Source of the DNA: Thraustochytrium sp. TN22
Lineage: Eukaryota; Sar; Bigyra; Thraustochytrida; Thraustochytriidae
Length of the DNA: 64,000 nt
Assembly (NCBI GenBank): GCA_013306675.1
Contig: JABLUY010000075.1
Coordinates: 1 to 64,000, forward strand
Direction of reading: 5' to 3'
In this document: positions 1 to 64,000 of the stretch, piece by piece
Layout of the letters: every line of letters begins with the position of its first letter
How positions within the stretch are numbered: position 1 is the first letter of the stretch
The notes under the pieces: model-generated
Databases searched by the model: none
What the model was told of the DNA's origin: nothing
Seen by the model: only the letters and a program-made list of their open reading frames with translations
Made by a program: the position numbers and the translations under genes

Positions 1-1
1 C

Positions 2-712
2 TGCCAGCACCCAGACTGCGACAAGAGCGCCCAGAGCGGCGGTCTTCCTTTCTGCGTCGCGCACGGAGGTGGTCGGCGCTGCCAGCACCCAGACTGCGAC
101 AAGAGCGAACAGAGCGGCGGTCTTCCTTTCTGCAAGGCGCACGGTGGTGGTCGGCGCTGCCAGCACTCAGACTGCGACAAGAGCGCCGAGAGCGGCGGTC
201 TTCCTTTCTGCGTCGCGCACGGCGGTGGTCGGCGCTGTCAGCACCCGGACTGCGACAAGAGCGCCCTGGGCGGCGGTCTTCCATTCTGCATCGCGCACGG
301 AGGCGGTCGGCGCTGTCAGCATCCAGACTGTGAGAAAGGCGCCAGGAGCAGTCTTCCGTTCTGCGTCGCGCACGGAGGTGGTCGGCGCTGTCAGCACCTA
401 GATTGCAACAAAAGCAGCCGAAGCGGGGGTCTTCCTTTCTGCATCGCGCACGGAGGTGGTCGGCGCTGTTAGCACTCAGACTGCGACAAGGGCGCCCTGG
501 ACGGCGGTCTTCCATTCTGCTGGGCGCATGGGGGTGGCAAGCGCTGTCAGGAACTCGACTGTCACCGCAGTACCACTGCTGGACGTTTGTTCTTTAGCTC
601 AACCACGCTTGCGAGGTTCGCCGACAAAGTATTCGACATGCTGCAAATTCCAAGCAATGGAACCAAAGCTTGCGGCTCAGTCTGGTTAACAAACAGCCAT
701 GGAGTAGCTTAA
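2..712 (+). pseudogene. 3' part of a WRKY19-like Cys/His/Gly repeat protein gene, interrupted by an in-frame TAG
   Basis: Frame 2 is open from the window edge and encodes about six tandem 25-26 residue units of the form GGLPFCxAHGGGRRCQHxDC, from a 75-78 bp DNA repeat. Repeats of this Cys/His/Gly type are known from stramenopile proteins often labelled WRKY transcription factor 19-like; they probably bind metal, but their role is not settled. At 470-472 a TAG stands where every other unit has CAG. The same frame then continues with one more good unit (FCWAHGGGKRCQELDC) and stays open to TAA at 710-712. The reading is therefore either a recently broken gene or a shortened one. The 5' part lies outside the window. 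Other frames over this stretch are open only because the repeat length is a multiple of three. Confidence 0.62.
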
Positions 713-2134
713 ACGCAGCGTCTGCGTCAGTGGCTCGCGTGCCGCCGCGCTAGTCAATTGTGATCCCTTGGATCCTTCTTGCCGAGTCGTTCGAAACTAC
801 CTGCTCGCCATATACATTCTTACATTGCACGATGCACGCGGCTTATAGCCTCCTGCAGTCACGGCAGCTCGTGGCAACTCGTGTTTTTGTGAGCGGCGAC
901 CTGTGCGATCGCGGAGGTGGCTCCTTGTTCGGTGCGTTGCTTGCAACTTTGAAAACGCGCTTGGCGCGTGCTTCGTTGCCGAGCCGCTTTGGACTCACAC
1001 ACCTCAGAGTCGGGCTCTGTCCGATGGGTCCGCTTGTGGCAGAAGCAGACACTGCAGTCATCAACTAGCTGCAGTGCAAGGGCCCCTGGCAAGAGCTCGT
1101 CAAGAAGAGTCGGCGTCTGTCTCGAAGTGCATGCACCTACCCGGTGGTGACTGTGTGAAGGTGCCCAGCGTCGGCAGAGGCGCCTCCGGCAGCGCTTACC
1201 TCACTCTCAGGCAAGCCCCTTGAGATCCAACAAAGGCAGGGAACTTACGCTTCGTCTTCTCCATTTCACTTGCCAAGCCAGCTATCCGTCGGCTTGCTTC
1301 TCCAACGCTACTCTTACACATGGCCATCTTTTGGCCCTCCCTCGAACTTGAAAGTTTCCTTTTCCCTTGTTCGCTTCGACTGGCCCGCCGGCTCGGACGG
1401 CATCAAAACTTAGTCGGCGCTCCCTCGCTCGCACCCGCCGCTGGCGGCCCAGGGCGTGCGATGCAGTGCAGGCGTCTGGCAGCTGCTGCTACGTGGCAGC
1501 GGGCCGCCAGCACTGGAAATTTGCGCCATCACGTCATTTCGGCGCGGCCCGTGGCCCCGTAGCGGCGTGGCGGCGTGGCGGCGTGGCCGCCCGCCCTGCC
1601 ACTGCTGCGACTTGCGCTGGTGGCTGTGACTGGTGAGGCCTGGCTGGCTGCACTGCACTTTAGTCTGAGCACCGGCAGCTAGCTAGCTAGCTAGGCCTTA
1701 AGCTAGCTAGAGAGAATGACTCCCGCCCGGCGGGAAGGTCATGACCGGGCTCGGTGCACAGTGGCGGTGATCGGCGGCGCAGGGGTCCAAGTAACAGTCG
1801 CCAGTCCAGAGAGAGGACTCACGACTCTGCGCGTTGGCGCAGGTTCTGCCAGTGCTTGCTCGGCTGTCTGTGCTGGCTAGCTAGCCGCGGCCGCCGGCCT
1901 GCCGGTCACCTGGTGGCGGCTACTACACAGCGGCGGGCAGTTGGCAGGCCAGTTCGCTGGGGAAGTGGGGAGGGCCGGCCTTCGCGCACTTGGTTGTGAG
2001 GGTTGCCGGCTTGCTCGCCCCCCCCCTGCTTCCGTGCTTGCTTCCTTGGCCAGGCACGGCGGGTGCGACCGCGCGTGCGCGGCGGGCAGCGACTCTGCAA
2101 AGCACGAGCGCTGCGCGGCGCTGCGCGGCGCAGG
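713..2134. other. Intergenic stretch upstream of the sulfotransferase gene
   Basis: No frame here looks like a conserved protein. It contains an AGCT/CTAG tetranucleotide run around 1678-1710, a motif that recurs between genes in this window, and GC-rich sequence just before the ATG at 2135. Short open frames on both strands look like composition effects. Confidence 0.6.
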
Positions 2135-3529
2135 ATGGCTGCGGGCGAGCGGCGGCGACGGCAGCGGCCACTCGCGCGGCTGACCCTGGTCGGCCTCGTG
2201 GCCTGCGTCTTTGTGGCGCTGCCGCTCGCGCTCAGACAGGCCGCGCCGGGAGCACCGGGTGCTGCTGCTCTTGATCGACTCCGTGGCGAGGTGGTGCCGG
2301 AGGAGGCGACGGCGACCTTCGTGACGACGACAAGCACGACCGCAGAGACTAGGACGACAGCTGCGCTGCCGGCGCCGTCAGACGCCCGGCACAAGGGCCA
2401 GTCTGGGTCAAGATGGGCGCTGTTCGAGCCCTTCACACAGCACATCGAGGCACAGTCCGAGGAACTGGCCTGCAAGACGTCCATCCTGGAGCTGGCCGCT
2501 GAGCTCAAGACGGAGCTGCACGATAGGGCCCTCCAGCTGCCAGTGGTGATTGGTGGCATTGGCGACTCCGGCACACGGTCCATGGTGGACTTCCTGGAGG
2601 CCTTCAAGGTCTCGTTCGGCAAGCGAACCTACTCACGTGATTCCGTGGCCTGGATGGCGTCGTACGAGCTGCCGTCGTGTCAGACGCCGGGCGTCATGGA
2701 GTCCAAGGATGCCTCTGGCATCTACACTCTCATGCTCCAGGAGCACAGCGCCTTTGGCGTGCACTACGACGAGCGGTCCATCCATGCCAAGCACCGATGG
2801 TTCTCGGGCATCCAGCTGCTGCTGCGCATCTTGGTGGAGCAGCTGCGCTTTAGCGAGGCGGACCCAGACGCAGCCTTTGTGGCGGTCAAGCAGCCACGCT
2901 CGACGCTCTTCCTGCCCATGCTCAAGGCGCTTTTTGGCACACAGTTGCGGTACATCCACGTACTACGCGACCCGCGCGACCTGGCCGGCGGCACCTTTGT
3001 CAAGTTCTTCCAGGACATTTGCGCACTATTTTACGAGACGGAGCTCGATCTCTCGCAGTGCAAGGGCGGCCCGCGGAACCGCCTCGAGTTCGACGCGCGA
3101 TACAACTTCGAGGCGGTGCAGTGGCTCGTAGAGAACCTTTCGAGCGAGCAGTTCCTCGTCGTGCGCATCGAGGACCTTGTGGACGAGGGCAACGTAATCT
3201 GCGCGGAGCGCATCCTTGACTTTTTGCACCAGGACCACCCGGACTGGGTCACGCCGCGTGCGACGCTCGAGGCGCAGGCCGCCGTCTTTGCGGAGCACAG
3301 CGGCTCCTTTGCCGGCCGTAAGTTCGCCTCTGCAGAGCGCGAGGCTATGAACAAGGGCGTACTCAAGCGGGCCAAGGTCCGCTACTCCATTCGCCAGCTC
3401 GGCTACAACGTTCCGTCTGAGAACGACCTCTCAGCCCTCTGGCCTACGGACGGCTCCTGTGGGCAGGATATCCCAATCACACCTCTATGCTTACTCGTAT
3501 CCGCCTACCACGCGGGGGTCCCTCGGTGA
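2135..3529 (+). CDS. Membrane-anchored sulfotransferase, 3' end replaced by a mobile-element insertion
   Basis: The predicted product is a PAPS-dependent sulfotransferase of the Golgi type, expected to sulfate a secreted or surface glycan or protein; the substrate is unknown. The ATG at 2135 is chosen because it is followed by a basic segment and a single hydrophobic helix (LTLVGLVACVFVALPLAL, residues about 16-33), a type II signal anchor. The 5'-phosphosulfate loop is seen as IGGIGDSGTRS (about residues 138-148) and the 3'-phosphate segment as VLRDPRDLAGG (about 274-284). The frame runs into the mobile array at 3468, so its last 20 or so residues are element-encoded, ending at 3529. The displaced original end is at 8154-8220. 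The catalytic core is upstream of the insertion, so the protein may still fold; whether it is functional is unknown. Confidence 0.75.
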   Translation: MAAGERRRRQRPLARLTLVGLVACVFVALPLALRQAAPGAPGAAALDRLRGEVVPEEATATFVTTTSTTAETRTTAALPAPSDARHKGQSGSRWALFEPFTQHIEAQSEELACKTSILELAAELKTELHDRALQLPVVIGGIGDSGTRSMVDFLEAFKVSFGKRTYSRDSVAWMASYELPSCQTPGVMESKDASGIYTLMLQEHSAFGVHYDERSIHAKHRWFSGIQLLLRILVEQLRFSEADPDAAFVAVKQPRSTLFLPMLKALFGTQLRYIHVLRDPRDLAGGTFVKFFQDICALFYETELDLSQCKGGPRNRLEFDARYNFEAVQWLVENLSSEQFLVVRIEDLVDEGNVICAERILDFLHQDHPDWVTPRATLEAQAAVFAEHSGSFAGRKFASAEREAMNKGVLKRAKVRYSIRQLGYNVPSENDLSALWPTDGSCGQDIPITPLCLLVSAYHAGVPR

Positions 3530-4138
3530 CGCCCGGCACAGGGGGCACTAAAGCGTATTAAGAGGGTACTTTACTCCCGATTTGCTCCAAAAAAGTGGCC
3601 TAGAGTCTGGCGAAGTTAGTTCCGCATTCGATCAAAAACGCAGCGATGGGGCCGAGCTTGAAGAGGCCCACTCGAAGCGACCCAAGGCTCCTGCCCCCTA
3701 TTCATTTTGGCCGAAGGCGTGGTGGTTAGGATGAGATGAGCTCGGCAGTTCGCCCAGAGCGGCTTTGGGGGGAGCTCGCGCGCGACTTCGTCGCGGAGCG
3801 CGCTGGAGCCGCAGGCGCTGCGGCGCGCGGCTGCAGGCGGCCCTGGCGGGTGCCTTGTGCCTGCTCTCAGCTCGCACGCCCCTGCCGCAGCGCTTGGACG
3901 TGGAGTCGGGCCCGCACTGCGACATCATGGCATCGGCGAGGCCTAACCACCGCGTGGAGGACGACAGCGACAGCGACAGCGACAGCGAGTTCGTGCCCCT
4001 GGACAAGCGGGACACAGGGGACGAAGACGCAGAAGGAGAGGAGCTTGGCGACGAGGAGGCTCGTGCTGAGGCCGCTGCGCAGCAAGACTTCGAAGACATA
4101 CTTGCGTTGGTCGACGAACCGACGCGTGGTGCGAGTGC

Positions 4139-4570
4139 ATGTTCGAGGTCGGCCTCATTCAGCACAAGACCGTTCCGGGGCTCGCAGTCTCGCCGGATGG
4201 AGTCGCTCGCGTCCGGCTTCCAGGCGCGGAGTGCGACGCATCGTCAGTACTATGCAGCGTCGAGATCAAGACGCGCGTCGCGCCTGGAGGCGCGGTAGAC
4301 GCACGTATCGTGAGCACCCAGATGAACACGTGGGGGACGAGACTTGGTGGAAGGCCATACCTGCCGAGCACCGCGCGCAAGTCTTGCACCAAGCTGTGGT
4401 CCTCCAAATCGATCACGTGCTCTACGTTGCTGCCAGCACGAGTTCGTGTTTGTACGCCTGCCTCGTTGAAGTGCCTCCGGACGCCCGGCTCGCCATGGAG
4501 CGCGCTCTGAAACCGTGGGCGGACAAGCTCACGACATGGGCGCACCAGAGCATCGACAGCGGGTGCGCCG
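4139..4570 (+). pseudogene. YqaJ-like PD-(D/E)XK nuclease coding segment within copy 1
   Basis: Frame 2 from 4139 reads FEVGLIQHKTVPGLAVSPDG and later SVEIKTR, which fits the G-x-SPDG ... E-x-K signature of the lambda-exonuclease/YqaJ nuclease family. Frame 1 from about 4340 reads WWKAIPAEHRAQVLHQAVVL, resembling the later helix of that fold (QVLHQ). The two parts lie in different frames in all four copies. The sequence does not show whether this reflects splicing, frameshifting or decay that predates amplification. Matching segments lie at 6435-6866, 60349-60780 and, on the minus strand, about 63216-63647. A role in DNA end processing is inference from the family. Confidence 0.5.
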
Positions 4571-4642
4571 CCCAAGCCACCTGCCATCTTCGGCGAGGAG
4601 GAGGGGGCGGTGCTGAGCTCGCACTTCCGGCTGTGGCGCGCC

Positions 4643-5602
4643 ATGCGCAAGCTTGTCGCTCTGAAGGGGCCCATGCGGCCCGTGCATGTCATCAAGTGCT
4701 TACCGCAGGAGCTATACAACGTCGCAAAGGGCGGCGTCGACGGAAGCACACAGTACGTGGAGCAGATCACCAACACGCAGTGCATGAATCTGAGCTGCGA
4801 CCAGAACATCGCGTTGCGCACGTACAAGCAGCTCGTTGTCAACGCCATCGTGGTCTACCGCTACTTACAGGCTGCGAGGAAGAGCAACCTCGAAGACAGC
4901 GACGGGCTAAAGGCCCTCCGCGACAAGGTGAACCGCTCTGAAGCGCTCAGCACTGTCTCGTTCCGCCTCACTGTCGACATGGTCCGTCACGTCTACAGGA
5001 GCAGGCAGCTCGATACGGCGCAGGTGGAGTTCAACATGCAGCCAAGCATGCCCAAGCCCACTGGGCTCACCAGGGAAGCGGCGAGGGACCTCGTGACCGC
5101 CGGTAAGCGCAAGCGAACCCCCGAGTTGCAGAAGTTCTTCAACCACGGCCAAGCCCGCGACATCCGCCTCGATGCCGCACTGCAACATGACTCAGAGGCA
5201 GCGGGAAAGGCATCCTTCAACGCCAACAACAAGAGGATTCCCGCCAAGCGGCTCTGCGTCATCTGCGGCAAGCAAACGCACCGTCGTTGCACCATCTGCG
5301 GTGTGCCTCTGCACGTGTTCATGAGAAAGAATGAACGCACAACCTGCTTTTCCAAGTGGCACACGCGCGTGCGCGTCGAGCCTCACGAAGGCTTCAAGAA
5401 GCGCAAGACAAACGTCAACGGAACACCTTCGCCCATTTGCCTCGATCATGTCGATTCGAGCAGCGCCAGTGCCTCGTCCGGTACCCCTACAGCGCAGAGC
5501 AGGAACGACCACGTAGCCCAAGCCAGCTACACCGACACCCCATCAAGCCATAGTTCAAGATCCTCTCGCAGCAGCCTCAGCACGAGTCCATCGTGCCCTT
5601 GA
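4643..5602 (+). CDS. piggyBac-type transposase C-terminal segment, copy 1
   Basis: The segment reads LYNVAKGGVDGSTQ near its start; piggyBac transposases carry their third catalytic Asp in a YN-x-x-KGGVD context, followed by a helix like NAIVVYRYL, also present here. Further on is a zinc-ribbon pattern, C-x2-C-x7-C-x2-C-x4-H ... C-x4-H (CVICGKQTHRRCTICG to CFSKWHT), typical of the piggyBac cysteine-rich domain that binds terminal repeats. A Ser-rich tail ends at TGA 5600-5602. The frame is open upstream of this ATG to about 4511 without another Met, so the true start could lie earlier or be reached by splicing. The first and second catalytic Asp regions are not present upstream. Confidence 0.65.
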   Translation: MRKLVALKGPMRPVHVIKCLPQELYNVAKGGVDGSTQYVEQITNTQCMNLSCDQNIALRTYKQLVVNAIVVYRYLQAARKSNLEDSDGLKALRDKVNRSEALSTVSFRLTVDMVRHVYRSRQLDTAQVEFNMQPSMPKPTGLTREAARDLVTAGKRKRTPELQKFFNHGQARDIRLDAALQHDSEAAGKASFNANNKRIPAKRLCVICGKQTHRRCTICGVPLHVFMRKNERTTCFSKWHTRVRVEPHEGFKKRKTNVNGTPSPICLDHVDSSSASASSGTPTAQSRNDHVAQASYTDTPSSHSSRSSRSSLSTSPSCP

Positions 5603-5767
5603 TGCAGCCCAAGTTGGCCTCAGCATCCGCACAGGCCAGTCGGAAGTGACCAACACTTTACGCTTCCATACAAACCCAGTAGTTGAAAGTTCCAAAAATG
5701 ATTAGAATCATGATAGCAACAGGTCAGTCGAGCGCAAGCAGGAGAGCCGATTTACTAGGGATAATAT

Positions 5768-8059
5768 CCCAATCACACCTCTATGCTTACTCGTATCCGC
5801 CTACCACGCGGGGGTCCCTCGGTGACGCCCGGCACAGGGGGCACTAAAGCGTATTAAGAGGGTACTTTACTCCCGATTTGCTCCAAAAAAGTGGCCTAGA
5901 GTCTGGCGAAGTTAGTTCCGCATTCGATCAAAAACGCAGCGATGGGGCCGAGCTTGAAGAGGCCCACTCGAAGCGACCCAAGGCTCCTGCCCCCTATTCA
6001 TTTTGGCCGAAGGCGTGGTGGTTAGGATGAGATGAGCTCGGCAGTTCGCCCAGAGCGGCTTTGGGGGGAGCTCGCGCGCGACTTCGTCGCGGAGCGCGCT
6101 GGAGCCGCAGGCGCTGCGGCGCGCGGCTGCAGGCGGCCCTGGCGGGTGCCTTGTGCCTGCTCTCAGCTCGCACGCCCCTGCCGCAGCGCTTGGACGTGGA
6201 GTCGGGCCCGCACTGCGACATCATGGCATCGGCGAGGCCTAACCACCGCGTGGAGGACGACAGCGACAGCGACAGCGACAGCGAGTTCGTGCCCCTGGAC
6301 AAGCGGGACACAGGGGACGAAGACGAAGAAGGAGAGGAGCTTGGCGACGAGGATGCTCGTGCTGAGGCCGCTGCGCAGCAAGACTTCGAAGACATACTTG
6401 CGTTGGTCGACGAACCGACGCGTGGTGCGAGTGCATGTTCGAGGTCGGCCTCATTCAGCACAAGACCGTTCCGGGGCTCGCAGTCTCGCCGGATGGAGTC
6501 GCTCGCGTCCGGCTTCCAGGCGCGGAGTGCGACGCATCGTCAGTACTATGCAGCGTCGAGATCAAGACGCGCGTCGCGCCTGGAGGCGCGGTAGACGCAC
6601 GTATCGTGAGCACCCAGATGAACACGTGGGGGACGAGACTTGGTGGAAGGCCATACCTGCCGAGCACCGCGCGCAAGTCTTGCACCAAGCTGTGGTCCTC
6701 CAAATCGATCACGTGCTCTACGTTGCTGCCAGCACGAGTTCGTGTTTGTACGCCTGCCTCGTTGAAGTGCCTCCGGACGCCCGGCTCGCCATGGAGCGCG
6801 CTCTGAAACCGTGGGCGGACAAGCTCACGACATGGGCGCACCAGAGCATCGACAGCGGGTGCGCCGCCCAAGCCACCTGCCATCTTCGGCGAGGAGGAGG
6901 GGGCGGTGCTGAGCTCGCACTTCCGGCTGTGGCGCGCCATGCGCAAGCTTGTCGCTCTGAAGGGGCCCATGCGGCCCGTGCATGTCATCAAGTGCTTACC
7001 GCAGGAGCTATACAACGTCGCAAAGGGCGGCGTCGACGGAAGCACACAGTACGTGGAGCAGATCACCAACACGCAGTGCATGAATCTGAGCTGCGACCAG
7101 AACATCGCGTTGCGCACGTACAAGCAGCTCGTTGTCAACGCCATCGTGGTCTACCGCTACTTACAGGCTGCGAGGAAGAGCAACCTCGAAGACAGCGACG
7201 GGCTAAAGGCCCTCCGCGACAAGGTGAACCGCTCTGAAGCGCTCAGCACTGTCTCGTTCCGCCTCACTGTCGACATGGTCCGTCACGTCTACAGGAGCAG
7301 GCAGCTCGATACGGCGCAGGTGGAGTTCAACATGCAGCCAAGCATGCCCAAGCCCACTGGGCTCACCAGGGAAGCGGCGAGGGACCTCGTGACCGCCGGT
7401 AAGCGCAAGCGAACCCCCGAGTTGCAGAAGTTCTTCAACCACGGCCAAGCCCGCGACATCCGCCTCGATGCCGCACTGCAACATGACTCAGAGGCAGCGG
7501 GAAAGGCATCCTTCAACGCCAACAACAAGAGGATTCCCGCCAAGCGGCTCTGCGTCATCTGCGGCAAGCAAACGCACCGTCGTTGCACCATCTGCGGTGT
7601 GCCTCTGCACGTGTTCATGAGAAAGAATGAACGCACAACCTGCTTTTCCAAGTGGCACACGCGCGTGCGCGTCGAGCCTCACGAAGGCTTCAAGAAGCGC
7701 AAGACAAACGTCAACGGAACACCTTCGCCCATTTGCCTCGATCATGTCGATTCGAGCAGCGCCAGTGCCTCGTCCGGTACCCCTACAGCGCAGAGCAGGA
7801 ACGACCACGTAGCCCAAGCCAGCTACACCGACACCCCATCAAGCCATAGTTCAAGATCCTCTCGCAGCAGCCTCAGCACGAGTCCATCGTGCCCTTGATG
7901 CAGCCCAAGTTGGCCTCAGCATCCGCACAGGCCAGTCGGAAGTGACCAACACTTTACGCTTCCATACAAACCCAGTAGTTGAAAGTTCCAAAAATGATTA
8001 GAATCATGATAGCAACAGGTCAGTCGAGCGCAAGCAGGAGAGCCGATTTACTAGGGATA
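5768..8059 (+). mobile_element. 2,292-bp element, copy 2
   Basis: This is a direct tandem copy, offset exactly 2,296 bp from copy 1 (2,292 plus ATAT). Ends and coding segments are as in copy 1. The 5' junction is CTAGGGATA-ATAT-CCCAATC. Confidence 0.88.
6939..7898 (+). CDS. piggyBac-type transposase C-terminal segment, copy 2
   Basis: The product is identical to that of copy 1: GGVD motif, zinc ribbon and Ser-rich tail. The nuclease-like segment precedes it at 6435-6866. Confidence 0.65.
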   Translation: MRKLVALKGPMRPVHVIKCLPQELYNVAKGGVDGSTQYVEQITNTQCMNLSCDQNIALRTYKQLVVNAIVVYRYLQAARKSNLEDSDGLKALRDKVNRSEALSTVSFRLTVDMVRHVYRSRQLDTAQVEFNMQPSMPKPTGLTREAARDLVTAGKRKRTPELQKFFNHGQARDIRLDAALQHDSEAAGKASFNANNKRIPAKRLCVICGKQTHRRCTICGVPLHVFMRKNERTTCFSKWHTRVRVEPHEGFKKRKTNVNGTPSPICLDHVDSSSASASSGTPTAQSRNDHVAQASYTDTPSSHSSRSSRSSLSTSPSCP

Positions 8060-8063
8060 ATAT

Positions 8064-8104
8064 GGCTATCCTGATTAAACTCCGTCTAGGGCGATGGGAT
8101 TGGG
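8064..8104 (-). repeat. 41-bp unit, first left copy
   Basis: The unit lies between ATAT at 8060-8063 and ATAT at 8105-8108. On the minus strand it begins CCCAATCCCATCGCC and ends AGGATAGCC. Its CCCAATC start matches the start of the 2,292-bp element. Confidence 0.9.
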
Positions 8105-8108
8105 ATAT

Positions 8109-8149
8109 GGCTATCCTGATTAAACTCCGTCTAGGGCGATGGGATTGGG
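8109..8149 (-). repeat. 41-bp unit, second left copy
   Basis: This is an identical direct repeat of the preceding unit, followed by ATAT at 8150-8153, the right boundary of the array against host sequence. Confidence 0.9.
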
Positions 8150-8153
8150 ATAT

Positions 8154-8220
8154 GCCCGTCGTTGCAGGCCGCGAGCTGTCTGAGCCGCTCGCGCTTGGGG
8201 TTCTTCAGGGTCATAGCTGA
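8154..8220 (+). pseudogene. Displaced 3' end of the sulfotransferase gene
   Basis: If the array and one ATAT are removed, the sulfotransferase frame continues in phase from 3471 into 8154 and runs to TGA at 8218-8220, adding MPVVAGRELSEPLALGVLQG and two more residues. The intact protein would have been about 467 residues. The tail carries no recognised motif, so the evidence is the shared frame and the matching ATAT, not homology. Confidence 0.6.
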
Positions 8221-8304
8221 CAGCGAGGGCGGCCTGGCGACGTGCGACCCGAGGTCCCATCACAGGGGCTCCCTGGCGTTATACCTAGAAGATATACGGT
8301 TGTG

Positions 8305-8420
8305 CATCATCATCATCGTCATCATCGTCGTCGTCGTCGTCGACGTCGTCGTCGTCGTCATCCTCCTCGTCATCGTGGTTGCTACACTCCACAAAGATCG
8401 TCGTCGTCGTCGTCGTCGTT

Positions 8421-8452
<32 letters not shown>

Positions 8453-8473
8453 AATTGTCGTAATTGTCGTCAT
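8305..8473 (+). repeat. CAT/CGT trinucleotide microsatellite
   Basis: An imperfect run of cat, cgt and tcg triplets lies between the element array and the 3' end of the FAM185A-like gene. Frames through it give only His, Arg, Ser, Val or Thr runs and are not treated as coding. Confidence 0.9.
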
Positions 8474-8501
8474 GATTATGAATCGGTAGACCGCACAGAC
8501 G

Positions 8502-9847
8502 TCACGGGCCAATCTCATCGGGCGGGATGAAACGATTGCGGATGCGATCGATCCAGCTGAGGACACCAACCGAGACATGACCACCGGAAGCCTCCACGGA
8601 AAGGTGAGCGCGCGTGGCGAGAGGGTCGGCGGCCGCGTCTTCGGCGGCTCCAGAGCCCCACGTGGCGTCGCGGGTCTTGGTGGCGTCCAAGTTGACCTTG
8701 CCGGTCATGTCGCCGCGGTGCGTGGCGCGATTCGGCTCCGCCGCGCCCGCAAAGACACCGCTGGCAGTGCTCCCAGCAGGCCCGATAGAGACGCCGTCCG
8801 GGCAGCTCAGCACTTTGTCGGCTTCAGCCTCCACAAAGACCTCCTGGTCGGACGGCAGCGTCACTTCAACACTGCCCTGGCCCGTGACGAGGCGACACGG
8901 GGTGAACTCGGACAGCGAGTCAAACTGCACCTTGACATTGCCGCGCGCAATCTCCAGGTCGACGGCGCCACTCACGCCAAGCAGCTCAACGTCGGCCGTG
9001 CCGCGCACCATGAGGTTACCGTGGAAGCCCTTGATGACGATATTCGCGGCGCCCTGCGTCTGGATAGTAGCATGGTCTACATAGGCAGCCTGCACGGCGA
9101 CATCGCCGCCCACGCAGTGGACGTCGGCCGTCTGCGCCAGCAACTTTCGCGTGGAGAAGGACTCGGCCACCACCGAGAGCGTCACGGCCTCGACATCCTT
9201 GGCCGCAACCACGGCGCCCTGGCTCTGTAGGTCGATGTTATTGCCACGAACCTTGCCGACGCGCACGGCCTTGAGTCCGTACGCGAGCAGGTCGCCCTCA
9301 AGGTAGTCTGTGACTTCCACCTCGCCCTCGAGCGCGCGGGCCTCCACATCGGCCCGATACGGGAGCTCAATCTCCGCGACGCCGGCCTTGGCGCCGCCGC
9401 CGCTCACGCGGACCAGCACGGGCGCGCTGCCCACGGCCTTGGTCGCCTCCTTCTCGTTGCTGTCCACCCCTGCGGACCAAAAGGCAGCGCCGCTGCCCGG
9501 GTCCGCGCGCACCACCGTGTCCTGGCTCTCGCCCGGCACCACGCGCAGGCTGGCGCCGTCGGTGGCCTCGGCATGCAGTTTTCCTGGGCCCCTATTCTGC
9601 GCAGGCGCGTGGGCGCGAGCGTGGGCGCGGGCGTGGGCGCGGGCGCGAGCGTGACCGCGTGCGTCGTCAGTCGTCGAGCGCCGCGCTGCCCTCGCCCTTG
9701 CTGCTTGCTTACCTCAAAGCGCGCGATCTCCTCGCCTGCGGCCGCAGCGTGCATCCCCGCCGCGCCGCCCGCCCAGCTCCGCGGCCGCGCTCGAGCGATC
9801 GACCTTGCGGCGCCCGACGCCGCGGCGCCCGCCCTCACCGCCCACAT
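8502..9847 (-). CDS. FAM185A-like protein with DUF4097-type beta-repeat domain, two exons
   Basis: Exon 1 is 9847-9713 and exon 2 is 9596-8502. The intron has donor GAG|GTAAGC and acceptor GCGCAG|AAT and is phase 0, giving 409 residues. The N-terminus (MWAVRAGAAASGAARSIARA) is Arg/Ala-rich without acidic residues and looks like a mitochondrial presequence. The body repeats short beta-strand units with VDLEIARGNVKVQF-type patterns, as in DUF4097 putative adhesin domains. It ends in SGGHVSVGVLSW, resembling the end of animal FAM185A, which is of similar length (about 390 residues). Its biochemical role is unknown. It is divergently transcribed from the alpha-actinin gene, with about 0.9 kb between the starts. 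Homology is from pattern recognition; the splice model is from sequence signals. Confidence 0.68.
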
Positions 9848-10768
9848 GCTCCTCCGCGCGCGAGCCCGCTCGAGCCCGCGCGAGCACTCGCCGGGCACTG
9901 GGCTCTGTTCTGGCCGCGTACGCCGGCCGCCGCCGCCGCCGCCGCGCCTCGGCACGCCGGCCTGACGACAGAGTGAACCTCCCGTGAGCGCCCTCGCGCC
10001 TCGCCTCGCGCCAGCTCGCCGAGTCCCGCGGCCGGCCGCGGTGCGATTTGATTCGATTTGGTTTGAAGCGATTTGATTTGGTTTGAAGCGATTTGATTTC
10101 GAAAATTTGAAACCTGCGCCGCCCGGCCGCGAACCGGGCCGAACGAGAACGTTCCTCGAACGCCGGGCGCCGCCCGCAACCGCGAGAACGTTCCGAACGA
10201 CCGGATCCTCACCGACCGAGACGCTTCAGCTGCCGGCGGGACGCTCCTCCTCGTGTTCGCCGGGCGGCGCGGCGGCGGGGCGTTCAAGTTCAAACCGGCA
10301 GTGGCGCGCGCGGGCGGCAGACCGGGTTGGCGCGCGGCGGGCGGCGGGCGAGCGGTAGGTGGCAGCGCCGCGGCCGCGAGGGCGCCGCGGAACCTGGCTG
10401 GCTGGCGGGCGGGCTGGCTCGCTGGCTTGCTTGCTTGCTTGCAGCGCTTCTCAGCGCTGCGCAGGCAGTTGCTCTGCTGGGCTTGGTGCCGCGCGAGAGC
10501 GGCACGCGGAACGGGGCCGAGGGGGCGGGGGCGAAGGGCTGGCTCCTGCGCGTTGTGACGCACGAGCCGAGCTCGGAGCTCGGTTCCGGGTGGTCGTGGC
10601 GTGGCCGCCGGTCAGTCAGTGACGTGCGGGGGGATTTTTGACGGCGACTGACGGCGAGACGAGCTCAGGCTGCCAGTGGCGCGCGCAGCACAGCACAAGC
10701 AAACCAGGAACGAACGAGGTCGAGGCGGACACGACTTGCGCGGGCGCGGCAGGCACTCCGAGAGCAGC
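9848..10768. promoter_or_regulatory. Shared divergent upstream region of FAM185A-like and alpha-actinin genes
   Basis: It contains a GATTTGATTTGGTTTGAAGC direct repeat (about 10044-10099) in otherwise very GC-rich DNA, and two perfect GAACGTTC palindromes at 10147-10154 and 10186-10193, 39 bp apart. GAA-nn-TTC is the core of the heat-shock element, so heat-shock-factor binding is possible; this is inference. No protein-coding gene is recognised. Confidence 0.4.
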
Positions 10769-13420
10769 ATGGCGACCTCTCCTCCGAGCCGCGGGGGCTC
10801 GACCCGGGCGGTGCATAACGAGCAGGACCGCGAGTCGTGGATTGGCGTGCAGCGCAAGACCTTCACGCGATGGTAAGTGAGCAAGGGTCTTCGACGCTGC
10901 GTTCGGTTGTCTTGGCTCAGGATGATGACTGATGGGGACGCGCGCAAATTTCGTTCTTGAATGACGGGCCGCAGGGCGAACCAGTACTTGCCTGCGGACA
11001 ACAAGATCGAGGAGCTGGTGGCGGATCTTGCGGACGGGCGCGTGCTTGCGTCGCTGCTGGCGCGCATCTCCGACGAACAGGTGGGCCGCATCAACAAGAA
11101 CCCGAAGATGGACATCCAGAAGCTGGAGAACCTGAACCAGTGCCTGGAGTTCATCCGCAAGCACGACATCCCGCTGGTGAACATCGGCTCGTCGGACATC
11201 CTCAAGGGCAACGAGAAGCTCATCCTGGGTCTGCTGTGGACGATCATTCTGCGGTTCGAGGTGAGCGGCGCGGACGGCAAGGCGGGCCTCCTGCTGTGGC
11301 TGCAGCGGTCGACCAAGGGGTACGAGGGCGTGGACGTGAAGGACTTCACGTCGTCGTGGAAGGACGGGCTGGCCTTCAACGCGCTCATCCACCGGTACCG
11401 TCCGGACCTGGTGAACTTTGAAGGCCTGAGCGCGGCGAACGGGCTGGAGAACTGCGAGCAGGCGTTCACGGTTGCGGAGGACGAGCTCAAGATCGCGCGC
11501 CTGCTGGACCCGGAGGACGTGGTCGCGCACCCTGACGAGAAGTCGCAGGTGGCGTATCTGAGCCAGTTCTTCAAGCTGTTTGCGAGCCAGGCGAAGCTGG
11601 AGTCGCGGCTCAAGGCCATCAAGAACGCTGTGGAGGTGACGCGGCGGCACGACGACTGGATGAGCCAGTACGCGGCGCTGTCCAAGGAGGTGCTGGAGTT
11701 CGCGCGCGGCAGCAAGGAGCGGCTGGAGGGGTCGGCGCTGCCGCCGACGACGGCCGAGGTCAAGGCGGCCCTGGACGAGTTCACGCAGTACATGAAGGGC
11801 GTCAAGCCGGCCATGGCGTCCAAGCGCGCCGAGGCGGAGGGCGTGTACACGACGCTGACGAGCAGCAAGCGCAACAACAAGCGGCCGGACTTTGCGGCGG
11901 AGGTGCCGCCGGCCGAGCTAAACGCGGCTTGGGATGAACTGGAGCTGGTGGAGCAGACGTACGAGCGGCGCATGCTGGACCGGTACCTGGGCTTCCAGGC
12001 AGCAGACCACGCTGTGGCCAAGTTCAAGGCCAAGTCTGCCACGGTGGGCGTCTGGCTGGACGAGAAGCTGGCGGTCTTCGCGGCCGGCGTCAAGGGCCAG
12101 TCGGTGCCTGAGCTGGAAGCGGAGCTAGAGATGCAGACCAGCTACGAGAGCCGGCTCAAGTTGTACGCGCCCGTGGTGGAGGAGCTGCGGCAGATCGTGG
12201 CGCGCGCCGAGGCGGTGGAGGGTCACGCCGGCGTGGCCGAGGCGAGCCAGGGCATGCACGCGCTGGAGGAGAAGCTGGCGACCTGCCAGTCGCAGGGCGA
12301 CGCGCACCGCAGCGCGCTGGACGCGGCGCTCGAGCAGGAGCGCGCGCTCGTGGCCAAGGAGAAGATCTACCTGCACAAGGTGGACGAGCTGGACTTTACG
12401 GTGGACGAGCTTGAGGAGCGCGCCAGCGAGGACGTCTCGGGTGCCACGCAGGCCGAGATGAGCGAGCTGCAGGCCCAGCTTGCCACCTTTGAGCAGCGGC
12501 TGGACGCCGCGCAGACGGCCTTGCAGGAGCTCGACGCGCTGGCCGCCGAGGTGGCCTCGAAGCGGCCGGACGCGCCGCAGCACTGCGCGCAGCAGCGCGA
12601 CCGCATCGGCGCGCTGCGCTCCAAGGTCGGCTCGCTGCAGACGGAGCTGGGCGGCGTGCTGCAGGCGGAGCAGCGCAAGGACGAGCTCTCGCAGGCCTTT
12701 GCGGAGCTGGCCAAGGTGTTTGCGGACTTTTGCGACGGCCAGCGTGCGGCTTTGGGCAACGGCGGCGGCTCGCTCGAGGACCAGCGCGCCGCCATCGCGC
12801 AGCTGCGCGGCGACACCACGGGCGAGGGCTCGACGGGCGCGGCCAAGCTGGCGGAGCTGGAGGCCGCCTCGCAGGCCTGCGACGACGCCCAGGTCGTCGC
12901 CAACCGCTACACGACGCACACCATCTTCTCGCTGCGCTCCAACTACGAGCAGCTGCTCAAGGACATGAAGCGCGCCGACGATGCGCTCGCCGCACAGCTC
13001 ATGGCGCAGAAGTCGCTTGAGATCCCGCCCGAGCAGCTCAAGGAGATCCAGGAGATCTTTGGCGTCTTCGACCAGGACGGCGACGGCAAGCTGCGCCTCT
13101 CCGACCTGCGCGAGGCCTGCCTGGCCGCCGGCATCGACCTCGACGACCAGGAGCTGGAGGACCGCATGCGCGCGCGTTCCTCCAACATGCTCTTTACCGT
13201 CGACGACTTCATTGCCTTCTTCATCAACGAGCTCAAGACTGGCGACTCTCAGGAGGACGTCATCGAGGCCTTTAAGGCCATCTCCCCCTCGGGCACCGTC
13301 TCCTCGGACCAGATCCAGCAGAACTTTGGCTCCATCAACCCGGACCTCGCCTCGTACCTGCAGACCAACATGGCCGATGGCGATTACGTCAAGTTTACCG
13401 AGAACCTCTTTACGCGCTAA
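10769..13420 (+). CDS. Alpha-actinin-like actin cross-linker, two exons
   Basis: Exon 1 is 10769-10872 and exon 2 is 10975-13420; intron GTAAGT...CCGCAG, with a Trp codon split across it. The product is 849 residues. Two calponin-homology domains form the actin-binding head (CH1 from KTFTRWANQYL about residue 31; CH2 with LLLWLQRSTKGYEGVDVKDF). Next is a long heptad-rich rod with spectrin-type helices, and a C-terminal EF-hand module with one clear loop, DQDGDGKLRLSD. Animal alpha-actinins have four spectrin repeats; the rod here is of comparable length but diverged, as in protist actinins. It is expected to cross-link actin filaments under calcium control. The last EF-hand (EFh CA-insensitive type) lacks obvious ligands. 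Confidence 0.9.
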
Positions 13421-13501
13421 CCTCAAGCTGAAAGTTAAAAATGATAAGTTTGAAAGCTTCGTCAGGCACGGCAGGTCGAGCTCCTGGACAACACACGTTC
13501 T

Positions 13502-13655
13502 GCCAGGCCTGGCCTGGCCAGGCCTGGCCAGGCCTGGCCAGGCCGAGCTCTTGGACAAAAGTGCAGGCAGGCCTCTGGCTAGGCCTGGCCTCGCCTGGCC
13601 TGGCCTCGCCTGGCCTGGCCTCGCCTGGCCTGGCCTCGCCTGGCCTCGCCTGGCC
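13502..13655 (+). repeat. GGCC-rich minisatellite just after alpha-actinin
   Basis: It is made of AGGCCTGGCC and CTGGCCTCGCCTGG units. Because AGGCCT and TGGCCA are self-complementary, both strands read alike. It lies about 80 bp past the alpha-actinin stop and is probably in its 3' UTR or the spacer. Confidence 0.85.
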
Positions 13656-13965
13656 GCAAACGCAGTCAATGGGTACAACAAGATCAGCGACGCGGGCGCT
13701 CAAGCGCCGGAAAACCTGAGGTCTTCTTTCCTTCAGCGCAAAAGAACTGCAACCAATGCTCGGCGAGCCCCTTTTCAACCATTGCTTGGCGACCCTCGGA
13801 CGCCAGACGATGCACGCAAGAAAGTGGCCATCAATTCCTCGAGCCAGATGGAATAACTCCAACTTATGTCTATACCACATGAAAAGGAACGCAAGGACTG
13901 CCACGCACGTGTGCACGCATGCACGCACGTACACGACATCCAATCCATTCAAAGACAGCGAGGGC

Positions 13966-14304
13966 TCACCCCTGCACCGCGCGCTGGCGCTCCTCCTCCT
14001 CCAGCTTCTCCAGGCGAGCCCGGAGCTTGGCCCTGTGCTGGCGAATGACCTCCTCCCGCTGGTCCGGCTTCATGAGACAGGTATACAGCGCGCCAAAGGT
14101 GTCCGTGAGCTTCTCCTCGCTCGCCAGCGTGAGCACGCGGATGAAGTCCTCCGCGATGTCGTTGCACGGGTGCGGCTGCGGCCGCGCCCTGTGCAGCACC
14201 TCCTGGCGCGACGCCTCGCTCTGCCGGTGCACGCGCTCCGCCGCGCGGTCCAGCGCCTCCTGGGCCTGGCCCGCCACGCCGCCGGCGCCGCCCTGGCCCT
14301 CCAT
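13966..14304 (-). CDS. Small hypothetical helical protein
   Basis: The product is 112 residues from the ATG at 14304, the first in frame after a GC-rich leader. Its N-terminal part is Ala/Gln/Arg-rich, followed by a well-formed stretch (DIAEDFIRVLTLASEEKLTD, then a Cys-containing helix) and a charged C-terminal coiled-coil (about RARLEKLEEEERQ). I do not recognise the family. It is convergent with alpha-actinin. The biased 5' region of the frame means the start is uncertain, but the middle of the protein looks like genuine coding sequence. It may be a subunit of a larger assembly; that is a guess from size and helicity. Confidence 0.5.
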   Translation of the reverse strand: MEGQGGAGGVAGQAQEALDRAAERVHRQSEASRQEVLHRARPQPHPCNDIAEDFIRVLTLASEEKLTDTFGALYTCLMKPDQREEVIRQHRAKLRARLEKLEEEERQRAVQG

Positions 14305-14558
14305 CGCGCGCCCCGCTTCGCCCCGCGCCGCCGCGCCGCGCCGCGCCGCGCCGATGCGCTCTGCCGCGCGCGCCACCCGAGCGGAGCGGCCGCGCCTGCC
14401 GCGGCGCGGACGTCGACACGGACGTGCACACCATCGCGGACTCCATTGTCCACACTAGCGCGAACACCGTTGTCTACACGCGCGGCGGCGCGGCGGCCCC
14501 GTAGCGCCCCGTAGTCCAGGCTCGGCTCGCGCGGCGGCGGCGGCGGCGGCGGCGCGGC

Positions 14559-14591
<33 letters not shown>

Positions 14592-14866
14592 TCTCGCGCG
14601 CTCGCGCTGGCGGCGGCTCGCCCCGGCCCGCGCGCGGCGCCCGCGCGCGCCATCGCGGCTGGCCAGAGCTCGCTCGTTGGTCAGCTAGCCAGCTAGCTAG
14701 CTATCTATCCGGACAGCGTCCAGGTCTCCTTCCTCGCGACCGCGCGGCGGACGCGCGGGCGAGCAGACCGGGCGCGCGCGCGCGGGAGCGGCCGCGCGCG
14801 AGCGGCGCGTAAGCGAGAACCCGGCCCTCTCCGCCCGCCGACGGCCGGCGGCCGACTGCAGACATC
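14305..14866. other. GC-rich spacer with CGG repeats and a CTAG tract
   Basis: There are (CGG)n runs at about 14531-14592 and GCTAGCTAGCTA at about 14689-14702. This is the divergent upstream region of the small hypothetical gene and the Rab gene. No gene was seen. Confidence 0.6.
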
Positions 14867-15366
14867 ATGGACGAGTTCGACGTGCTGTACAAGAGTAAGT
14901 TGCCCGTGATGCGTCGCGTCGCGCGAGGCGCAGCGCGCGAGGCCGCGGGATACAGCATCGGGCGCCACGAAGGCATGATGCAGGCGCTCGCTCGCGGGCG
15001 ACGGGGAGGAAGCGGCGGAGCACATACATGCGCGAGTGCGAGCGCGGGGCGCGGAGGGGCATGCAGGCAGACTGACGATGGAGACCTTGGTGGATGCGTC
15101 GCGCGCAGTTGTCCTCGTGGGCGATGCCGGCGTGGGCAAGACCAATCTCCTCGCCTGTTTCACTCGCAATGCCGAGAACGGGCCAGTGGAGCCCGGCAAG
15201 GCTGTGTCAACCTTTCATGAGACGCGCAAGCCGACCATCGGCGTTGAGTTTGGCACCAAGACCATCGTGCATCCCGACGGCACGCGGATCCGGACGCAGA
15301 TTTGGGACACCGGTACGTTGACCTTGTGGCCGTGCGTCCGATGGCTCGCTCGCTCGCTCGCTCGCT

Positions 15367-15402
<36 letters not shown>

Positions 15403-15906
15403 CGTACTGACGCCCAAGAGACGGACAACCCCATGTTCTGCCTTCATTCGACATGCGCAGCGGGCCAGGAGCGATACCGCGCCATCACCACGTCACACTA
15501 CCGGCGAGCAGCCGGGGCCATTCTCGTCTACGACGTGGCCAACAAGAAGTCTTTCCAGAACGCGCTGGATACCTGGCTGAATGACCTCAAGGAGGCCGCC
15601 GACAAGGACCGCGGGTTCCTGTCGTGCATCATGCTCGTCGGCAACAAGATCGACCTTGAGACCGAGCTCGAGGTTGGCAAGTACATCTCGGAGGCGTTGC
15701 ACAACAGTGCGTGCGAGGAGCACGGCCTCTTGTCCATGCGCACCTCCGCCAAGACGGGCCAGAACGTCACGCGCGCCTTCGAGGAGCTCGTGGTCAACGT
15801 CCACAATCATTTCAAGACCATGGACGACCTCGAGGACTACGATCAGTCTGTAATCATCGGCAACGGGAACGCCGGCAGACCCCCTGCGAAGGAGTCCTGC
15901 TGCTGA
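14867..15906 (+). CDS. Rab11-like small GTPase, three exons
   Basis: Exons are 14867-14894, 15109-15312 and 15461-15906, giving 225 residues. All introns start GTAAG or GTACG and end GCAG, and joining them restores the Rab core in frame: P-loop GDAGVGKTN (residues 14-22), switch I TIGVEFGT, switch II WDTAGQERY split exactly by intron 2, NKID (about 139-142) and the SAK motif. The C-terminus ESCC carries the double Cys for geranylgeranylation. [17 protein letters not shown] and the Asn after the P-loop resemble Rab11/Rab2-type GTPases, so a role in recycling-endosome or Golgi traffic is likely. A short insert rich in Glu/Pro/Gly precedes switch I. The subfamily is less certain than the family. 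Confidence 0.9.
15347..15404 (+). repeat. CGCT/CGCA tetranucleotide repeats inside Rab intron 2
   Basis: A run of cgct units followed by cgca units lies between the donor at 15313 and the acceptor at 15460. Confidence 0.9.
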
Positions 15907-16013
15907 CGCGCTTCGCTGCCTGCAGCCCATGTGAGTTGGCGAGCCAGCCTGTCAGCAAGAGCGAGCACCGCAAGCAAGGACAGGATTGGCGGAGCAAGCA
16001 GACCTTGGTGACT

Positions 16014-16078
16014 TGCTGCTTTGGCTGCTGCTGCTGCTTTGGCTGCTGCTGCTGCTGCAGCTGCTGTGCGCGCTGCTG
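16014..16078 (+). repeat. TGC/CTG trinucleotide tract downstream of the Rab gene
   Basis: Imperfect gctgctgctg repeats begin about 100 bp past the Rab stop. Confidence 0.85.
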
Positions 16079-16226
16079 CCCATATGCCTCGGCGGAGAGA
16101 CTAGAGACAGACCACGCTTTCCTCCTCGTCCAACTCTCGTTTGCAGTTTTGCACAAGCATTTCCGCCGCTCTTTGCCCGCCTCTAGGGCGAGCGCCTTTT
16201 CCCACTGTTTCTTTGCCCCTTGGTTC

Positions 16227-16527
16227 ACCTTGTGCGCTGCGTCCTTGTCACGGTGCGCTGCGTCCTTGTGCGCTGCGTTCTTGTCACGGTATGCTGCGTC
16301 CTTGTGCGCTGCGTCCTTGTGCGCTGCGTCCTTGTGCGCTGCGTCCTTGTGCGCTGCGTCCTTGTGCGCTGCGTCCTTGTGCGCTGCGTCCTTGTGCGCT
16401 GCGTCCTTGTGCGCTGCGTCCTTGTGCGCTGCGTCCTTGTGCGCTGCGTCCTTGTGCGCTGCGTCCTTGTGCGCTGCGTCCTTGTGCGCTGCGTCCTTGT
16501 GCGCTGCGTCCTTGTGCGCTGCGTTGT
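16227..16527 (+). repeat. 15-bp minisatellite, about 20 units
   Basis: The unit is TGCGCTGCGTCCTTG. The central block from about 16295 to 16527 is nearly perfect; the first units carry variants (ttcttgtcacggta). A 15-bp unit leaves all six frames open, so the long Cys/Ala/Leu, Ala-His-Lys-Asp and Gln-Arg-Thr frames are treated as artefacts. Confidence 0.92.
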
Positions 16528-16529
16528 GC

Positions 16530-19500
16530 AAGCCTTGCACGGAGCGCACGCGAGCACACGAGGCTTCATGGTTGGGCTGGAAAGCGCGCGCTACGTCATG
16601 CGCGTGTATGTGATTTCAGTCGGCGCATAGGCGATGTTTCACTGCGAAATGTCTGGGCTGGCTGCCCGACGTGGACTCGCACTCGGACTTGGACTCGAAC
16701 TTGCCTCCACGTCGACCAAAACATATTGTTCTGGCCCGCGCGATTGCATGACAACCGCCGTTCACGAAGTTTCCTGCCTTGGCTCTGCGCTGGCCGGCTT
16801 CAGGATCAACCAAGGAATGGTGCTTTCAACTTTGCGCGTTTGAACCCGGTGCAGGGCCTCATCCGTTTCTTGGCCTGCACCTGCTTGACCGTGAGATCAA
16901 GCATCGGGCGCCTCTTGCTTGCACATTTTCCTTTCGGAGCGCGCACCTTGCACTGCGCCTTGTGCGAGCATGGCCCATTGCGAAATTTCTGGTGCACGAC
17001 CGACCCATGATGGGCTCGAACTCAAACGGGGCTCGAACCGCGACAGGCGGACTCGCACTCGACCAAGGCACAACGTCGTGGCCCACACATTTGGCTCAAA
17101 ATGCGGCGCGATCGGCCGCGAACTAGTCGCGGCTCGCGTCGCCATGCAAACAAACGCTTGTGCACGTGCCCTGATCGCTGGGTGACGCTGTGCACTGCCA
17201 CGCGCGGGCTAACACGACAGTCGGACACCGTCCGTGGCCGCTAGCCGGCCGGGTACTCGCTCCCGCCACTCCAGGCTTTCATTTGGTGCACTTTGATCTG
17301 CGCTTTCGTCCGCACGTGCAGACGGTGCAGCCAGCAGGCGGGACAAGCCAAACGGGTGCACGCGAGCCGGAGCTGGCTTGTGAGCTCGCGAGTCGCGCTC
17401 ACTCTCAAACTTCAAGACTTCAAGCTTTGTGTGAATTTGCGCGGTTTTGCGCTCCGAGTCTCCCCCCTGGCAGCTGCCTGCCTTCCTGCCTGCCTGCTCA
17501 AGGCAGGCGAGCACCCAGCGACGTGGCGGCGACGCGACGCCACGCGACATGCCTCACAGGCTCGCTCGTCGGTGCACCTCCAGGCTTCCTTGGCCGCAGC
17601 CAGCGGCACGCGCACGTGGCGCACGCGGCTGACGCGTCGCGCCAGCCTTGGCGGGCTCCGGCTCGAGTCGGGCTTCCGGGGCGCCGAGACCGAGAAGGCC
17701 GAGACGGCCTGGCACCTGCCTGACACGACAGTGAGACTGACGCAGGCGTTGGCGACTGCGAGATGCGCCCACGCGCCGCGCGCTTGTGGGCGGCTTCCGA
17801 TTCTGCAAGCAAGGCCTGCCCGCCGACCCTGCCGAGCCGCCGACGCCCCCACCTGGCCTCCCCACGGGCAGCGGATGCTAGAATCCGCCAACTGCAACAA
17901 ACTGTGGCCGCCCCCCCACGCATCCTCAGCAGGCGCTCCCACAGTGGAGCCCACAAGGCAGGTGCGGCGGCCTCGCGCGGCACGTGCTGAGCCTCCAGCT
18001 CCCATCCTCAAGGAAGCCGCCCGTCCAGGTCCGCGCCGCTCCTTGCGGCGTGACGGCCTGCCATCTCAGCCAGCCTCCACGCTCCGGGCTGCGCAAGGTC
18101 TTGTCACGCAAGCCCGTTCGCTTGCCTGGCCATCCAACTGACGAACGACCGACCGGCCAACGACGGCTGCATCCTGTCCGCTGCATCCTCTCTGCCTTTC
18201 CTAACTTCGTGGCCGCCCCGCCACGCTATCCGCCCCTTCCGCTCTACACCGACGTGCGCGTCCAGGCCCCCCCGGCCCGATCGATGAGCTGCCTAGCTAG
18301 CCATTGCATGCAAGCAAGCAAGCAAGCAAGCAGCCAACCGCCACGGTTGAGGTTCGGGTGCCAGTGGTCGAGGCGGCGACGTTGGCAGCGCTTCGCGAGG
18401 ATCTTCTCAAGACCAACTTGGGCCGGCCGTCCGGGCTGTCGTGCCGAGGCCGATACAGCGGCCACGGATAATCCGCCCACTACCGCCACGCGACGGAGTT
18501 CGATCCCTGGCCGACGGAGTTCGATCGCGCCGAGTCGGGCCAGCGCCTTGCCGAGTCCGAGTGTCCGAGTGTCATCTCCGCTCGGCCCGGACGCTCGCGA
18601 CCGCGGTGAGGGCCTGGCGGAGTGCGCACGCCCTCGCCAGGAGACCTCGGGCTTCCCGGCCGGAGGCGGAGGCGGCACCCGTAGCGCAAGACGCCGTCGC
18701 GCAGCGCGCCTCGGCCAGCCATCACCAGCGGCCGCCAGCGGCCGCGGCTGGCTGGCTGACTGCTGCAGAATCCGCAGCTTTCGCCGCGGGCTTGCTGCAG
18801 CGGGCCGGCCGGAGTTGGCGCCAAGCAGTTGCTTTGCCTGCCTGCCTGCCTGGCCTACTTCCCCACTCTTGCCCGGCCGCCGCTGTGTCATCCGCAGCGG
18901 CCAGGCGGGCTTCTTCCTTCCCCGCGCGATCCGGGCTGCCAGCTCGCCGTCGTCAGTCGCAGGCAGTGCGGCGCCCCGCGCGCAATCGCAGCCGCGCCGC
19001 GCGCAGCGCACTTGTGTCGCGCGCCCACGCGCCCGTCGCTCGCCTGGCCTGGCTGCGATTCCCGCTTGGCTGCACGCCGCCGCGGTATGTAGCTCATGTA
19101 CGTATGAATGCATGTACGAGCCGTGCAGGCTAGCGGCCTCGCCCTCGGCTGCAGCCAGGCGCAGCGCGCCGAGCACTCGGCGCAGGAGCCTGCCGCCGCG
19201 GCGCCGGAGCCCGCGCGCCCGGCCGCGGGTTCCTCGCTCGCGCGTGACTGCCCGGGCCTCCAAGTCTGCCAGCTCCAAGTTCCTTTGCTTTGCAGTGCCC
19301 AGAGGTTCGCCCTGCGTCGACTTCGACTTCGCCTTCGCCCTCGAGCCCGCCCTCGCCCTCGCCCTCGCCCTCGCCCTCGCCCTCGACTCGCGCTGTGCTG
19401 TGCTGTGCAGTGCTGCGCTCTGCGCCGCCCGCGCCGCCTCGCCCAGCTTGCCTGCGCTGCGCTGCGCGGCCAGCTCTCGCGCGCTGGCCGCTGGCGAGCT

Positions 19501-20041
19501 GGCGTGTCTCGGGCCAAGTCCCCAGCCCCGCTGCCAGCCCGCCAGCTTGCCACCTCTGGCCGGCCCGCGCGCCCGGCGCTGCGCTCGCCCGCGCCGCGTC
19601 GCGCCGTGTCGTTCCCCGCCCCGCGCTCGCCCGCCGCGCTCGCCGCGCCGCCGCGCCCGTCTCGCGAGACGCCCTCCTCCGCTCGAGGCGCCGCCAGCCC
19701 GGCGCGGCCGCCCGGCCTCGACCGGGGCCGCGGCTCCGCTCCGTGCGGCCTGCGCCGCGCCGCCGCGCGCCCAGACCCCGACCTGCGCGCAGGGACCAGC
19801 ACGCGCGCCGGCGAGCGCGGCGCTCCCCCGTCGCGGGCGGCCGTCCCAGCCGCCTGATCAGAGACTCTGCGCCACGCGCCCGCGGGCGTGCAGCGCGCGC
19901 CGGCCGGCCGCAGCAGGCGGGAAGGAAGGCACTTCAAGGCAGGCAGGCGGGCAGGCGGCAGCGCCCAGTTCCGCAACTCGCGAGCGGCGAGCCCCGCCCG
20001 AGCGACGAGCGCGCAGGCGGGAGGGCGGCGCGGAGCGCGGC
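16530..20041. other. Long intergenic stretch with no recognised gene
   Basis: About 3.5 kb without a convincing protein. Long open frames exist on both strands, but they are Ala/Arg/Pro-rich without domains and reflect GC content. A CTAGCTAG followed by (GCAA)n lies near 18293-18330, and (CCTCG)-type repeats lie near 19330-19390. Noncoding RNAs or introns here cannot be excluded. Confidence 0.5.
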
Positions 20042-20944
20042 ATGGCGGAGGGCGCGCGCGCGCGCAGCGGCAGCGCGCGCGGCGCGGCGAGCGCGGCGTG
20101 GCGGGCGCTGCCCCTGCGGCGCGCGCTGGCCGGCGCGTGGGTGACTCGCGAGGAGGCGGATGAGGAGGACGAGGCAGGCGGGCGCGTGCAGGTGCGCGGG
20201 GACAAGCAGGAGGCCGAGCGCAAGGACCCCGCGCGCAGGCGCAGGAGGCCGTGGCGCGTCGTGGAGACGCTCGAGAGGCTCGCCGGCGGCGCCTGGCAGG
20301 CGCGCGGCGGCCAGGCAGCGGCGCGCTGCGCGCCGCGCCCGCCGGCGGCTGCGGAGAACATCGAGACCAACGGCAAGGCGACACAGCAGACGCAAGGGGA
20401 ACGCAACGACGGTGCCGCCTGCTGCGCCGGCAGCAACACACTGCAGACGCGGACCGCGCAAGTGAGCTACGGCGGCGGAGCCGGCGGCGCACGAGCCGGC
20501 GAGGGGCAAACGGCGGCGCGCCCCGCCGTGGACTCGGACTCGGACGCGTCGCGTGCCGCGCCCGCCGAGGACAACTGGCTCGCGCGCCTGCGCCGCAATG
20601 TGCTTGACAAGGAGGCTGCTGCCCTGCACGAGCGCGACGACCTGCCGCGCTGCCGCCCGGCCTTTGCCGACAGCTGCTGCTCCAGCGGGAGCACCAGCGC
20701 CTCGTCCTGGGCTGTGGACGACGAGGAGGAGAAGGCCGCCGAGTCTGCCAGCGAGGACGAGGCCGAGGAGCGCGCCTGGCGCGCTCGCACCAGCCTGGCC
20801 AAGTGCAAGCCAGCGCCCCAGGAGCAGCAGCCGCAGCGTCAGCTTTCGCGTCTCGAAGCCGACGTGCGCGAGCTCCTGCGCTCCGGCGCCAGCGTCGCGA
20901 CACTCACGCGCGAGCTTCGCGACATTCTCGGGCTCGCCGCTTAG
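20042..20944 (+). CDS. Hypothetical acidic/low-complexity protein
   Basis: The product is 300 residues from the ATG at 20042. The same frame is open for 2 kb further upstream, but that part is Ala/Arg/Pro-rich and unsupported. The C-terminal third looks coding: EDNWLARLRRNVLDKEAAAL, an acidic Ser-rich stretch (DDEEEKAAESASEDEAEE) and a terminal helix RLEADVRELLRSGAS...LRDILGLAA. No family is recognised. The helix and acidic patch suggest a protein-interaction role only in a general way. Confidence 0.45.
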   Translation: MAEGARARSGSARGAASAAWRALPLRRALAGAWVTREEADEEDEAGGRVQVRGDKQEAERKDPARRRRRPWRVVETLERLAGGAWQARGGQAAARCAPRPPAAAENIETNGKATQQTQGERNDGAACCAGSNTLQTRTAQVSYGGGAGGARAGEGQTAARPAVDSDSDASRAAPAEDNWLARLRRNVLDKEAAALHERDDLPRCRPAFADSCCSSGSTSASSWAVDDEEEKAAESASEDEAEERAWRARTSLAKCKPAPQEQQPQRQLSRLEADVRELLRSGASVATLTRELRDILGLAA

Positions 20945-21852
20945 TTGAAAGCGGCCACTTGCCCTGTACATACATTCGCCACGGCGTGATTACCGTCGTC
21001 ATGACCACCACACTGCAAAAACCCAGTCTCCCCCCGCCTGTACCCTCTCATCATGTAGCCAAGTAGTTAGGCCTAGGCCGAGCCTAGTCCTTTCCCAGTG
21101 AACTCATTGATCAATCTGGCAATCCGCTTGCTCTCCGACCGAGTCGCCCATCACCACTTCGTTGGCGGGCTGTCACCCACTTGGGAGGCCCGCCTCCGCC
21201 CTGTTGGGAAAACAGGCAGTTCCAGCCTCCTTCAATGGCGACGTATGCCGCCTGCGGCCAGTGCCGCGTGCATGTTGCATGTTGCATGTTGGCTGCCCGC
21301 CAAGCAACCGTGATCCGCCTCCGGTCCGAGCCTCGCGAGAACGTCACGGTCCTTCCTCGGAGCGGAACCGCCGCGAGCAAGCTGGCAGGCGCTGGCAGCT
21401 GCCGAGCTCCGTCGGTCCCGCCGCGCGCGTCCTGCCCGCCTGCCGCCGCAGCCCGGGCCCAGCGCGTTATCCAAGGGCTGAGGGAGGTCCGAGTCCGGGT
21501 TGCCGTGGCCGGCCAGGCCAGCCTGAGGTGACGGGCCGTGCCGGACGCGCGCGGCACGGCGTGCGCTACGCTTCAAGTTCTGCGCAGGCTGGCCTCAACT
21601 CGGACGCCACGCGCCGACGGCGCCGTCGTCCGAGTCACGTAGCCTTGACAGCCTGAGTGAGGCTTGTGATAGGTGTCCGTCCGGCGGTGTCGCGGACGGG
21701 CGCACTCGGCCGGAGAGCGCAGTGACGGCGGCAGTGGCGGCGGGCCGGGGCCGGGCCGGGCTCAACCGCCCGAGCACTGCGCGCGGCGCTTGCCGAGGCT
21801 TGCCAAGCCACAGCGGCGCTCAGGTTGGCTTGGTTGTCGGCTAGGGGCATCG
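20945..21852. other. Intergenic, no gene seen
   Basis: This lies between two same-strand hypothetical genes. No conserved frame or repeat family is recognised beyond a short TGTTGCATG doublet near 21272-21290. Confidence 0.5.
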
Positions 21853-23367
21853 ATGGCGGGCCTCGCGGAGCGGCTGGGGCTCCTGGAGGGCGGCGCCGGC
21901 AGCCCCGCAGCCTCGCCCTGGTCCGTGCCCATCGACGACGTCGTGGACCGCGTGGCGTGGCGAGAAGCCGAGGACCTCGAGCACGAGGACCTCGCGCTCG
22001 AGCACGAGCAGGCCGCTTGGGATGCGGCGCTCGACAGCGCGCTGGACGCTAGCGCGCGACCCGCCGCGCAGCAGCGGCAGCCGCAGCGGCAGCGGCCGCC
22101 CGAGCCGCTGCCGCCGCCCGTGCACATCGATCAGGTTGTGCTCGACGAGCTGCGCGCAACGGTCCGGGAGCGCGACAGTGCGCTCGACGACCTGCGCAGG
22201 CAGTTGCAGCAGGAGCGCCTGGCGCGCGCGCAACTACAGCAGCGCGTTGACCTCCTGCAGCGCGACAACGCCGCGCTCAGAACCGACCTCGGCGACGCGC
22301 ACGCTCGCCTTGACGCCCTGCTCGGCACCGGAACAAGCGACGACGCCTTCGAGACCAAGGCCGACGCAGAAAGCACCTCATCGCACCACGTAGCCAGGGC
22401 CGAGACCAAGTCCGAGTCCACCGCCACCATTAACGACGCGGATGATGCCGAGTCCCAGCTCGCACAGCCGGCTGGGCTCCTCGCCTCGAACCTGGCCGTC
22501 GAGGATCTTGTCCGCGAGGACCTCCAGGCCTTGCCACGACCAGCCGCAGCAGCGATGAGGGCGCAGCCCACGACCCAGGGGGCAGTGCTGCGCATTGAGA
22601 ACTCCGAGTCAAGTTTCGACCTTCTCCAGCGCATCCGGCGGCGGCACAAGCGCTTACCCTCGCCCTCGCGCTCGCGTCGCCGCGAGAGGCCCGCGTCGCC
22701 CACGCGCCTACTGCCGCACCCCGAGCCGCAGCCATTGCCGCGATCGCCGCCGCCGTCTTCCCATGCGGGCGCCGGTCAGGACGATGATGCCGAGGACGGC
22801 GTCGGCCGCGCGTGGGAGCGCGAGCTGGCCGCCGAGCGCGCCTTCCGCCAGCGCCTGCTCCTCGGCAAGCACCCGGCGGACCTCCGCCTGCTTCGCGCCT
22901 GGGAGGAGACCTTCTCCCCGTTTCTGGAGCGCCTCGCCATCCTGCGCCAGCTCGACGAGCTGGCGGATGAAGCGCGACCCATGTACGCGGCGGACCAGCT
23001 CAGTAGGGTCCAGCGCCGCGCCAAGGCCAGCCCGGACGCCACCAGGTTGGCGCACCAGGTCCGCCAGCTTGAGGAGGTCGTCGCTCGGGAGCGCGGCCTC
23101 GCGTCCGGCGCCGCCGCGCACCTGGACACGGACGCGCGGTCCCGCGAGGCGCTCGCCCTCGCGCACGACCGCCGCCGCGTCGAGCGCCACGTGCGCGTCG
23201 GCATCCGCAATTGGCAGCGCGAACACCGCCAGGTCTTCGTCTTTCGCGGCGTCGCCTACCTCACGCTTCTCGACTGGCGTCACCGCCGGGCCTGCGCAGT
23301 CGCCGACCGCCAGCGCTGTGATGCCCGCCTCCGCCGCCTCCGGCCGTCCTCAGCGGCTTGCTCATGA
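21853..23367 (+). CDS. Hypothetical coiled-coil protein
   Basis: The product is 504 residues from the ATG at 21853 (MAGLAERLGLLEGG). Residues about 100-155 form a strong heptad coiled coil (LRRQLQQERLARAQLQQRVD), then an acidic linker, an Arg/Ser/Pro-rich patch with phosphorylation-like sites, and a second helical half rich in Arg and Glu (about 320-490) that includes a hydrophobic strand-like VFVFRGVAYLTLLDW. I do not recognise a family. The layout fits a cytoskeletal or scaffold protein, but this is only an impression. Confidence 0.55.
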   Translation: MAGLAERLGLLEGGAGSPAASPWSVPIDDVVDRVAWREAEDLEHEDLALEHEQAAWDAALDSALDASARPAAQQRQPQRQRPPEPLPPPVHIDQVVLDELRATVRERDSALDDLRRQLQQERLARAQLQQRVDLLQRDNAALRTDLGDAHARLDALLGTGTSDDAFETKADAESTSSHHVARAETKSESTATINDADDAESQLAQPAGLLASNLAVEDLVREDLQALPRPAAAAMRAQPTTQGAVLRIENSESSFDLLQRIRRRHKRLPSPSRSRRRERPASPTRLLPHPEPQPLPRSPPPSSHAGAGQDDDAEDGVGRAWERELAAERAFRQRLLLGKHPADLRLLRAWEETFSPFLERLAILRQLDELADEARPMYAADQLSRVQRRAKASPDATRLAHQVRQLEEVVARERGLASGAAAHLDTDARSREALALAHDRRRVERHVRVGIRNWQREHRQVFVFRGVAYLTLLDWRHRRACAVADRQRCDARLRRLRPSSAACS

Positions 23368-23855
23368 CCACATTGTATCTTTGCCTCTTGCAAATTGTCT
23401 GGCGCGATCACTGCGTGGCGCAATAGCCTGCTCGTCCGTCGCGCACGTCCGTGAGCGTGTTTCCTGCGGCCCCGGGCGCGCGCTTCGCTTCATGGTCCTC
23501 CACGTTCCCGTTGCTCTTGCCGCGACGCCGCTCTCGCCGCTCTCGCCGCGCCGCAGTTGGGCTTGCTGGGCAAAAACGTGCCGCCGCGGCGCGCGGCTCC
23601 CGCGCGGCCGCGCGAGGGCGGGCGGCGGCGCGGGACGCAGGGCGCGGCGCGGGGCCGCTCGCGCGCAGGCCCGCCGCCGCGCGCGGCGCAGGCCACCGGA
23701 GACGAGACGGCCGGGCTCGGAGTCGGAGCGCAAATCCTTGGCGTGGCGCTCGTGCCCGCGGCGCTCCGCTCCGCTCCGCTCCACTCCACTCCGCTCCGCT
23801 CGACGCCGCTTGACTCTGCCCGCTCCGCTTCGCCGGCGCCGGGGCTCGCCGGACG
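23368..23855. other. Spacer upstream of RAD17
   Basis: It holds a (CTCCG)n run, gctccgctccgctccactcc, at about 23762-23800, just before the RAD17 start. No gene is recognised. Confidence 0.5.
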
Positions 23856-26714
23856 ATGCGCGCGGCCAAGGCCGGCGCGGCGCGCTCGCCCCGCGTGCTC
23901 GACTGGGACGAGGAAGACCCGATCGAGGACGACGAGGAGGTGGAGGACGGCGTGGAGGAGGACAACGAGGGCCGACAAAACGACGACCACGAAGACAGCC
24001 ACGAAGACCACGACAACCATGGCGATCATGACGCGCACGGGGCCGCCAACGCCGGCAAGGACGTCGTAGCGCAGCGCGCGCCCCGCATGGTACTCCGGAC
24101 GCCGTTCACGCTGCGGCGCGCCAGGGTCGACGCCAAGCCGAGCGCCATGACCAAATCGGAGCGCCGCAGAAAGCGCGCGCGGTCATCTGCCGCCGACGCA
24201 AAGCCCAACCGCGCCTCGTCCAAGGCCCTTTCCCCGCGCACAGAGACTTCGAAACAAGAGCCGTCCGTCATCGACCTGCTTGACGACGACGACGACGACG
24301 ACGACGAAACCGGAGACCAAGACAACCAAGGAGCCACCGCGGACGCTAGCGCGAAGCGGCTTAAGGCTTTGCAGGACGAAGAGTCCGTGATAGACCTTCC
24401 GGAGTCGCCCTTGCCCTCGCAGTCGCCCAGTCCTTCGCCTTCTCCTCCTTCGCCCTCGCCAGCGCGCTCGCCCTCGCCCGAGGTGGAAATTTTGTCCGTG
24501 GCGAGCTCCCCGCAGCTGCCTCGCGGGCGGCTGCGCAGCGCGCCTCGCGCCTCGCAAGATGACCGGGACACCGAGTCCTCCGGTCTCTCTCAGTGCAGTC
24601 AGGACTGGGTCTGCGAGAGCTGTACGCTCAAGAACCCGGCAAACGCGCTTGCCTGCCACCTTTGCCAGAACCCGCGCCTCGTAGCCCTGGCGACCGGCGA
24701 GTGGAGGTGCCCGCATTGCACCATGGCCAACGGCCGCGACACCCTGGTCTGCGCTGCCTGCGCCACCGTGCGCCCGCCCGACGCCGACTCCGATTCAAAC
24801 AGGGCGCTCGCCACCATTCATGACACGCCCAAGGACAGGAGCAACAAAAGTGGCAAGCAGCAGCAGCTGCTGCTGCAGCAGCTGCAGCAGAAAGAGGAGG
24901 AGGAGGAGGAGGAGGAGGAGGTGTTAGCAGAGAAAGGAGAAGAGGCCTTCGATCGAAAGCCTGCGGCAAGCAAAGGACAAGACGGCAAGCGCAAAAAGCG
25001 CGTTCGCGTCATGGCCGACGATCCGGATGACTTCGACTTCGAAATGCCACAGCTGCCCGCGCAGCGACCGCAGACAGTACCGCCCCGGGGCCCTGCACAG
25101 ACACCCGGTCAGCAAGCACAAGGCTCGCTCTGGTACGAGAAACACGCGCCGCGCAACGCCGCAGACCTGGCCGTGGCGCTCCCCAAGAAGCGCGTCGAGG
25201 AGCTGCGCGCGTGGATGGAGGATGCGCGGTCCGGACGCGCCATGCAGACGACTCTGCTCCTTCACGGACCAAGCGGCGCGGGCAAGTCGCAGTGCATCCG
25301 CATTCTCGCGCAGGAGCTGGGCATCGAGCCACGCCAGTGGAAGAGCGAGACGGACCGCGTCTCGACGCTCGTGGTGGACCGCGGCGGCCTGGCCGACGAC
25401 GCGCGCGAGCGTCGCGCCGACTTTTACGTGCCCTACGTGTCCCAGGTCGAGGATTTCGCGAGCTTTCTGCGCGAGAGCCGGTTTCCGGCGCTAGGTGCCG
25501 CGCCGAAGGCCGCTCGTGGAAAGCCCTTCTTGCTCGTGGAGGAGCTCCCGTTCGCCAAGGGCGAGGACAAGCAGGCCGTCTTTTTCGGCGCGCTGCGCGC
25601 CGTGCAACGCGCGCGCCAGCCGCTCATCTTGCTGCACACGAGCCAGGGCGACGCCGAGAACCCCAAGACGCTTCGCCGCCTCTTCTCGGAGGCCATCGCG
25701 GACGCCCCGTCCACGCGCATCGTGAACCTGGGCCGCGTGCCGCCCGGCCGCTTAGGCCGCGTCCTGCAGGCGGTACGCGACGCCGAGGGCGTTGCCATCA
25801 GCGAGGCTGCGCTCATGGACATTGTGCTCAACGCCAACGGCGACCTGCGCTGCGCGATCCAGATGCTGCAGTTCCATGCGATTGGTCAGCCGGCGCTCGC
25901 GGACGCCGTCGCGCACAAGGGCAAGAGCAAGGGCAGGGGCAAGCGGCCGGCCGCGTCACGCAACCAGAAGCCCTCGGCCGGTGTCCAGGCGCTCGTGAGG
26001 CGACTGGACGCGGGCGGCGACGACGGCGAGCGCGACGCCGTCTATTCCATCAACCACGCTGTCGGCAAGCTCGTGCGCGCCAAAACGCTCGGCGAGGTGT
26101 ACGCGGAGGAGCGCACCAAGGCGGCGGGCCGCGGCCTGCGCCCTCTCTCTGCCGCAGAGCGTGCCAGGCTTTCCTTCGACCCAGAGCAGGTCGCCCGTGC
26201 CTGCGCGCTCGACGCCGACGCGCTCTGCACCTTCGTGCAGTACAACGCGCCCCAGCACTACGTCGACATTGGCGAGCTCGCGCAAGCGCTCGACCACCTG
26301 TCCTTTGCGGACGTGCTGGCCGGTGCGGGCGAGCGCAACGACGCGGCGATCTGGAGGTCCGAGTCCGCGGGCCGCGCCTTTCCCGCCGGCTACGTGACCT
26401 CGATCGCCGCGCGCTGCGTGGCGGCCACGCGGACCAAGCGCGCCTCTCTCGCCTTCTCTGAAGGCAAGGTCACGCGCCCGCTCGTCTACGATCTGCATGC
26501 ACGTCGTGCTGCTCAGCTCGAAGCCTGGGCCACCTCGTTCCGAGCGCCGCCCGTGCTTCAGCTCTCCACCACCGTGCACAGCGAGTTGGCGTCCTTCCAG
26601 GCGCTTACCACACGCTGGTCCTCCTCGCCTGCCTCCTCTGCCTCCTCCGGCGCTGTCGGGCATGCCGCGCCGCCGCGCGAGCCAGAGGATGACGCCATCG
26701 AGGACTCCGTTTAG
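23856..26714 (+). CDS. RAD17: RAD17-like checkpoint clamp loader with two N-terminal RanBP2-type zinc fingers
   Basis: The product is a single-exon protein of 952 residues. The C-terminal half matches Rad17/Rad24, which loads the 9-1-1 clamp at damaged DNA together with RFC2-5. Signatures are the entry motif LWYEKHAPRNAADLAVALPK (about 424-443), Walker A GPSGAGKS (about 470-477), a Walker-B-like FLLVEELPF, the sensor region NANGDLRCAIQMLQF, and SINHAVGKLVRAK, corresponding to the family's HALGKxLxxKR. Upstream are an acidic N-terminus and two RanBP2-type zinc fingers, WVCESCTLKNPANALACHLC and WRCPHCTMANGRDTLVCAAC (about 249-305), which usually bind ubiquitin or single-stranded RNA. Human RAD17 is 681 residues and lacks these fingers. 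A poly-Gln/Glu tract follows them. There is no frame break between the two halves. Confidence 0.85.
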   Translation: MRAAKAGAARSPRVLDWDEEDPIEDDEEVEDGVEEDNEGRQNDDHEDSHEDHDNHGDHDAHGAANAGKDVVAQRAPRMVLRTPFTLRRARVDAKPSAMTKSERRRKRARSSAADAKPNRASSKALSPRTETSKQEPSVIDLLDDDDDDDDETGDQDNQGATADASAKRLKALQDEESVIDLPESPLPSQSPSPSPSPPSPSPARSPSPEVEILSVASSPQLPRGRLRSAPRASQDDRDTESSGLSQCSQDWVCESCTLKNPANALACHLCQNPRLVALATGEWRCPHCTMANGRDTLVCAACATVRPPDADSDSNRALATIHDTPKDRSNKSGKQQQLLLQQLQQKEEEEEEEEEVLAEKGEEAFDRKPAASKGQDGKRKKRVRVMADDPDDFDFEMPQLPAQRPQTVPPRGPAQTPGQQAQGSLWYEKHAPRNAADLAVALPKKRVEELRAWMEDARSGRAMQTTLLLHGPSGAGKSQCIRILAQELGIEPRQWKSETDRVSTLVVDRGGLADDARERRADFYVPYVSQVEDFASFLRESRFPALGAAPKAARGKPFLLVEELPFAKGEDKQAVFFGALRAVQRARQPLILLHTSQGDAENPKTLRRLFSEAIADAPSTRIVNLGRVPPGRLGRVLQAVRDAEGVAISEAALMDIVLNANGDLRCAIQMLQFHAIGQPALADAVAHKGKSKGRGKRPAASRNQKPSAGVQALVRRLDAGGDDGERDAVYSINHAVGKLVRAKTLGEVYAEERTKAAGRGLRPLSAAERARLSFDPEQVARACALDADALCTFVQYNAPQHYVDIGELAQALDHLSFADVLAGAGERNDAAIWRSESAGRAFPAGYVTSIAARCVAATRTKRASLAFSEGKVTRPLVYDLHARRAAQLEAWATSFRAPPVLQLSTTVHSELASFQALTTRWSSSPASSASSGAVGHAAPPREPEDDAIEDSV

Positions 26715-27307
26715 TTCGTCCGCTAGCTCTTTAGCTCTCTTGGACTAGGCTAGCTTGCTAGCTTGCTTGCCTGACAGTGGCGAGGCTTAATGACAACCTG
26801 CAAGGTCTCTGTAAAAATCGGTTCGCTCTGCGCGCCTCCTGTGACGCAGCAGCTCGCAACATTCGCCAAAAGCATCACAGTGACGGAAATTTGATGCGCT
26901 CCAGCTCCGAGTACGTGATGTAGTATCCGCTGGCCGAGGCCCGGTGGGGGGCTGCCGCGGCCGTCGCCACGAACTTGCGCTTTACATACAGATACACTGC
27001 CAGTGGCACACTTGCATTGCCCCGGGCCTGCAAACTTGCAATTTGCGACTTTTCTCAACTTGGCCCATTTGGCGACTCAATGGCGAGGTCACGCATGACC
27101 GCGCGGACTCTTTGCGGACACCCATCCGTTCCCCTCACACGCTGCCAGTGCTATGGCGCGGAGTTCTGCTCTTGCCAGTGGGCAGGATCTGGCTTGGAGA
27201 GGCTCCATCCAGACGCGCGCAGGCGGGCGCGTCTGGCGCGGAGTTCGCGTCCGCGGGCAAGGCAGGCAGGCGCCAGCGCCGAGTCCTCCGCCAATCAGCT
27301 TCGCACC
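26715..27307. other. Spacer upstream of the EF-hand gene
   Basis: GCTAGCTTGCTAGCTTGCTTG lies just past the RAD17 stop. There is no coding signal; the frame continuing upstream from the EF-hand gene has no conserved features. Confidence 0.5.
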
Positions 27308-27375
27308 ATGGGCGTGACGTACTCGGCCGAGGCGGCGGCGCAGGCCGGGCACCATCAGCACGGGTCGCAGGCGTC

Positions 27376-27412
<37 letters not shown>

Positions 27413-30373
27413 CAACTACAAGAGGGCGAAGGCGACCAACAGGATGGCCTCCAGGCGCAGACGTCGGGCACGCACCAGCAGCTGGGTGAAGCGAGTATGA
27501 AGAAGCGCAAAGCGCCGCGGCACTGGCGAGAGTTTCTGCGGTTCGGGGCGCGCTGGACGCTGGAGGACGTCAGGCGCGCGCGAGAGAGGTTTTCCAGTAC
27601 GTACGAGGAGACTGGCAGCTTCCTCGTGGGGAGGCGCGAGTTCTGGGAGATCTTCACGGACTACGATTTCGCGCTTGTGCGCAACGGCGAGTTCTTGGCG
27701 CTCCCGCTCGAGTTTTTCACTTACTTTGAGCAGGAGGACATTGTGGACGTGCGCGAGGTCTTTTGCCTGCTCGCGCTCGTCGCAGACGGCCCGCCACTGT
27801 CCACGCGCCTCGAGACATGTTTCCCGTTCTTCGGCCCTGCCATGACAGAGGAACGCATCGCGCAATTCCTACTCACCATGCAGCGGGCTCTCTTCCGGCT
27901 CAATGTGCTCGTCAAGCGCGCGCCCGCAGCCACGGTCTCGGCGCTGGCCGCTCGCGTCTGCGGTGAGGGCGCTTGGCGCAAGTGCCACACAGTCAGCGCA
28001 CAGCTGCTTGGCGACTGGCTGGCCGCCTGCGAAGATGTGCAGGAGATCGTCACCATCGTGCTCAGCGCCGAGTCCTCGAAAAGGGCCACGCAGTACAGCC
28101 TGCTACGCAAGCAAGCGGATCTTAAGAGCGCTGGCAGCGTCATGAAGCGCGAGGCGCGCAAGCTCGTGACGGCAATGCAGTCCCAGGCGCCGGGCGGCGG
28201 CGCCAACGCCCGCGCCAACGGTGGCACGCGCGCCGGCGGGCGCCAGCGCAACAGTATCATAGGCTCCAAGCCAGGAGGCCCGGGTGCCAAGGGCGGTCCT
28301 GGCCGCCCTCCTGTCGCGGGTGGCGCTGCCGCCCGGGCCGAGCGCCACGCGAGCATTGTGGCCAGCGGCGACGCCGGTCCCGGCGACGTAAAGGGCGACG
28401 CCAAAGCTGGCGACGAGAACCTTGACGAGGAGTTTGAAAGCGAGGATGAGGAGGCACGCGCTGCGGCGGCCAAGTTCGACAGCAGCGGTCTGCGCGTGCT
28501 GCGCGCGAGCTGGAACCAGAGCAAGACCAACAAGAAAGGCCTCAACACCGCGCAGTTCTCCGCGGTCATGCACAAGCAGTTCCCCAGCATCACCAGCCTG
28601 GCGGTTGCCGGCCGCATGTTCCTCATTTTCGACCGCGACCGGGACGGCTTCATCTCCTTTGACGAGTTCATTATCGGCGTCGGCCGCCTCACCTCCGGCT
28701 CCCTTGAGGATAAGGCGCGCTTCCTCTTTGATGTCGCCAACGCTGGCACAGGCGGCGGCTCCGGCACGAGCGGCGGCGTTGGCACACACTCGATCAAGGT
28801 CAAGGCTGCCGCCGCCTCGTCCCGTGGTACCGTGGTCGCCGCCGCCAGCGCAGACGTCCCATCCGGTGCCGACGGCGACAAGTCTACGGCGGCCCTCAAC
28901 GCTGCGGCGGCTGCCGCGGCCACCGCAGCTACCATGGCCAAGGCCGCGCCGCAGAACGAGGTTGAGCCTACAATGCGCCTCATTGACCTCGTCAAGCTTG
29001 TGCAGGACACCAACAACGAGGTCATGGAGTGCGCTCACCTCGTCGAGCTCATCATCACACTCATGGACTATGATAAAAACGGATTCGTGGACCGCAACGA
29101 GTTCAGCCGCGCCGTTCAGGAGGTACCAACCATCCTCGACAGCTTCGACGAGTGCCTCAAGCCGGCTGAAGACATTGTCGTCTGGATGCGCAAGCTGCAG
29201 CGCGCCGTTCCTCACTTCACGCTCGAGGCCATTCTCGGCGCTTGGCGCCAGCTCGGCCCGGCCAAGGCGCAACACCTCGTCGCGTCCTGGGAGGACTTTG
29301 TCAACTTCGTTGAGCCCATTTGGGAGGGCACCAGCTTCTCGCCCAAGGGCGCCATGACCACGCGCCAGCACCGGAACCTCAGCTTCAGCACCGTTTCCCG
29401 CGCGGACCTTGGGACCGACGCTACCGCCTCCTCTGACGAGCTCGTCTACACCATTCTGCTCAACCTCTTTCGCGTCTCGCTCGCAACCTGCCCCTCCTCG
29501 CGCGCTGCTCAAGACGGCCTGGACTCGCTCGAGCTCGTCGATCTCCGCAAGCTGCTCATTAACATGGTCATCGCGCTCGAGCGCACTCCGGCCGTCAAGA
29601 GGGATCTGCCAGAGTACGTCCAGGCCAAGGGCGAGTTCTACTTTGAGGTCTTCGACTCGGACGACAGCGGCGAGGTTGACTATCAGGAGTTCTTTGAGTT
29701 TCTCTACGCCTCTCAGCTCAGCGTGCAGGACTCCGGCTGGAAGGCCGTTGAGCTCTTGCGCTCGCTCGACATCAACCACGATGGCGTCGTCACCTTTACC
29801 GAGTTCATGTCCGCCGTACGCGCCAACAAGGACCTGCTCTACTCCTTTGGCCGCATCTTCCATGCCTCCGTCGTCAGCGATCCGGACGAAGACGGGGTTG
29901 CCAGGCGCGGCTCACGGGCGCCCTCGTTTGATGCCATATCCGAGGACCATGTCGAGGCGCCCCCCGCCACAAACCAGGACGATCCCGAGCCGGCCTCTGC
30001 GATGCGCTCGCTCGGGCATTCGGCTAGCGAACCCGTCACGGGATTCAAGCGGCCTCAGCTCCGTCTCAACACATGCGCCTCCGCGCCAGCCCTGCCTGTT
30101 CACTGCGATTACAGGACCACCTACCACTTCGTCAAGCGCGTCGACACCATGCAGCAGCAGCAGCAGCAGCAGCAGCAGATGCTTGGTGATGGCGCTGATC
30201 CCGGGCCGCTCTCCTCTGTGCGCGGCAAGATGGCGCGCAAGAGCACGGCCATGCGCAACAGCCTACGTTCCCCGTCTAACCGTGACATTCGCTCGCCCAA
30301 GTCGCCCACCACGGGACGCTCCATGGCTTCCTCTCGCTCCCAGCGGGGCGGTCTCTCGCTTGACCCGCTCTAG
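27308..30373 (+). CDS. N-myristoylatable polyQ protein with at least four EF-hands
   Basis: The product is a single-exon protein of 1,021 residues. The ATG at 27308 is preferred because MGVTYS fits the N-myristoylation rule (Gly2, Ser6), suggesting membrane attachment. A Gln run follows (about residues 24-38). Canonical EF-hand loops are DRDRDGFISFDE (about 441), DYDKNGFVDRNE (about 587), DSDDSGEVDYQE (about 782) and DINHDGVVTFTE (about 820), separated by long linkers, one Ala/Gly-rich. A second Gln run lies near residue 950 and the tail is Ser/Arg-rich. No kinase or phosphatase domain is seen. The spaced EF-hand pairs recall calcium-sensor scaffolds of protists. It probably senses calcium at a membrane; the partner is unknown. 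Confidence 0.78.
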
Positions 30374-30807
30374 CCAAGCCAGCTGGAGCTCAGCGCCCAG
30401 GCATCTTGTAGTCTAAAGTCAGAAGACGTCTCGGTGTTCAACTTCGTTTTGGCGAAGCTCTCCCACTCGCCGAATCCACCCTAACTCCGTCATGCTCTCT
30501 GACGACTGGACGGAGCCACCTGGACATTAATTTTTGGGGGGGGCTGCAAAGTTCAGGTTGCCATTTCATCCGATAGCCTGAGCTTGGACTGAGTTTGGCT
30601 CGGAGTGGGTTGACCCACCGTCAGCCTCAGCCTTAGCTGAGCCTGCAGTGACCGTGACCGTGACCGTGACTCGGCCTCGGACCGTGACCTTGACTCGGAC
30701 CGTGACTCGAACCGACACCTTGACAAGGTCGAAGATGACCTCAAACAGCAAGAGCCGCTCATGCTCACTGACCATGACCGTCCGTGGCTGGCCGCGCCGC
30801 CCGCGCC

Positions 30808-30839
<32 letters not shown>

Positions 30840-31042
30840 CTGATTAGGGTGCTTTTGATTGAACCCGCCAAGCACCGAGACATCCGGAACGAGCACGAGT
30901 ACGAAAGGGCCGCCGCACGACACCGGAACGATGCTGGATCGAACACGGAGCGGTACGCGGGAAGGCGCGGGAAGGCGGGAGAACAATCACTTCTGCTACG
31001 GCAAAACAAGAAATCGGCCCAAGGCCTCGCCCGAACAAAAGG
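30374..31042. other. Spacer with CCGTGA hexamer repeats and a CGG run
   Basis: It has imperfect gaccgt/gtgacc repeats at about 30648-30725 and (GGC)n at about 30809-30836. It is the upstream region of the RING gene. No gene was seen. Confidence 0.55.
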
Positions 31043-32122
31043 ATGGGCATGTGCAGCCGCTCGTCGTGGAAGGACGTCGTGCAGAGCGCCGTGGGTAAGA
31101 CGCTTGATAAGGAGGACAGAGATCGTGGCAAACGCTTTGGCGATCGCGGCGCCTTGGAACCAGGCTCGCACGACTCCGCCGCACGCACATGCCCCTCGAT
31201 TCATGCAGACACTCCTTCTTGTGCGGATGACACCGCGCTTCTGGACGCTTCGATGCATTTGGACGCCTCAATCAACACTGCCACACGAGAAGCCTCGCAG
31301 TCAGGATCCTGGGATGATTCCGACAGCTGCACGCTTGACATGAGCTCGGTGGCTAGCAGTAGCGACAACCTTGACGGGGCCGACTTCGGTGACCACGAGG
31401 AGGGATTCAACTCGGACACGGATACAGATGAAGACGAGGCGTGGTGGCACGAGTCGTGCGCCGCTGATGAGCTCTCACCGCTGGTGAGTCGGTACATGGA
31501 CCACGATGTAAAGCTTGTGCGCGCGGAGCGGCGCTATCGACGCAGGCACGCCCCGGTACAGGAGGCTCGACTGCGGAACTCGGCTACTGGGCGCCGAAAG
31601 CCTGACGTGAACTGGCGGGAGAGCGTGGCGAGCTGGAAGGCGGTCTACAGGCGCAAGAGGAGCTTCTGCAGGCCGGCACTCAGGCCGGTCGTATCTTCCA
31701 ACCCGCAGAGGGTCGAGCGCCACGTCCTCGCTCGCGACTCTGCCAACCTGCACGCGGCCATCGCGACCAACAACGCCGGCGAGCAGCTCCTGAGGTTCAT
31801 GGAGGAGCTGCAGTACCGCGAGGTGACTCCCGAAGACTATGACCGTCTACTCGAGCTCGACGCGGCCAACCGCAAGCAGACCGCCTCGCGCGACAAGGTC
31901 GCCGCCTTGCCTCGCTGGTGCGCCATGGAGGCGCACCAGCACAGCGAGCTCGAGCCGGCTGCAGCCGCGCCGCCGACGGAGAAGTCCTGTTCTATCTGCC
32001 TCGCAGATCTCGACGCGGACTCCGTAGTCCTCCCATGCCAGCACGTCTTCCACGCCTCCTGCATCAGCGCCTGGCTGCTGGAGCACGCTGACCACTGTCC
32101 GCTCGACCGCCTCCCTATCTGA
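31043..32122 (+). CDS. RING-H2 domain protein, probable E3 ubiquitin ligase
   Basis: The product is 359 residues and single-exon. The N-terminal two-thirds are Ser/Asp-rich and acidic (DTDTDEDEAWWHE) and then basic, with no recognised domain. At the extreme C-terminus is a RING-H2 pattern, C-SI-C ... C-Q-H-VF-H-AS-C ... C-PL-D. The eighth metal ligand is Asp in place of Cys, as in RBX1, where Asp is a known substitute. RING proteins of this type recruit E2 enzymes for ubiquitin transfer. The stop follows the RING by five residues (RLPI). No transmembrane segment is seen, so it is likely soluble. Confidence 0.82.
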   Translation: MGMCSRSSWKDVVQSAVGKTLDKEDRDRGKRFGDRGALEPGSHDSAARTCPSIHADTPSCADDTALLDASMHLDASINTATREASQSGSWDDSDSCTLDMSSVASSSDNLDGADFGDHEEGFNSDTDTDEDEAWWHESCAADELSPLVSRYMDHDVKLVRAERRYRRRHAPVQEARLRNSATGRRKPDVNWRESVASWKAVYRRKRSFCRPALRPVVSSNPQRVERHVLARDSANLHAAIATNNAGEQLLRFMEELQYREVTPEDYDRLLELDAANRKQTASRDKVAALPRWCAMEAHQHSELEPAAAAPPTEKSCSICLADLDADSVVLPCQHVFHASCISAWLLEHADHCPLDRLPI

Positions 32123-32200
32123 CTTGCGTAGGAGCGAGAGCTCGCGCCTGTACAATTGTTCTCGCTCTACCTTGGTGCATGCTGACACTTTCCGTGCCTC

Positions 32201-32232
32201 TAGCTAGCTAGCTAGCTAGCTAGCTAGCTAGC
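32201..32232 (+). repeat. (TAGC)n tract
   Basis: Eight TAGC units lie about 80 bp past the RING stop. Confidence 0.95.
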
Positions 32233-32558
32233 AGGCTGTCCGTCCTAAGACTGGCGGACGCTCTAATAGAGGGGTCGCCTCACTTCTGATTCTAAAATCG
32301 ACGGCGAACGGAATGCGCGAAGTGATGCTTGGAATCGACTGAGCATGCATAGAAATGTATCCCCATTAGGTTTGATTGCTGTGATTCGCTTGCGAATGGT
32401 CAATTTGATTTGTGTCTAGTATTTGATAGCAGCTATATGGGGGTAGAGGGGTGTGTACGGGGACACCTCGAGGACCCCTGCACGGGGGACCCGCGCACTG
32501 GACCCGCGCAGGCACGCGGCCGCGGGCGTCTTGAAGCGTCTTGAAGACCTCTTGGACG
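32233..32558. other. Spacer between the RING gene and the transposase-like ORF
   Basis: It is lower in GC than its surroundings (ATTAGGTTTGATTGC, ATTTGATAGC) and probably includes the end of the mobile element encoding the minus-strand ORF. I could not find a convincing terminal inverted repeat matching the other side (36987-37440). Confidence 0.4.
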
Positions 32559-35500
32559 CTAGATAGAGGCCCTTGGTGAGTCCTGCGACTCCGGTGACGA
32601 GCACGGGGACTCGATGATGGCGCTCCGATGATGACAGGCCCTGGGCTTGCGTAGGGCTCGCGGCCTTGACGTCTCGGCGGCATCCTGTGCAAGTGCGCTG
32701 GCCGAGTCAGAGCTGTCCGGGCCAAAGCTGTCCGAGTCTGCACGATTCGAATCTGGTGCCGGCAACGACCCCAGCTTGGCCTTGTTGTTGCTTCGCCAGT
32801 TCGACACGAACCGAAGGAGCTTCTCCTTGCTCGGCGCATCAGCCGGCAGCTCCTTAGCCCCCGGGTCGGTTGCCGAGGCTGTGCCGAAGTGCTCGACCAT
32901 CGCATCCCAGACCACGGCGGGCGTAGCCTCTCCGTCCGCCATCATCATCTTGACGGCGAAGTCTTTGAAAACGCCCTTCACCTGCGAAGCGCCGCGTCTG
33001 GCATTCTGTGCAAGTTCGCTGGCCGAGTCAGAGCTGTCCGGGCCAAAGCTGTCCGAGTCTGCACGATTCGAATCTGGTGCCGGCAACGGCCCCAGCTTGG
33101 CCTTGTTGTTGCTTCGCCAGTTCGACACGAACCGAAGGAGCTTCTCCTTGCTCGGCGCATCAGCCGGCAGCTCCTTAGCCCCCGGGTCGGTTGCGGAGGC
33201 TGTGCCGAAGTGCCCGACCATCGCATCCCAGACCACGGCGGGCGTAGCCGCTCCGTCCGCCATCATCATCCTGACGGCGAAGTCTTTGAAAACGCCCTTC
33301 ACCTGCGAAGCGCCGCAACCACGGGTTCCAGGCAGAGCGCCCAGGCGATTCTTGTTACTCTTCTTGGCCATCTGGAATCTCGTCCTGAAAACAGACAAGA
33401 TGTCCGGGACGAGCGCAAGCGCCGTTCCCTGAAAGTGCTCCGTGGCCTTCGCGAGCGCCTCGCTGGGCATGCAGTCCATGTCTTGCCTGAGCAGGTCCTC
33501 GATGAAGTCGATGTATTCGCTTGGGAAGACGTCCTTTAGCTCCCGCGCCCGAGCGACGTAGTCAGGCGCCGGAAGACCCTTCTCACGCGCGGTGTTGCGC
33601 CAGCCGAGGAACCTGTTGATCTCTCCCTTGACGTCCTTCTCCGAGAGCATGTTCATGTCGTGCGGAAAGCTCGTGCGGAGGCGCTCCAGCATCGTCGGGG
33701 CGGAGACTTTAATCCCGGTCCCCTGTTCCGCAGCAAACATCTGTGCAAGAGCGACTCGGTAGTGGCCAGCAAGCGTCGAACCGGTGCGATAGCCCACCTT
33801 GGGCCGCCGCGCAAAGCCTGGAGCTTCGAAGGAAGCGCTCGCATCGAAGTTAGCTGCGTCTTCATACTCGCGCATTTCGCCGTTGCCGTCACGGATCTCA
33901 ATGCCAGCTTTGTTCAGTACCGCCTCCACGTTTCTAACGGCGAAGGCAACCAGGTCGCGGCGGCGAGGTGCCTCGTGCGTGGCTCCAGGGCCGACATGTC
34001 CGGGGCCAGTTGAACTACCGCTCTTGCTGCCGGTTTCATCGTCGGATTCGCTGCCTGAGCTGTCGTTCGAGTCGCCGTCGTCGTCGTCGTCTCCATCGCA
34101 GGAGTCTGCTTGTAGCTCCACACTCTCCACATGGCGAGCGAGGGACGTTGCCTGCAGACCGTTTACTGACTGCTGCGCGCTGTTCATGCGCTCCCTCCTG
34201 ATGCGCTCCTCGTGCCTGAGGAGGGATGGTACGTCTGCACCAGTCGCAGCGGCGCCAAAACATGTAAGGCCGGCGCGGGCAAAAAGAGGCTCTGCGCTGG
34301 AAGAGCTTACTATCGGGCTGTTCTCGTCGTCATCCTCACTGTCGTCGTTGTTGCCGCCGTTGTTGCCAGGAGTGTCGTCGGCGTTGATGTCGCGCACGTC
34401 GCCGCGCGTGAGCTTGACGGTCTGTGTGCGCCCGTCCAGCTCGAAGACAACGGCCGTGCCGATTTTCGAGTACTCCCAGGTTTGCAGCTCGAAGACTCCG
34501 GCCCATGAGAAGGGATCTTCGGGGTTCAAAGAAGCTCTGCCCGCATGCTCGCCATCAGGCATTGCGCAGAACTCGATTTCGTTCTGTCGCGATACGCGCC
34601 CGACCGCAGCAAGGAGGTTTGCGTAGCGCTCCATTCTGCGGCCCAGCATCGCACGATCGATGTCGACGAGCTGCACGAAGGTGTTGTCGATCCCGCGCGC
34701 GGATGTGAGCGCTCGAAAGAGCTCTCTGGGCGCCGTGACGTTGTGGCCTTCCGCCACGTACTTGTTCACGTGACGCATGGCGTTCGCGAAATGCGCGTCG
34801 ATGGAGCACTTGCCATCGCACGACTCGGTGTGGAGGTAGCGGCGGATGTTGACGCCGGTGGCCAGGGAGATGTACGGCATCGAAGCAATGAGCGTGCTCG
34901 CGTGGTAGCACTTTGCGTTGTCACTCTGCATCGTGACCGACTCCACCTGATCGAAAGCCGGGTAAACCTTGAGCTGAAGGAGGAAAAGCTCGAGGAGCGC
35001 GGCGACTGTGATGCCATTTTGCAGGTTGTCCGTCTCGAGAATCTGATCCAGATAGACCAGCTCTGGCTCTTCGTTGACGCGCTTCTTGACGGGATCGTAG
35101 ACGAAGAACATCACCATGAAGCCGTGCCATGAGATGCCACGCTTGCCGAAGTGCTCGACCGATTTCTGGCGGTAGTAGATCGGCTGGAACTTCATCTTGA
35201 AGTCCATCACCACGATGACCTCGCGCGGCTTCTCCCACTTGTTCTCCTCCGCGTTTCTCCTCATCTCCCCCTCGATGTGGCTGATGCGAAGCCGCTGGTT
35301 GGCGACACGTGCACACTGGCCCCGCCAGAGGCGAGTCAGCTTCTCACAGCGCCTGACTGCGCTGAGAGCGTGCTCCGCGTCAAACTCGTCGCTGTAGCGA
35401 ATGTCGGCGGCCTGCACGGACTTGCGCAGCAGGTCGAAGAAGTATGGCACGAATTTGCAGCCGTTGCAGGCCATCGTCATCTTCTTCTGCGTGCCTGGAT

Positions 35501-36986
35501 CCGGCCGAGCGAGAGCATACGACAAGCCGTGCGTGCAAACCTCGTCGTCATCACGGACGACGTGCAGGATGTACTGCGTCTTGAGAAAGTTGGACGCGAG
35601 CATTGCAAGGTAGGAGAGGGTCTTTCTCTCGTTCGGCGCGGTATACTGCTGGATTATCTCCTCAATCCGCACGAAGTTGTCGTAGATGAGCTCACCCATC
35701 ATGTAGTTGACCGCCGTGAGCGCGCGCTTCTCGCCGGTGGTGATTGCCTTCAGCATTTCGTAGCACAAGGTCCGGCCGACAAGCCGGGGACGCGCCTCGT
35801 GGATAGTGGCGCCGCCGCTGGCGTGGACGGCTGGGGCATCTCCGACGGCGTGCAGTGTGTCGCCCACCCCTGGAGAACCGCTCAGCTCGAGGGGCTCAGC
35901 GTCGCCGCCCTGAAGACGCACGTCGTTGAGTTGCTCTTCTCGCGCGTGGCCGCCCCGAGAGGGGGGATGCGCGGCTCCTGACGCAGCGTACGCACCATCT
36001 GAGCCGCCAGGTGTACTCCGAGTCTGAGACTCGCGGAAGTAGTTGTGGTAGTCGTCGATCAGGCGCCTGCGAGTGCGCTTCCTCACCAGTGCCGGGATCT
36101 TCACCGTCTCAGTCGAGCTCAGCTGAATTGTTTTGGTGCCCCAGCTGAGCAGGCTCACGTTGCTGTCGTCCAGAAAGAAGGCCATGGCATCGAGCACCAC
36201 ATCTGGATTGAAGTTTTGGCGAGAGTACTTCGTCGTTTGCAACCGGCCGGTGCTCACAAGAGCGTCCAGGTCGTCGAGGGCTTTTTGGTGAGACGAGTCA
36301 TGCCACGGACGGACGTCCTCGCCGAGGATCTCTGACGCAGCCCGAGCGATCTCGAAGCGGTTCATGCCCGATGCCAGCGCGGCCCGCGTCGCGCGCCGCT
36401 CCAGCGACGCCTTGGGGGCCTTGAAGGCCACCACGATCAGGCTCTGCACAATCGCGACAGAGGCCTCGTCCGAGACAGGCTTGGCCTTGATTGACTTGAG
36501 CATCGCCAGGCTGGTGTCCTCGATGAGCTGCGTGGTGGCCTCGTCGCACCCGCCGCAGACGATAGCAGGAGTCTGGGTGGCGATCGATCTGCACAAGCCG
36601 AGGAGACGCCACGAATTCTTGGAGTCCATCCCAGACCTGCCGAGCTTCCGCAAAGCGGAGGCAGGAATGGTATGCAAGGAAGTCTCTGGCATGCCGAACT
36701 GGTGGAAGAGGCTGCGCACGGTCCGCAGCGTGGCGATGGTCTCCTCCTCGCGTGGGACGACGAGTTCTTGATGCTCCGCGACTTCTGCGAGGGTGCCCTT
36801 AGCCGGAGCTGCGCCTCGCAGGGTCGAGGCTCGTACCTTGACCCTTTTGCCCTTCTGGCTTGAGCCTCGTGGCCGGCCTCGCTTCCTCGGGCCGTCAGCC
36901 GGGAGGCAGCTCGAGCAGTGGACCCTGCACTCCTCCGGACAGCTCGGGCACGGCCCCTTCTTGCAGTCGCATGAGCCCCACCTCAT
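32559..36986 (-). CDS. Large transposase-like protein, intact ORF
   Basis: The product is 1,475 residues, uninterrupted, from the ATG at 36986 (a TTG lies just before it). It starts with a Cys cluster (CDCKKGPCPSCPEECRVHCSSC-like) and a basic PRKRGRPRG AT-hook-type stretch. The central part looks like an RNase-H-fold transposase: VVMDFKMKF (first Asp), a long core, VTMQSDNAKCYH (second Asp) and DGKCSIDAHFANAMRH-V-KYV-EG after it, an order seen in DDE-type transposases. I cannot assign a superfamily. An acidic linker follows. The C-terminus has repeated modules ending in KLLRFVSNWRSNNKAKLG or similar; two are near-identical. The intact length suggests recent activity or host use. Confidence 0.62.
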   Translation of the reverse strand: MRWGSCDCKKGPCPSCPEECRVHCSSCLPADGPRKRGRPRGSSQKGKRVKVRASTLRGAAPAKGTLAEVAEHQELVVPREEETIATLRTVRSLFHQFGMPETSLHTIPASALRKLGRSGMDSKNSWRLLGLCRSIATQTPAIVCGGCDEATTQLIEDTSLAMLKSIKAKPVSDEASVAIVQSLIVVAFKAPKASLERRATRAALASGMNRFEIARAASEILGEDVRPWHDSSHQKALDDLDALVSTGRLQTTKYSRQNFNPDVVLDAMAFFLDDSNVSLLSWGTKTIQLSSTETVKIPALVRKRTRRRLIDDYHNYFRESQTRSTPGGSDGAYAASGAAHPPSRGGHAREEQLNDVRLQGGDAEPLELSGSPGVGDTLHAVGDAPAVHASGGATIHEARPRLVGRTLCYEMLKAITTGEKRALTAVNYMMGELIYDNFVRIEEIIQQYTAPNERKTLSYLAMLASNFLKTQYILHVVRDDDEVCTHGLSYALARPDPGTQKKMTMACNGCKFVPYFFDLLRKSVQAADIRYSDEFDAEHALSAVRRCEKLTRLWRGQCARVANQRLRISHIEGEMRRNAEENKWEKPREVIVVMDFKMKFQPIYYRQKSVEHFGKRGISWHGFMVMFFVYDPVKKRVNEEPELVYLDQILETDNLQNGITVAALLELFLLQLKVYPAFDQVESVTMQSDNAKCYHASTLIASMPYISLATGVNIRRYLHTESCDGKCSIDAHFANAMRHVNKYVAEGHNVTAPRELFRALTSARGIDNTFVQLVDIDRAMLGRRMERYANLLAAVGRVSRQNEIEFCAMPDGEHAGRASLNPEDPFSWAGVFELQTWEYSKIGTAVVFELDGRTQTVKLTRGDVRDINADDTPGNNGGNNDDSEDDDENSPIVSSSSAEPLFARAGLTCFGAAATGADVPSLLRHEERIRRERMNSAQQSVNGLQATSLARHVESVELQADSCDGDDDDDGDSNDSSGSESDDETGSKSGSSTGPGHVGPGATHEAPRRRDLVAFAVRNVEAVLNKAGIEIRDGNGEMREYEDAANFDASASFEAPGFARRPKVGYRTGSTLAGHYRVALAQMFAAEQGTGIKVSAPTMLERLRTSFPHDMNMLSEKDVKGEINRFLGWRNTAREKGLPAPDYVARARELKDVFPSEYIDFIEDLLRQDMDCMPSEALAKATEHFQGTALALVPDILSVFRTRFQMAKKSNKNRLGALPGTRGCGASQVKGVFKDFAVRMMMADGAATPAVVWDAMVGHFGTASATDPGAKELPADAPSKEKLLRFVSNWRSNNKAKLGPLPAPDSNRADSDSFGPDSSDSASELAQNARRGASQVKGVFKDFAVKMMMADGEATPAVVWDAMVEHFGTASATDPGAKELPADAPSKEKLLRFVSNWRSNNKAKLGSLPAPDSNRADSDSFGPDSSDSASALAQDAAETSRPRALRKPRACHHRSAIIESPCSSPESQDSPRASI
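32681..33322 (-). repeat. 321-bp tandem duplication inside the transposase-like ORF
   Basis: Two direct copies, 32681-33001 and 33002-33322, each encode 107 residues (GASQVKGVFKDFAVKMMMAD ... SDSASALAQ). They differ at few positions, so the duplication is recent and keeps the frame. A more diverged relative of the module precedes them in the protein. Confidence 0.88.
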
Positions 36987-37673
36987 CAATGCGCTTTGAA
37001 GTCACTCCTGTGCGCTTCACGCTACGCGCCTACGCGCGCGCCACACGCGCGCTCTGCCGCACGCCGCACGCCGCCCCGCACGCCGCCCGCCGCCCCGCCA
37101 GTCTGGTTGGCGGTCAGAAGCAGAAGGAACACGTTTGATAGGCCTTTTCAAAAACTGTTTAGGCCAGACCCACGGAGAGGCCGGATTTGGCGCGGTCTCG
37201 GCGCGGCGGTCAAGATGCCCCTGGTGCGTCCTCGCCGCGGTGGGCCGCCCCATTTTATTTTTTTTTCAACGGCGACCCCGAGGTTCCAGTTGAAGGGCGG
37301 ATAGCCTGCTAGACAGCCTGAGGCCTCGACTCTTCTGAGGACGTCCGAGTCGGCCCAGCCCGAATTATCATCCCGGCCCCGAACCCTACTAGCATAGAGC
37401 TTGCTTGCTAGTGCGTCTTGACTCATCCCTGGACGAACAGGAGCGGGCCTACCTCTAGGGTCATTGGAGAGACCCATGCGGGCAGTCCCCATGCCCCCCT
37501 CGCCAGGGGAAGTACCTCGCTGGGCTCCGCGTGCAGGGCATCCAGAGCTCGAGCGAGCACGAGGCGCGCTAGCTCGGACCAGCCAGTCGCTGGGTCTGCG
37601 CAGGCCGCGCAGCGCCTTCGCTCGATCGCCCGCCCGCACCAGCTTGCGCTCAAGCGCGCTGCGCGGAAGGAGC
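36987..37673. other. Spacer between the transposase-like ORF and the LRR gene
   Basis: It contains (CGCACGCCGC)-like repeats near 37058-37090 and a T-run (tttatttttttttc, about 37254-37268). The start region of the mobile element is probably included. No gene was seen. Confidence 0.45.
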
Positions 37674-40600
37674 ATGGTCAACATGCTGGTGCGCATCCTT
37701 GCCGCCGCCATGCTCACAGAGTTGGCGGCGGTCGCGCAGGGCTATGATTGTCTGGCCTGCACACCAGCAGACCTGCCGGCGAGCGCGACGGAGGTCCTGT
37801 GCGGTGCCTGCGCCAGCTTCCCGACGGAGATCCTAAGCATGACGGCGCTCCAGACCCTGTAGGTGCACCCGCTGGGCGTCTTACCCTTCAGGAGAAGAGA
37901 AGAATGGCTGACCTCGCTTCCCGTACCAACAGTACGCTCGAGGATGGCACCTTTACGGAGATCTCGGAGCAGGTCTCTACTCTCAGTGGCACTCTGACTA
38001 GCTTGTACGTCCGCGTGGCCATCGCGGGGCGGCTTACTCGTCCACTCACACACGGGCTGGCGCACACAGTACGGCGAAGAATTGCAAGAGCCTGGAAACG
38101 CTCCCCGATAGCTTCACCCTCCTGACTGGTCTCTCGACGCTGTAGGTAATGCCGCTCGAGCTGGCTCGCTCGCTCAGGCTCGCGCGCGCGAGCACACGCA
38201 CGCACGCACGAGGTGAGGTGAGATGAGATGAGATGGGATGAGGTGAGGTGAGGCTAACCCTGGTTGCTGCACAGCGCCTTGAGCAACAACGCCCTCATCG
38301 AGCTGCCTTCAGGTCTCGGCGACCTGTCCTCGCTGACGTCGCTGTGAGTTGCGCTGTTGCATTCAGGGAACCCAGATGAGCATCGACGAACTCACACCCG
38401 ATCATACAGCTCCCTTACCTCGAATCAGCTCACGGCGCTGCCGGAGAGCATCTCCTCGCTGGCCAACATTGATCCTAGCCTTGATCTTACCCAGAACAAG
38501 CTTGTGGCCCTCCCTTCGTCCCTGGGTGACCTGCTCCATCTCACCAGCATGTATGTTTATCGTAGGCACGTCGCCGACCCGCGAAGTCTGGGCTGATCTG
38601 ACTGACGACAAATCGGCACCCACAGCGACGTGAAGGACAATGATCTTGTCTCGCTCCCGGACAGCGTGTCGCAACTCACACAGCTCAAGAAAATGTACGT
38701 ACTTTGCGCTAGGCGGTGATGATGGGGCTATACTCACTCACGACTCGGCCCGCTTACCTCGTGCAGCAACGTCGCCAACAACAAGCTCACCGCTCTTCCG
38801 AGCGGCGTGAGCGCGCTGACGATATTGACGGATCTCAATGTCGTTTCGAACATGCTTACGTACTTCCCAGGGGGTATCACTGGGCTCGGCGCGCTCGTCA
38901 CCCTCTCAGCCCAGGGCAACAGCATTGCTGGCCTCCCCTCCTTGCTCGACGGCTTGTCGAGCCTCGCAGCTCTGTACGTAGCGCTCTCGGCACTGGATAC
39001 CGTAACAACTTGCCTGACCTGTACACGACACGTGCCGCACGACTCAGGCATCTGGAGGGTAACCAGCTCACTGAGATTCCGAACGCCATCAGCGCTTTGA
39101 GCGCTTTGGGGCAACTGTACGTTGGCACATACTTCCTGCGCACATCAGAGGTCAATCCATCCGCTGACGCTTTTCTGTTTGCATCTCACAGGAGTGCCGC
39201 CACCAACATGATCTCCATCCTCCCGGACAGTCTTTCCGAGCTCACGAGCCTCGGTACCCTGTAGGTCCTTTCCTTCTTTCCTGCTCCTTTGAGAAGGTGT
39301 GGCGTATACCCCCTTTCGTCCGTGCCGTGTCTAACGTAGGCCCTTCTCGAATTTGCAGCCACCTCGAAAACAACATGATCGAGAGTTTGCCAGACGGGCT
39401 GATGGAGCTCGACCAGCTCCAAGCGCTCTTTCTGGGCCGCAACAAGCTAACAGCGCTTCCCAGCAACGTTGGTGACATGAGTGGCCTCATGATTCTGTGA
39501 GTCAAGAAGAATGAGCCTTGATCGAGCGGGCATTTTTGCATGACCTCCACTGACGCCACTCTCGGTCTTGTTGCGCAGTGGTGTCGAGGACAACTCTCTG
39601 AGCGAGCTACCGGCCTCCATGGATGCACTCACGCAGCTGCTCGGACTCGCCCTGCAGAATAACAGCCTGGCCTCGTTCCCCAGCTCCGTCACGACCTTCA
39701 CGAATCTAGGAAGCCTCGGCCTCGGTGGCCACACGGGCCCGTTTCCTAGTCTCACGGCCCTGACGCAGCTCAAACAATTGTACGTGTCCGCTTTGGCTGG
39801 ATCTCGCGGCTGTCCGTGCACTGCCCGGGTCACTGATCTGTACTCGTCGAACGCGCAGAGTGGTGTCATCGCATGGCCTCACGGAGATCCCGAGCTCAAT
39901 CCTTGCGCTCAACGGCCTTGACGATCTGTACGTTTTGCGCCGCGACAGCCCCGATCCATTTCGCAGCTCGGACCAACGCCATTCATACCGATCCTTTCCC
40001 GCAGCACCGTCTTTCACGAGGGCCTCACTGCACTGCCGGCTGGTCTCTGCACTAGTCTGCCGGCTCTCAACACCCTGTAAGTCGCACGCTCGACGTAGCG
40101 CGTCGTTTTCGCTTCGCGTCCTCTTGGTGCTAACGCAAGGACAACTTTTCAGCTGTCTGGAGGACAACGACCTCTCCTCGGTCCCTTCGGATATCTCATC
40201 CTGTGCCTCGCTCTTGACACTGTACGTGCAAATCTTCTCCCCGCGTCTCGCTCCTCGCTGCCGCCGCCGAGGCTGACATGAATATGTGCAGGTTGATGAG
40301 CACGAACCTCCTCTCGGCGCTGCCCTCGACGTTTTCTGAGCTAAGCGCACTTGAATCACTGTACGTCCCCAATTTCAAACGCCTGGCCCGAAAGAACCCA
40401 TTTCTCACTCAACCCTCACCCGCTTAAGGTCTCTCGCCAACAACGAGTTCGACGAGATCCCGGCCGAGGTGCTCGCCCTCACGAACCTCAATTCCCTGTA
40501 CGTTCGGGCGAGCGGTACATGTTCGCTCCCACGCTCCTGCTGACCTGTATTTCTCACTCTGCGCCCAGGGACGCCCGCGACAACAATATCGTCGAGTTCC

Positions 40601-41037
40601 CCAGCTCGCTTGACTTCCTCGATACCATGTACGTTGATTCGCCTGGGCGTCAGGCCTCGTCGTACTCTGCAGCGTTCTTGGATATCTGACTACCACGTGC
40701 ATGACGAAGCCTGGCGCTGGGAAACCCGCTCTTCGGCGACCAGCCCGACTACAGCTCCGTTTCCGTGACTGACGTGGACTGGGACTCCTTCACGGACTCC
40801 CCCACGCTGAGCCCGACGCTCCTCCCTACGCCCCTCCCCACCATGTCGCCGACCTCGACCCCCACGGACGAGTCTGCGCCACAGCAACGACAAGACGACT
40901 CCCCTTCTGTTGATGTGGGGGCGGCCGTGGGCGGCGGCATTGGTGGTGCCGTCTTTGTCGCTGGCGTCGTCGCTCTGTATCTCGTGCGCCGCCGCCGCAC
41001 CGCTGGCGTCAGTGGTGGCATGGGCTCGAACGTATGA
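37674..41037 (+). CDS. Leucine-rich-repeat type I membrane protein, 18 exons
   Basis: Exons: 37674-37858, 37933-38004, 38070-38141, 38275-38343, 38410-38550, 38626-38694, 38767-38973, 39048-39116, 39192-39260, 39359-39496, 39579-39779, 39859-39927, 40005-40076, 40153-40221, 40292-40360, 40429-40497, 40569-40628, 40710-41037. This gives 675 residues. All 17 introns are phase 2, nearly always splitting a Leu codon (ct|GTACGT), and most internal exons are 69 or 72 bp or multiples, one LRR each, about 22 in total (such as LSNNALIELPSGLGDLSSL). The N-terminus is a signal peptide (MVNMLVRILAAAMLTELAAV). After the LRRs come a Pro/Thr stalk (SPTLSPTLLPTPLPT), a single transmembrane helix (GGIGGAVFVAGVVALYLV) and RRRR with a very short tail. 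There is no kinase domain. The ligand is unknown. Confidence 0.85.
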
Positions 41038-41760
41038 GGCAGCTCATTTCCCTCTCTCTCTCCCTTTCTCTCTCTCTCAGAAGGCGCCTGGCGCCTAGCA
41101 GCCGCGAACGTGAGCAGCATGCAAGCGAGCAAAAGCAAGAGAAGTTAAGTATTTGTTGCGTTCCTTTCTTTTCCTCGTCCGTCCACGTGCCCTGACCGTC
41201 GCGGCACATTGCGGCCAGCGGTGAAAACCTCGTGCGAACAGTGGCAGCTCGTACGTCGGCTGCGATTGCTTCCCAGCTCTCCTCTTCTCCGTCCCCGTTT
41301 CTTCGCAATTAGCTGCCAGGGTCTCGGTCGCTCTTGCCGTGGCGGCGGTCCAAGCCCTAGAGAAGGGAAATGTGGACGACTGTGTCGATGCTGGCGGAGG
41401 GTCCCGACGGAGGCCATTGCGGCCACTGTAGCATCACGACCAATGGCAAAGCCGTCCCCGTTTCTTCGGGAACCCCCGTCTCTTGTCCGGGCCGGCGCCA
41501 TCTCTTCGGGACCTCGCCTCGACGCGGCCCGGGACCGCCCAAGGCCGAGGTTAGCTGCCCGGGCCGAGGTCGCACTTATGTTGGCACGGCGGCGGCTCAA
41601 GCCCTAGAGAAGGAAAATGTGGACGACCGTGTCGACGCTGGCGGAGGTCTCGACGGCGCTCCACGACCAATAGCAAAACCTAATCAGTGCCACGGCCGCG
41701 CGAGCGCGGGCGCGCAGGCGGACGGGCGCGCGCGCGGGCGGGCGGGCGGGCGGAGGCGCG
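41038..41760. repeat. Spacer with a CT tract and a degenerate direct duplication
   Basis: CT/TC-rich tract at 41049-41079. Two related segments, about 41289-41410 and 41453-41660, share CCGTCCCCGTTTCTTCG and CAAGCCCTAGAGAAGG followed by AAATGTGGACGAC and GTCGA-GCTGGCGGAGG. They lie directly upstream of the DIM1 start and may be a duplicated promoter segment. Confidence 0.6.
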
Positions 41761-42201
41761 ATGGCTTACCTGCTGCCGCACCTGGAGTCCGGCTGGGCGG
41801 TGGACCAGGCGATCGTCACGGAGGAGGAGCGGGTGGTGTGCATCCGCTTCGGCCACGACTACGATGAGAACTGCATGCTGATCGACGAGACGCTGCGCAG
41901 CGTGGCGGAGCTCGTGCGCAACTTTGCGGTGGTCTACGTGGTGGACATCACGCAAGTGCCAGAATTCAACGTCATGTATGAGCTCGCGGAGCGCCCCATC
42001 AACCTCATGTTCTTCTACCGAAACAAGCACATCATGGTGGACTGCGGCACGGGCAACAACAACAAGATCGACTGGCCACTCACGGACAAGCAGGATCTAG
42101 TTGACATCATTGAGACGGTCTACCGCGGCGCCAGCAAGGGCAAGGGCTTGGTCGTCGCCCCCAAGGATTACTCGCACGTGAACCGCACGGGCCAGCGGTG
42201 A
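41761..42201 (+). CDS. DIM1: DIM1/TXNL4A-like U5 snRNP 15-kDa protein
   Basis: The product is 146 residues, single-exon, against 142 in human TXNL4A and strongly conserved throughout: MAYLLPHLESGWAVDQAI, VVCIRFGHDYDENCMLIDE, EFNVMYELAERPINLMFFYR and a C-terminal KGLVVAPKDYSH. It has a thioredoxin fold without the redox CxxC pair. It is an essential component of the U4/U6.U5 tri-snRNP in pre-mRNA splicing. AATAAA at 42366-42371 may be its polyadenylation signal. It is convergent with the COG2-like gene, whose stop lies about 250 bp away. Confidence 0.97.
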   Translation: MAYLLPHLESGWAVDQAIVTEEERVVCIRFGHDYDENCMLIDETLRSVAELVRNFAVVYVVDITQVPEFNVMYELAERPINLMFFYRNKHIMVDCGTGNNNKIDWPLTDKQDLVDIIETVYRGASKGKGLVVAPKDYSHVNRTGQR

Positions 42202-42449
42202 GCGCAAGTGGGTTCCTGTTCATCTTCTGTCTTTTCCTGCGTGCAGATAACGTCTCTTCTTTATGAACATCATGTTTTCTTTTTCCTTCTCTTCCTCTCT
42301 CCGAACTCGGAGTTGACAATCGCATGAAACGTATGACAGGCACGCGAGCAGCCAGCCAACGTAAGAATAAAGCCAGCTGCGCGAAGCCCCCACACAGCGC
42401 ACCTGCGCATACTTGCAGCGGCCAACGCCGAAGTCAAAGCCTGGCCCCT

Positions 42450-44886
42450 TTAGGCTGGCGGAGCCAGCTTGGCGCGCAGCTCATCGTAGCCGGACACGTG
42501 GTCGACCCCGGCCTCGCGCGCAGCGTCCATGATGCGCTCCAGGTCCAGGAGGAACTGCGCACGGATCTTAGTCGAGTCGAGCTGGCGCTTGCCGGTGTTG
42601 CGGTTGAGGCGGCGCAGCGCGTTCTCCGAGGTGGTGATCTCCTCGAGAGCGCGCGAGGCGTCCTGGTCGAAGAGGTTCAGCAGGCGCGCCAGTACAGTGG
42701 CGGCGCTGGCCGGGGCGTCCGGAAGCAGGCGCGCCGTGTCGCTGGCAAGGAAGGCGCCCACCGGCTCGAAGGCCTTGTTCGCATAGTCGCAGGGCTGCGA
42801 GGGGGGCGGCTTGTTGGTCATGCGGTACATGGGCGTGACGCCCTTCATGCCTGCGGCCAGGCGCTCCGTGCATTGAGCGAGGATGCTCTCCTCGACGACG
42901 CGGCGCGCGCGACCGCTGGTGCGCTCCAGAGCCTGGCACAGGCTCCCCTTGAGCGCGCGCTCCACGGCGTCGGCCGCGGCCGCGGCCGCCTGAGGGCTGA
43001 CGGCGGCCCGCGCCGTGATGCGCTCCTGCACGATACCGACGCGAGCCGCAAGAAAGCGCGCCAGCGCGGCGTTGTCGACCGCGAGCCGCACCAGGCTCTC
43101 GCAGCTGCAGCCTGCCCAGGCGCGCGCCGCGGCCTGGGCGCGGCCCGCGGCAGCGAGGTCCTCCTCCCCGTCCTCGTCGCTCTCGTCCTCGTCCCTCTCG
43201 AGGGTGACGCCATGCTCCGCAGCGACGTGGGCGAGAGAGGCCCGCGACCATGCGACGTAAGCGTGCACGAGCTGCAGCACGAGCTTGAAGACGCGAGCGG
43301 CGACGCTGGAGAGGAAGACACGGTCGCTCCAGCATTCCTCAAAACAGAGCACAAGCACGGCGGAAGCGCGCAGGCAGAATACATCCGAGGACGGCGGCTC
43401 GGCGGCGCTCACGGCGAGTGCGTCGTCGAGGCGGCGCGTCATCTCCTGAGAGCGCAGTTGCACGTAGACGGAGAGGTTCCACATGCCGAGCACGCGGGCT
43501 GCGACGGCGTCGACAGCGGCGGGCTGCGGCACGAGCGCTCGCAGGATGCGGAAGAAGGCCTCGGTGCGCAGGTAGGTCTCGTGCAAGACGTCGGCGTTGC
43601 CGCTCGAGTAGACGTGCGACATCTGCTCCTTGATGACGTCCGCCACGCCGGGCACCACGCTGGCGCCGAGCAAGTCCATCTCGCTCAGCCCCTCGCCCGG
43701 GTCGTTGATGGCCGCCAACATGGGCCGCGAGGCGGACTGCAAGAAGCGCAGCACCTCGCCGTAGACGGACTGCAGGCCGGCTGCGCCGCCGCGCGGGCCG
43801 CCGGCGTCGATCTTGCCCTGGGTCAGGATCTTGCGGAGCGCCGGCTTGACCACGCGGCGCGTGAATACCGCGGCGGCCTCCTTGGAGTGGTTGATGGCCA
43901 TGTAGGCGCGCAGGACCACGGCGATGGCGCGCACGCGCGCCGCCTCGTCCGGCGCCTCGGCCGCCGGTCCGGCCTCGTCCACGCCCACGGCGCTCACCAG
44001 CGCGCGCTCGAGCTGCTCAGTGAGCGAGTGCTCGAGGCTGCGCGCCTTGGCGCGGATCATGCGCAACAGCGGTAGGCCCGAGTTTTCGTGCGCCAAGAAG
44101 GTGACGCGGGCGAGCCGCTGCGTGGCGCGGCCCAGCGCCTCGCCGCTCGACTCGGGGCCGGCCGGGCCACCGGCCGGGCCGCCGGCCGCGCCGCTCATGC
44201 TCGCGCCGCTGCGGGTGTCAGTGCGCGCCGGGTCCGGGCTAGCGGCGCCGCCGCCGCGCTCCGGGGCACCGGCTGAGGACTCGGCCGTCGCGAAGGTGTC
44301 GCGTTGGTCGTCGTAGTCGTCGCCGCCGCCACCGGAGCGCGCAGCGCCAGAGCGCGCATCCTGGTCGTCGCCGCGCAGCTGCTCCACCTGGCGCTCGACC
44401 TTTTCGAGCGTCTCCCAGGCCGACAGGCACAGCTGGATGAGCTTGCGCTTCTCGCGCACAAAGAGCAGGCGCTCGAGCAGCGCGCGCTGCTCCGCGAGCG
44501 GCTCGCTCACTACCTTGCGCGTACTCTGCACGCGCTGCTCCAGCAGCGTCAGCGGCTCGCGCAGGCCCGCCACCAGCGCGTCCAGGTCGATGAGCATGCT
44601 CGAGAGCTTGAGGAATGCCGAGTAGTCATTGTTGATAATGCTCACCAGCGTGTTGTCCAGATTCGCCACATAGGCCTCGAGCTCCGTTTCCAGCTGCTTC
44701 AGCGTCAGGTCCTTGCGGTGCTCCGCCACGAACCTACATCGCGTCGCGTCGCGTCGCGTCGCAAGCCCGCCCGCCCGCCCGTCAGTTGTCTGTCTGTCTG
44801 CGTATCCCCGCAGCCGCATGAGCCCTCGACGCTACCTACGTGTCCGCGTGGAAGTCTGGCGCCAGGAACGCCTCGTCCGTGAACAT
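42450..44886 (-). CDS. COG2: Conserved oligomeric Golgi complex subunit 2, two exons
   Basis: Exon 1 is 44886-44840 (MFTDEAFLAPDFHAD) and exon 2 is 44733-42450, joined across GTAGGT...GATGTAG in a split Thr codon, giving 776 residues; human COG2 is 738. The join restores the family N-terminus, with the pattern F-x-x-x-x-F...DF...F-V-A-E-H-R-K, then LKQLETELEAYVANLDNTLV and INNDYSAFLKLSSMLIDLD. The middle carries an Asp/Ser-rich insert not expected in the family. COG2 is in lobe A of the COG tether, which returns Golgi enzymes in retrograde vesicles. It starts about 330 bp from the divergent C1a-32-like gene. Confidence 0.82.
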
Positions 44887-45213
44887 GGCGTTCCCTCCGC
44901 GGAGTCGCCGCGCGCGATGCCGCGCGGGTGGCGATCCGGGCCTGCGCTGCGCGCGCCGCGCGCTCGAGCCGGTCGCGCAGGTTGCCGCGGCTGAGCTGGC
45001 GCGGCCTTGGCCTAGGCGCGCTCGCGCGCGAGCGAGCCGTGCGGGCGTTATGCTTATGCAGAATGCGGGGCAGCGCACTCCGCCGGCGGGCACGACCATC
45101 ATCAAACTCGAGCCTCGCCCCGCTCTCGAGGTTGCGACCGTGCGCCGAGTCGAGGCGGGCCGACCAACTCTGGCCTGTCAGAGAGACTGCGGTCGGCCGA
45201 AGAGACGAAGGCG
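44887..45213. promoter_or_regulatory. Divergent upstream region of COG2 and C1a-32-like genes
   Basis: GC-rich spacer of about 330 bp between two divergent starts. A bidirectional promoter is inferred from layout only; no motif stands out. Confidence 0.35.
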
Positions 45214-46034
45214 ATGGCGTCCCAGGCCGAGGTCGAGGTCGAGGTCGAGGCCGGGGCCGGGGCCGAGGTCGGGGTCGAGGTCGAGGTCGGGGTCGAGGCC
45301 GAGGTTGAGGTCGCGCCCGTGGCCGTGGCCGCGCCTGCGCCAATGCAGCTGGTGTGGCGCGATCTGCGCGAGGAGGACGTGGCGGCGCTGCGGGCGCTCG
45401 AGGAGACGCCCGGCGAACAGCTCAGGTGCGTGAAGACAGGCGCGGGGGAACTGGGGCGGAGAGAGGGACTGACGAAGGAGCTCGGAGCAGTGGCCTGGTC
45501 AAGGCGCTTGAGCTGCCGGAGCTCGCGGCGTGCAAGGAGACGAATGCGATTTACAGGGACATTGTCGTGGACATGGTATACCTCGCCTTTAGGCGAGCTG
45601 CAGACCGCGACTGGACAGCTGCCCAGATCTCGGCGTACGTGTCGCTGGTGAAGGAGTGCGTGCTGCAGTCCTTCTTCCTTCGAGGCGAGGGCGCCGGGCC
45701 GCTTTCGCTTGAGGAAAGTTACGCGGTTTTTGGCAAGCTCATTCGTGCCCACGCTGTGCCGGCCGAGGGCGAGAGGACGGCGCTCTTCTCGCTGGACCAG
45801 GTCGCCTGTATTGTGGACGATTTCGCCACGGCACTCTTCCGGCACTACGCCTCCTACTTGCGTGCCTTTTCCAAGGCGCGGCCCGACCCTATCGAGACCG
45901 TGCGGATGACCCTTTCCATGCCTACGCCGAAGGTGCCCGTGCCTGCTCTGAGTCAGCACGTGGGAGACCCAGAGATTGAAGTCTACGAGACAACAGCAGA
46001 GGAGCAGGAGACCGCCGACCCGGCGGCCGCATGA
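45214..46034 (+). CDS. Flagellar central-pair C1a-32/CFAP119-like protein, two exons
   Basis: Exon 1 is 45214-45425 and exon 2 is 45491-46034. The 65-nt intron (AG|GTGCGTG ... GAGCAG|T) restores the frame in a Ser codon. The product is 251 residues. The N-terminal 40 residues are Glu/Val/Ala runs from a GAGGTC hexamer repeat. The rest matches the CLAMP/C1a-32 family (Chlamydomonas FAP119, animal CCDC189/CFAP119): SYAVFGKLIRAHAVP, FSLDQVACIVDDFATALFRH and a Tyr/Leu helix before a Thr/Pro tail. It is part of the C1a projection of the axoneme central pair, so the organism makes motile flagella at some stage. AATAAA at 46052-46057 is a likely polyadenylation signal. Confidence 0.75.
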
Positions 46035-46110
46035 TTTGATTGTACAGTTGAAATAAAGAAGAGCTTACATGAGCCGGAGAAGAGGATGCCGCGGAAGAAC
46101 AAGAAGCTAG

Positions 46111-47637
46111 CTAGGCGCCTGCTACTTCGCTCGCTGGCCGCTTTGTGGTCGTTGTGGCCGTCATAAGGTTGGCCTTCTCGACGATCAGCGTCTCCGGGCG
46201 GTCGGTGCGCTTGTCCGGCCTGACGTCCAAAGCGCACCACGCCCCAGGGCCGGTGCCGTAGCGTGTGTCTGCCTCGGATGTGTTGGGAACAAGGCGGTCG
46301 ACAAAGTGCGCGAGCGCTGCGGCGCAGGAGCCGAGGCAGCCTGTAGGGCGCCGCGTCGGGCCGATCTTGTAGACCTTGATGAACACGATGACAAGCAGTA
46401 GCGAGATGCCGAGCACAAAAGTCGTCGCGAAGCAAACCGCGACCACGCGGTCCACAACGTCCTGCGTGTCCGCGGGCAGGATATTGAGCAGCACCGCGCT
46501 CCAGACGATGAGCAGCACCTGAAACAGCATGGAAAGCAGCACAACGCTGTCGGCAATGGTGAGGTATTGAATCTCCGGGATGTTGGCGCTGGTGGAGAAC
46601 TTGTACGCGACGAGCGTGAGCAGCAGGGAGCTGTTTATGACGAAGCGCTTCTCGAAGTCCTCGTTGACATCGCCGGAGGATCGCACGGTGAAGACTGAGA
46701 GGCCGAGGCCGGAGATGATCAGAATGGGCAGAAAGACATTGTTGACGACGAAGCCCGGCTTGCGATGCGCCTTGAAGCGAAACGTGAGGTGGCTAAAGGA
46801 CTTGCGCTTCTGCTGGACCCACACGTTGCGGTAGAAGAGCTTGGGCACGAAGGTGAACTCATTGGATGAGGTGAAGCGCGCCGGGTACGCGTCGCTGGGA
46901 AACATGCCATTGGCCAGGAGGACGGCGCGGTCATCCCCAAAGTCGGTGCGCAGCTCGATCTCGAAGTCCTGCACATCAAAGGGAAACATGCGCAGGTAGA
47001 ACTGCTTCCGGAAGACGGCGCCACGCATCTTGTGGCGCCTGCAAATCATGACGGTGCCCGGCGGCACCCCTGGGTACTCGCGGTCGAAGTCCGTCCAGAT
47101 CTGCGAGTCGCCCGAGGGCTCCCCGGCGAGGTTGGCGCAGTGCACGAGCGGGTCGAAGTTTGCCTGGAAGCGGCGTTGTGCCTCGTCCCCCTCGTCGAAG
47201 CCGGGTGGCGCCTCCCAGGCCACCTCCCAATAAAAGTCCAGCGTGAACGACTGGCCCTTGGTGTCGATCTTGGGCACGTCGAAGACGTTGATGCGCACGA
47301 AGAGCTGTTGCCTGCTGCCGGCGCGCCACGCCGACCCCACGGCACCCAGCGTACGCAGCGACGGTTCGGGCGCAAACCTCCCGCTGCGCGTCTGCATCCA
47401 CATGCGTCCCGACAGCGCGCGTGCGCCAGGCGCTAGCTGCAGCGCAGACGCCGAGCGCGTCGGCGAGGCCGATCTTGAAGACGTTGGCGCCACGCGCGCC
47501 GTCCCATCTCGCGCGCCAGGGTCGCTGGGCGCTTCTTGCGCTGCATGCGCCCGGTCCGCGCCTTGATCCTCGACCATCACCTCCACCGATCCCTCGCTCT
47601 CGCGCGCCAGCGCGCCGTCCGAGCCGTCGTCGCGCAT
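46111..47637 (-). CDS. Pentameric ligand-gated ion channel-like protein lacking the loop cysteines
   Basis: The product is 508 residues from the ATG at 47637. The extracellular half shows the family core FYLRMFPFDVQDFEIEL. In animal receptors this FPFD motif sits between two disulfide cysteines; here those places hold Lys and Phe, as in bacterial and some protist members. Four hydrophobic helices follow: FLPILIISGLGLSVF, SSLLLTLVAYKFSTS, SVVLLSMLFQVLLIVWSAVL and FATTFVLGISLLLVIVFIKV. M2 is short and hard to place. No signal peptide is visible after this Met; about 90 low-complexity residues precede the ligand domain, so a 5' exon may be missing. The ligand and ion selectivity are unknown. It is convergent with C1a-32, 76 bp between stops. 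Confidence 0.78.
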   Translation of the reverse strand: MRDDGSDGALARESEGSVEVMVEDQGADRAHAAQEAPSDPGARDGTARVAPTSSRSASPTRSASALQLAPGARALSGRMWMQTRSGRFAPEPSLRTLGAVGSAWRAGSRQQLFVRINVFDVPKIDTKGQSFTLDFYWEVAWEAPPGFDEGDEAQRRFQANFDPLVHCANLAGEPSGDSQIWTDFDREYPGVPPGTVMICRRHKMRGAVFRKQFYLRMFPFDVQDFEIELRTDFGDDRAVLLANGMFPSDAYPARFTSSNEFTFVPKLFYRNVWVQQKRKSFSHLTFRFKAHRKPGFVVNNVFLPILIISGLGLSVFTVRSSGDVNEDFEKRFVINSSLLLTLVAYKFSTSANIPEIQYLTIADSVVLLSMLFQVLLIVWSAVLLNILPADTQDVVDRVVAVCFATTFVLGISLLLVIVFIKVYKIGPTRRPTGCLGSCAAALAHFVDRLVPNTSEADTRYGTGPGAWCALDVRPDKRTDRPETLIVEKANLMTATTTTKRPASEVAGA

Positions 47638-49041
47638 CGCTGCGCGTCTTGCGAGCAAGGCGAGGGACAGGACCGCCAGCGAGGCCGAAGTCGAGCGACG
47701 AGACTGTGCGAAGTCGGCCGAAGTCGAGCGACGAGACTGTGCTTACGGCGGGAGCCTGCTGAGTGGCGAGAGGGCGGAGGCGTGCGAAGGCAAGGGCCGG
47801 GAAGGCACGGTCCGGCCGTGCATGCGTCGTGCCCTCGTTGATCAGATGAGCATTCTTCTGGCACGGGCGAGGGCGGCCTCGCTGTCAGTGAGATCAGCCA
47901 GCAAGTTACGAGCTTTCGAGTTGCCAGCCACCGACCACTGCCGGCGCCTGCCAGAGCAGTGCCAGCTGAGCCGAGCCAGGCGGCTGCCCGTCGTGACCTC
48001 GCTACGCGCCCACCACGGCCACTGGCAGTTTGCAGAGTTTGGTGCTTCGCGGCTCTCGCCAGCTGAGTCAGAGGCGAGGCGTCAGAGGCTCGCTTCCTGG
48101 TTCCACCATGGCACCACCGCCACCGATTGCAAGGCAGGCTCAATCTCGCGCAATCTTTGCCCTGCCATCGTGAGTCACGGCTTGTAAACGTTAGTCCCCG
48201 CCTCCTCCTCTCCCTCCTGCATTGCACTCACTGCACTGCACTGCATCCGAGCCGGTCGTCGTCGTCATCCTGTCTCCGCGCGGCCAATTCTCGCGCAATC
48301 TTCGCCTCGGCGTCGGCGTCCGTCCCTCCGCTGCCATCCCTGCCGCGCCGTCCTCGCCTCGCCCTCGCGCCTGCCTCGCCCGCCTCGCCGCCTCGCCTCG
48401 CGCTCTGCCGCCGCGCCCGCGCCCGCGCGCCGCGCCCGCCGCCCGCCCGCCTCGGCCGCCCTCAGCTTGGCGCGTTCGAAAAAAGAGAAAAAAGAAGCCT
48501 CCACCGCGGCCGGCAGGGCAAATTCGCCAGGCCGCGGAAAGGCCCCTTTTTTTCCGCCCAGGCCAAGTCAGGCCGCAGCAAGCGCAGCAAGCGCAGCAAG
48601 CGCCGCCGCAAGTCGCGCGCCGCGGCCTGCAAGGGCCCCCGCGCGAGAGCCGCACTTGCGGCGGATAGGCCCATAGGCGCGCGGCCGCGGCGCCGCTGCG
48701 GCGTTGGGCAAGCGCGGCGAGGATTCGAAGGAATAGAAGCGCTCGGCTCCCTCCCGCCCGCCCCGCGCCGCGCCCGCTCGCCGCTCCGCCGCCGCTCGCG
48801 CGCGCGCGAGGGGGCGGCGCCCGCGCGGCAGAGGCGCTCGCTCGCTCGCTCGCGGCGGCGCGGCGCGCGGCGCGGCCGCGAGGCCGGCTGGCGAGGCGGG
48901 CGAGGCGGGGCGAGGCGAGGCGAGGCGAGGAGGTGCTTGCGCGAGGCTGGTCGACCTTTCCGCTCTCGCGGCGGGCGCGCGGGCGCGCGCGCGGCGCGGC
49001 GCGCGGCGCGCGGCGCGCGGCGCGGCGGGCGGCGCGGCGCC
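47638..49041. other. Spacer between the channel and AMPK-beta genes
   Basis: It has a 33-bp tandem duplication at about 47687-47745 (gccgaagtcgagcgacgaga twice), and the 3' half becomes extremely GC-rich (gcgaggcgaggcgagg, ggcgcgcggc runs) before the AMPK-beta start. Open frames through it lack any domain. Confidence 0.5.
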
Positions 49042-49205
49042 ATGGGCAACCTGGTGGGACGCGAGGATGAGAATGGCATGCCGCTGAGCGACGGCAGGGC
49101 CGGCGCGCGCATCGACCAACAGACGCGCCTCGGCCTGGACCCCAGCCCGGCGGCCGCTGCGCACCAGCGCCAGCAGGCGCGCCTGCTGGCGCAGCAGCAG
49201 GCAGC

Positions 49206-49238
<33 letters not shown>

Positions 49239-50301
49239 GCAGCAGTCGCAGCAGAACCAGCAGCACCAGCAGCACCAGCAGGAGGACCAGCAACACGCGC
49301 AGCAGCACCAACAGGTGCAGCAGCACCAGCACCAGCACCAGCCACAGCAGCACCAGCACCAGCACCAGCAGCAGGGCGCGCAGGGGGCGCCCGACGCGAC
49401 GGAACAGGCCGGCGCGCCGGCCGCAACGTCAGGAGGCTCTAGCGCGCAAGCAGCGAGCGCGGCCGCAAGTTCAAGCTCCGCGGTGCGCCAAGGCGGGTCG
49501 GGCGAGGCGGCTCGCATGTATGATACGAACGGCCATGGCGAGACGAACGGCGGCGCCAAGGCGAGATCCGAGACCTCGGAGGCGCAAGGCGAGACGGGCG
49601 CCGAGGACCTGTCCGAGGAGGAGGTGGACGCCCTGTTGGAGGACCTGGAGAGGGACGACAAGGTGCCCATGGTCTTCCGGTGGGATGGCGGCGGCCGCAA
49701 CGTGTACATCACCGGCACCTTCAACCAGTGGAAGGAGAAGATCCCCATGAGGAGGTCAGGGAACGACTTCCTCTACATCCGCAACCTGCAGCGCGGCAAG
49801 CACGCGTACAAGTTCATCGTGGACGACGAGTGGCGCTTCGCGCCGGACCAGCCCACCGTGGCGGACCCGCAGGGCTACATCAACAACTTCGTGGACCTCA
49901 CGGACTTCAAGGAGACCTACGGTGCCGACATGAAGCCGCTGCAGAACAAGGACCACATCACGGACAATGAGCTCTACGGGAACTTCAGGCCAGACCCGGA
50001 GGACCCGCAGTGGTACGCCAAGGAGCCGCCCCCGCTCCCGCCGCACCTGCGGCACATTATCCTCAATACGCCGCAGACCGACGACTGCCTCGCTGCCAAG
50101 GCCATGCAGATCCCGCAGCACGTCACGCTCAATCACCTCTACTGCAGCGCCATCAAGGAGAACCTCATGGTGCTCGGCGTCACGCAGCGCTATGAGGAGA
50201 AATTCGTCACCACCGTCTTTTACAGCCCGCTCCCGGACGCCAAGATCGTTGGCCGTGCCGCCGCAGCCGCCGAGAGGTTCCGCTCCAGCGCAAAGTCTTG
50301 A
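49042..50301 (+). CDS. AMPK/SNF1 beta subunit
   Basis: The product is 419 residues, single-exon. MGNLVGRED gives Gly2, a probable N-myristoylation site as in animal AMPK-beta. A Gln/His-rich region (about residues 40-115) comes from CAG/CAC runs. The glycogen-binding CBM48 is clear: VFRWDGGGRNVYITGTFNQW, LQRGKHAYKFIVDDEWRF. The C-terminal ASC domain that binds alpha and gamma subunits follows: PPLPPHLRHIILNT, HVTLNHLYCSAIKENLMVLG, KFVTTVFYSPL. In the family the protein ends at this last strand; here about 23 residues follow to TGA at 50299-50301. It is a scaffold of the energy-sensing kinase. The frame stays open after the TGA. Confidence 0.93.
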
Positions 50302-50730
50302 CTCCTTCGCGCCGCCGACGCCGACTCCCCCAGGGGTGATCCCTGGGCAGGCAGGGACGGCGCGAGTTTCTCTGGGCAGGACCCACAGCATTCCCACCAC
50401 AACGATCATCACCATCATCATCATCATCATCACCATCATCAATCCCAGGATTCCCACCATCCACGCGACATCGACTCGAGCCTCTCCAACCCGTATCAGG
50501 ACCCTTCCTCGGATCAGTCTCCCCATCATCATCACCTTCATCACCAACAACAAGCCCATCAACACCACCTACAACAAGGACCTCAACAGCACCATCATGC
50601 CACCAACCCCAACGCGTCTGTAAGCCTCGGCAAGAAGCGCCCTCTGAGCGGGCTCGTCCTGCCAGAAACTGGTCGACCCCGCGTGGGGACGAGTGGCGGC
50701 TCAAGCACGAATTTCATGAGCGGGTATTAG
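50302..50730 (+). other. In-frame open extension after the AMPK-beta TGA
   Basis: The AMPK-beta frame continues for 142 codons without a stop, to TAG at 50728-50730. It reads LLRAADADSPRGDP, then a His run, Gln/His-rich sequence similar in style to the AMPK-beta N-terminal region, and a well-formed end (SLGKKRPLSGLVLPETGRP). The stop context is TGA-C. It could be stop-codon readthrough, an alternatively spliced tail, a recently shortened gene, or chance. (CAT/CAC)n occupies 50407-50451. Confidence 0.45.
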
Positions 50731-51461
50731 AGGCCTAGAGCTACGCGCCTGCGCTCGCGCACAAGCTGCTCTCGTCCGCGAAACGCTGCCAGGTCTCTTT
50801 CAACCTGTGATTTCGTGCACTCATTCATTACCTACGGTGCCCCTCGTCGGGGCTCTCAAGGGCAAACAGCCGTGGGCACTCTCCGCGACGCGGGCCATGG
50901 GGGGCCAAATGCGCGCAGAGCAGTCCCACGCTGCGCTGTCATCGCGCGTGCGAACGGGTGTTCCCTTCTCACGCGCGCCTGTACCTTTGCTCGAAATCAT
51001 GGAACGCACGGTCGATCCTGTACGCAGAGGTTTGACACACAGTCCAGAGATTCACTCCAGTCAGGTGAGCGGACGGTCAGGCAGACGAGTAGGCGGCTGG
51101 GCAGGCTCACCAAAGAACTTTGGAACGACCCTTGTCCCATCGCCCTGCTCTGTGCTTGCCGTTGCTGCTGTTCGCCTCCGCCTCTGATGCACTGTCGCCA
51201 CCACCACCACGTGGGTGCGCTCGGCACTGCAACCCTTTTCCGTAGGTACACCATTCCATCTCACAGAACCAGAAGTAAAAAAGAAGCAAAGCATGTTCCT
51301 GCCTATAGCAAGGTGCCATCACTGCCATGCGGTGGGTCCTGGAAAAGAGGAGATGGGAGAAAGAGAAGAGGAGAAGAAGCTTACACGACGAATAGTTTTG
51401 CTTGCATAGTTTTGCTTGCAAAGAGCCTACACAAAGAGTTGCACTGCACTGCACTGCTCGC
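50731..51461. other. Spacer, no gene seen
   Basis: This lies between the AMPK-beta extension and the importin gene stop. No conserved frame is seen. A short TAGTTTTGCTTGCA duplication occurs at about 51392-51420. Confidence 0.5.
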
Positions 51462-54400
51462 TCACAAGGCCTGCACGCAATGCGCCTGGTCCTGCGGCAG
51501 AGCCGCCACAAGGCGCAGCACTTGGTCCTTGTCGCGGACGAGCAGGGCCTGGAAGAGCTGCACAACCTCACGGCGCGCGAGGATCTGGGAGCAAGTCTCG
51601 TCGTCCTCCATGTGAAGAAGAGTCTGCGCAACGGCCGACACCAGGTCTGGCAGGCGCGCCTGGACCTCTTGCTGGAGCGCCGGGTCGTGGGACTGCGCGC
51701 ATGCACGCAGACAGGCGCAGACCGCATAGGTCTCGGAGCGGTCAAAGCGGAGCGGGAGCAGGCCGAGCAGCGAAGAGAAGACCCGCGCGGTAGGCACGGT
51801 GCCGGGCTGCGCATGGATGAGCACGCGCGCGACGGCGCCGCAGGCATTGTCGACGACCGCCTGCACGTCCGTGACGTCGAAAGACACCTGGTGGTGCTCG
51901 GCGCGCGCCTCGGCGGCGCGGCGGTCCACCTCGGCGGCCTCGCCCAGGAGCGGCTCGAGCGCCTGGAGGATCTCCACGAGGCGCGCGCCGTCCGCCTGCA
52001 GCGGCGCACCGCCCAGCGCGACCACGTTGCCCAGCAGAAAGGCGGCGTTGCGGCGCGCGAGCGGATGGCTGTCGCCCAGCAACTGCTGCGCGTGGTGGAC
52101 CAGGTCAGACGCAAAGGGCGCAGCCCCGGCCGGGCCCAGGCCACCCACAACCTCTGCGAGAGCGCCACAGAGGGTGACCTGGCGCGGCGTGTTGCCCGCC
52201 GAGGCACCGCCCTGGCGCGCCTTGTGCAAGAGCGCACCAAGGACGACCGGCGCGAACTCCTTGAAAGACGGGCCCACGGCCTGGCCCAGCATACCGAGCA
52301 GATCACACACGGCCTCCAGCAGCGTGACGCCGGAGCGACCCACGCCGTCGCCGGCGTCGTCGTCGTCCCCGTCCTCGAGCGCGCTGCTGTTGCTGCTGCT
52401 GCCAAGGTCATCCTCATCATAGTCGAGGCGGTCCAGGCGCTGGCAGGTCAGCTTGCCCTGCAGTGCGTCGACGCAGGCCTGGAGGACGTTCTGCAGGTCC
52501 GAGGCCACGGCGGCCGGCCCAAGCAGAGCCACAACCTTCTCGAGGGTCGTAAAGGCGGCCGCCACCACGCCCTTGTCGCGCTCCTCCGCCACGATCTCGA
52601 AGAACTGCGGCTTGAGCGCGCGGTCAAGCACCTGCGCGAGCTTGGCGTCCAGCGCGTAGCGCGGCGGAAGGCCGACGCGCCAGCGCCGAGCCGGGTCCAG
52701 CTCGCGGTGCGAGGCCGCGGCCCACTGTACCGCCTCCTCCTGCGCCGCCTCGTCCAGCGGCGCCAGCGGGTACGCCTGCGCGTACGCGGCCATGCACTGC
52801 GCCATGGTGTCGAGCGCGCACGACTTGGTGTCCTCGTGCACGTGGCCCAGCATGCGCACGCACGCCTCCAGGACGCCGTCCAGGGACTCCATCATCTTGG
52901 CCGTCGGCGCGTTCTCCACGAGCTGGCCCAGCGCAATCAGCGCCGCCTGCTTCGCCTCGATCACCTCCATGCGCACCGAGTACTCGTACCGCACGCCCAG
53001 CGCCGCGGCGCGCTGCAAGTCCTCGTCGTCCTCGTCGTCAACCTCGCCGTCCTCATTGTCGCCGTCCGCGCCGCTGTCGTGGAATTTGCTGCGCACGCTG
53101 TCCGGCACCAGAACGCCCTCCGGGTCCTGCACGTTGACTTCGATGTTCTCGTCCATGTACAGGGCAAGGACGAGAATCTCGGCCATCTCGTTCACGCACG
53201 GCTCAATGTTCTCCTCGAAGGCGGCCGCAAGGTTGCCCAGCATGGCGTACGTGAGTCGGTTCAGCTCCATGTCCTCGAACTCGAGACCCTTGTTCGCCGT
53301 GGCCAGCACGGTGGGCACGAGCGGCTCGAAGCGAGCCAGGTTGGTCTCGCCGCCGCGCGACTCGTCCTCCTGCGAGCAGGCCAGCGCCAGGCTGCCGAGC
53401 GCCGAAGTCGCATAGCCGCGCACCTGCAGCAGCGGCTCGTCCTCGAGCGTGGCGAGCTGACAAATGACGCGGCAGGCGTCGTCAAAGTACGCCATGAAGG
53501 CCGGACCCGCCGTCACCATGACGCTGCTGAGCGCCGAGAGCGCCGTGGACTGTATTGACACATTCACGCCCTTGACGGCCAGCGTCAGCAGGTTCTGCAC
53601 GAGCGCCGCAAGGTACGGCTGCATTACCTCCCGGTCCACGTCGTCCGAGATGAGCTCGATCAGGTCGCACGCGCAAGAGCGCACTACAACGCTTGGGTCG
53701 CCCAGCAGCTGCACGGCGTGCGGCAGCATCGCCGGCATGTACGTCCAGATGGTGGGCGCCAGGTGCTCGACCCACTCCGTCAGGCACATGAGCGCCGTGG
53801 CACGCAGGATCGGCGACGGGCTTGCCTGCGCGATGGGCAGCACGCGCTGCAGCAGCTCCTCCAGGACCTTGGTCTCGGCGTACTCCTCCGCGAGGCCGGC
53901 CGTGGAATGGATGAGCAGGCTCAGGCCGAGCCACGGACCGGGCACAGCCGCGCCGCCGCCCTGCTGCATCTGCGCCGCCTGCGCGTCTTGCCGCGCGAGC
54001 TGCTCGAAGGCAATGCGCACCAGCGGCTCCAGAACGTGCCGCGACGACACGCTCGAGGTGAGCGAGCCCACGAGGCGCTGGCCCAGGATACCCGCACCCT
54101 GGTCGTCCTCATCGTCGTCCTGCTCGTCGTCGTCATCGCCCTCGCCGCCAACGCCATTGCCATTGCCATTGCCGTTGCCGCCCGCTTGCGCGCCGCTGCC
54201 CTCGCGCGCCGCGCGCATTTGCTCCAGCTGCTCCTGCGTGAGCTCCTGCCGGGACAGCGTCTGCACAAAGCGGTCGTACTCGGCCGCCAGGACCTGAATC
54301 GAGGTATCCAGGATCGGGCCCACCAGCCCGTGCTTCACCACGAAGCGCGACTTGCACGCCAGCACGGTCGACAGCGTCATGCCCGCCGCATCCTTGATGC

Positions 54401-55205
54401 CGTCGTCCACGTCCGGCCCGCTGCGCAGAATCGCCAGCAAGACCTGCACCAGGTCCTTGACGGACTTGTTCAAAATCGGCACCGGACTCTCCGCCAGCTG
54501 ACCCAGCACGTCCAGAACGTGCACAGCCACCGCCTCATCGCGGTAATTCGCCTCCAGGCCCTGCACGATGAGCGGCACCAGGTCGCGAAAGATGAGCACG
54601 TCCTCGCCGCTGCTCAGAAAGTCCACCAGCGCGCCGGCCGCCTTGAGCGCCGCCACGCGCACGCGCGCGTCCTGCGCGTTCTGTAGCAGGTGGCCGTACA
54701 GGTTGCGCAGCTCCACAAAGTGCGGCTGGAAGACCGTGCCCACCGTCTCGGTCAGCGCAAAGAAGAGCCGCATCGCCAGCTCCTGCTGCTGCGGCGCCTG
54801 CGACTGCGCCAGCGTCTGCAAGAACTGCAGCAGCTCCGGCCAGCCCTGCAGGCCGGCCTCGCGCATCTCGCGCTTGCCCACGGTCGACACCACATACGTC
54901 GTGTTGAGCGACACGATGCGCTCCGGCTCGCGCGCCAGCGCCTCCAGCAGGAACGCCTTGGCCTCGGCCCGCGCCTCGGCGCTCAGCGACGGCCACACTT
55001 CGCCCAGTCGCAGCCTCAGCAGCACGGCGCACAGCTGCCGCACCGCCACGTGCTGCGAGAACCGCAGCAGCTTGAGCATGGCCACCACGCACTCGCGCTG
55101 CTTGAGCGCCTGCCGCACCTGCGCCTCCGCCTGCTTCACCACTTCCGTGTTCGGCACATTCATGCGCAAGAGCACCTGCTCCAGCTGCTCCGACGCATCG
55201 CCCAT
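51462..55205 (-). CDS. IPO5: Importin-5/Kap121-like karyopherin beta
   Basis: The product is 1,247 residues, single-exon, from the ATG at 55205 (MGDASEQLEQVLLRMNVPNT). HEAT repeats run along the whole protein, with an importin-beta-type N-terminus that binds Ran-GTP (EVVKQAEAQVRQALKQ). The family pattern SVLVSLTECxE is diverged, but VMVTAGPAFMAYFDDACRVI and the order of helices match IPO5/RanBP5. It is longer than human IPO5 (1,097), partly from acidic low-complexity inserts (GEGDDDDEQDDDEDDQ around residue 345-360 and DGDNEDGEVDDEDDEDL). It imports ribosomal proteins, histones and other cargo. Convergent with AMPK-beta. Confidence 0.88.
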   Translation of the reverse strand: MGDASEQLEQVLLRMNVPNTEVVKQAEAQVRQALKQRECVVAMLKLLRFSQHVAVRQLCAVLLRLRLGEVWPSLSAEARAEAKAFLLEALAREPERIVSLNTTYVVSTVGKREMREAGLQGWPELLQFLQTLAQSQAPQQQELAMRLFFALTETVGTVFQPHFVELRNLYGHLLQNAQDARVRVAALKAAGALVDFLSSGEDVLIFRDLVPLIVQGLEANYRDEAVAVHVLDVLGQLAESPVPILNKSVKDLVQVLLAILRSGPDVDDGIKDAAGMTLSTVLACKSRFVVKHGLVGPILDTSIQVLAAEYDRFVQTLSRQELTQEQLEQMRAAREGSGAQAGGNGNGNGNGVGGEGDDDDEQDDDEDDQGAGILGQRLVGSLTSSVSSRHVLEPLVRIAFEQLARQDAQAAQMQQGGGAAVPGPWLGLSLLIHSTAGLAEEYAETKVLEELLQRVLPIAQASPSPILRATALMCLTEWVEHLAPTIWTYMPAMLPHAVQLLGDPSVVVRSCACDLIELISDDVDREVMQPYLAALVQNLLTLAVKGVNVSIQSTALSALSSVMVTAGPAFMAYFDDACRVICQLATLEDEPLLQVRGYATSALGSLALACSQEDESRGGETNLARFEPLVPTVLATANKGLEFEDMELNRLTYAMLGNLAAAFEENIEPCVNEMAEILVLALYMDENIEVNVQDPEGVLVPDSVRSKFHDSGADGDNEDGEVDDEDDEDLQRAAALGVRYEYSVRMEVIEAKQAALIALGQLVENAPTAKMMESLDGVLEACVRMLGHVHEDTKSCALDTMAQCMAAYAQAYPLAPLDEAAQEEAVQWAAASHRELDPARRWRVGLPPRYALDAKLAQVLDRALKPQFFEIVAEERDKGVVAAAFTTLEKVVALLGPAAVASDLQNVLQACVDALQGKLTCQRLDRLDYDEDDLGSSSNSSALEDGDDDDAGDGVGRSGVTLLEAVCDLLGMLGQAVGPSFKEFAPVVLGALLHKARQGGASAGNTPRQVTLCGALAEVVGGLGPAGAAPFASDLVHHAQQLLGDSHPLARRNAAFLLGNVVALGGAPLQADGARLVEILQALEPLLGEAAEVDRRAAEARAEHHQVSFDVTDVQAVVDNACGAVARVLIHAQPGTVPTARVFSSLLGLLPLRFDRSETYAVCACLRACAQSHDPALQQEVQARLPDLVSAVAQTLLHMEDDETCSQILARREVVQLFQALLVRDKDQVLRLVAALPQDQAHCVQAL

Positions 55206-56076
55206 CGTCTCGCCCCGCCTCGCCTCGCCCCGCGCGCGCCGCCGCCCGCGCGACCTCCGCCACCTCTTCCGGTTCTGCCGCGGCAATGACTGGGTCCCAG
55301 CGCGTTACCCGCGTTACCCGCGCGCCATTGTATGTTCTGCTGCCTTCCCGCCTTTAATTCGCTTTCAACCGCCGCCCAAGCCCGACTCCTCCTGGCTGCC
55401 TGGTCGCCGCAGCCTCGCTGCACTGCCGCAGCCTTTTCCCGTGAGATGCTCTGGCCAGACTGCAACCAACGCGAACCTGGACAATTTTGCCTTCCCCGGC
55501 CCGTGCAAAAATGGGACGCAGCGGAAACGTTAAAAACGCATCGTCAGACAGTGAAGCTAGCTAGCCAGCCACAGGCTAGCCAAGACGAGGTTGCCTGCGC
55601 GCGGTCGTTAGCAATGTGGAAATCTAGCAAGTAAATGCTCATGAGCGAAACAATGCTAACCTTTGAGCGACAAGCAGCGCATCCATCACCAATGGTGGTA
55701 CCCTCTTGATTTCTTTCGCTTGCTCTGCTCTGGGTTGTCGCTCGCGGTTGCTCTGGGTTCAATGGGTTCGATGGGTCTTAATCCTCTCAAGGCTGCGCAA
55801 GTGCGCGCGGCGCCCTACTTTACTGAAAGCAGCGGCAAGCAGCGGAAGCAGCGGCAAGCAGCGCCGCCATGGGCCGTGCGCGGCCATCACGGATGCACAC
55901 CGGTGAGTACTTTTCGCGCACCCCAAGGCCGATTGGCTGGCCCGGCAGAGCAGAGCCCGACGCCAAGGCGAAGCGGAGCAGTACGGCACAGGCGAGCAGG
56001 CGGAGAAGCGAAGCGAGCTCGTCGGAGCCCAGCGTCTGGCGCGGGTGGTCGTCGCGCAGGCTTGCGTCGCAGCGCC
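55206..56076. other. Divergent spacer between importin-5 and C9orf85-like genes
   Basis: GCTAGCTAGCCAGCC near 55556 and an AGCGGCAAGCAGCGGAAGC repeat near 55830-55862. No gene is recognised; the frame upstream of the C9orf85-like ATG is open but featureless. Confidence 0.5.
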
Positions 56077-56967
56077 ATGTCGACGGCGCGCGGCGATCGC
56101 GGGCGCACGCGCGGGCAAAAGCACCAGAACAACTTCGCGTTCAAGCACAACAAGAACTCGAAGAAGACCAACTCGATCATGTCCATCCAGCACCACGGCC
56201 TGTGCGACCGCTGCGACGAGAAGATCGAGTGGAAGAAGAAGTTCCGCAAGTACAAGCCCATTAAGGTGCCGCGCAAGTGCATGCTGTGCGAGAAGGACCA
56301 CGTCGTCTCGCGCGCCTATCACAAGCTCTGCGACGACTGTGCCAAGGGACAGGGCGTTTGCCCAATTTGTGCGAACCCGCTGGGTGCGGATCGCAAGCGC
56401 GCCAATGAACTCGCTACTATGCCGCATGCCACCAACACCGAGGTAGAGAAGTACATGAGTACTCTCAAGGAGCGCGAGCGCCGTTCGCTGCAGCGCAAGC
56501 TGGACCGCGGCGACACTATCATCTATCGACAGGCGGATGGTGTCTTTATTATCAAGGAGGTCAAGGACGAGGACGAAGATGAGGACGAGGATGAGGATGA
56601 GGATGAGGGCGAAAACGAGGACGACGCGGAGGGTGAGGGTGAGGACGGCGAGGGCGAGGGCGACGACGACGACGACGGCGACGACAAGGAGGAGGAGGAG
56701 GAGGAGGAGGAGGAGGAAGAGAGCGAGGGTGAAGAGGAGGGCGAGGGCGAGGGTGAGGGCGACGACGCGGAGAGTGATGAGGAGCCCAAGGCCTCGGAGC
56801 CCCAGGCCACGGAACCCGCCTTGGAGGCCAGCACCACATCGGCGTCGGCGTCCGTGTCCGTGTCCGCATCAACGCCCGCATCGACGCCGGCACCGGCACC
56901 AAATGCCCCAGAGGCCAAAAAGGTGCACTTCGACGATACCAAGGAGCAGTCCGCCGAAACGGTGTAG
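56077..56967 (+). CDS. C9orf85-like (DUF2039) zinc-binding protein with acidic tail
   Basis: The product is 296 residues. The first 125 match the C9orf85/DUF2039 family: RGQKHQNNFAFKHNKNSKK, then four CxxC pairs (CDRC, CMLC, CDDC, CPIC) that should bind two zinc ions. The family is conserved from protists to animals with no firm function; nuclear location is often predicted. The second half is a long Asp/Glu tract from GAG/GAC repeats, followed by a Ser/Thr/Pro tail ending in KVHFDD. The acidic half is not typical of the family. It is convergent with the eIF2B-beta gene (160 bp between stops). Confidence 0.85.
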   Translation: MSTARGDRGRTRGQKHQNNFAFKHNKNSKKTNSIMSIQHHGLCDRCDEKIEWKKKFRKYKPIKVPRKCMLCEKDHVVSRAYHKLCDDCAKGQGVCPICANPLGADRKRANELATMPHATNTEVEKYMSTLKERERRSLQRKLDRGDTIIYRQADGVFIIKEVKDEDEDEDEDEDEDEGENEDDAEGEGEDGEGEGDDDDDGDDKEEEEEEEEEEESEGEEEGEGEGEGDDAESDEEPKASEPQATEPALEASTTSASASVSVSASTPASTPAPAPNAPEAKKVHFDDTKEQSAETV

Positions 56968-57127
56968 AGCGCGCCATGAAACAAGCCACCCTGTTGTTGT
57001 ACGAAAAAAAAGGAGAATGGAAGACGATCGCCTGTTCATATTCTACGTGTCACAAATGTGTGGTGGCCAAGCGCCAAGCCCAAGTCCTGTCCCAACGGCC
57101 TCCAGGCTCGACCTGGTACTCGGAAGC

Positions 57128-58372
57128 TCAGAGCAAGTCCTCCTCGGCGTTGGTGTCGTAGAGCTCGGAGAGGAGACGGTAGACGTAGCTGGGCTGGTGG
57201 GCGCCATTGTCGGTGATGAGGACGTCGACGAGGTCGGGCGGCACGTAGTCGCAGCTGGGCGTGATGACCTGGATGCGGTCGGAGTACTCGCCGAGGCTCG
57301 CGTAGGACAGCGTGGGGCCCGGGCTCTTGAGGTCGATGAAGGCGTCGCGGTCATAGGGAAAGAGCGGGCAGAGCTTGTAGAGACCCGAGACGCAGAGCAG
57401 CGGCACAGCGTGCTGGCGCGCCGCCAAGGCCACCATGTGCATGCCGCTCTCGGCAATGAGGCCGCCGTTGGCCATGACGGCACGCGTGCCGACAATGACC
57501 TTGTTGACGCGCGGCATGATGGCGTAGATGTTGGCATCCGGGATGACCATGACGGGAATGCCGCAGTCCTCCGGATCGGCCAGGTTCGGCGTGCTGAGGC
57601 GGCGCGCCATGCGCTGGCCGCCAAACTCGGGTGCGGCCTCGGCCACGATGACGCGGAAGTTGCGCTGGCGCGCCGCGGCCTTGAGGAAGACATGGACGGT
57701 GGCCGAGTCGCCGTAGACCAGAATGGTCTCGTCGGCGTGGATGTGGTCGAGAGCCTCCTTGGTGATGGGCTCGGCGAGGTTTTCGAGCTCGCTGATCATC
57801 TCGGTGATGCCGTCGACGGTGTCAGCGCGCACGTCCCAGTCGGGCGTGTCTGGCATGTCCTCGATGCGGATGCCGAGGTCGCGGTTCGGCAGCACGTCGC
57901 CCTTGGGGTCGAGCGGGGCGTTCTCTAGACGGCCCGAGACGGCGGCCTCAGACAGCGCCTCCTCCTGGGAGGCCTGCAGCATCCGAAAGTATTCCTCCTT
58001 GACCATGTGGATGACGCGGCGAAAGACGTTGCCCACGACGAGCTCCACCGGCCTCGCGCGCACCAGGCGCCTGCCAAACGCGCGCACGACCTGCAGCATC
58101 TCGCGCGGGCCCGACCACCGCTTCGTGTTGACCAGGAACCGCACCAGCTCCAGCGTCTCCTTGGTGAGCGCGAACGAGCTCTTGAACCTGCGCCTCTTCA
58201 GCCGCATGCCCAGGTCGTCCATGCGCTTCGCCAGCCCGCGCGTCGCGTCCGAGGCGTCCAGCACCGCCGCCAGCGCCGCCTCGTCGCGGTCCGCCGCCAC
58301 GCTGCGCGCCTCCGCCGCGCCGGCCGCCGCCATGCGGTCCGACTCCGCCTGCGCCGCCACCACGCCCGCCAT
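57128..58372 (-). CDS. EIF2B2: Translation initiation factor eIF2B subunit beta
   Basis: The product is 414 residues from the ATG at 58372. It is a regulatory-subunit fold shared with eIF2B alpha and delta: N-terminal helices, then a Rossmann-like half with ILVYGDSATVHVFLKAAARQ, VIVAEAAPEFGGQRMA, VIPDANIYAIMPRVNKVIVG and a Gly-rich loop (ANGGLIAESG). The ending, CDYVPPDLVDVLITDNGAHQ then YVYRLLSELY, is diagnostic for the beta subunit. It is part of the guanine exchange factor for eIF2 and controls translation under stress. The first 45 residues are Ala/Glu-rich and lower complexity. Confidence 0.92.
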   Translation of the reverse strand: MAGVVAAQAESDRMAAAGAAEARSVAADRDEAALAAVLDASDATRGLAKRMDDLGMRLKRRRFKSSFALTKETLELVRFLVNTKRWSGPREMLQVVRAFGRRLVRARPVELVVGNVFRRVIHMVKEEYFRMLQASQEEALSEAAVSGRLENAPLDPKGDVLPNRDLGIRIEDMPDTPDWDVRADTVDGITEMISELENLAEPITKEALDHIHADETILVYGDSATVHVFLKAAARQRNFRVIVAEAAPEFGGQRMARRLSTPNLADPEDCGIPVMVIPDANIYAIMPRVNKVIVGTRAVMANGGLIAESGMHMVALAARQHAVPLLCVSGLYKLCPLFPYDRDAFIDLKSPGPTLSYASLGEYSDRIQVITPSCDYVPPDLVDVLITDNGAHQPSYVYRLLSELYDTNAEEDLL

Positions 58373-59632
58373 CGCGCCGCCGCCGCCCAGCGCCGCCCTC
58401 CGCCCGCGCTCCGCTCGCGCTCCGCCGCTCTGCGCGCCGCCGCGCGCCAACCTCGCCGCCCCGCCGCGAGCGATTTGAACGAGCCGGCCTATCGCCGATA
58501 GGCCGCGCCGGCCGGCCTATCCGGCGGCCTATTTCCTGTGGTCCTGCGCGCACGAGTCCGAGGCGGCGACTGCGAGAATCAACCAACCAAACTTGAATCA
58601 ATCAAAGCAGTCGCTGCAGCCTGTCTGGCTCAAGGGCGGCGCGGCGGCCGCAGAACCTGAGGGCGCGCCATGCGGGCGGCGGCGTGAGGTAGGTGGCGGG
58701 CGGCGGCGGCGGAGGTGGTGGTGGTGATGGGCGGCGGGGCGGCGGGCGCACCATTAATCAGTCTCTTGGCGCCGCGTCTTTGCCCCGTTCTGGGGCGGGA
58801 AGCGAGTCGACGCCCTCGCGACTTTCATGCCGGTGCCACAGGACATGAGCGTGGGGGGCATCGTCAGCCGCGGCTACGAGCGGCGGCCCTTTCGGGGGCC
58901 GAGCGTGACAAGCAGCAGCGGCGCCTGATGCTCCTGGCTCGCACAGCCCAAACCAAACCGAGGGATGGGTGGGAGGGGAAGCGTGGGATGAGAGCCATCA
59001 TGACCACCTCGCCGTGGCCAGGATCTGCCTTGTGGTGTGTGATGTGTCGTCGTCAAAGGATGGACGGCCAAGGATGACTTCCATACTATACCAAGATCTG
59101 TTCTGATATTGACTAGTCGTGAAGACGACATTTCGGAGACCTGAGGTCTGGTCATCTCATCACGACACTGCACGCACCACATGGCGGAGACTGGGCGTGC
59201 GCGCGGAGGGTGGGTGCGGTTCTGCTTCCCAGGTGTGGCTGGGTTGCGTTGAGGCAAAGCGATTTTCCCAGAGTGTGCTGTGCCAGTGGTGAACGAACTG
59301 CATGACCCCAAGGAGGATCAAACTTTTTTTACTGGAGCTGTCTGACCTCTGGTGATGAGTTCTATTATTTTTAACTGCAATCTGAGGGGCCACAGCAGGG
59401 CACCACCGGCAACACTGCAAGAGTGCAGCGACACACGCATGGAGAGAGAGCGAGAGAGAGAGAGAGAGAAATTCGAAGAGGCTGGTAACGTGTATGTCAC
59501 TGACGTTATCTCTCGCAACTGCAGACGCCTCAGAATGCTTCACTGTTAGTCAAACCACAGCAGTAGCAACCCCGTTTGCATCCGCTGAACGTGCGAGTGC
59601 CGTCGTGTCATCCGGCATTGTCTCACGCATGT
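58373..59632. other. Spacer between eIF2B-beta and the right element array
   Basis: A perfect hairpin, GGCCTATCGCCGATAGGCC at 58486-58504, lies about 115 bp upstream of the eIF2B-beta start and is followed by further GGCCTAT copies. There is a GA tract at 59440-59470 and lower GC near the array. No convincing protein was seen. Confidence 0.55.
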
Positions 59633-59636
59633 ATAT

Positions 59637-59677
59637 CCCAATCCCATCGCCCTAGACGGAGTTTAATCAGGATAGCC
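59637..59677 (+). repeat. 41-bp unit, left of copy 3
   Basis: It begins CCCAATCCCATCGCC and ends AGGATAGCC. It is the inverse orientation of the unit at 61978-62018. Confidence 0.9.
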
Positions 59678-59681
59678 ATAT

Positions 59682-61973
59682 CCCAATCACACCTCTATGC
59701 TTACTCGTATCCGCCTACCACGCGGGGGTCCCTCGGTGACGCCCGGCACAGGGGGCACTAAAGCGTATTAAGAGGGTACTTTACTCCCGATTTGCTCCAA
59801 AAAAGTGGCCTAGAGTCTGGCGAAGTTAGTTCCGCATTCGATCAAAAACGCAGCGATGGGGCCGAGCTTGAAGAGGCCCACTCGAAGCGACCCAAGGCTC
59901 CTGCCCCCTATTCATTTTGGCCGAAGGCGTGGTGGTTAGGATGAGATGAGCTCGGCAGTTCGCCCAGAGCGGCTTTGGGGGGAGCTCGCGCGCGACTTCG
60001 TCGCGGAGCGCGCTGGAGCCGCAGGCGCTGCGGCGCGCGGCTGCAGGCGGCCCTGGCGGGTGCCTTGTGCCTGCTCTCAGCTCGCACGCCCCTGCCGCAG
60101 CGCTTGGACGTGGAGTCGGGCCCGCACTGCGACATCATGGCATCGGCGAGGCCTAACCACCGCGTGGAGGACGACAGCGACAGCGACAGCGACAGCGAGT
60201 TCGTGCCCCTGGACAAGCGGGACACAGGGGACGAAGACGAAGAAGGAGAGGAGCTTGGCGACGAGGATGCTCGTGCTGAGGCCGCTGCGCAGCAAGACTT
60301 CGAAGACATACTTGCGTTGGTCGACGAACCGACGCGTGGTGCGAGTGCATGTTCGAGGTCGGCCTCATTCAGCACAAGACCGTTCCGGGGCTCGCAGTCT
60401 CGCCGGATGGAGTCGCTCGCGTCCGGCTTCCAGGCGCGGAGTGCGACGCATCGTCAGTACTATGCAGCGTCGAGATCAAGACGCGCGTCGCGCCTGGAGG
60501 CGCGGTAGACGCACGTATCGTGAGCACCCAGATGAACACGTGGGGGACGAGACTTGGTGGAAGGCCATACCTGCCGAGCACCGCGCGCAAGTCTTGCACC
60601 AAGCTGTGGTCCTCCAAATCGATCACGTGCTCTACGTTGCTGCCAGCACGAGTTCGTGTTTGTACGCCTGCCTCGTTGAAGTGCCTCCGGACGCCCGGCT
60701 CGCCATGGAGCGCGCTCTGAAACCGTGGGCGGACAAGCTCACGACATGGGCGCACCAGAGCATCGACAGCGGGTGCGCCGCCCAAGCCACCTGCCATCTT
60801 CGGCGAGGAGGAGGGGGCGGTGCTGAGCTCGCACTTCCGGCTGTGGCGCGCCATGCGCAAGCTTGTCGCTCTGAAGGGGCCCATGCGGCCCGTGCATGTC
60901 ATCAAGTGCTTACCGCAGGAGCTATACAACGTCGCAAAGGGCGGCGTCGACGGAAGCACACAGTACGTGGAGCAGATCACCAACACGCAGTGCATGAATC
61001 TGAGCTGCGACCAGAACATCGCGTTGCGCACGTACAAGCAGCTCGTTGTCAACGCCATCGTGGTCTACCGCTACTTACAGGCTGCGAGGAAGAGCAACCT
61101 CGAAGACAGCGACGGGCTAAAGGCCCTCCGCGACAAGGTGAACCGCTCTGAAGCGCTCAGCACTGTCTCGTTCCGCCTCACTGTCGACATGGTCCGTCAC
61201 GTCTACAGGAGCAGGCAGCTCGATACGGCGCAGGTGGAGTTCAACATGCAGCCAAGCATGCCCAAGCCCACTGGGCTCACCAGGGAAGCGGCGAGGGACC
61301 TCGTGACCGCCGGTAAGCGCAAGCGAACCCCCGAGTTGCAGAAGTTCTTCAACCACGGCCAAGCCCGCGACATCCGCCTCGATGCCGCACTGCAACATGA
61401 CTCAGAGGCAGCGGGAAAGGCATCCTTCAACGCCAACAACAAGAGGATTCCCGCCAAGCGGCTCTGCGTCATCTGCGGCAAGCAAACGCACCGTCGTTGC
61501 ACCATCTGCGGTGTGCCTCTGCACGTGTTCATGAGAAAGAATGAACGCACAACCTGCTTTTCCAAGTGGCACACGCGCGTGCGCGTCGAGCCTCACGAAG
61601 GCTTCAAGAAGCGCAAGACAAACGTCAACGGAACACCTTCGCCCATTTGCCTCGATCATGTCGATTCGAGCAGCGCCAGTGCCTCGTCCGGTACCCCTAC
61701 AGCGCAGAGCAGGAACGACCACGTAGCCCAAGCCAGCTACACCGACACCCCATCAAGCCATAGTTCAAGATCCTCTCGCAGCAGCCTCAGCACGAGTCCA
61801 TCGTGCCCTTGATGCAGCCCAAGTTGGCCTCAGCATCCGCACAGGCCAGTCGGAAGTGACCAACACTTTACGCTTCCATACAAACCCAGTAGTTGAAAGT
61901 TCCAAAAATGATTAGAATCATGATAGCAACAGGTCAGTCGAGCGCAAGCAGGAGAGCCGATTTACTAGGGATA
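59682..61973 (+). mobile_element. 2,292-bp element, copy 3
   Basis: Full length, with the same ends as copies 1 and 2, and matches copy 2 at the two sites where copy 1 differs. It is flanked by ATAT at 59678-59681 and 61974-61977. Confidence 0.88.
60853..61812 (+). CDS. piggyBac-type transposase C-terminal segment, copy 3
   Basis: Same product as copies 1 and 2: GGVD motif, zinc ribbon, Ser-rich tail. The nuclease-like segment is at 60349-60780. Confidence 0.65.
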   Translation: MRKLVALKGPMRPVHVIKCLPQELYNVAKGGVDGSTQYVEQITNTQCMNLSCDQNIALRTYKQLVVNAIVVYRYLQAARKSNLEDSDGLKALRDKVNRSEALSTVSFRLTVDMVRHVYRSRQLDTAQVEFNMQPSMPKPTGLTREAARDLVTAGKRKRTPELQKFFNHGQARDIRLDAALQHDSEAAGKASFNANNKRIPAKRLCVICGKQTHRRCTICGVPLHVFMRKNERTTCFSKWHTRVRVEPHEGFKKRKTNVNGTPSPICLDHVDSSSASASSGTPTAQSRNDHVAQASYTDTPSSHSSRSSRSSLSTSPSCP

Positions 61974-61977
61974 ATAT

Positions 61978-62018
61978 GGCTATCCTGATTAAACTCCGTC
62001 TAGGGCGATGGGATTGGG
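61978..62018 (-). repeat. 41-bp unit between copies 3 and 4
   Basis: Plus-strand ends GGCTATCC and GATTGGG. With its two flanking ATATs it forms the 49-bp spacer between the inverted copies 3 and 4. Confidence 0.9.
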
Positions 62019-62022
62019 ATAT

Positions 62023-64000
62023 TATCCCTAGTAAATCGGCTCTCCTGCTTGCGCTCGACTGACCTGTTGCTATCATGATTCTAATCATTTTTGGAACTTT
62101 CAACTACTGGGTTTGTATGGAAGCGTAAAGTGTTGGTCACTTCCGACTGGCCTGTGCGGATGCTGAGGCCAACTTGGGCTGCATCAAGGGCACGATGGAC
62201 TCGTGCTGAGGCTGCTGCGAGAGGATCTTGAACTATGGCTTGATGGGGTGTCGGTGTAGCTGGCTTGGGCTACGTGGTCGTTCCTGCTCTGCGCTGTAGG
62301 GGTACCGGACGAGGCACTGGCGCTGCTCGAATCGACATGATCGAGGCAAATGGGCGAAGGTGTTCCGTTGACGTTTGTCTTGCGCTTCTTGAAGCCTTCG
62401 TGAGGCTCGACGCGCACGCGCGTGTGCCACTTGGAAAAGCAGGTTGTGCGTTCATTCTTTCTCATGAACACGTGCAGAGGCACACCGCAGATGGTGCAAC
62501 GACGGTGCGTTTGCTTGCCGCAGATGACGCAGAGCCGCTTGGCGGGAATCCTCTTGTTGTTGGCGTTGAAGGATGCCTTTCCCGCTGCCTCTGAGTCATG
62601 TTGCAGTGCGGCATCGAGGCGGATGTCGCGGGCTTGGCCGTGGTTGAAGAACTTCTGCAACTCGGGGGTTCGCTTGCGCTTACCGGCGGTCACGAGGTCC
62701 CTCGCCGCTTCCCTGGTGAGCCCAGTGGGCTTGGGCATGCTTGGCTGCATGTTGAACTCCACCTGCGCCGTATCGAGCTGCCTGCTCCTGTAGACGTGAC
62801 GGACCATGTCGACAGTGAGGCGGAACGAGACAGTGCTGAGCGCTTCAGAGCGGTTCACCTTGTCGCGGAGGGCCTTTAGCCCGTCGCTGTCTTCGAGGTT
62901 GCTCTTCCTCGCAGCCTGTAAGTAGCGGTAGACCACGATGGCGTTGACAACGAGCTGCTTGTACGTGCGCAACGCGATGTTCTGGTCGCAGCTCAGATTC
63001 ATGCACTGCGTGTTGGTGATCTGCTCCACGTACTGTGTGCTTCCGTCGACGCCGCCCTTTGCGACGTTGTATAGCTCCTGCGGTAAGCACTTGATGACAT
63101 GCACGGGCCGCATGGGCCCCTTCAGAGCGACAAGCTTGCGCATGGCGCGCCACAGCCGGAAGTGCGAGCTCAGCACCGCCCCCTCCTCCTCGCCGAAGAT
63201 GGCAGGTGGCTTGGGCGGCGCACCCGCTGTCGATGCTCTGGTGCGCCCATGTCGTGAGCTTGTCCGCCCACGGTTTCAGAGCGCGCTCCATGGCGAGCCG
63301 GGCGTCCGGAGGCACTTCAACGAGGCAGGCGTACAAACACGAACTCGTGCTGGCAGCAACGTAGAGCACGTGATCGATTTGGAGGACCACAGCTTGGTGC
63401 AAGACTTGCGCGCGGTGCTCGGCAGGTATGGCCTTCCACCAAGTCTCGTCCCCCACGTGTTCATCTGGGTGCTCACGATACGTGCGTCTACCGCGCCTCC
63501 AGGCGCGACGCGCGTCTTGATCTCGACGCTGCATAGTACTGACGATGCGTCGCACTCCGCGCCTGGCAGCCGGACGCGAGCGCCTCCATCCGGCGAGACT
63601 GCGAGCCCCGGACCGGTCTTGTGCTGAATGAGGCCGACCTCGAACATGCACTCGCACCACGCGTCGGTTCGTCGACCAACGCAAGTATGTCTTCGATGTC
63701 TTGCTGCGCAGCGGCCTCAGCACGAGCATCCTCGTCGCCAAGCTCCTCTCCTTCTTCGTCTTCGTCCCCTGTGTCCCGCTTGTCCAGGGGCACGAACTCG
63801 CTGTCGCTGTCGCTGTCGCTGTCGTCCTCCACGCGGTGGTTAGGCCTCGCCGATGCCATGATGTCGCAGTGCGGGCCCGACTCCACGTCCAAGCGCTGCG
63901 GCAGGGGCGTGCGAGCTGAGAGCAGGCACAAGGCACCCGCCAGGGCCGCCTGCAGCCGCGCGCCGCAGCGCCTGCGGCTCCAGCGCGCTCCGCGACGAAG
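62023..64000 (-). mobile_element. 2,292-bp element, copy 4, inverted, cut by window end
   Basis: This copy is in reverse orientation, tail-to-tail with copy 3; 1,978 of 2,292 bp are in the window. It carries a few more differences from the other copies in its 5' half (63560-63700 region), so it is slightly more diverged. Confidence 0.86.
62184..63143 (-). CDS. piggyBac-type transposase C-terminal segment, copy 4
   Basis: The protein sequence is the same as in copies 1-3 over this segment. The GGVD motif and zinc ribbon are intact. Confidence 0.65.
   Translation of the reverse strand: MRKLVALKGPMRPVHVIKCLPQELYNVAKGGVDGSTQYVEQITNTQCMNLSCDQNIALRTYKQLVVNAIVVYRYLQAARKSNLEDSDGLKALRDKVNRSEALSTVSFRLTVDMVRHVYRSRQLDTAQVEFNMQPSMPKPTGLTREAARDLVTAGKRKRTPELQKFFNHGQARDIRLDAALQHDSEAAGKASFNANNKRIPAKRLCVICGKQTHRRCTICGVPLHVFMRKNERTTCFSKWHTRVRVEPHEGFKKRKTNVNGTPSPICLDHVDSSSASASSGTPTAQSRNDHVAQASYTDTPSSHSSRSSRSSLSTSPSCP

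Follow-up and report, generated by a model that had tools for sequence, protein, structure and literature searches.

The array in the window and the interrupted host reading frame

The DNA analysed here, called the window below, is a stretch of 64,000 nucleotides of a contig from Thraustochytrium sp. TN22. At positions 3468-8153, two copies of a 2,292-bp sequence (E) and two of a 41-bp sequence (U) are strung together with ATAT at every joint, and the coordinates given for this array in a preliminary description are exact to the base. The most likely reading of the array is that a copy of a transposon sits inside another copy, and that E and U are the body and the right end, respectively, of one 2,337-bp element. 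So parsed, the outer insertion has its left target copy in the ATAT at 3468-3471, followed by E of the outer copy (3472-5763, plus strand), which the nesting parse pairs with the U at 8109-8149 (plus strand) as its right end. Between them lies the inner copy, complete with 2,337 bp at 5768-8104 on the plus strand (E, 5768-8059; a single internal ATAT, 8060-8063; U, 8064-8104). ATAT at 5764-5767 belongs to the outer copy, as its internal ATAT, and serves at the same time as the left target copy for the inner insertion, whose right target copy is at 8105-8108, and ATAT at 8150-8153 closes the outer insertion as its right target copy. Over their 2,292 positions, the two E copies show two differences. 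The 41-mer U occurs four times in the window, compared with no occurrence in 100 shuffles; two of the four belong to a second array from 59637, which is arranged differently, as a nested U-E+U+E- (59633-64000), and runs beyond the window end to about C426:64318.

What does the array interrupt? An open reading frame on the plus strand with a weak match to Sulfotransfer_3, under the cut-off, extends over 2003-3467 up to the array and continues past it at 8154-8220 on the same strand; if the flanks are joined at a single ATAT, the frame runs 22 residues further and then meets a stop. Collapse of repeats during assembly might be suspected in an assembly of 453 contigs, in which the start of at least one contig holds a left end (C413:26-51). 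Such an artefact is nevertheless extremely improbable in view of the host reading frame restored by joining the flanks, the two substitutions that distinguish the copies within the window array, and the distinct host flanks on both sides of 30 arrays.

E and U as probable parts of one transposon

The element has the layout ATAT-CCCAATC...GGGATA-ATAT-GGCTATCC...GATTGGG-ATAT, with a terminal inverted repeat of 7 bp (CCCAATC/GATTGGG) and only one internal ATAT in its 2,337 bp, situated at the E-U junction, 41 bp from the right end. The 11-bp inverted repeat noticed earlier at the array ends is present, but it is not contributed by two module types; it is this terminal inverted repeat together with the ATAT target. 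Throughout the 37.9-Mb genome, 120 left ends and 132 U were counted (100 of each are among the matches listed). At the DNA level, E has at least 58 matches, 57 of which span at least 2,279 of 2,296 bases (40 of 101 candidates scored), and its protein has at least 123 matches, of which 116 are near-identical copies (98-100%) and seven are relatives (121 of 135 candidates scored). The most frequent form is the simple E-U unit, found 48 times (25 E+U+ and 23 U-E-) on the contigs within the listed U matches.

Could U be an independent mini-element and E another, both assembled freely at ATAT, as was originally proposed? U is in excess over left ends, EUU and EUUU arrays exist, three U matches have no E match nearby (C70, C218, C359), and four listed left ends have no match to the C-terminal part of E (C7, C85, C346, C413). 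However, the 48 simple pairs have a single fixed arrangement, no inverted repeat is seen by eye at the ends of U itself, and most of the arrays tested follow the bracket grammar described below. Moreover, at the parsed genome loci each right end of E that was read leads into ATAT and then another module. Independence of the modules is thus very unlikely, and E and U belong to one and the same transposon, with U as its right end. The element is a young DNA transposon that targets ATAT and has repeatedly inserted into its own copies.

Target tetramers

ATAT is the rule for the target, not an absolute. Every junction is exactly ATAT in the window array, as first described, but elsewhere this holds only mostly: among the fetched loci with exact end motifs, 81 of 86 module-module junctions read ATAT and the others ATAG (two), CTAT (one) and ATATTATAT (two), a count that misses junctions beside diverged ends, for example ATAG between E and U at C18. 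The outer edges are ATAT in 67 of 82 cases and CTAT, TTAT, ATAG or ATAA in the remaining 15, never TTAA, a few of the 82 bordering diverged modules or segment ends instead of host DNA. Both outer tetramers were read in 30 arrays, with C33 excluded for a far end off the predicted coordinate and C11:271019 read as CTAT/CTAT at a 1-nt offset. They are equal in 24 (21 ATAT, two CTAT, one TTAT) and unequal in six; nine of the 30 have at least one non-ATAT outer tetramer (CTAT, TTAT or their complements), and it is among these nine that the six unequal cases are found. Simple E-U pairs make up 19 of the 30, of which 15 are ATAT/ATAT, one is TTAT/TTAT and three are unequal. In the flanks of the 21 ATAT/ATAT arrays, no clear target motif extends beyond ATAT. 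Other tetramers and imprecise ends, regarded at the outset as evidence against the proposal, are therefore encountered in part, the former in nine of 30 arrays and the latter as joins irregular by coordinates at C61, C79 and C144. The unequal tetramers (6/30 arrays, 3/19 simple pairs) are unexpected under simple gap-fill duplication of the target.

The near-constant tetramer and the precise joins also speak for site-specific recombination of a tyrosine-recombinase or Crypton-like kind, by which circles of E and U would be joined at ATAT as a 4-bp crossover. So do the one-base differences between flanking tetramers in six of 30 arrays, which resemble coupling sequences. We consider this origin quite unlikely, since the element has 7-bp terminal inverted repeats, its arrays are nested and not just concatenated, with nested events in the same and in inverted orientation equally often, and the coding lineage appears to be DDE-like from weak, sub-cut-off profile matches of a relative (to PF01609 and an IS4 model, see below).

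Nesting grammar and self-targeting

If copies insert into copies, E and U should pair like brackets. Clusters with at least two E number 23, and the bracket test was applied to 18 of them, leaving aside C79, C394, C423, C426:119750 and C431, where U or junction letters are incomplete or units are spaced apart. Balanced bracket words were obtained for 14 of the 18 arrays, against a random expectation of 1.1 (P ~8e-16), with the parse of several of the 18 taken from coordinates where letters were lacking for some junctions. The forms include E[EU]U, U-[E+U+]E- and E+[U-[U-E-]E-]U+. The order of modules is thus not free, contrary to the original proposal, whereas the accompanying idea of repeated insertion into one 4-bp target is borne out. 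There are 14 nested events in 12 arrays, seven in the same orientation and seven inverted. How strongly is the internal site preferred? Host ATAT has a density of 0.347/kb, or about 13,200 sites genome-wide, and the internal ATAT is struck by nested insertions about 13-26 times more often than this density predicts; for 14 of 120 insertions at internal sites, P ranges from 5e-12 (120 sites) to 6e-16 (60 sites).

The bracket rule is violated in four of the 18 arrays, namely C18, C81 and C177:92931, with one extra U each, and C61, which is irregular. An extra U is also seen in single-E arrays, as EUU or UUE at C255, C349 and C111:12321 and as EUUU at C189. If the arrays had grown as 45-bp and 2.3-kb repeats, through replication slippage or unequal crossing-over, EUU and EUUU would be accounted for, and slippage has been proposed for tandem arrays of coral CMITE in the available part of PMC2872659. 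Such growth is highly unlikely, as half of the 14 nested events are inverted and tandem duplication does not yield such products. Besides, at C81 the U of the element's longer parent (see below) has a base that is absent from the adjacent extra U, and the extra U is therefore not a slippage copy of it.

Coding remnants, the probable parent element and a relative

On the plus strand of E in the outer copy, a probable remnant of an N-terminal acidic region (MASARPNHRVEDDSDSDSDSEF...) lies at 3927-4135, with approximate limits set by eye, and ends near the presumed joint of an internal deletion. It is followed by the remnant of a RecE/YqaJ-like nuclease segment at 4139-4580, in two frames and short of 19 bp that the C81 parent copy has, and by a 330-aa C-terminal frame at 4610-5602, in which a GGVD motif and a Cys-rich CxxC...CxxC...C...H region are recognized by eye. 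E seems to have arisen by deletion from a parent of 4.1 kb. Parent frames of 998 aa are found at C81, C109 and C394, and at C33 with one TAG stop. The C81 copy is identical to E at 90 of 94 positions of the left end, which is positioned at ATAT, and 98% identical in its right part; in this parent copy, the one examined, the GGVD/Cys-rich C-terminal part is out of frame with the nuclease part, which counts against the mechanism proposed below.

In the relative C239, one 1,213-aa frame contains DDE-like Asp motifs, followed by a RecE-like nuclease segment and finally by the match to the C-terminal frame of E. The Asp-type motifs seen by eye are IDDELV and TADRGYS in C239 and ADRGYS in C33. C239 matches PF01609 with E=1.6e-4 (22.0 bits, under the cut-off of 23) and the IS4 model NF033591 with E=2.7e-5 (23.5 bits, under the cut-off of 152), and its nuclease segment matches the RecE-like exonuclease PHROG 434 with E=1.4e-6, with SPDG...VEIK...Q motifs by eye. 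The nearest readable transposase relative thus seems to have a built-in DNA-cutting domain. Pfam YqaJ does not match this transposon lineage, the single PF09588 match of the genome being at C78; profile searches gave no match of PF13843 or PF13842 in E or C239, and zf-Tnp_2 does not match E. The Cys-rich region of E matches only zf-RING_16, at E=0.29, and, in a 28-residue stretch and at 4.1e-5, PHROG 1321 (unknown function). Solved structures match the C-terminal frame at E=0.68 or worse (retroviral nucleocapsids and a TnsB) and P0001 not at all, and the AlphaFold model of this frame, with a mean pLDDT of 35, is too poor for use. No relative of the C239 protein was found in viral contigs.

Three genes with PF13843 were rejected as a transposase source. 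None is matched by E in blastn below E=0.26, and in each the second Asp is, by eye, apparently lost; the weak tblastx matches to one of them (L062), 4.8e-4 at best, are on the strand opposite to the coding strand of E and were taken as compositional.

A proposed mechanism

E+U very probably constitutes one non-autonomous transposon whose internal ATAT is a hot target, giving nested arrays, and which would be mobilised in trans by the parent lineage. The copy number, the ends, the single internal ATAT, the bracket grammar, the enrichment over host ATAT and the close kinship of E with the longer parent are directly seen. By means of the transposase lineage of the 4.1-kb parent, the transposon would integrate at ATAT, less often at YTAT, and become flanked on both sides by 4-bp copies of the target. 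The internal ATAT probably lies within a putative transposase-bound region and would attract further copies in either orientation, possibly by tethering of the transposase at this site. It counts against tethering that autointegration of Sleeping Beauty seldom strikes its own terminal repeats, according to the available part of PMC3952818. Excision and insertion may follow a piggyBac-like cut-and-paste route, so that the 4-nt overhang of the donor may end at the new site, and such inheritance would explain the unequal flanking tetramers. EUU may form when the left end of an inner copy pairs with the right end of an outer one.

A more far-reaching reading, tentative and in our opinion rather doubtful, is that the transposon carries its own landing pad: ATAT in a transposase-bound right end would draw copies into nested brackets, EUU would be shed as composite units, a DDE transposase would hold a RecE/YqaJ-type nuclease between its second and third catalytic Asp, and joining free of synthesis would leave the donor tetramers.

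Comparison with known systems

The transposon shows piggyBac-like behaviour, but membership of the piggyBac superfamily is not supported. Like that superfamily, it has a 4-bp palindromic A/T target, CCC tips and, by eye, a putative Cys-rich C-terminus and a GGVD motif. In piggyBac the 4-nt overhang stays on the opened transposon ends (available part of PMC7351741), which could explain the unequal flanking tetramers here. However, the target is ATAT/YTAT instead of TTAA (0 of 82 outer edges), the second Asp motif is separated from the GGVD region by a nuclease-like segment, and the tip is CCCA (CCCAATC) instead of CC[C/T]T, a consensus from which the piggyBac-like AmiPB4, beginning with CCCA, is itself an exception (both in the available part of PMC2872659). 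Of seamless excision through hairpins, a piggyBac trait, the unequal tetramers are at most suggestive. They also allow inheritance of the donor overhang to be tested on sequence.

Open-access papers on piggyBac in thraustochytrids, on self-insertion with nesting, on ATAT as a target and on fusions with YqaJ yielded only the precedents cited here. ISL2EU, of the PHIS superfamily, makes 2-bp target copies. In this eukaryotic transposon, too, a YqaJ nuclease is involved, but as far as the available part of PMC4482050 goes, YqaJ has an ORF of its own next to that of a DDE/HTH/THAP transposase, while here the nuclease segment is inside the C239 frame. A nuclease set inside a transposase, should this layout be confirmed, would be a transposase architecture for which those open-access papers hold no precedent.

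In coral CMITE-IN, a piggyBac-like MITE, an internal TTAA target received a related element, which is a precedent for modular build-up; the available part of PMC2872659 presents one prototype case with 23-bp direct repeats, describes no genome-wide bracket grammar and ascribes tandem arrays to slippage. SaTar arrays of non-autonomous MULEs in guayule and rice are also multimers from repeated targeting, but in the available part of PMC5907723 they are uniformly non-nested and located at microsatellites, in contrast to the nested events described above. Autointegration and nesting tend to be regarded as accidents; in this transposon, a single internal site is struck far above expectation. With copies that are nearly identical, one target inside them and a syntax of arrays readable as insertion history, the transposon provides an unusually clean natural record of self-targeting.

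Organization of the element

The array at 3468-8153 is borne out as the preliminary description had it: two 2,292-bp modules (E) and two 41-bp modules (U), with a single ATAT at each junction between neighbours and at both borders. Its two E copies differ by substitutions at 2 positions. A second array, read from the sequence as U- E+ U+ E- (signs giving orientation), starts at 59637. In the assembly of 37.9 Mb and 453 contigs, whose contig C426 holds the window, a protein search with the 330-aa C-terminal frame of E yielded 123 hits, of which 116 are near-identical and the remaining 7 belong to relatives, while a 41-mer search and a left-end search found 132 U copies and 120 left ends of E, positions being listed for 100 of each (perfect matches first, in contig order). 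Among the contigs covered by the U listed, simple pairs are by far the commonest arrangement (25 E+U+ and 23 U-E-), and since they are, E and U are the body and right end of a single 2,337-bp element with the tips CCCAATC and GATTGGG. The 11-bp inverted repeat, first attributed to two different module types, is present, and is now reread as this terminal repeat plus the ATAT of one element.

The first array breaks a host ORF, with a weak Sulfotransfer_3 match, near its 3' end; if the flanks are joined at one ATAT, the frame is kept to the stop, giving 511 residues in total as compared with 508 including a foreign tail. The window also holds a 321-bp repeat in two tandem copies, 97% matching, at 32679-33316.

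Transposase lineage and proposed parent element

A complete transposase is not encoded by E itself. A relative on contig C239 (locus L092) has a single 1,213-aa frame containing, in order, IDDELV and TADRGYS motifs, a putative RecE-like exonuclease segment, and matches to the C-terminal frame of E. The nuclease segment matches PHROG 434, a RecE-like exonuclease family (E-value 1.4e-6); the protein scores just below the cut-off of Pfam DDE_Tnp_1, and far below that of the NCBIfam IS4 model. A genome search with it found 998-aa frames at C81, C109 and C394 and a fourth, with one TAG, at C33, that is, 4 of the 116 E-like loci; the C33 copy also carries the ADRGYS motif. The left end at C81 is 90/94 identical to that of E and begins at ATAT, which puts the length of the parent at about 4,127 bp. 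Judged from the lengths, E would be this parent minus about 1.77 kb, and minus 19 bp in the nuclease part. In the C81 parent the C-terminal and nuclease parts lie in different frames, and therefore no intact transposase is claimed for this assembly.

Five further relatives, 31-74% identical, lie at C232:24470, C111:602614, C48:81432 (with two TAG), C151:41522 and C11:136038, most in long open frames of up to 3,580 aa; by their sequences, the transposase/nuclease relatives are a diverse family in this genome. The sole PF09588 (YqaJ) match above cut-off in the genome is at C78:69347, in a 713-aa frame. Three single genes, L061 (C398:74214), L062 (C16:7745) and L063 (C76:33366), match piggyBac DDE (PF13843) and, with the second catalytic Asp seemingly lost by eye, resemble domesticated genes of piggyBac origin. 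The piggyBac zinc finger (PF13842) is matched weakly, slightly below cut-off, at C340:8446 and C436:51299, one of them in a 1,404-aa frame.

Probable nested insertion at the internal ATAT

How can such arrays be built? The 2,337-bp element contains exactly one ATAT, at the E|U junction. If a new copy entered this internal site with duplication of ATAT, the first array would arise as E[EU]U and the second as U-[E+U+]E-, brackets enclosing the inner copy. Such insertion predicts that arrays are balanced, U+ closing E+ and E- closing U-. Of 23 clusters with at least two E, 18 could be parsed well enough, some from coordinates alone, and 14 of these 18 are balanced versus 1.1 expected under random order and orientation (P about 8e-16). 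The greatest complexity is seen at C177:21663, with E+[U-[U-E-]E-]U+, and at C233:62278, with E+[U-E-][U-E-]U+; at the latter locus, one inner copy of the two may have entered an ATAT at the flank rather than the internal site. Altogether 12 arrays contain 14 nested events, of which 7 share the orientation of the enclosing copy and 7 are inverted.

The density of ATAT in 149,644 bases of host sequence, 0.347 per kb, corresponds to about 13,200 sites genome-wide. If the internal sites number 60 to 120, the expected share of insertions on them is 0.4 to 0.9%. The observed number is about 14 of 120 (P 6e-16 to 5e-12). Because no clear further motif around ATAT is seen in the flanks of the 21 arrays bordered by ATAT on both sides, sequence preference by itself does not readily explain this excess. 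By eye, the internal ATAT has GGATA and TATCC on its sides and two CCCTAG blocks around it, and we infer that the DNA here may be bound by the transposase.

Deviating junctions and flanks

The proposal that every junction is exactly ATAT holds for the first array of the window and usually, if not invariably, across the genome, where 5 of 86 module-module junctions, located by exact end motifs, deviate (81 ATAT, 2 ATATTATAT, 2 ATAG and 1 CTAT). Both outer tetramers could be read for 30 arrays; they are ATAT/ATAT in 21, CTAT/CTAT in 2 and TTAT/TTAT in 1, and in the other six (C11:196400, C18, C35, C37, C177:21663 and C294) they are unequal, one outer base apart. At C18, C37 and C177:21663 this could reflect pairing confused by side-by-side insertions; C11:196400, C35 and C294 are simple pairs, 3 of the 19 in this set. 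Later point mutation is an unlikely source, because the copies are almost identical. An excised piggyBac transposon is described as retaining a 4-nt overhang (PMC7351741). If the overhang of the excised element pairs with the target, the donor tetramer can show up at the new site, and by this parallel the unequal tetramers would come from donor overhangs.

Extra U modules occur in single-E arrays, as EUU or UUE at C111:12321, C255 and C349 and as EUUU at C189, and also inside the arrays at C18, C81 and C177:92931. C18, where one E has a diverged right end, and C81 are read as an EUU unit struck at its U|U ATAT. At C81 one base in the U of the inner parent is missing from the outer U, a difference that speaks against slippage at that locus. 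Spacing at a join is irregular at C61, C79 and C144. At C79:15967-25645 three consecutive E+U+ units stand 9 bp apart (ATATTATAT where read), with an inverted unit 309 bp off, which we read as several insertions gathered in a short AT-rich piece of host DNA. The E copy at C111:399702-404384 matches only up to E position 1846, its U lying about 2.35 kb beyond normal, and this locus, which has a 1,199-aa frame, possibly carries another inserted mobile element.

Comparison with known systems

The element acts like piggyBac yet is not filed there, because two stated defining tests, TTAA and the CC[C/T]T tip, fail, and profile scores give no clear answer; it is to be noted that PMC2872659 itself lists an exception to the tip rule. 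No papers linking YqaJ with a piggyBac-like transposase were found in the open-access literature. In ISL2EU, YqaJ is described in a separate ORF (PMC4482050), whereas the RecE-like segment of C239 shares its frame with the DDE-like motifs. Autointegration of piggyBac into its own TTAA sites is known, and for Sleeping Beauty one event only is described in its own repeats (PMC3952818), so that a hot spot lying 41 bp inside one end of the element is unexpected. The nearest precedent for a target tetramer inside an element is coral CMITE-IN, as presented in PMC2872659. SaTar arrays are explicitly described as non-nested (PMC5907723), whereas nesting is frequent in the E-U arrays.
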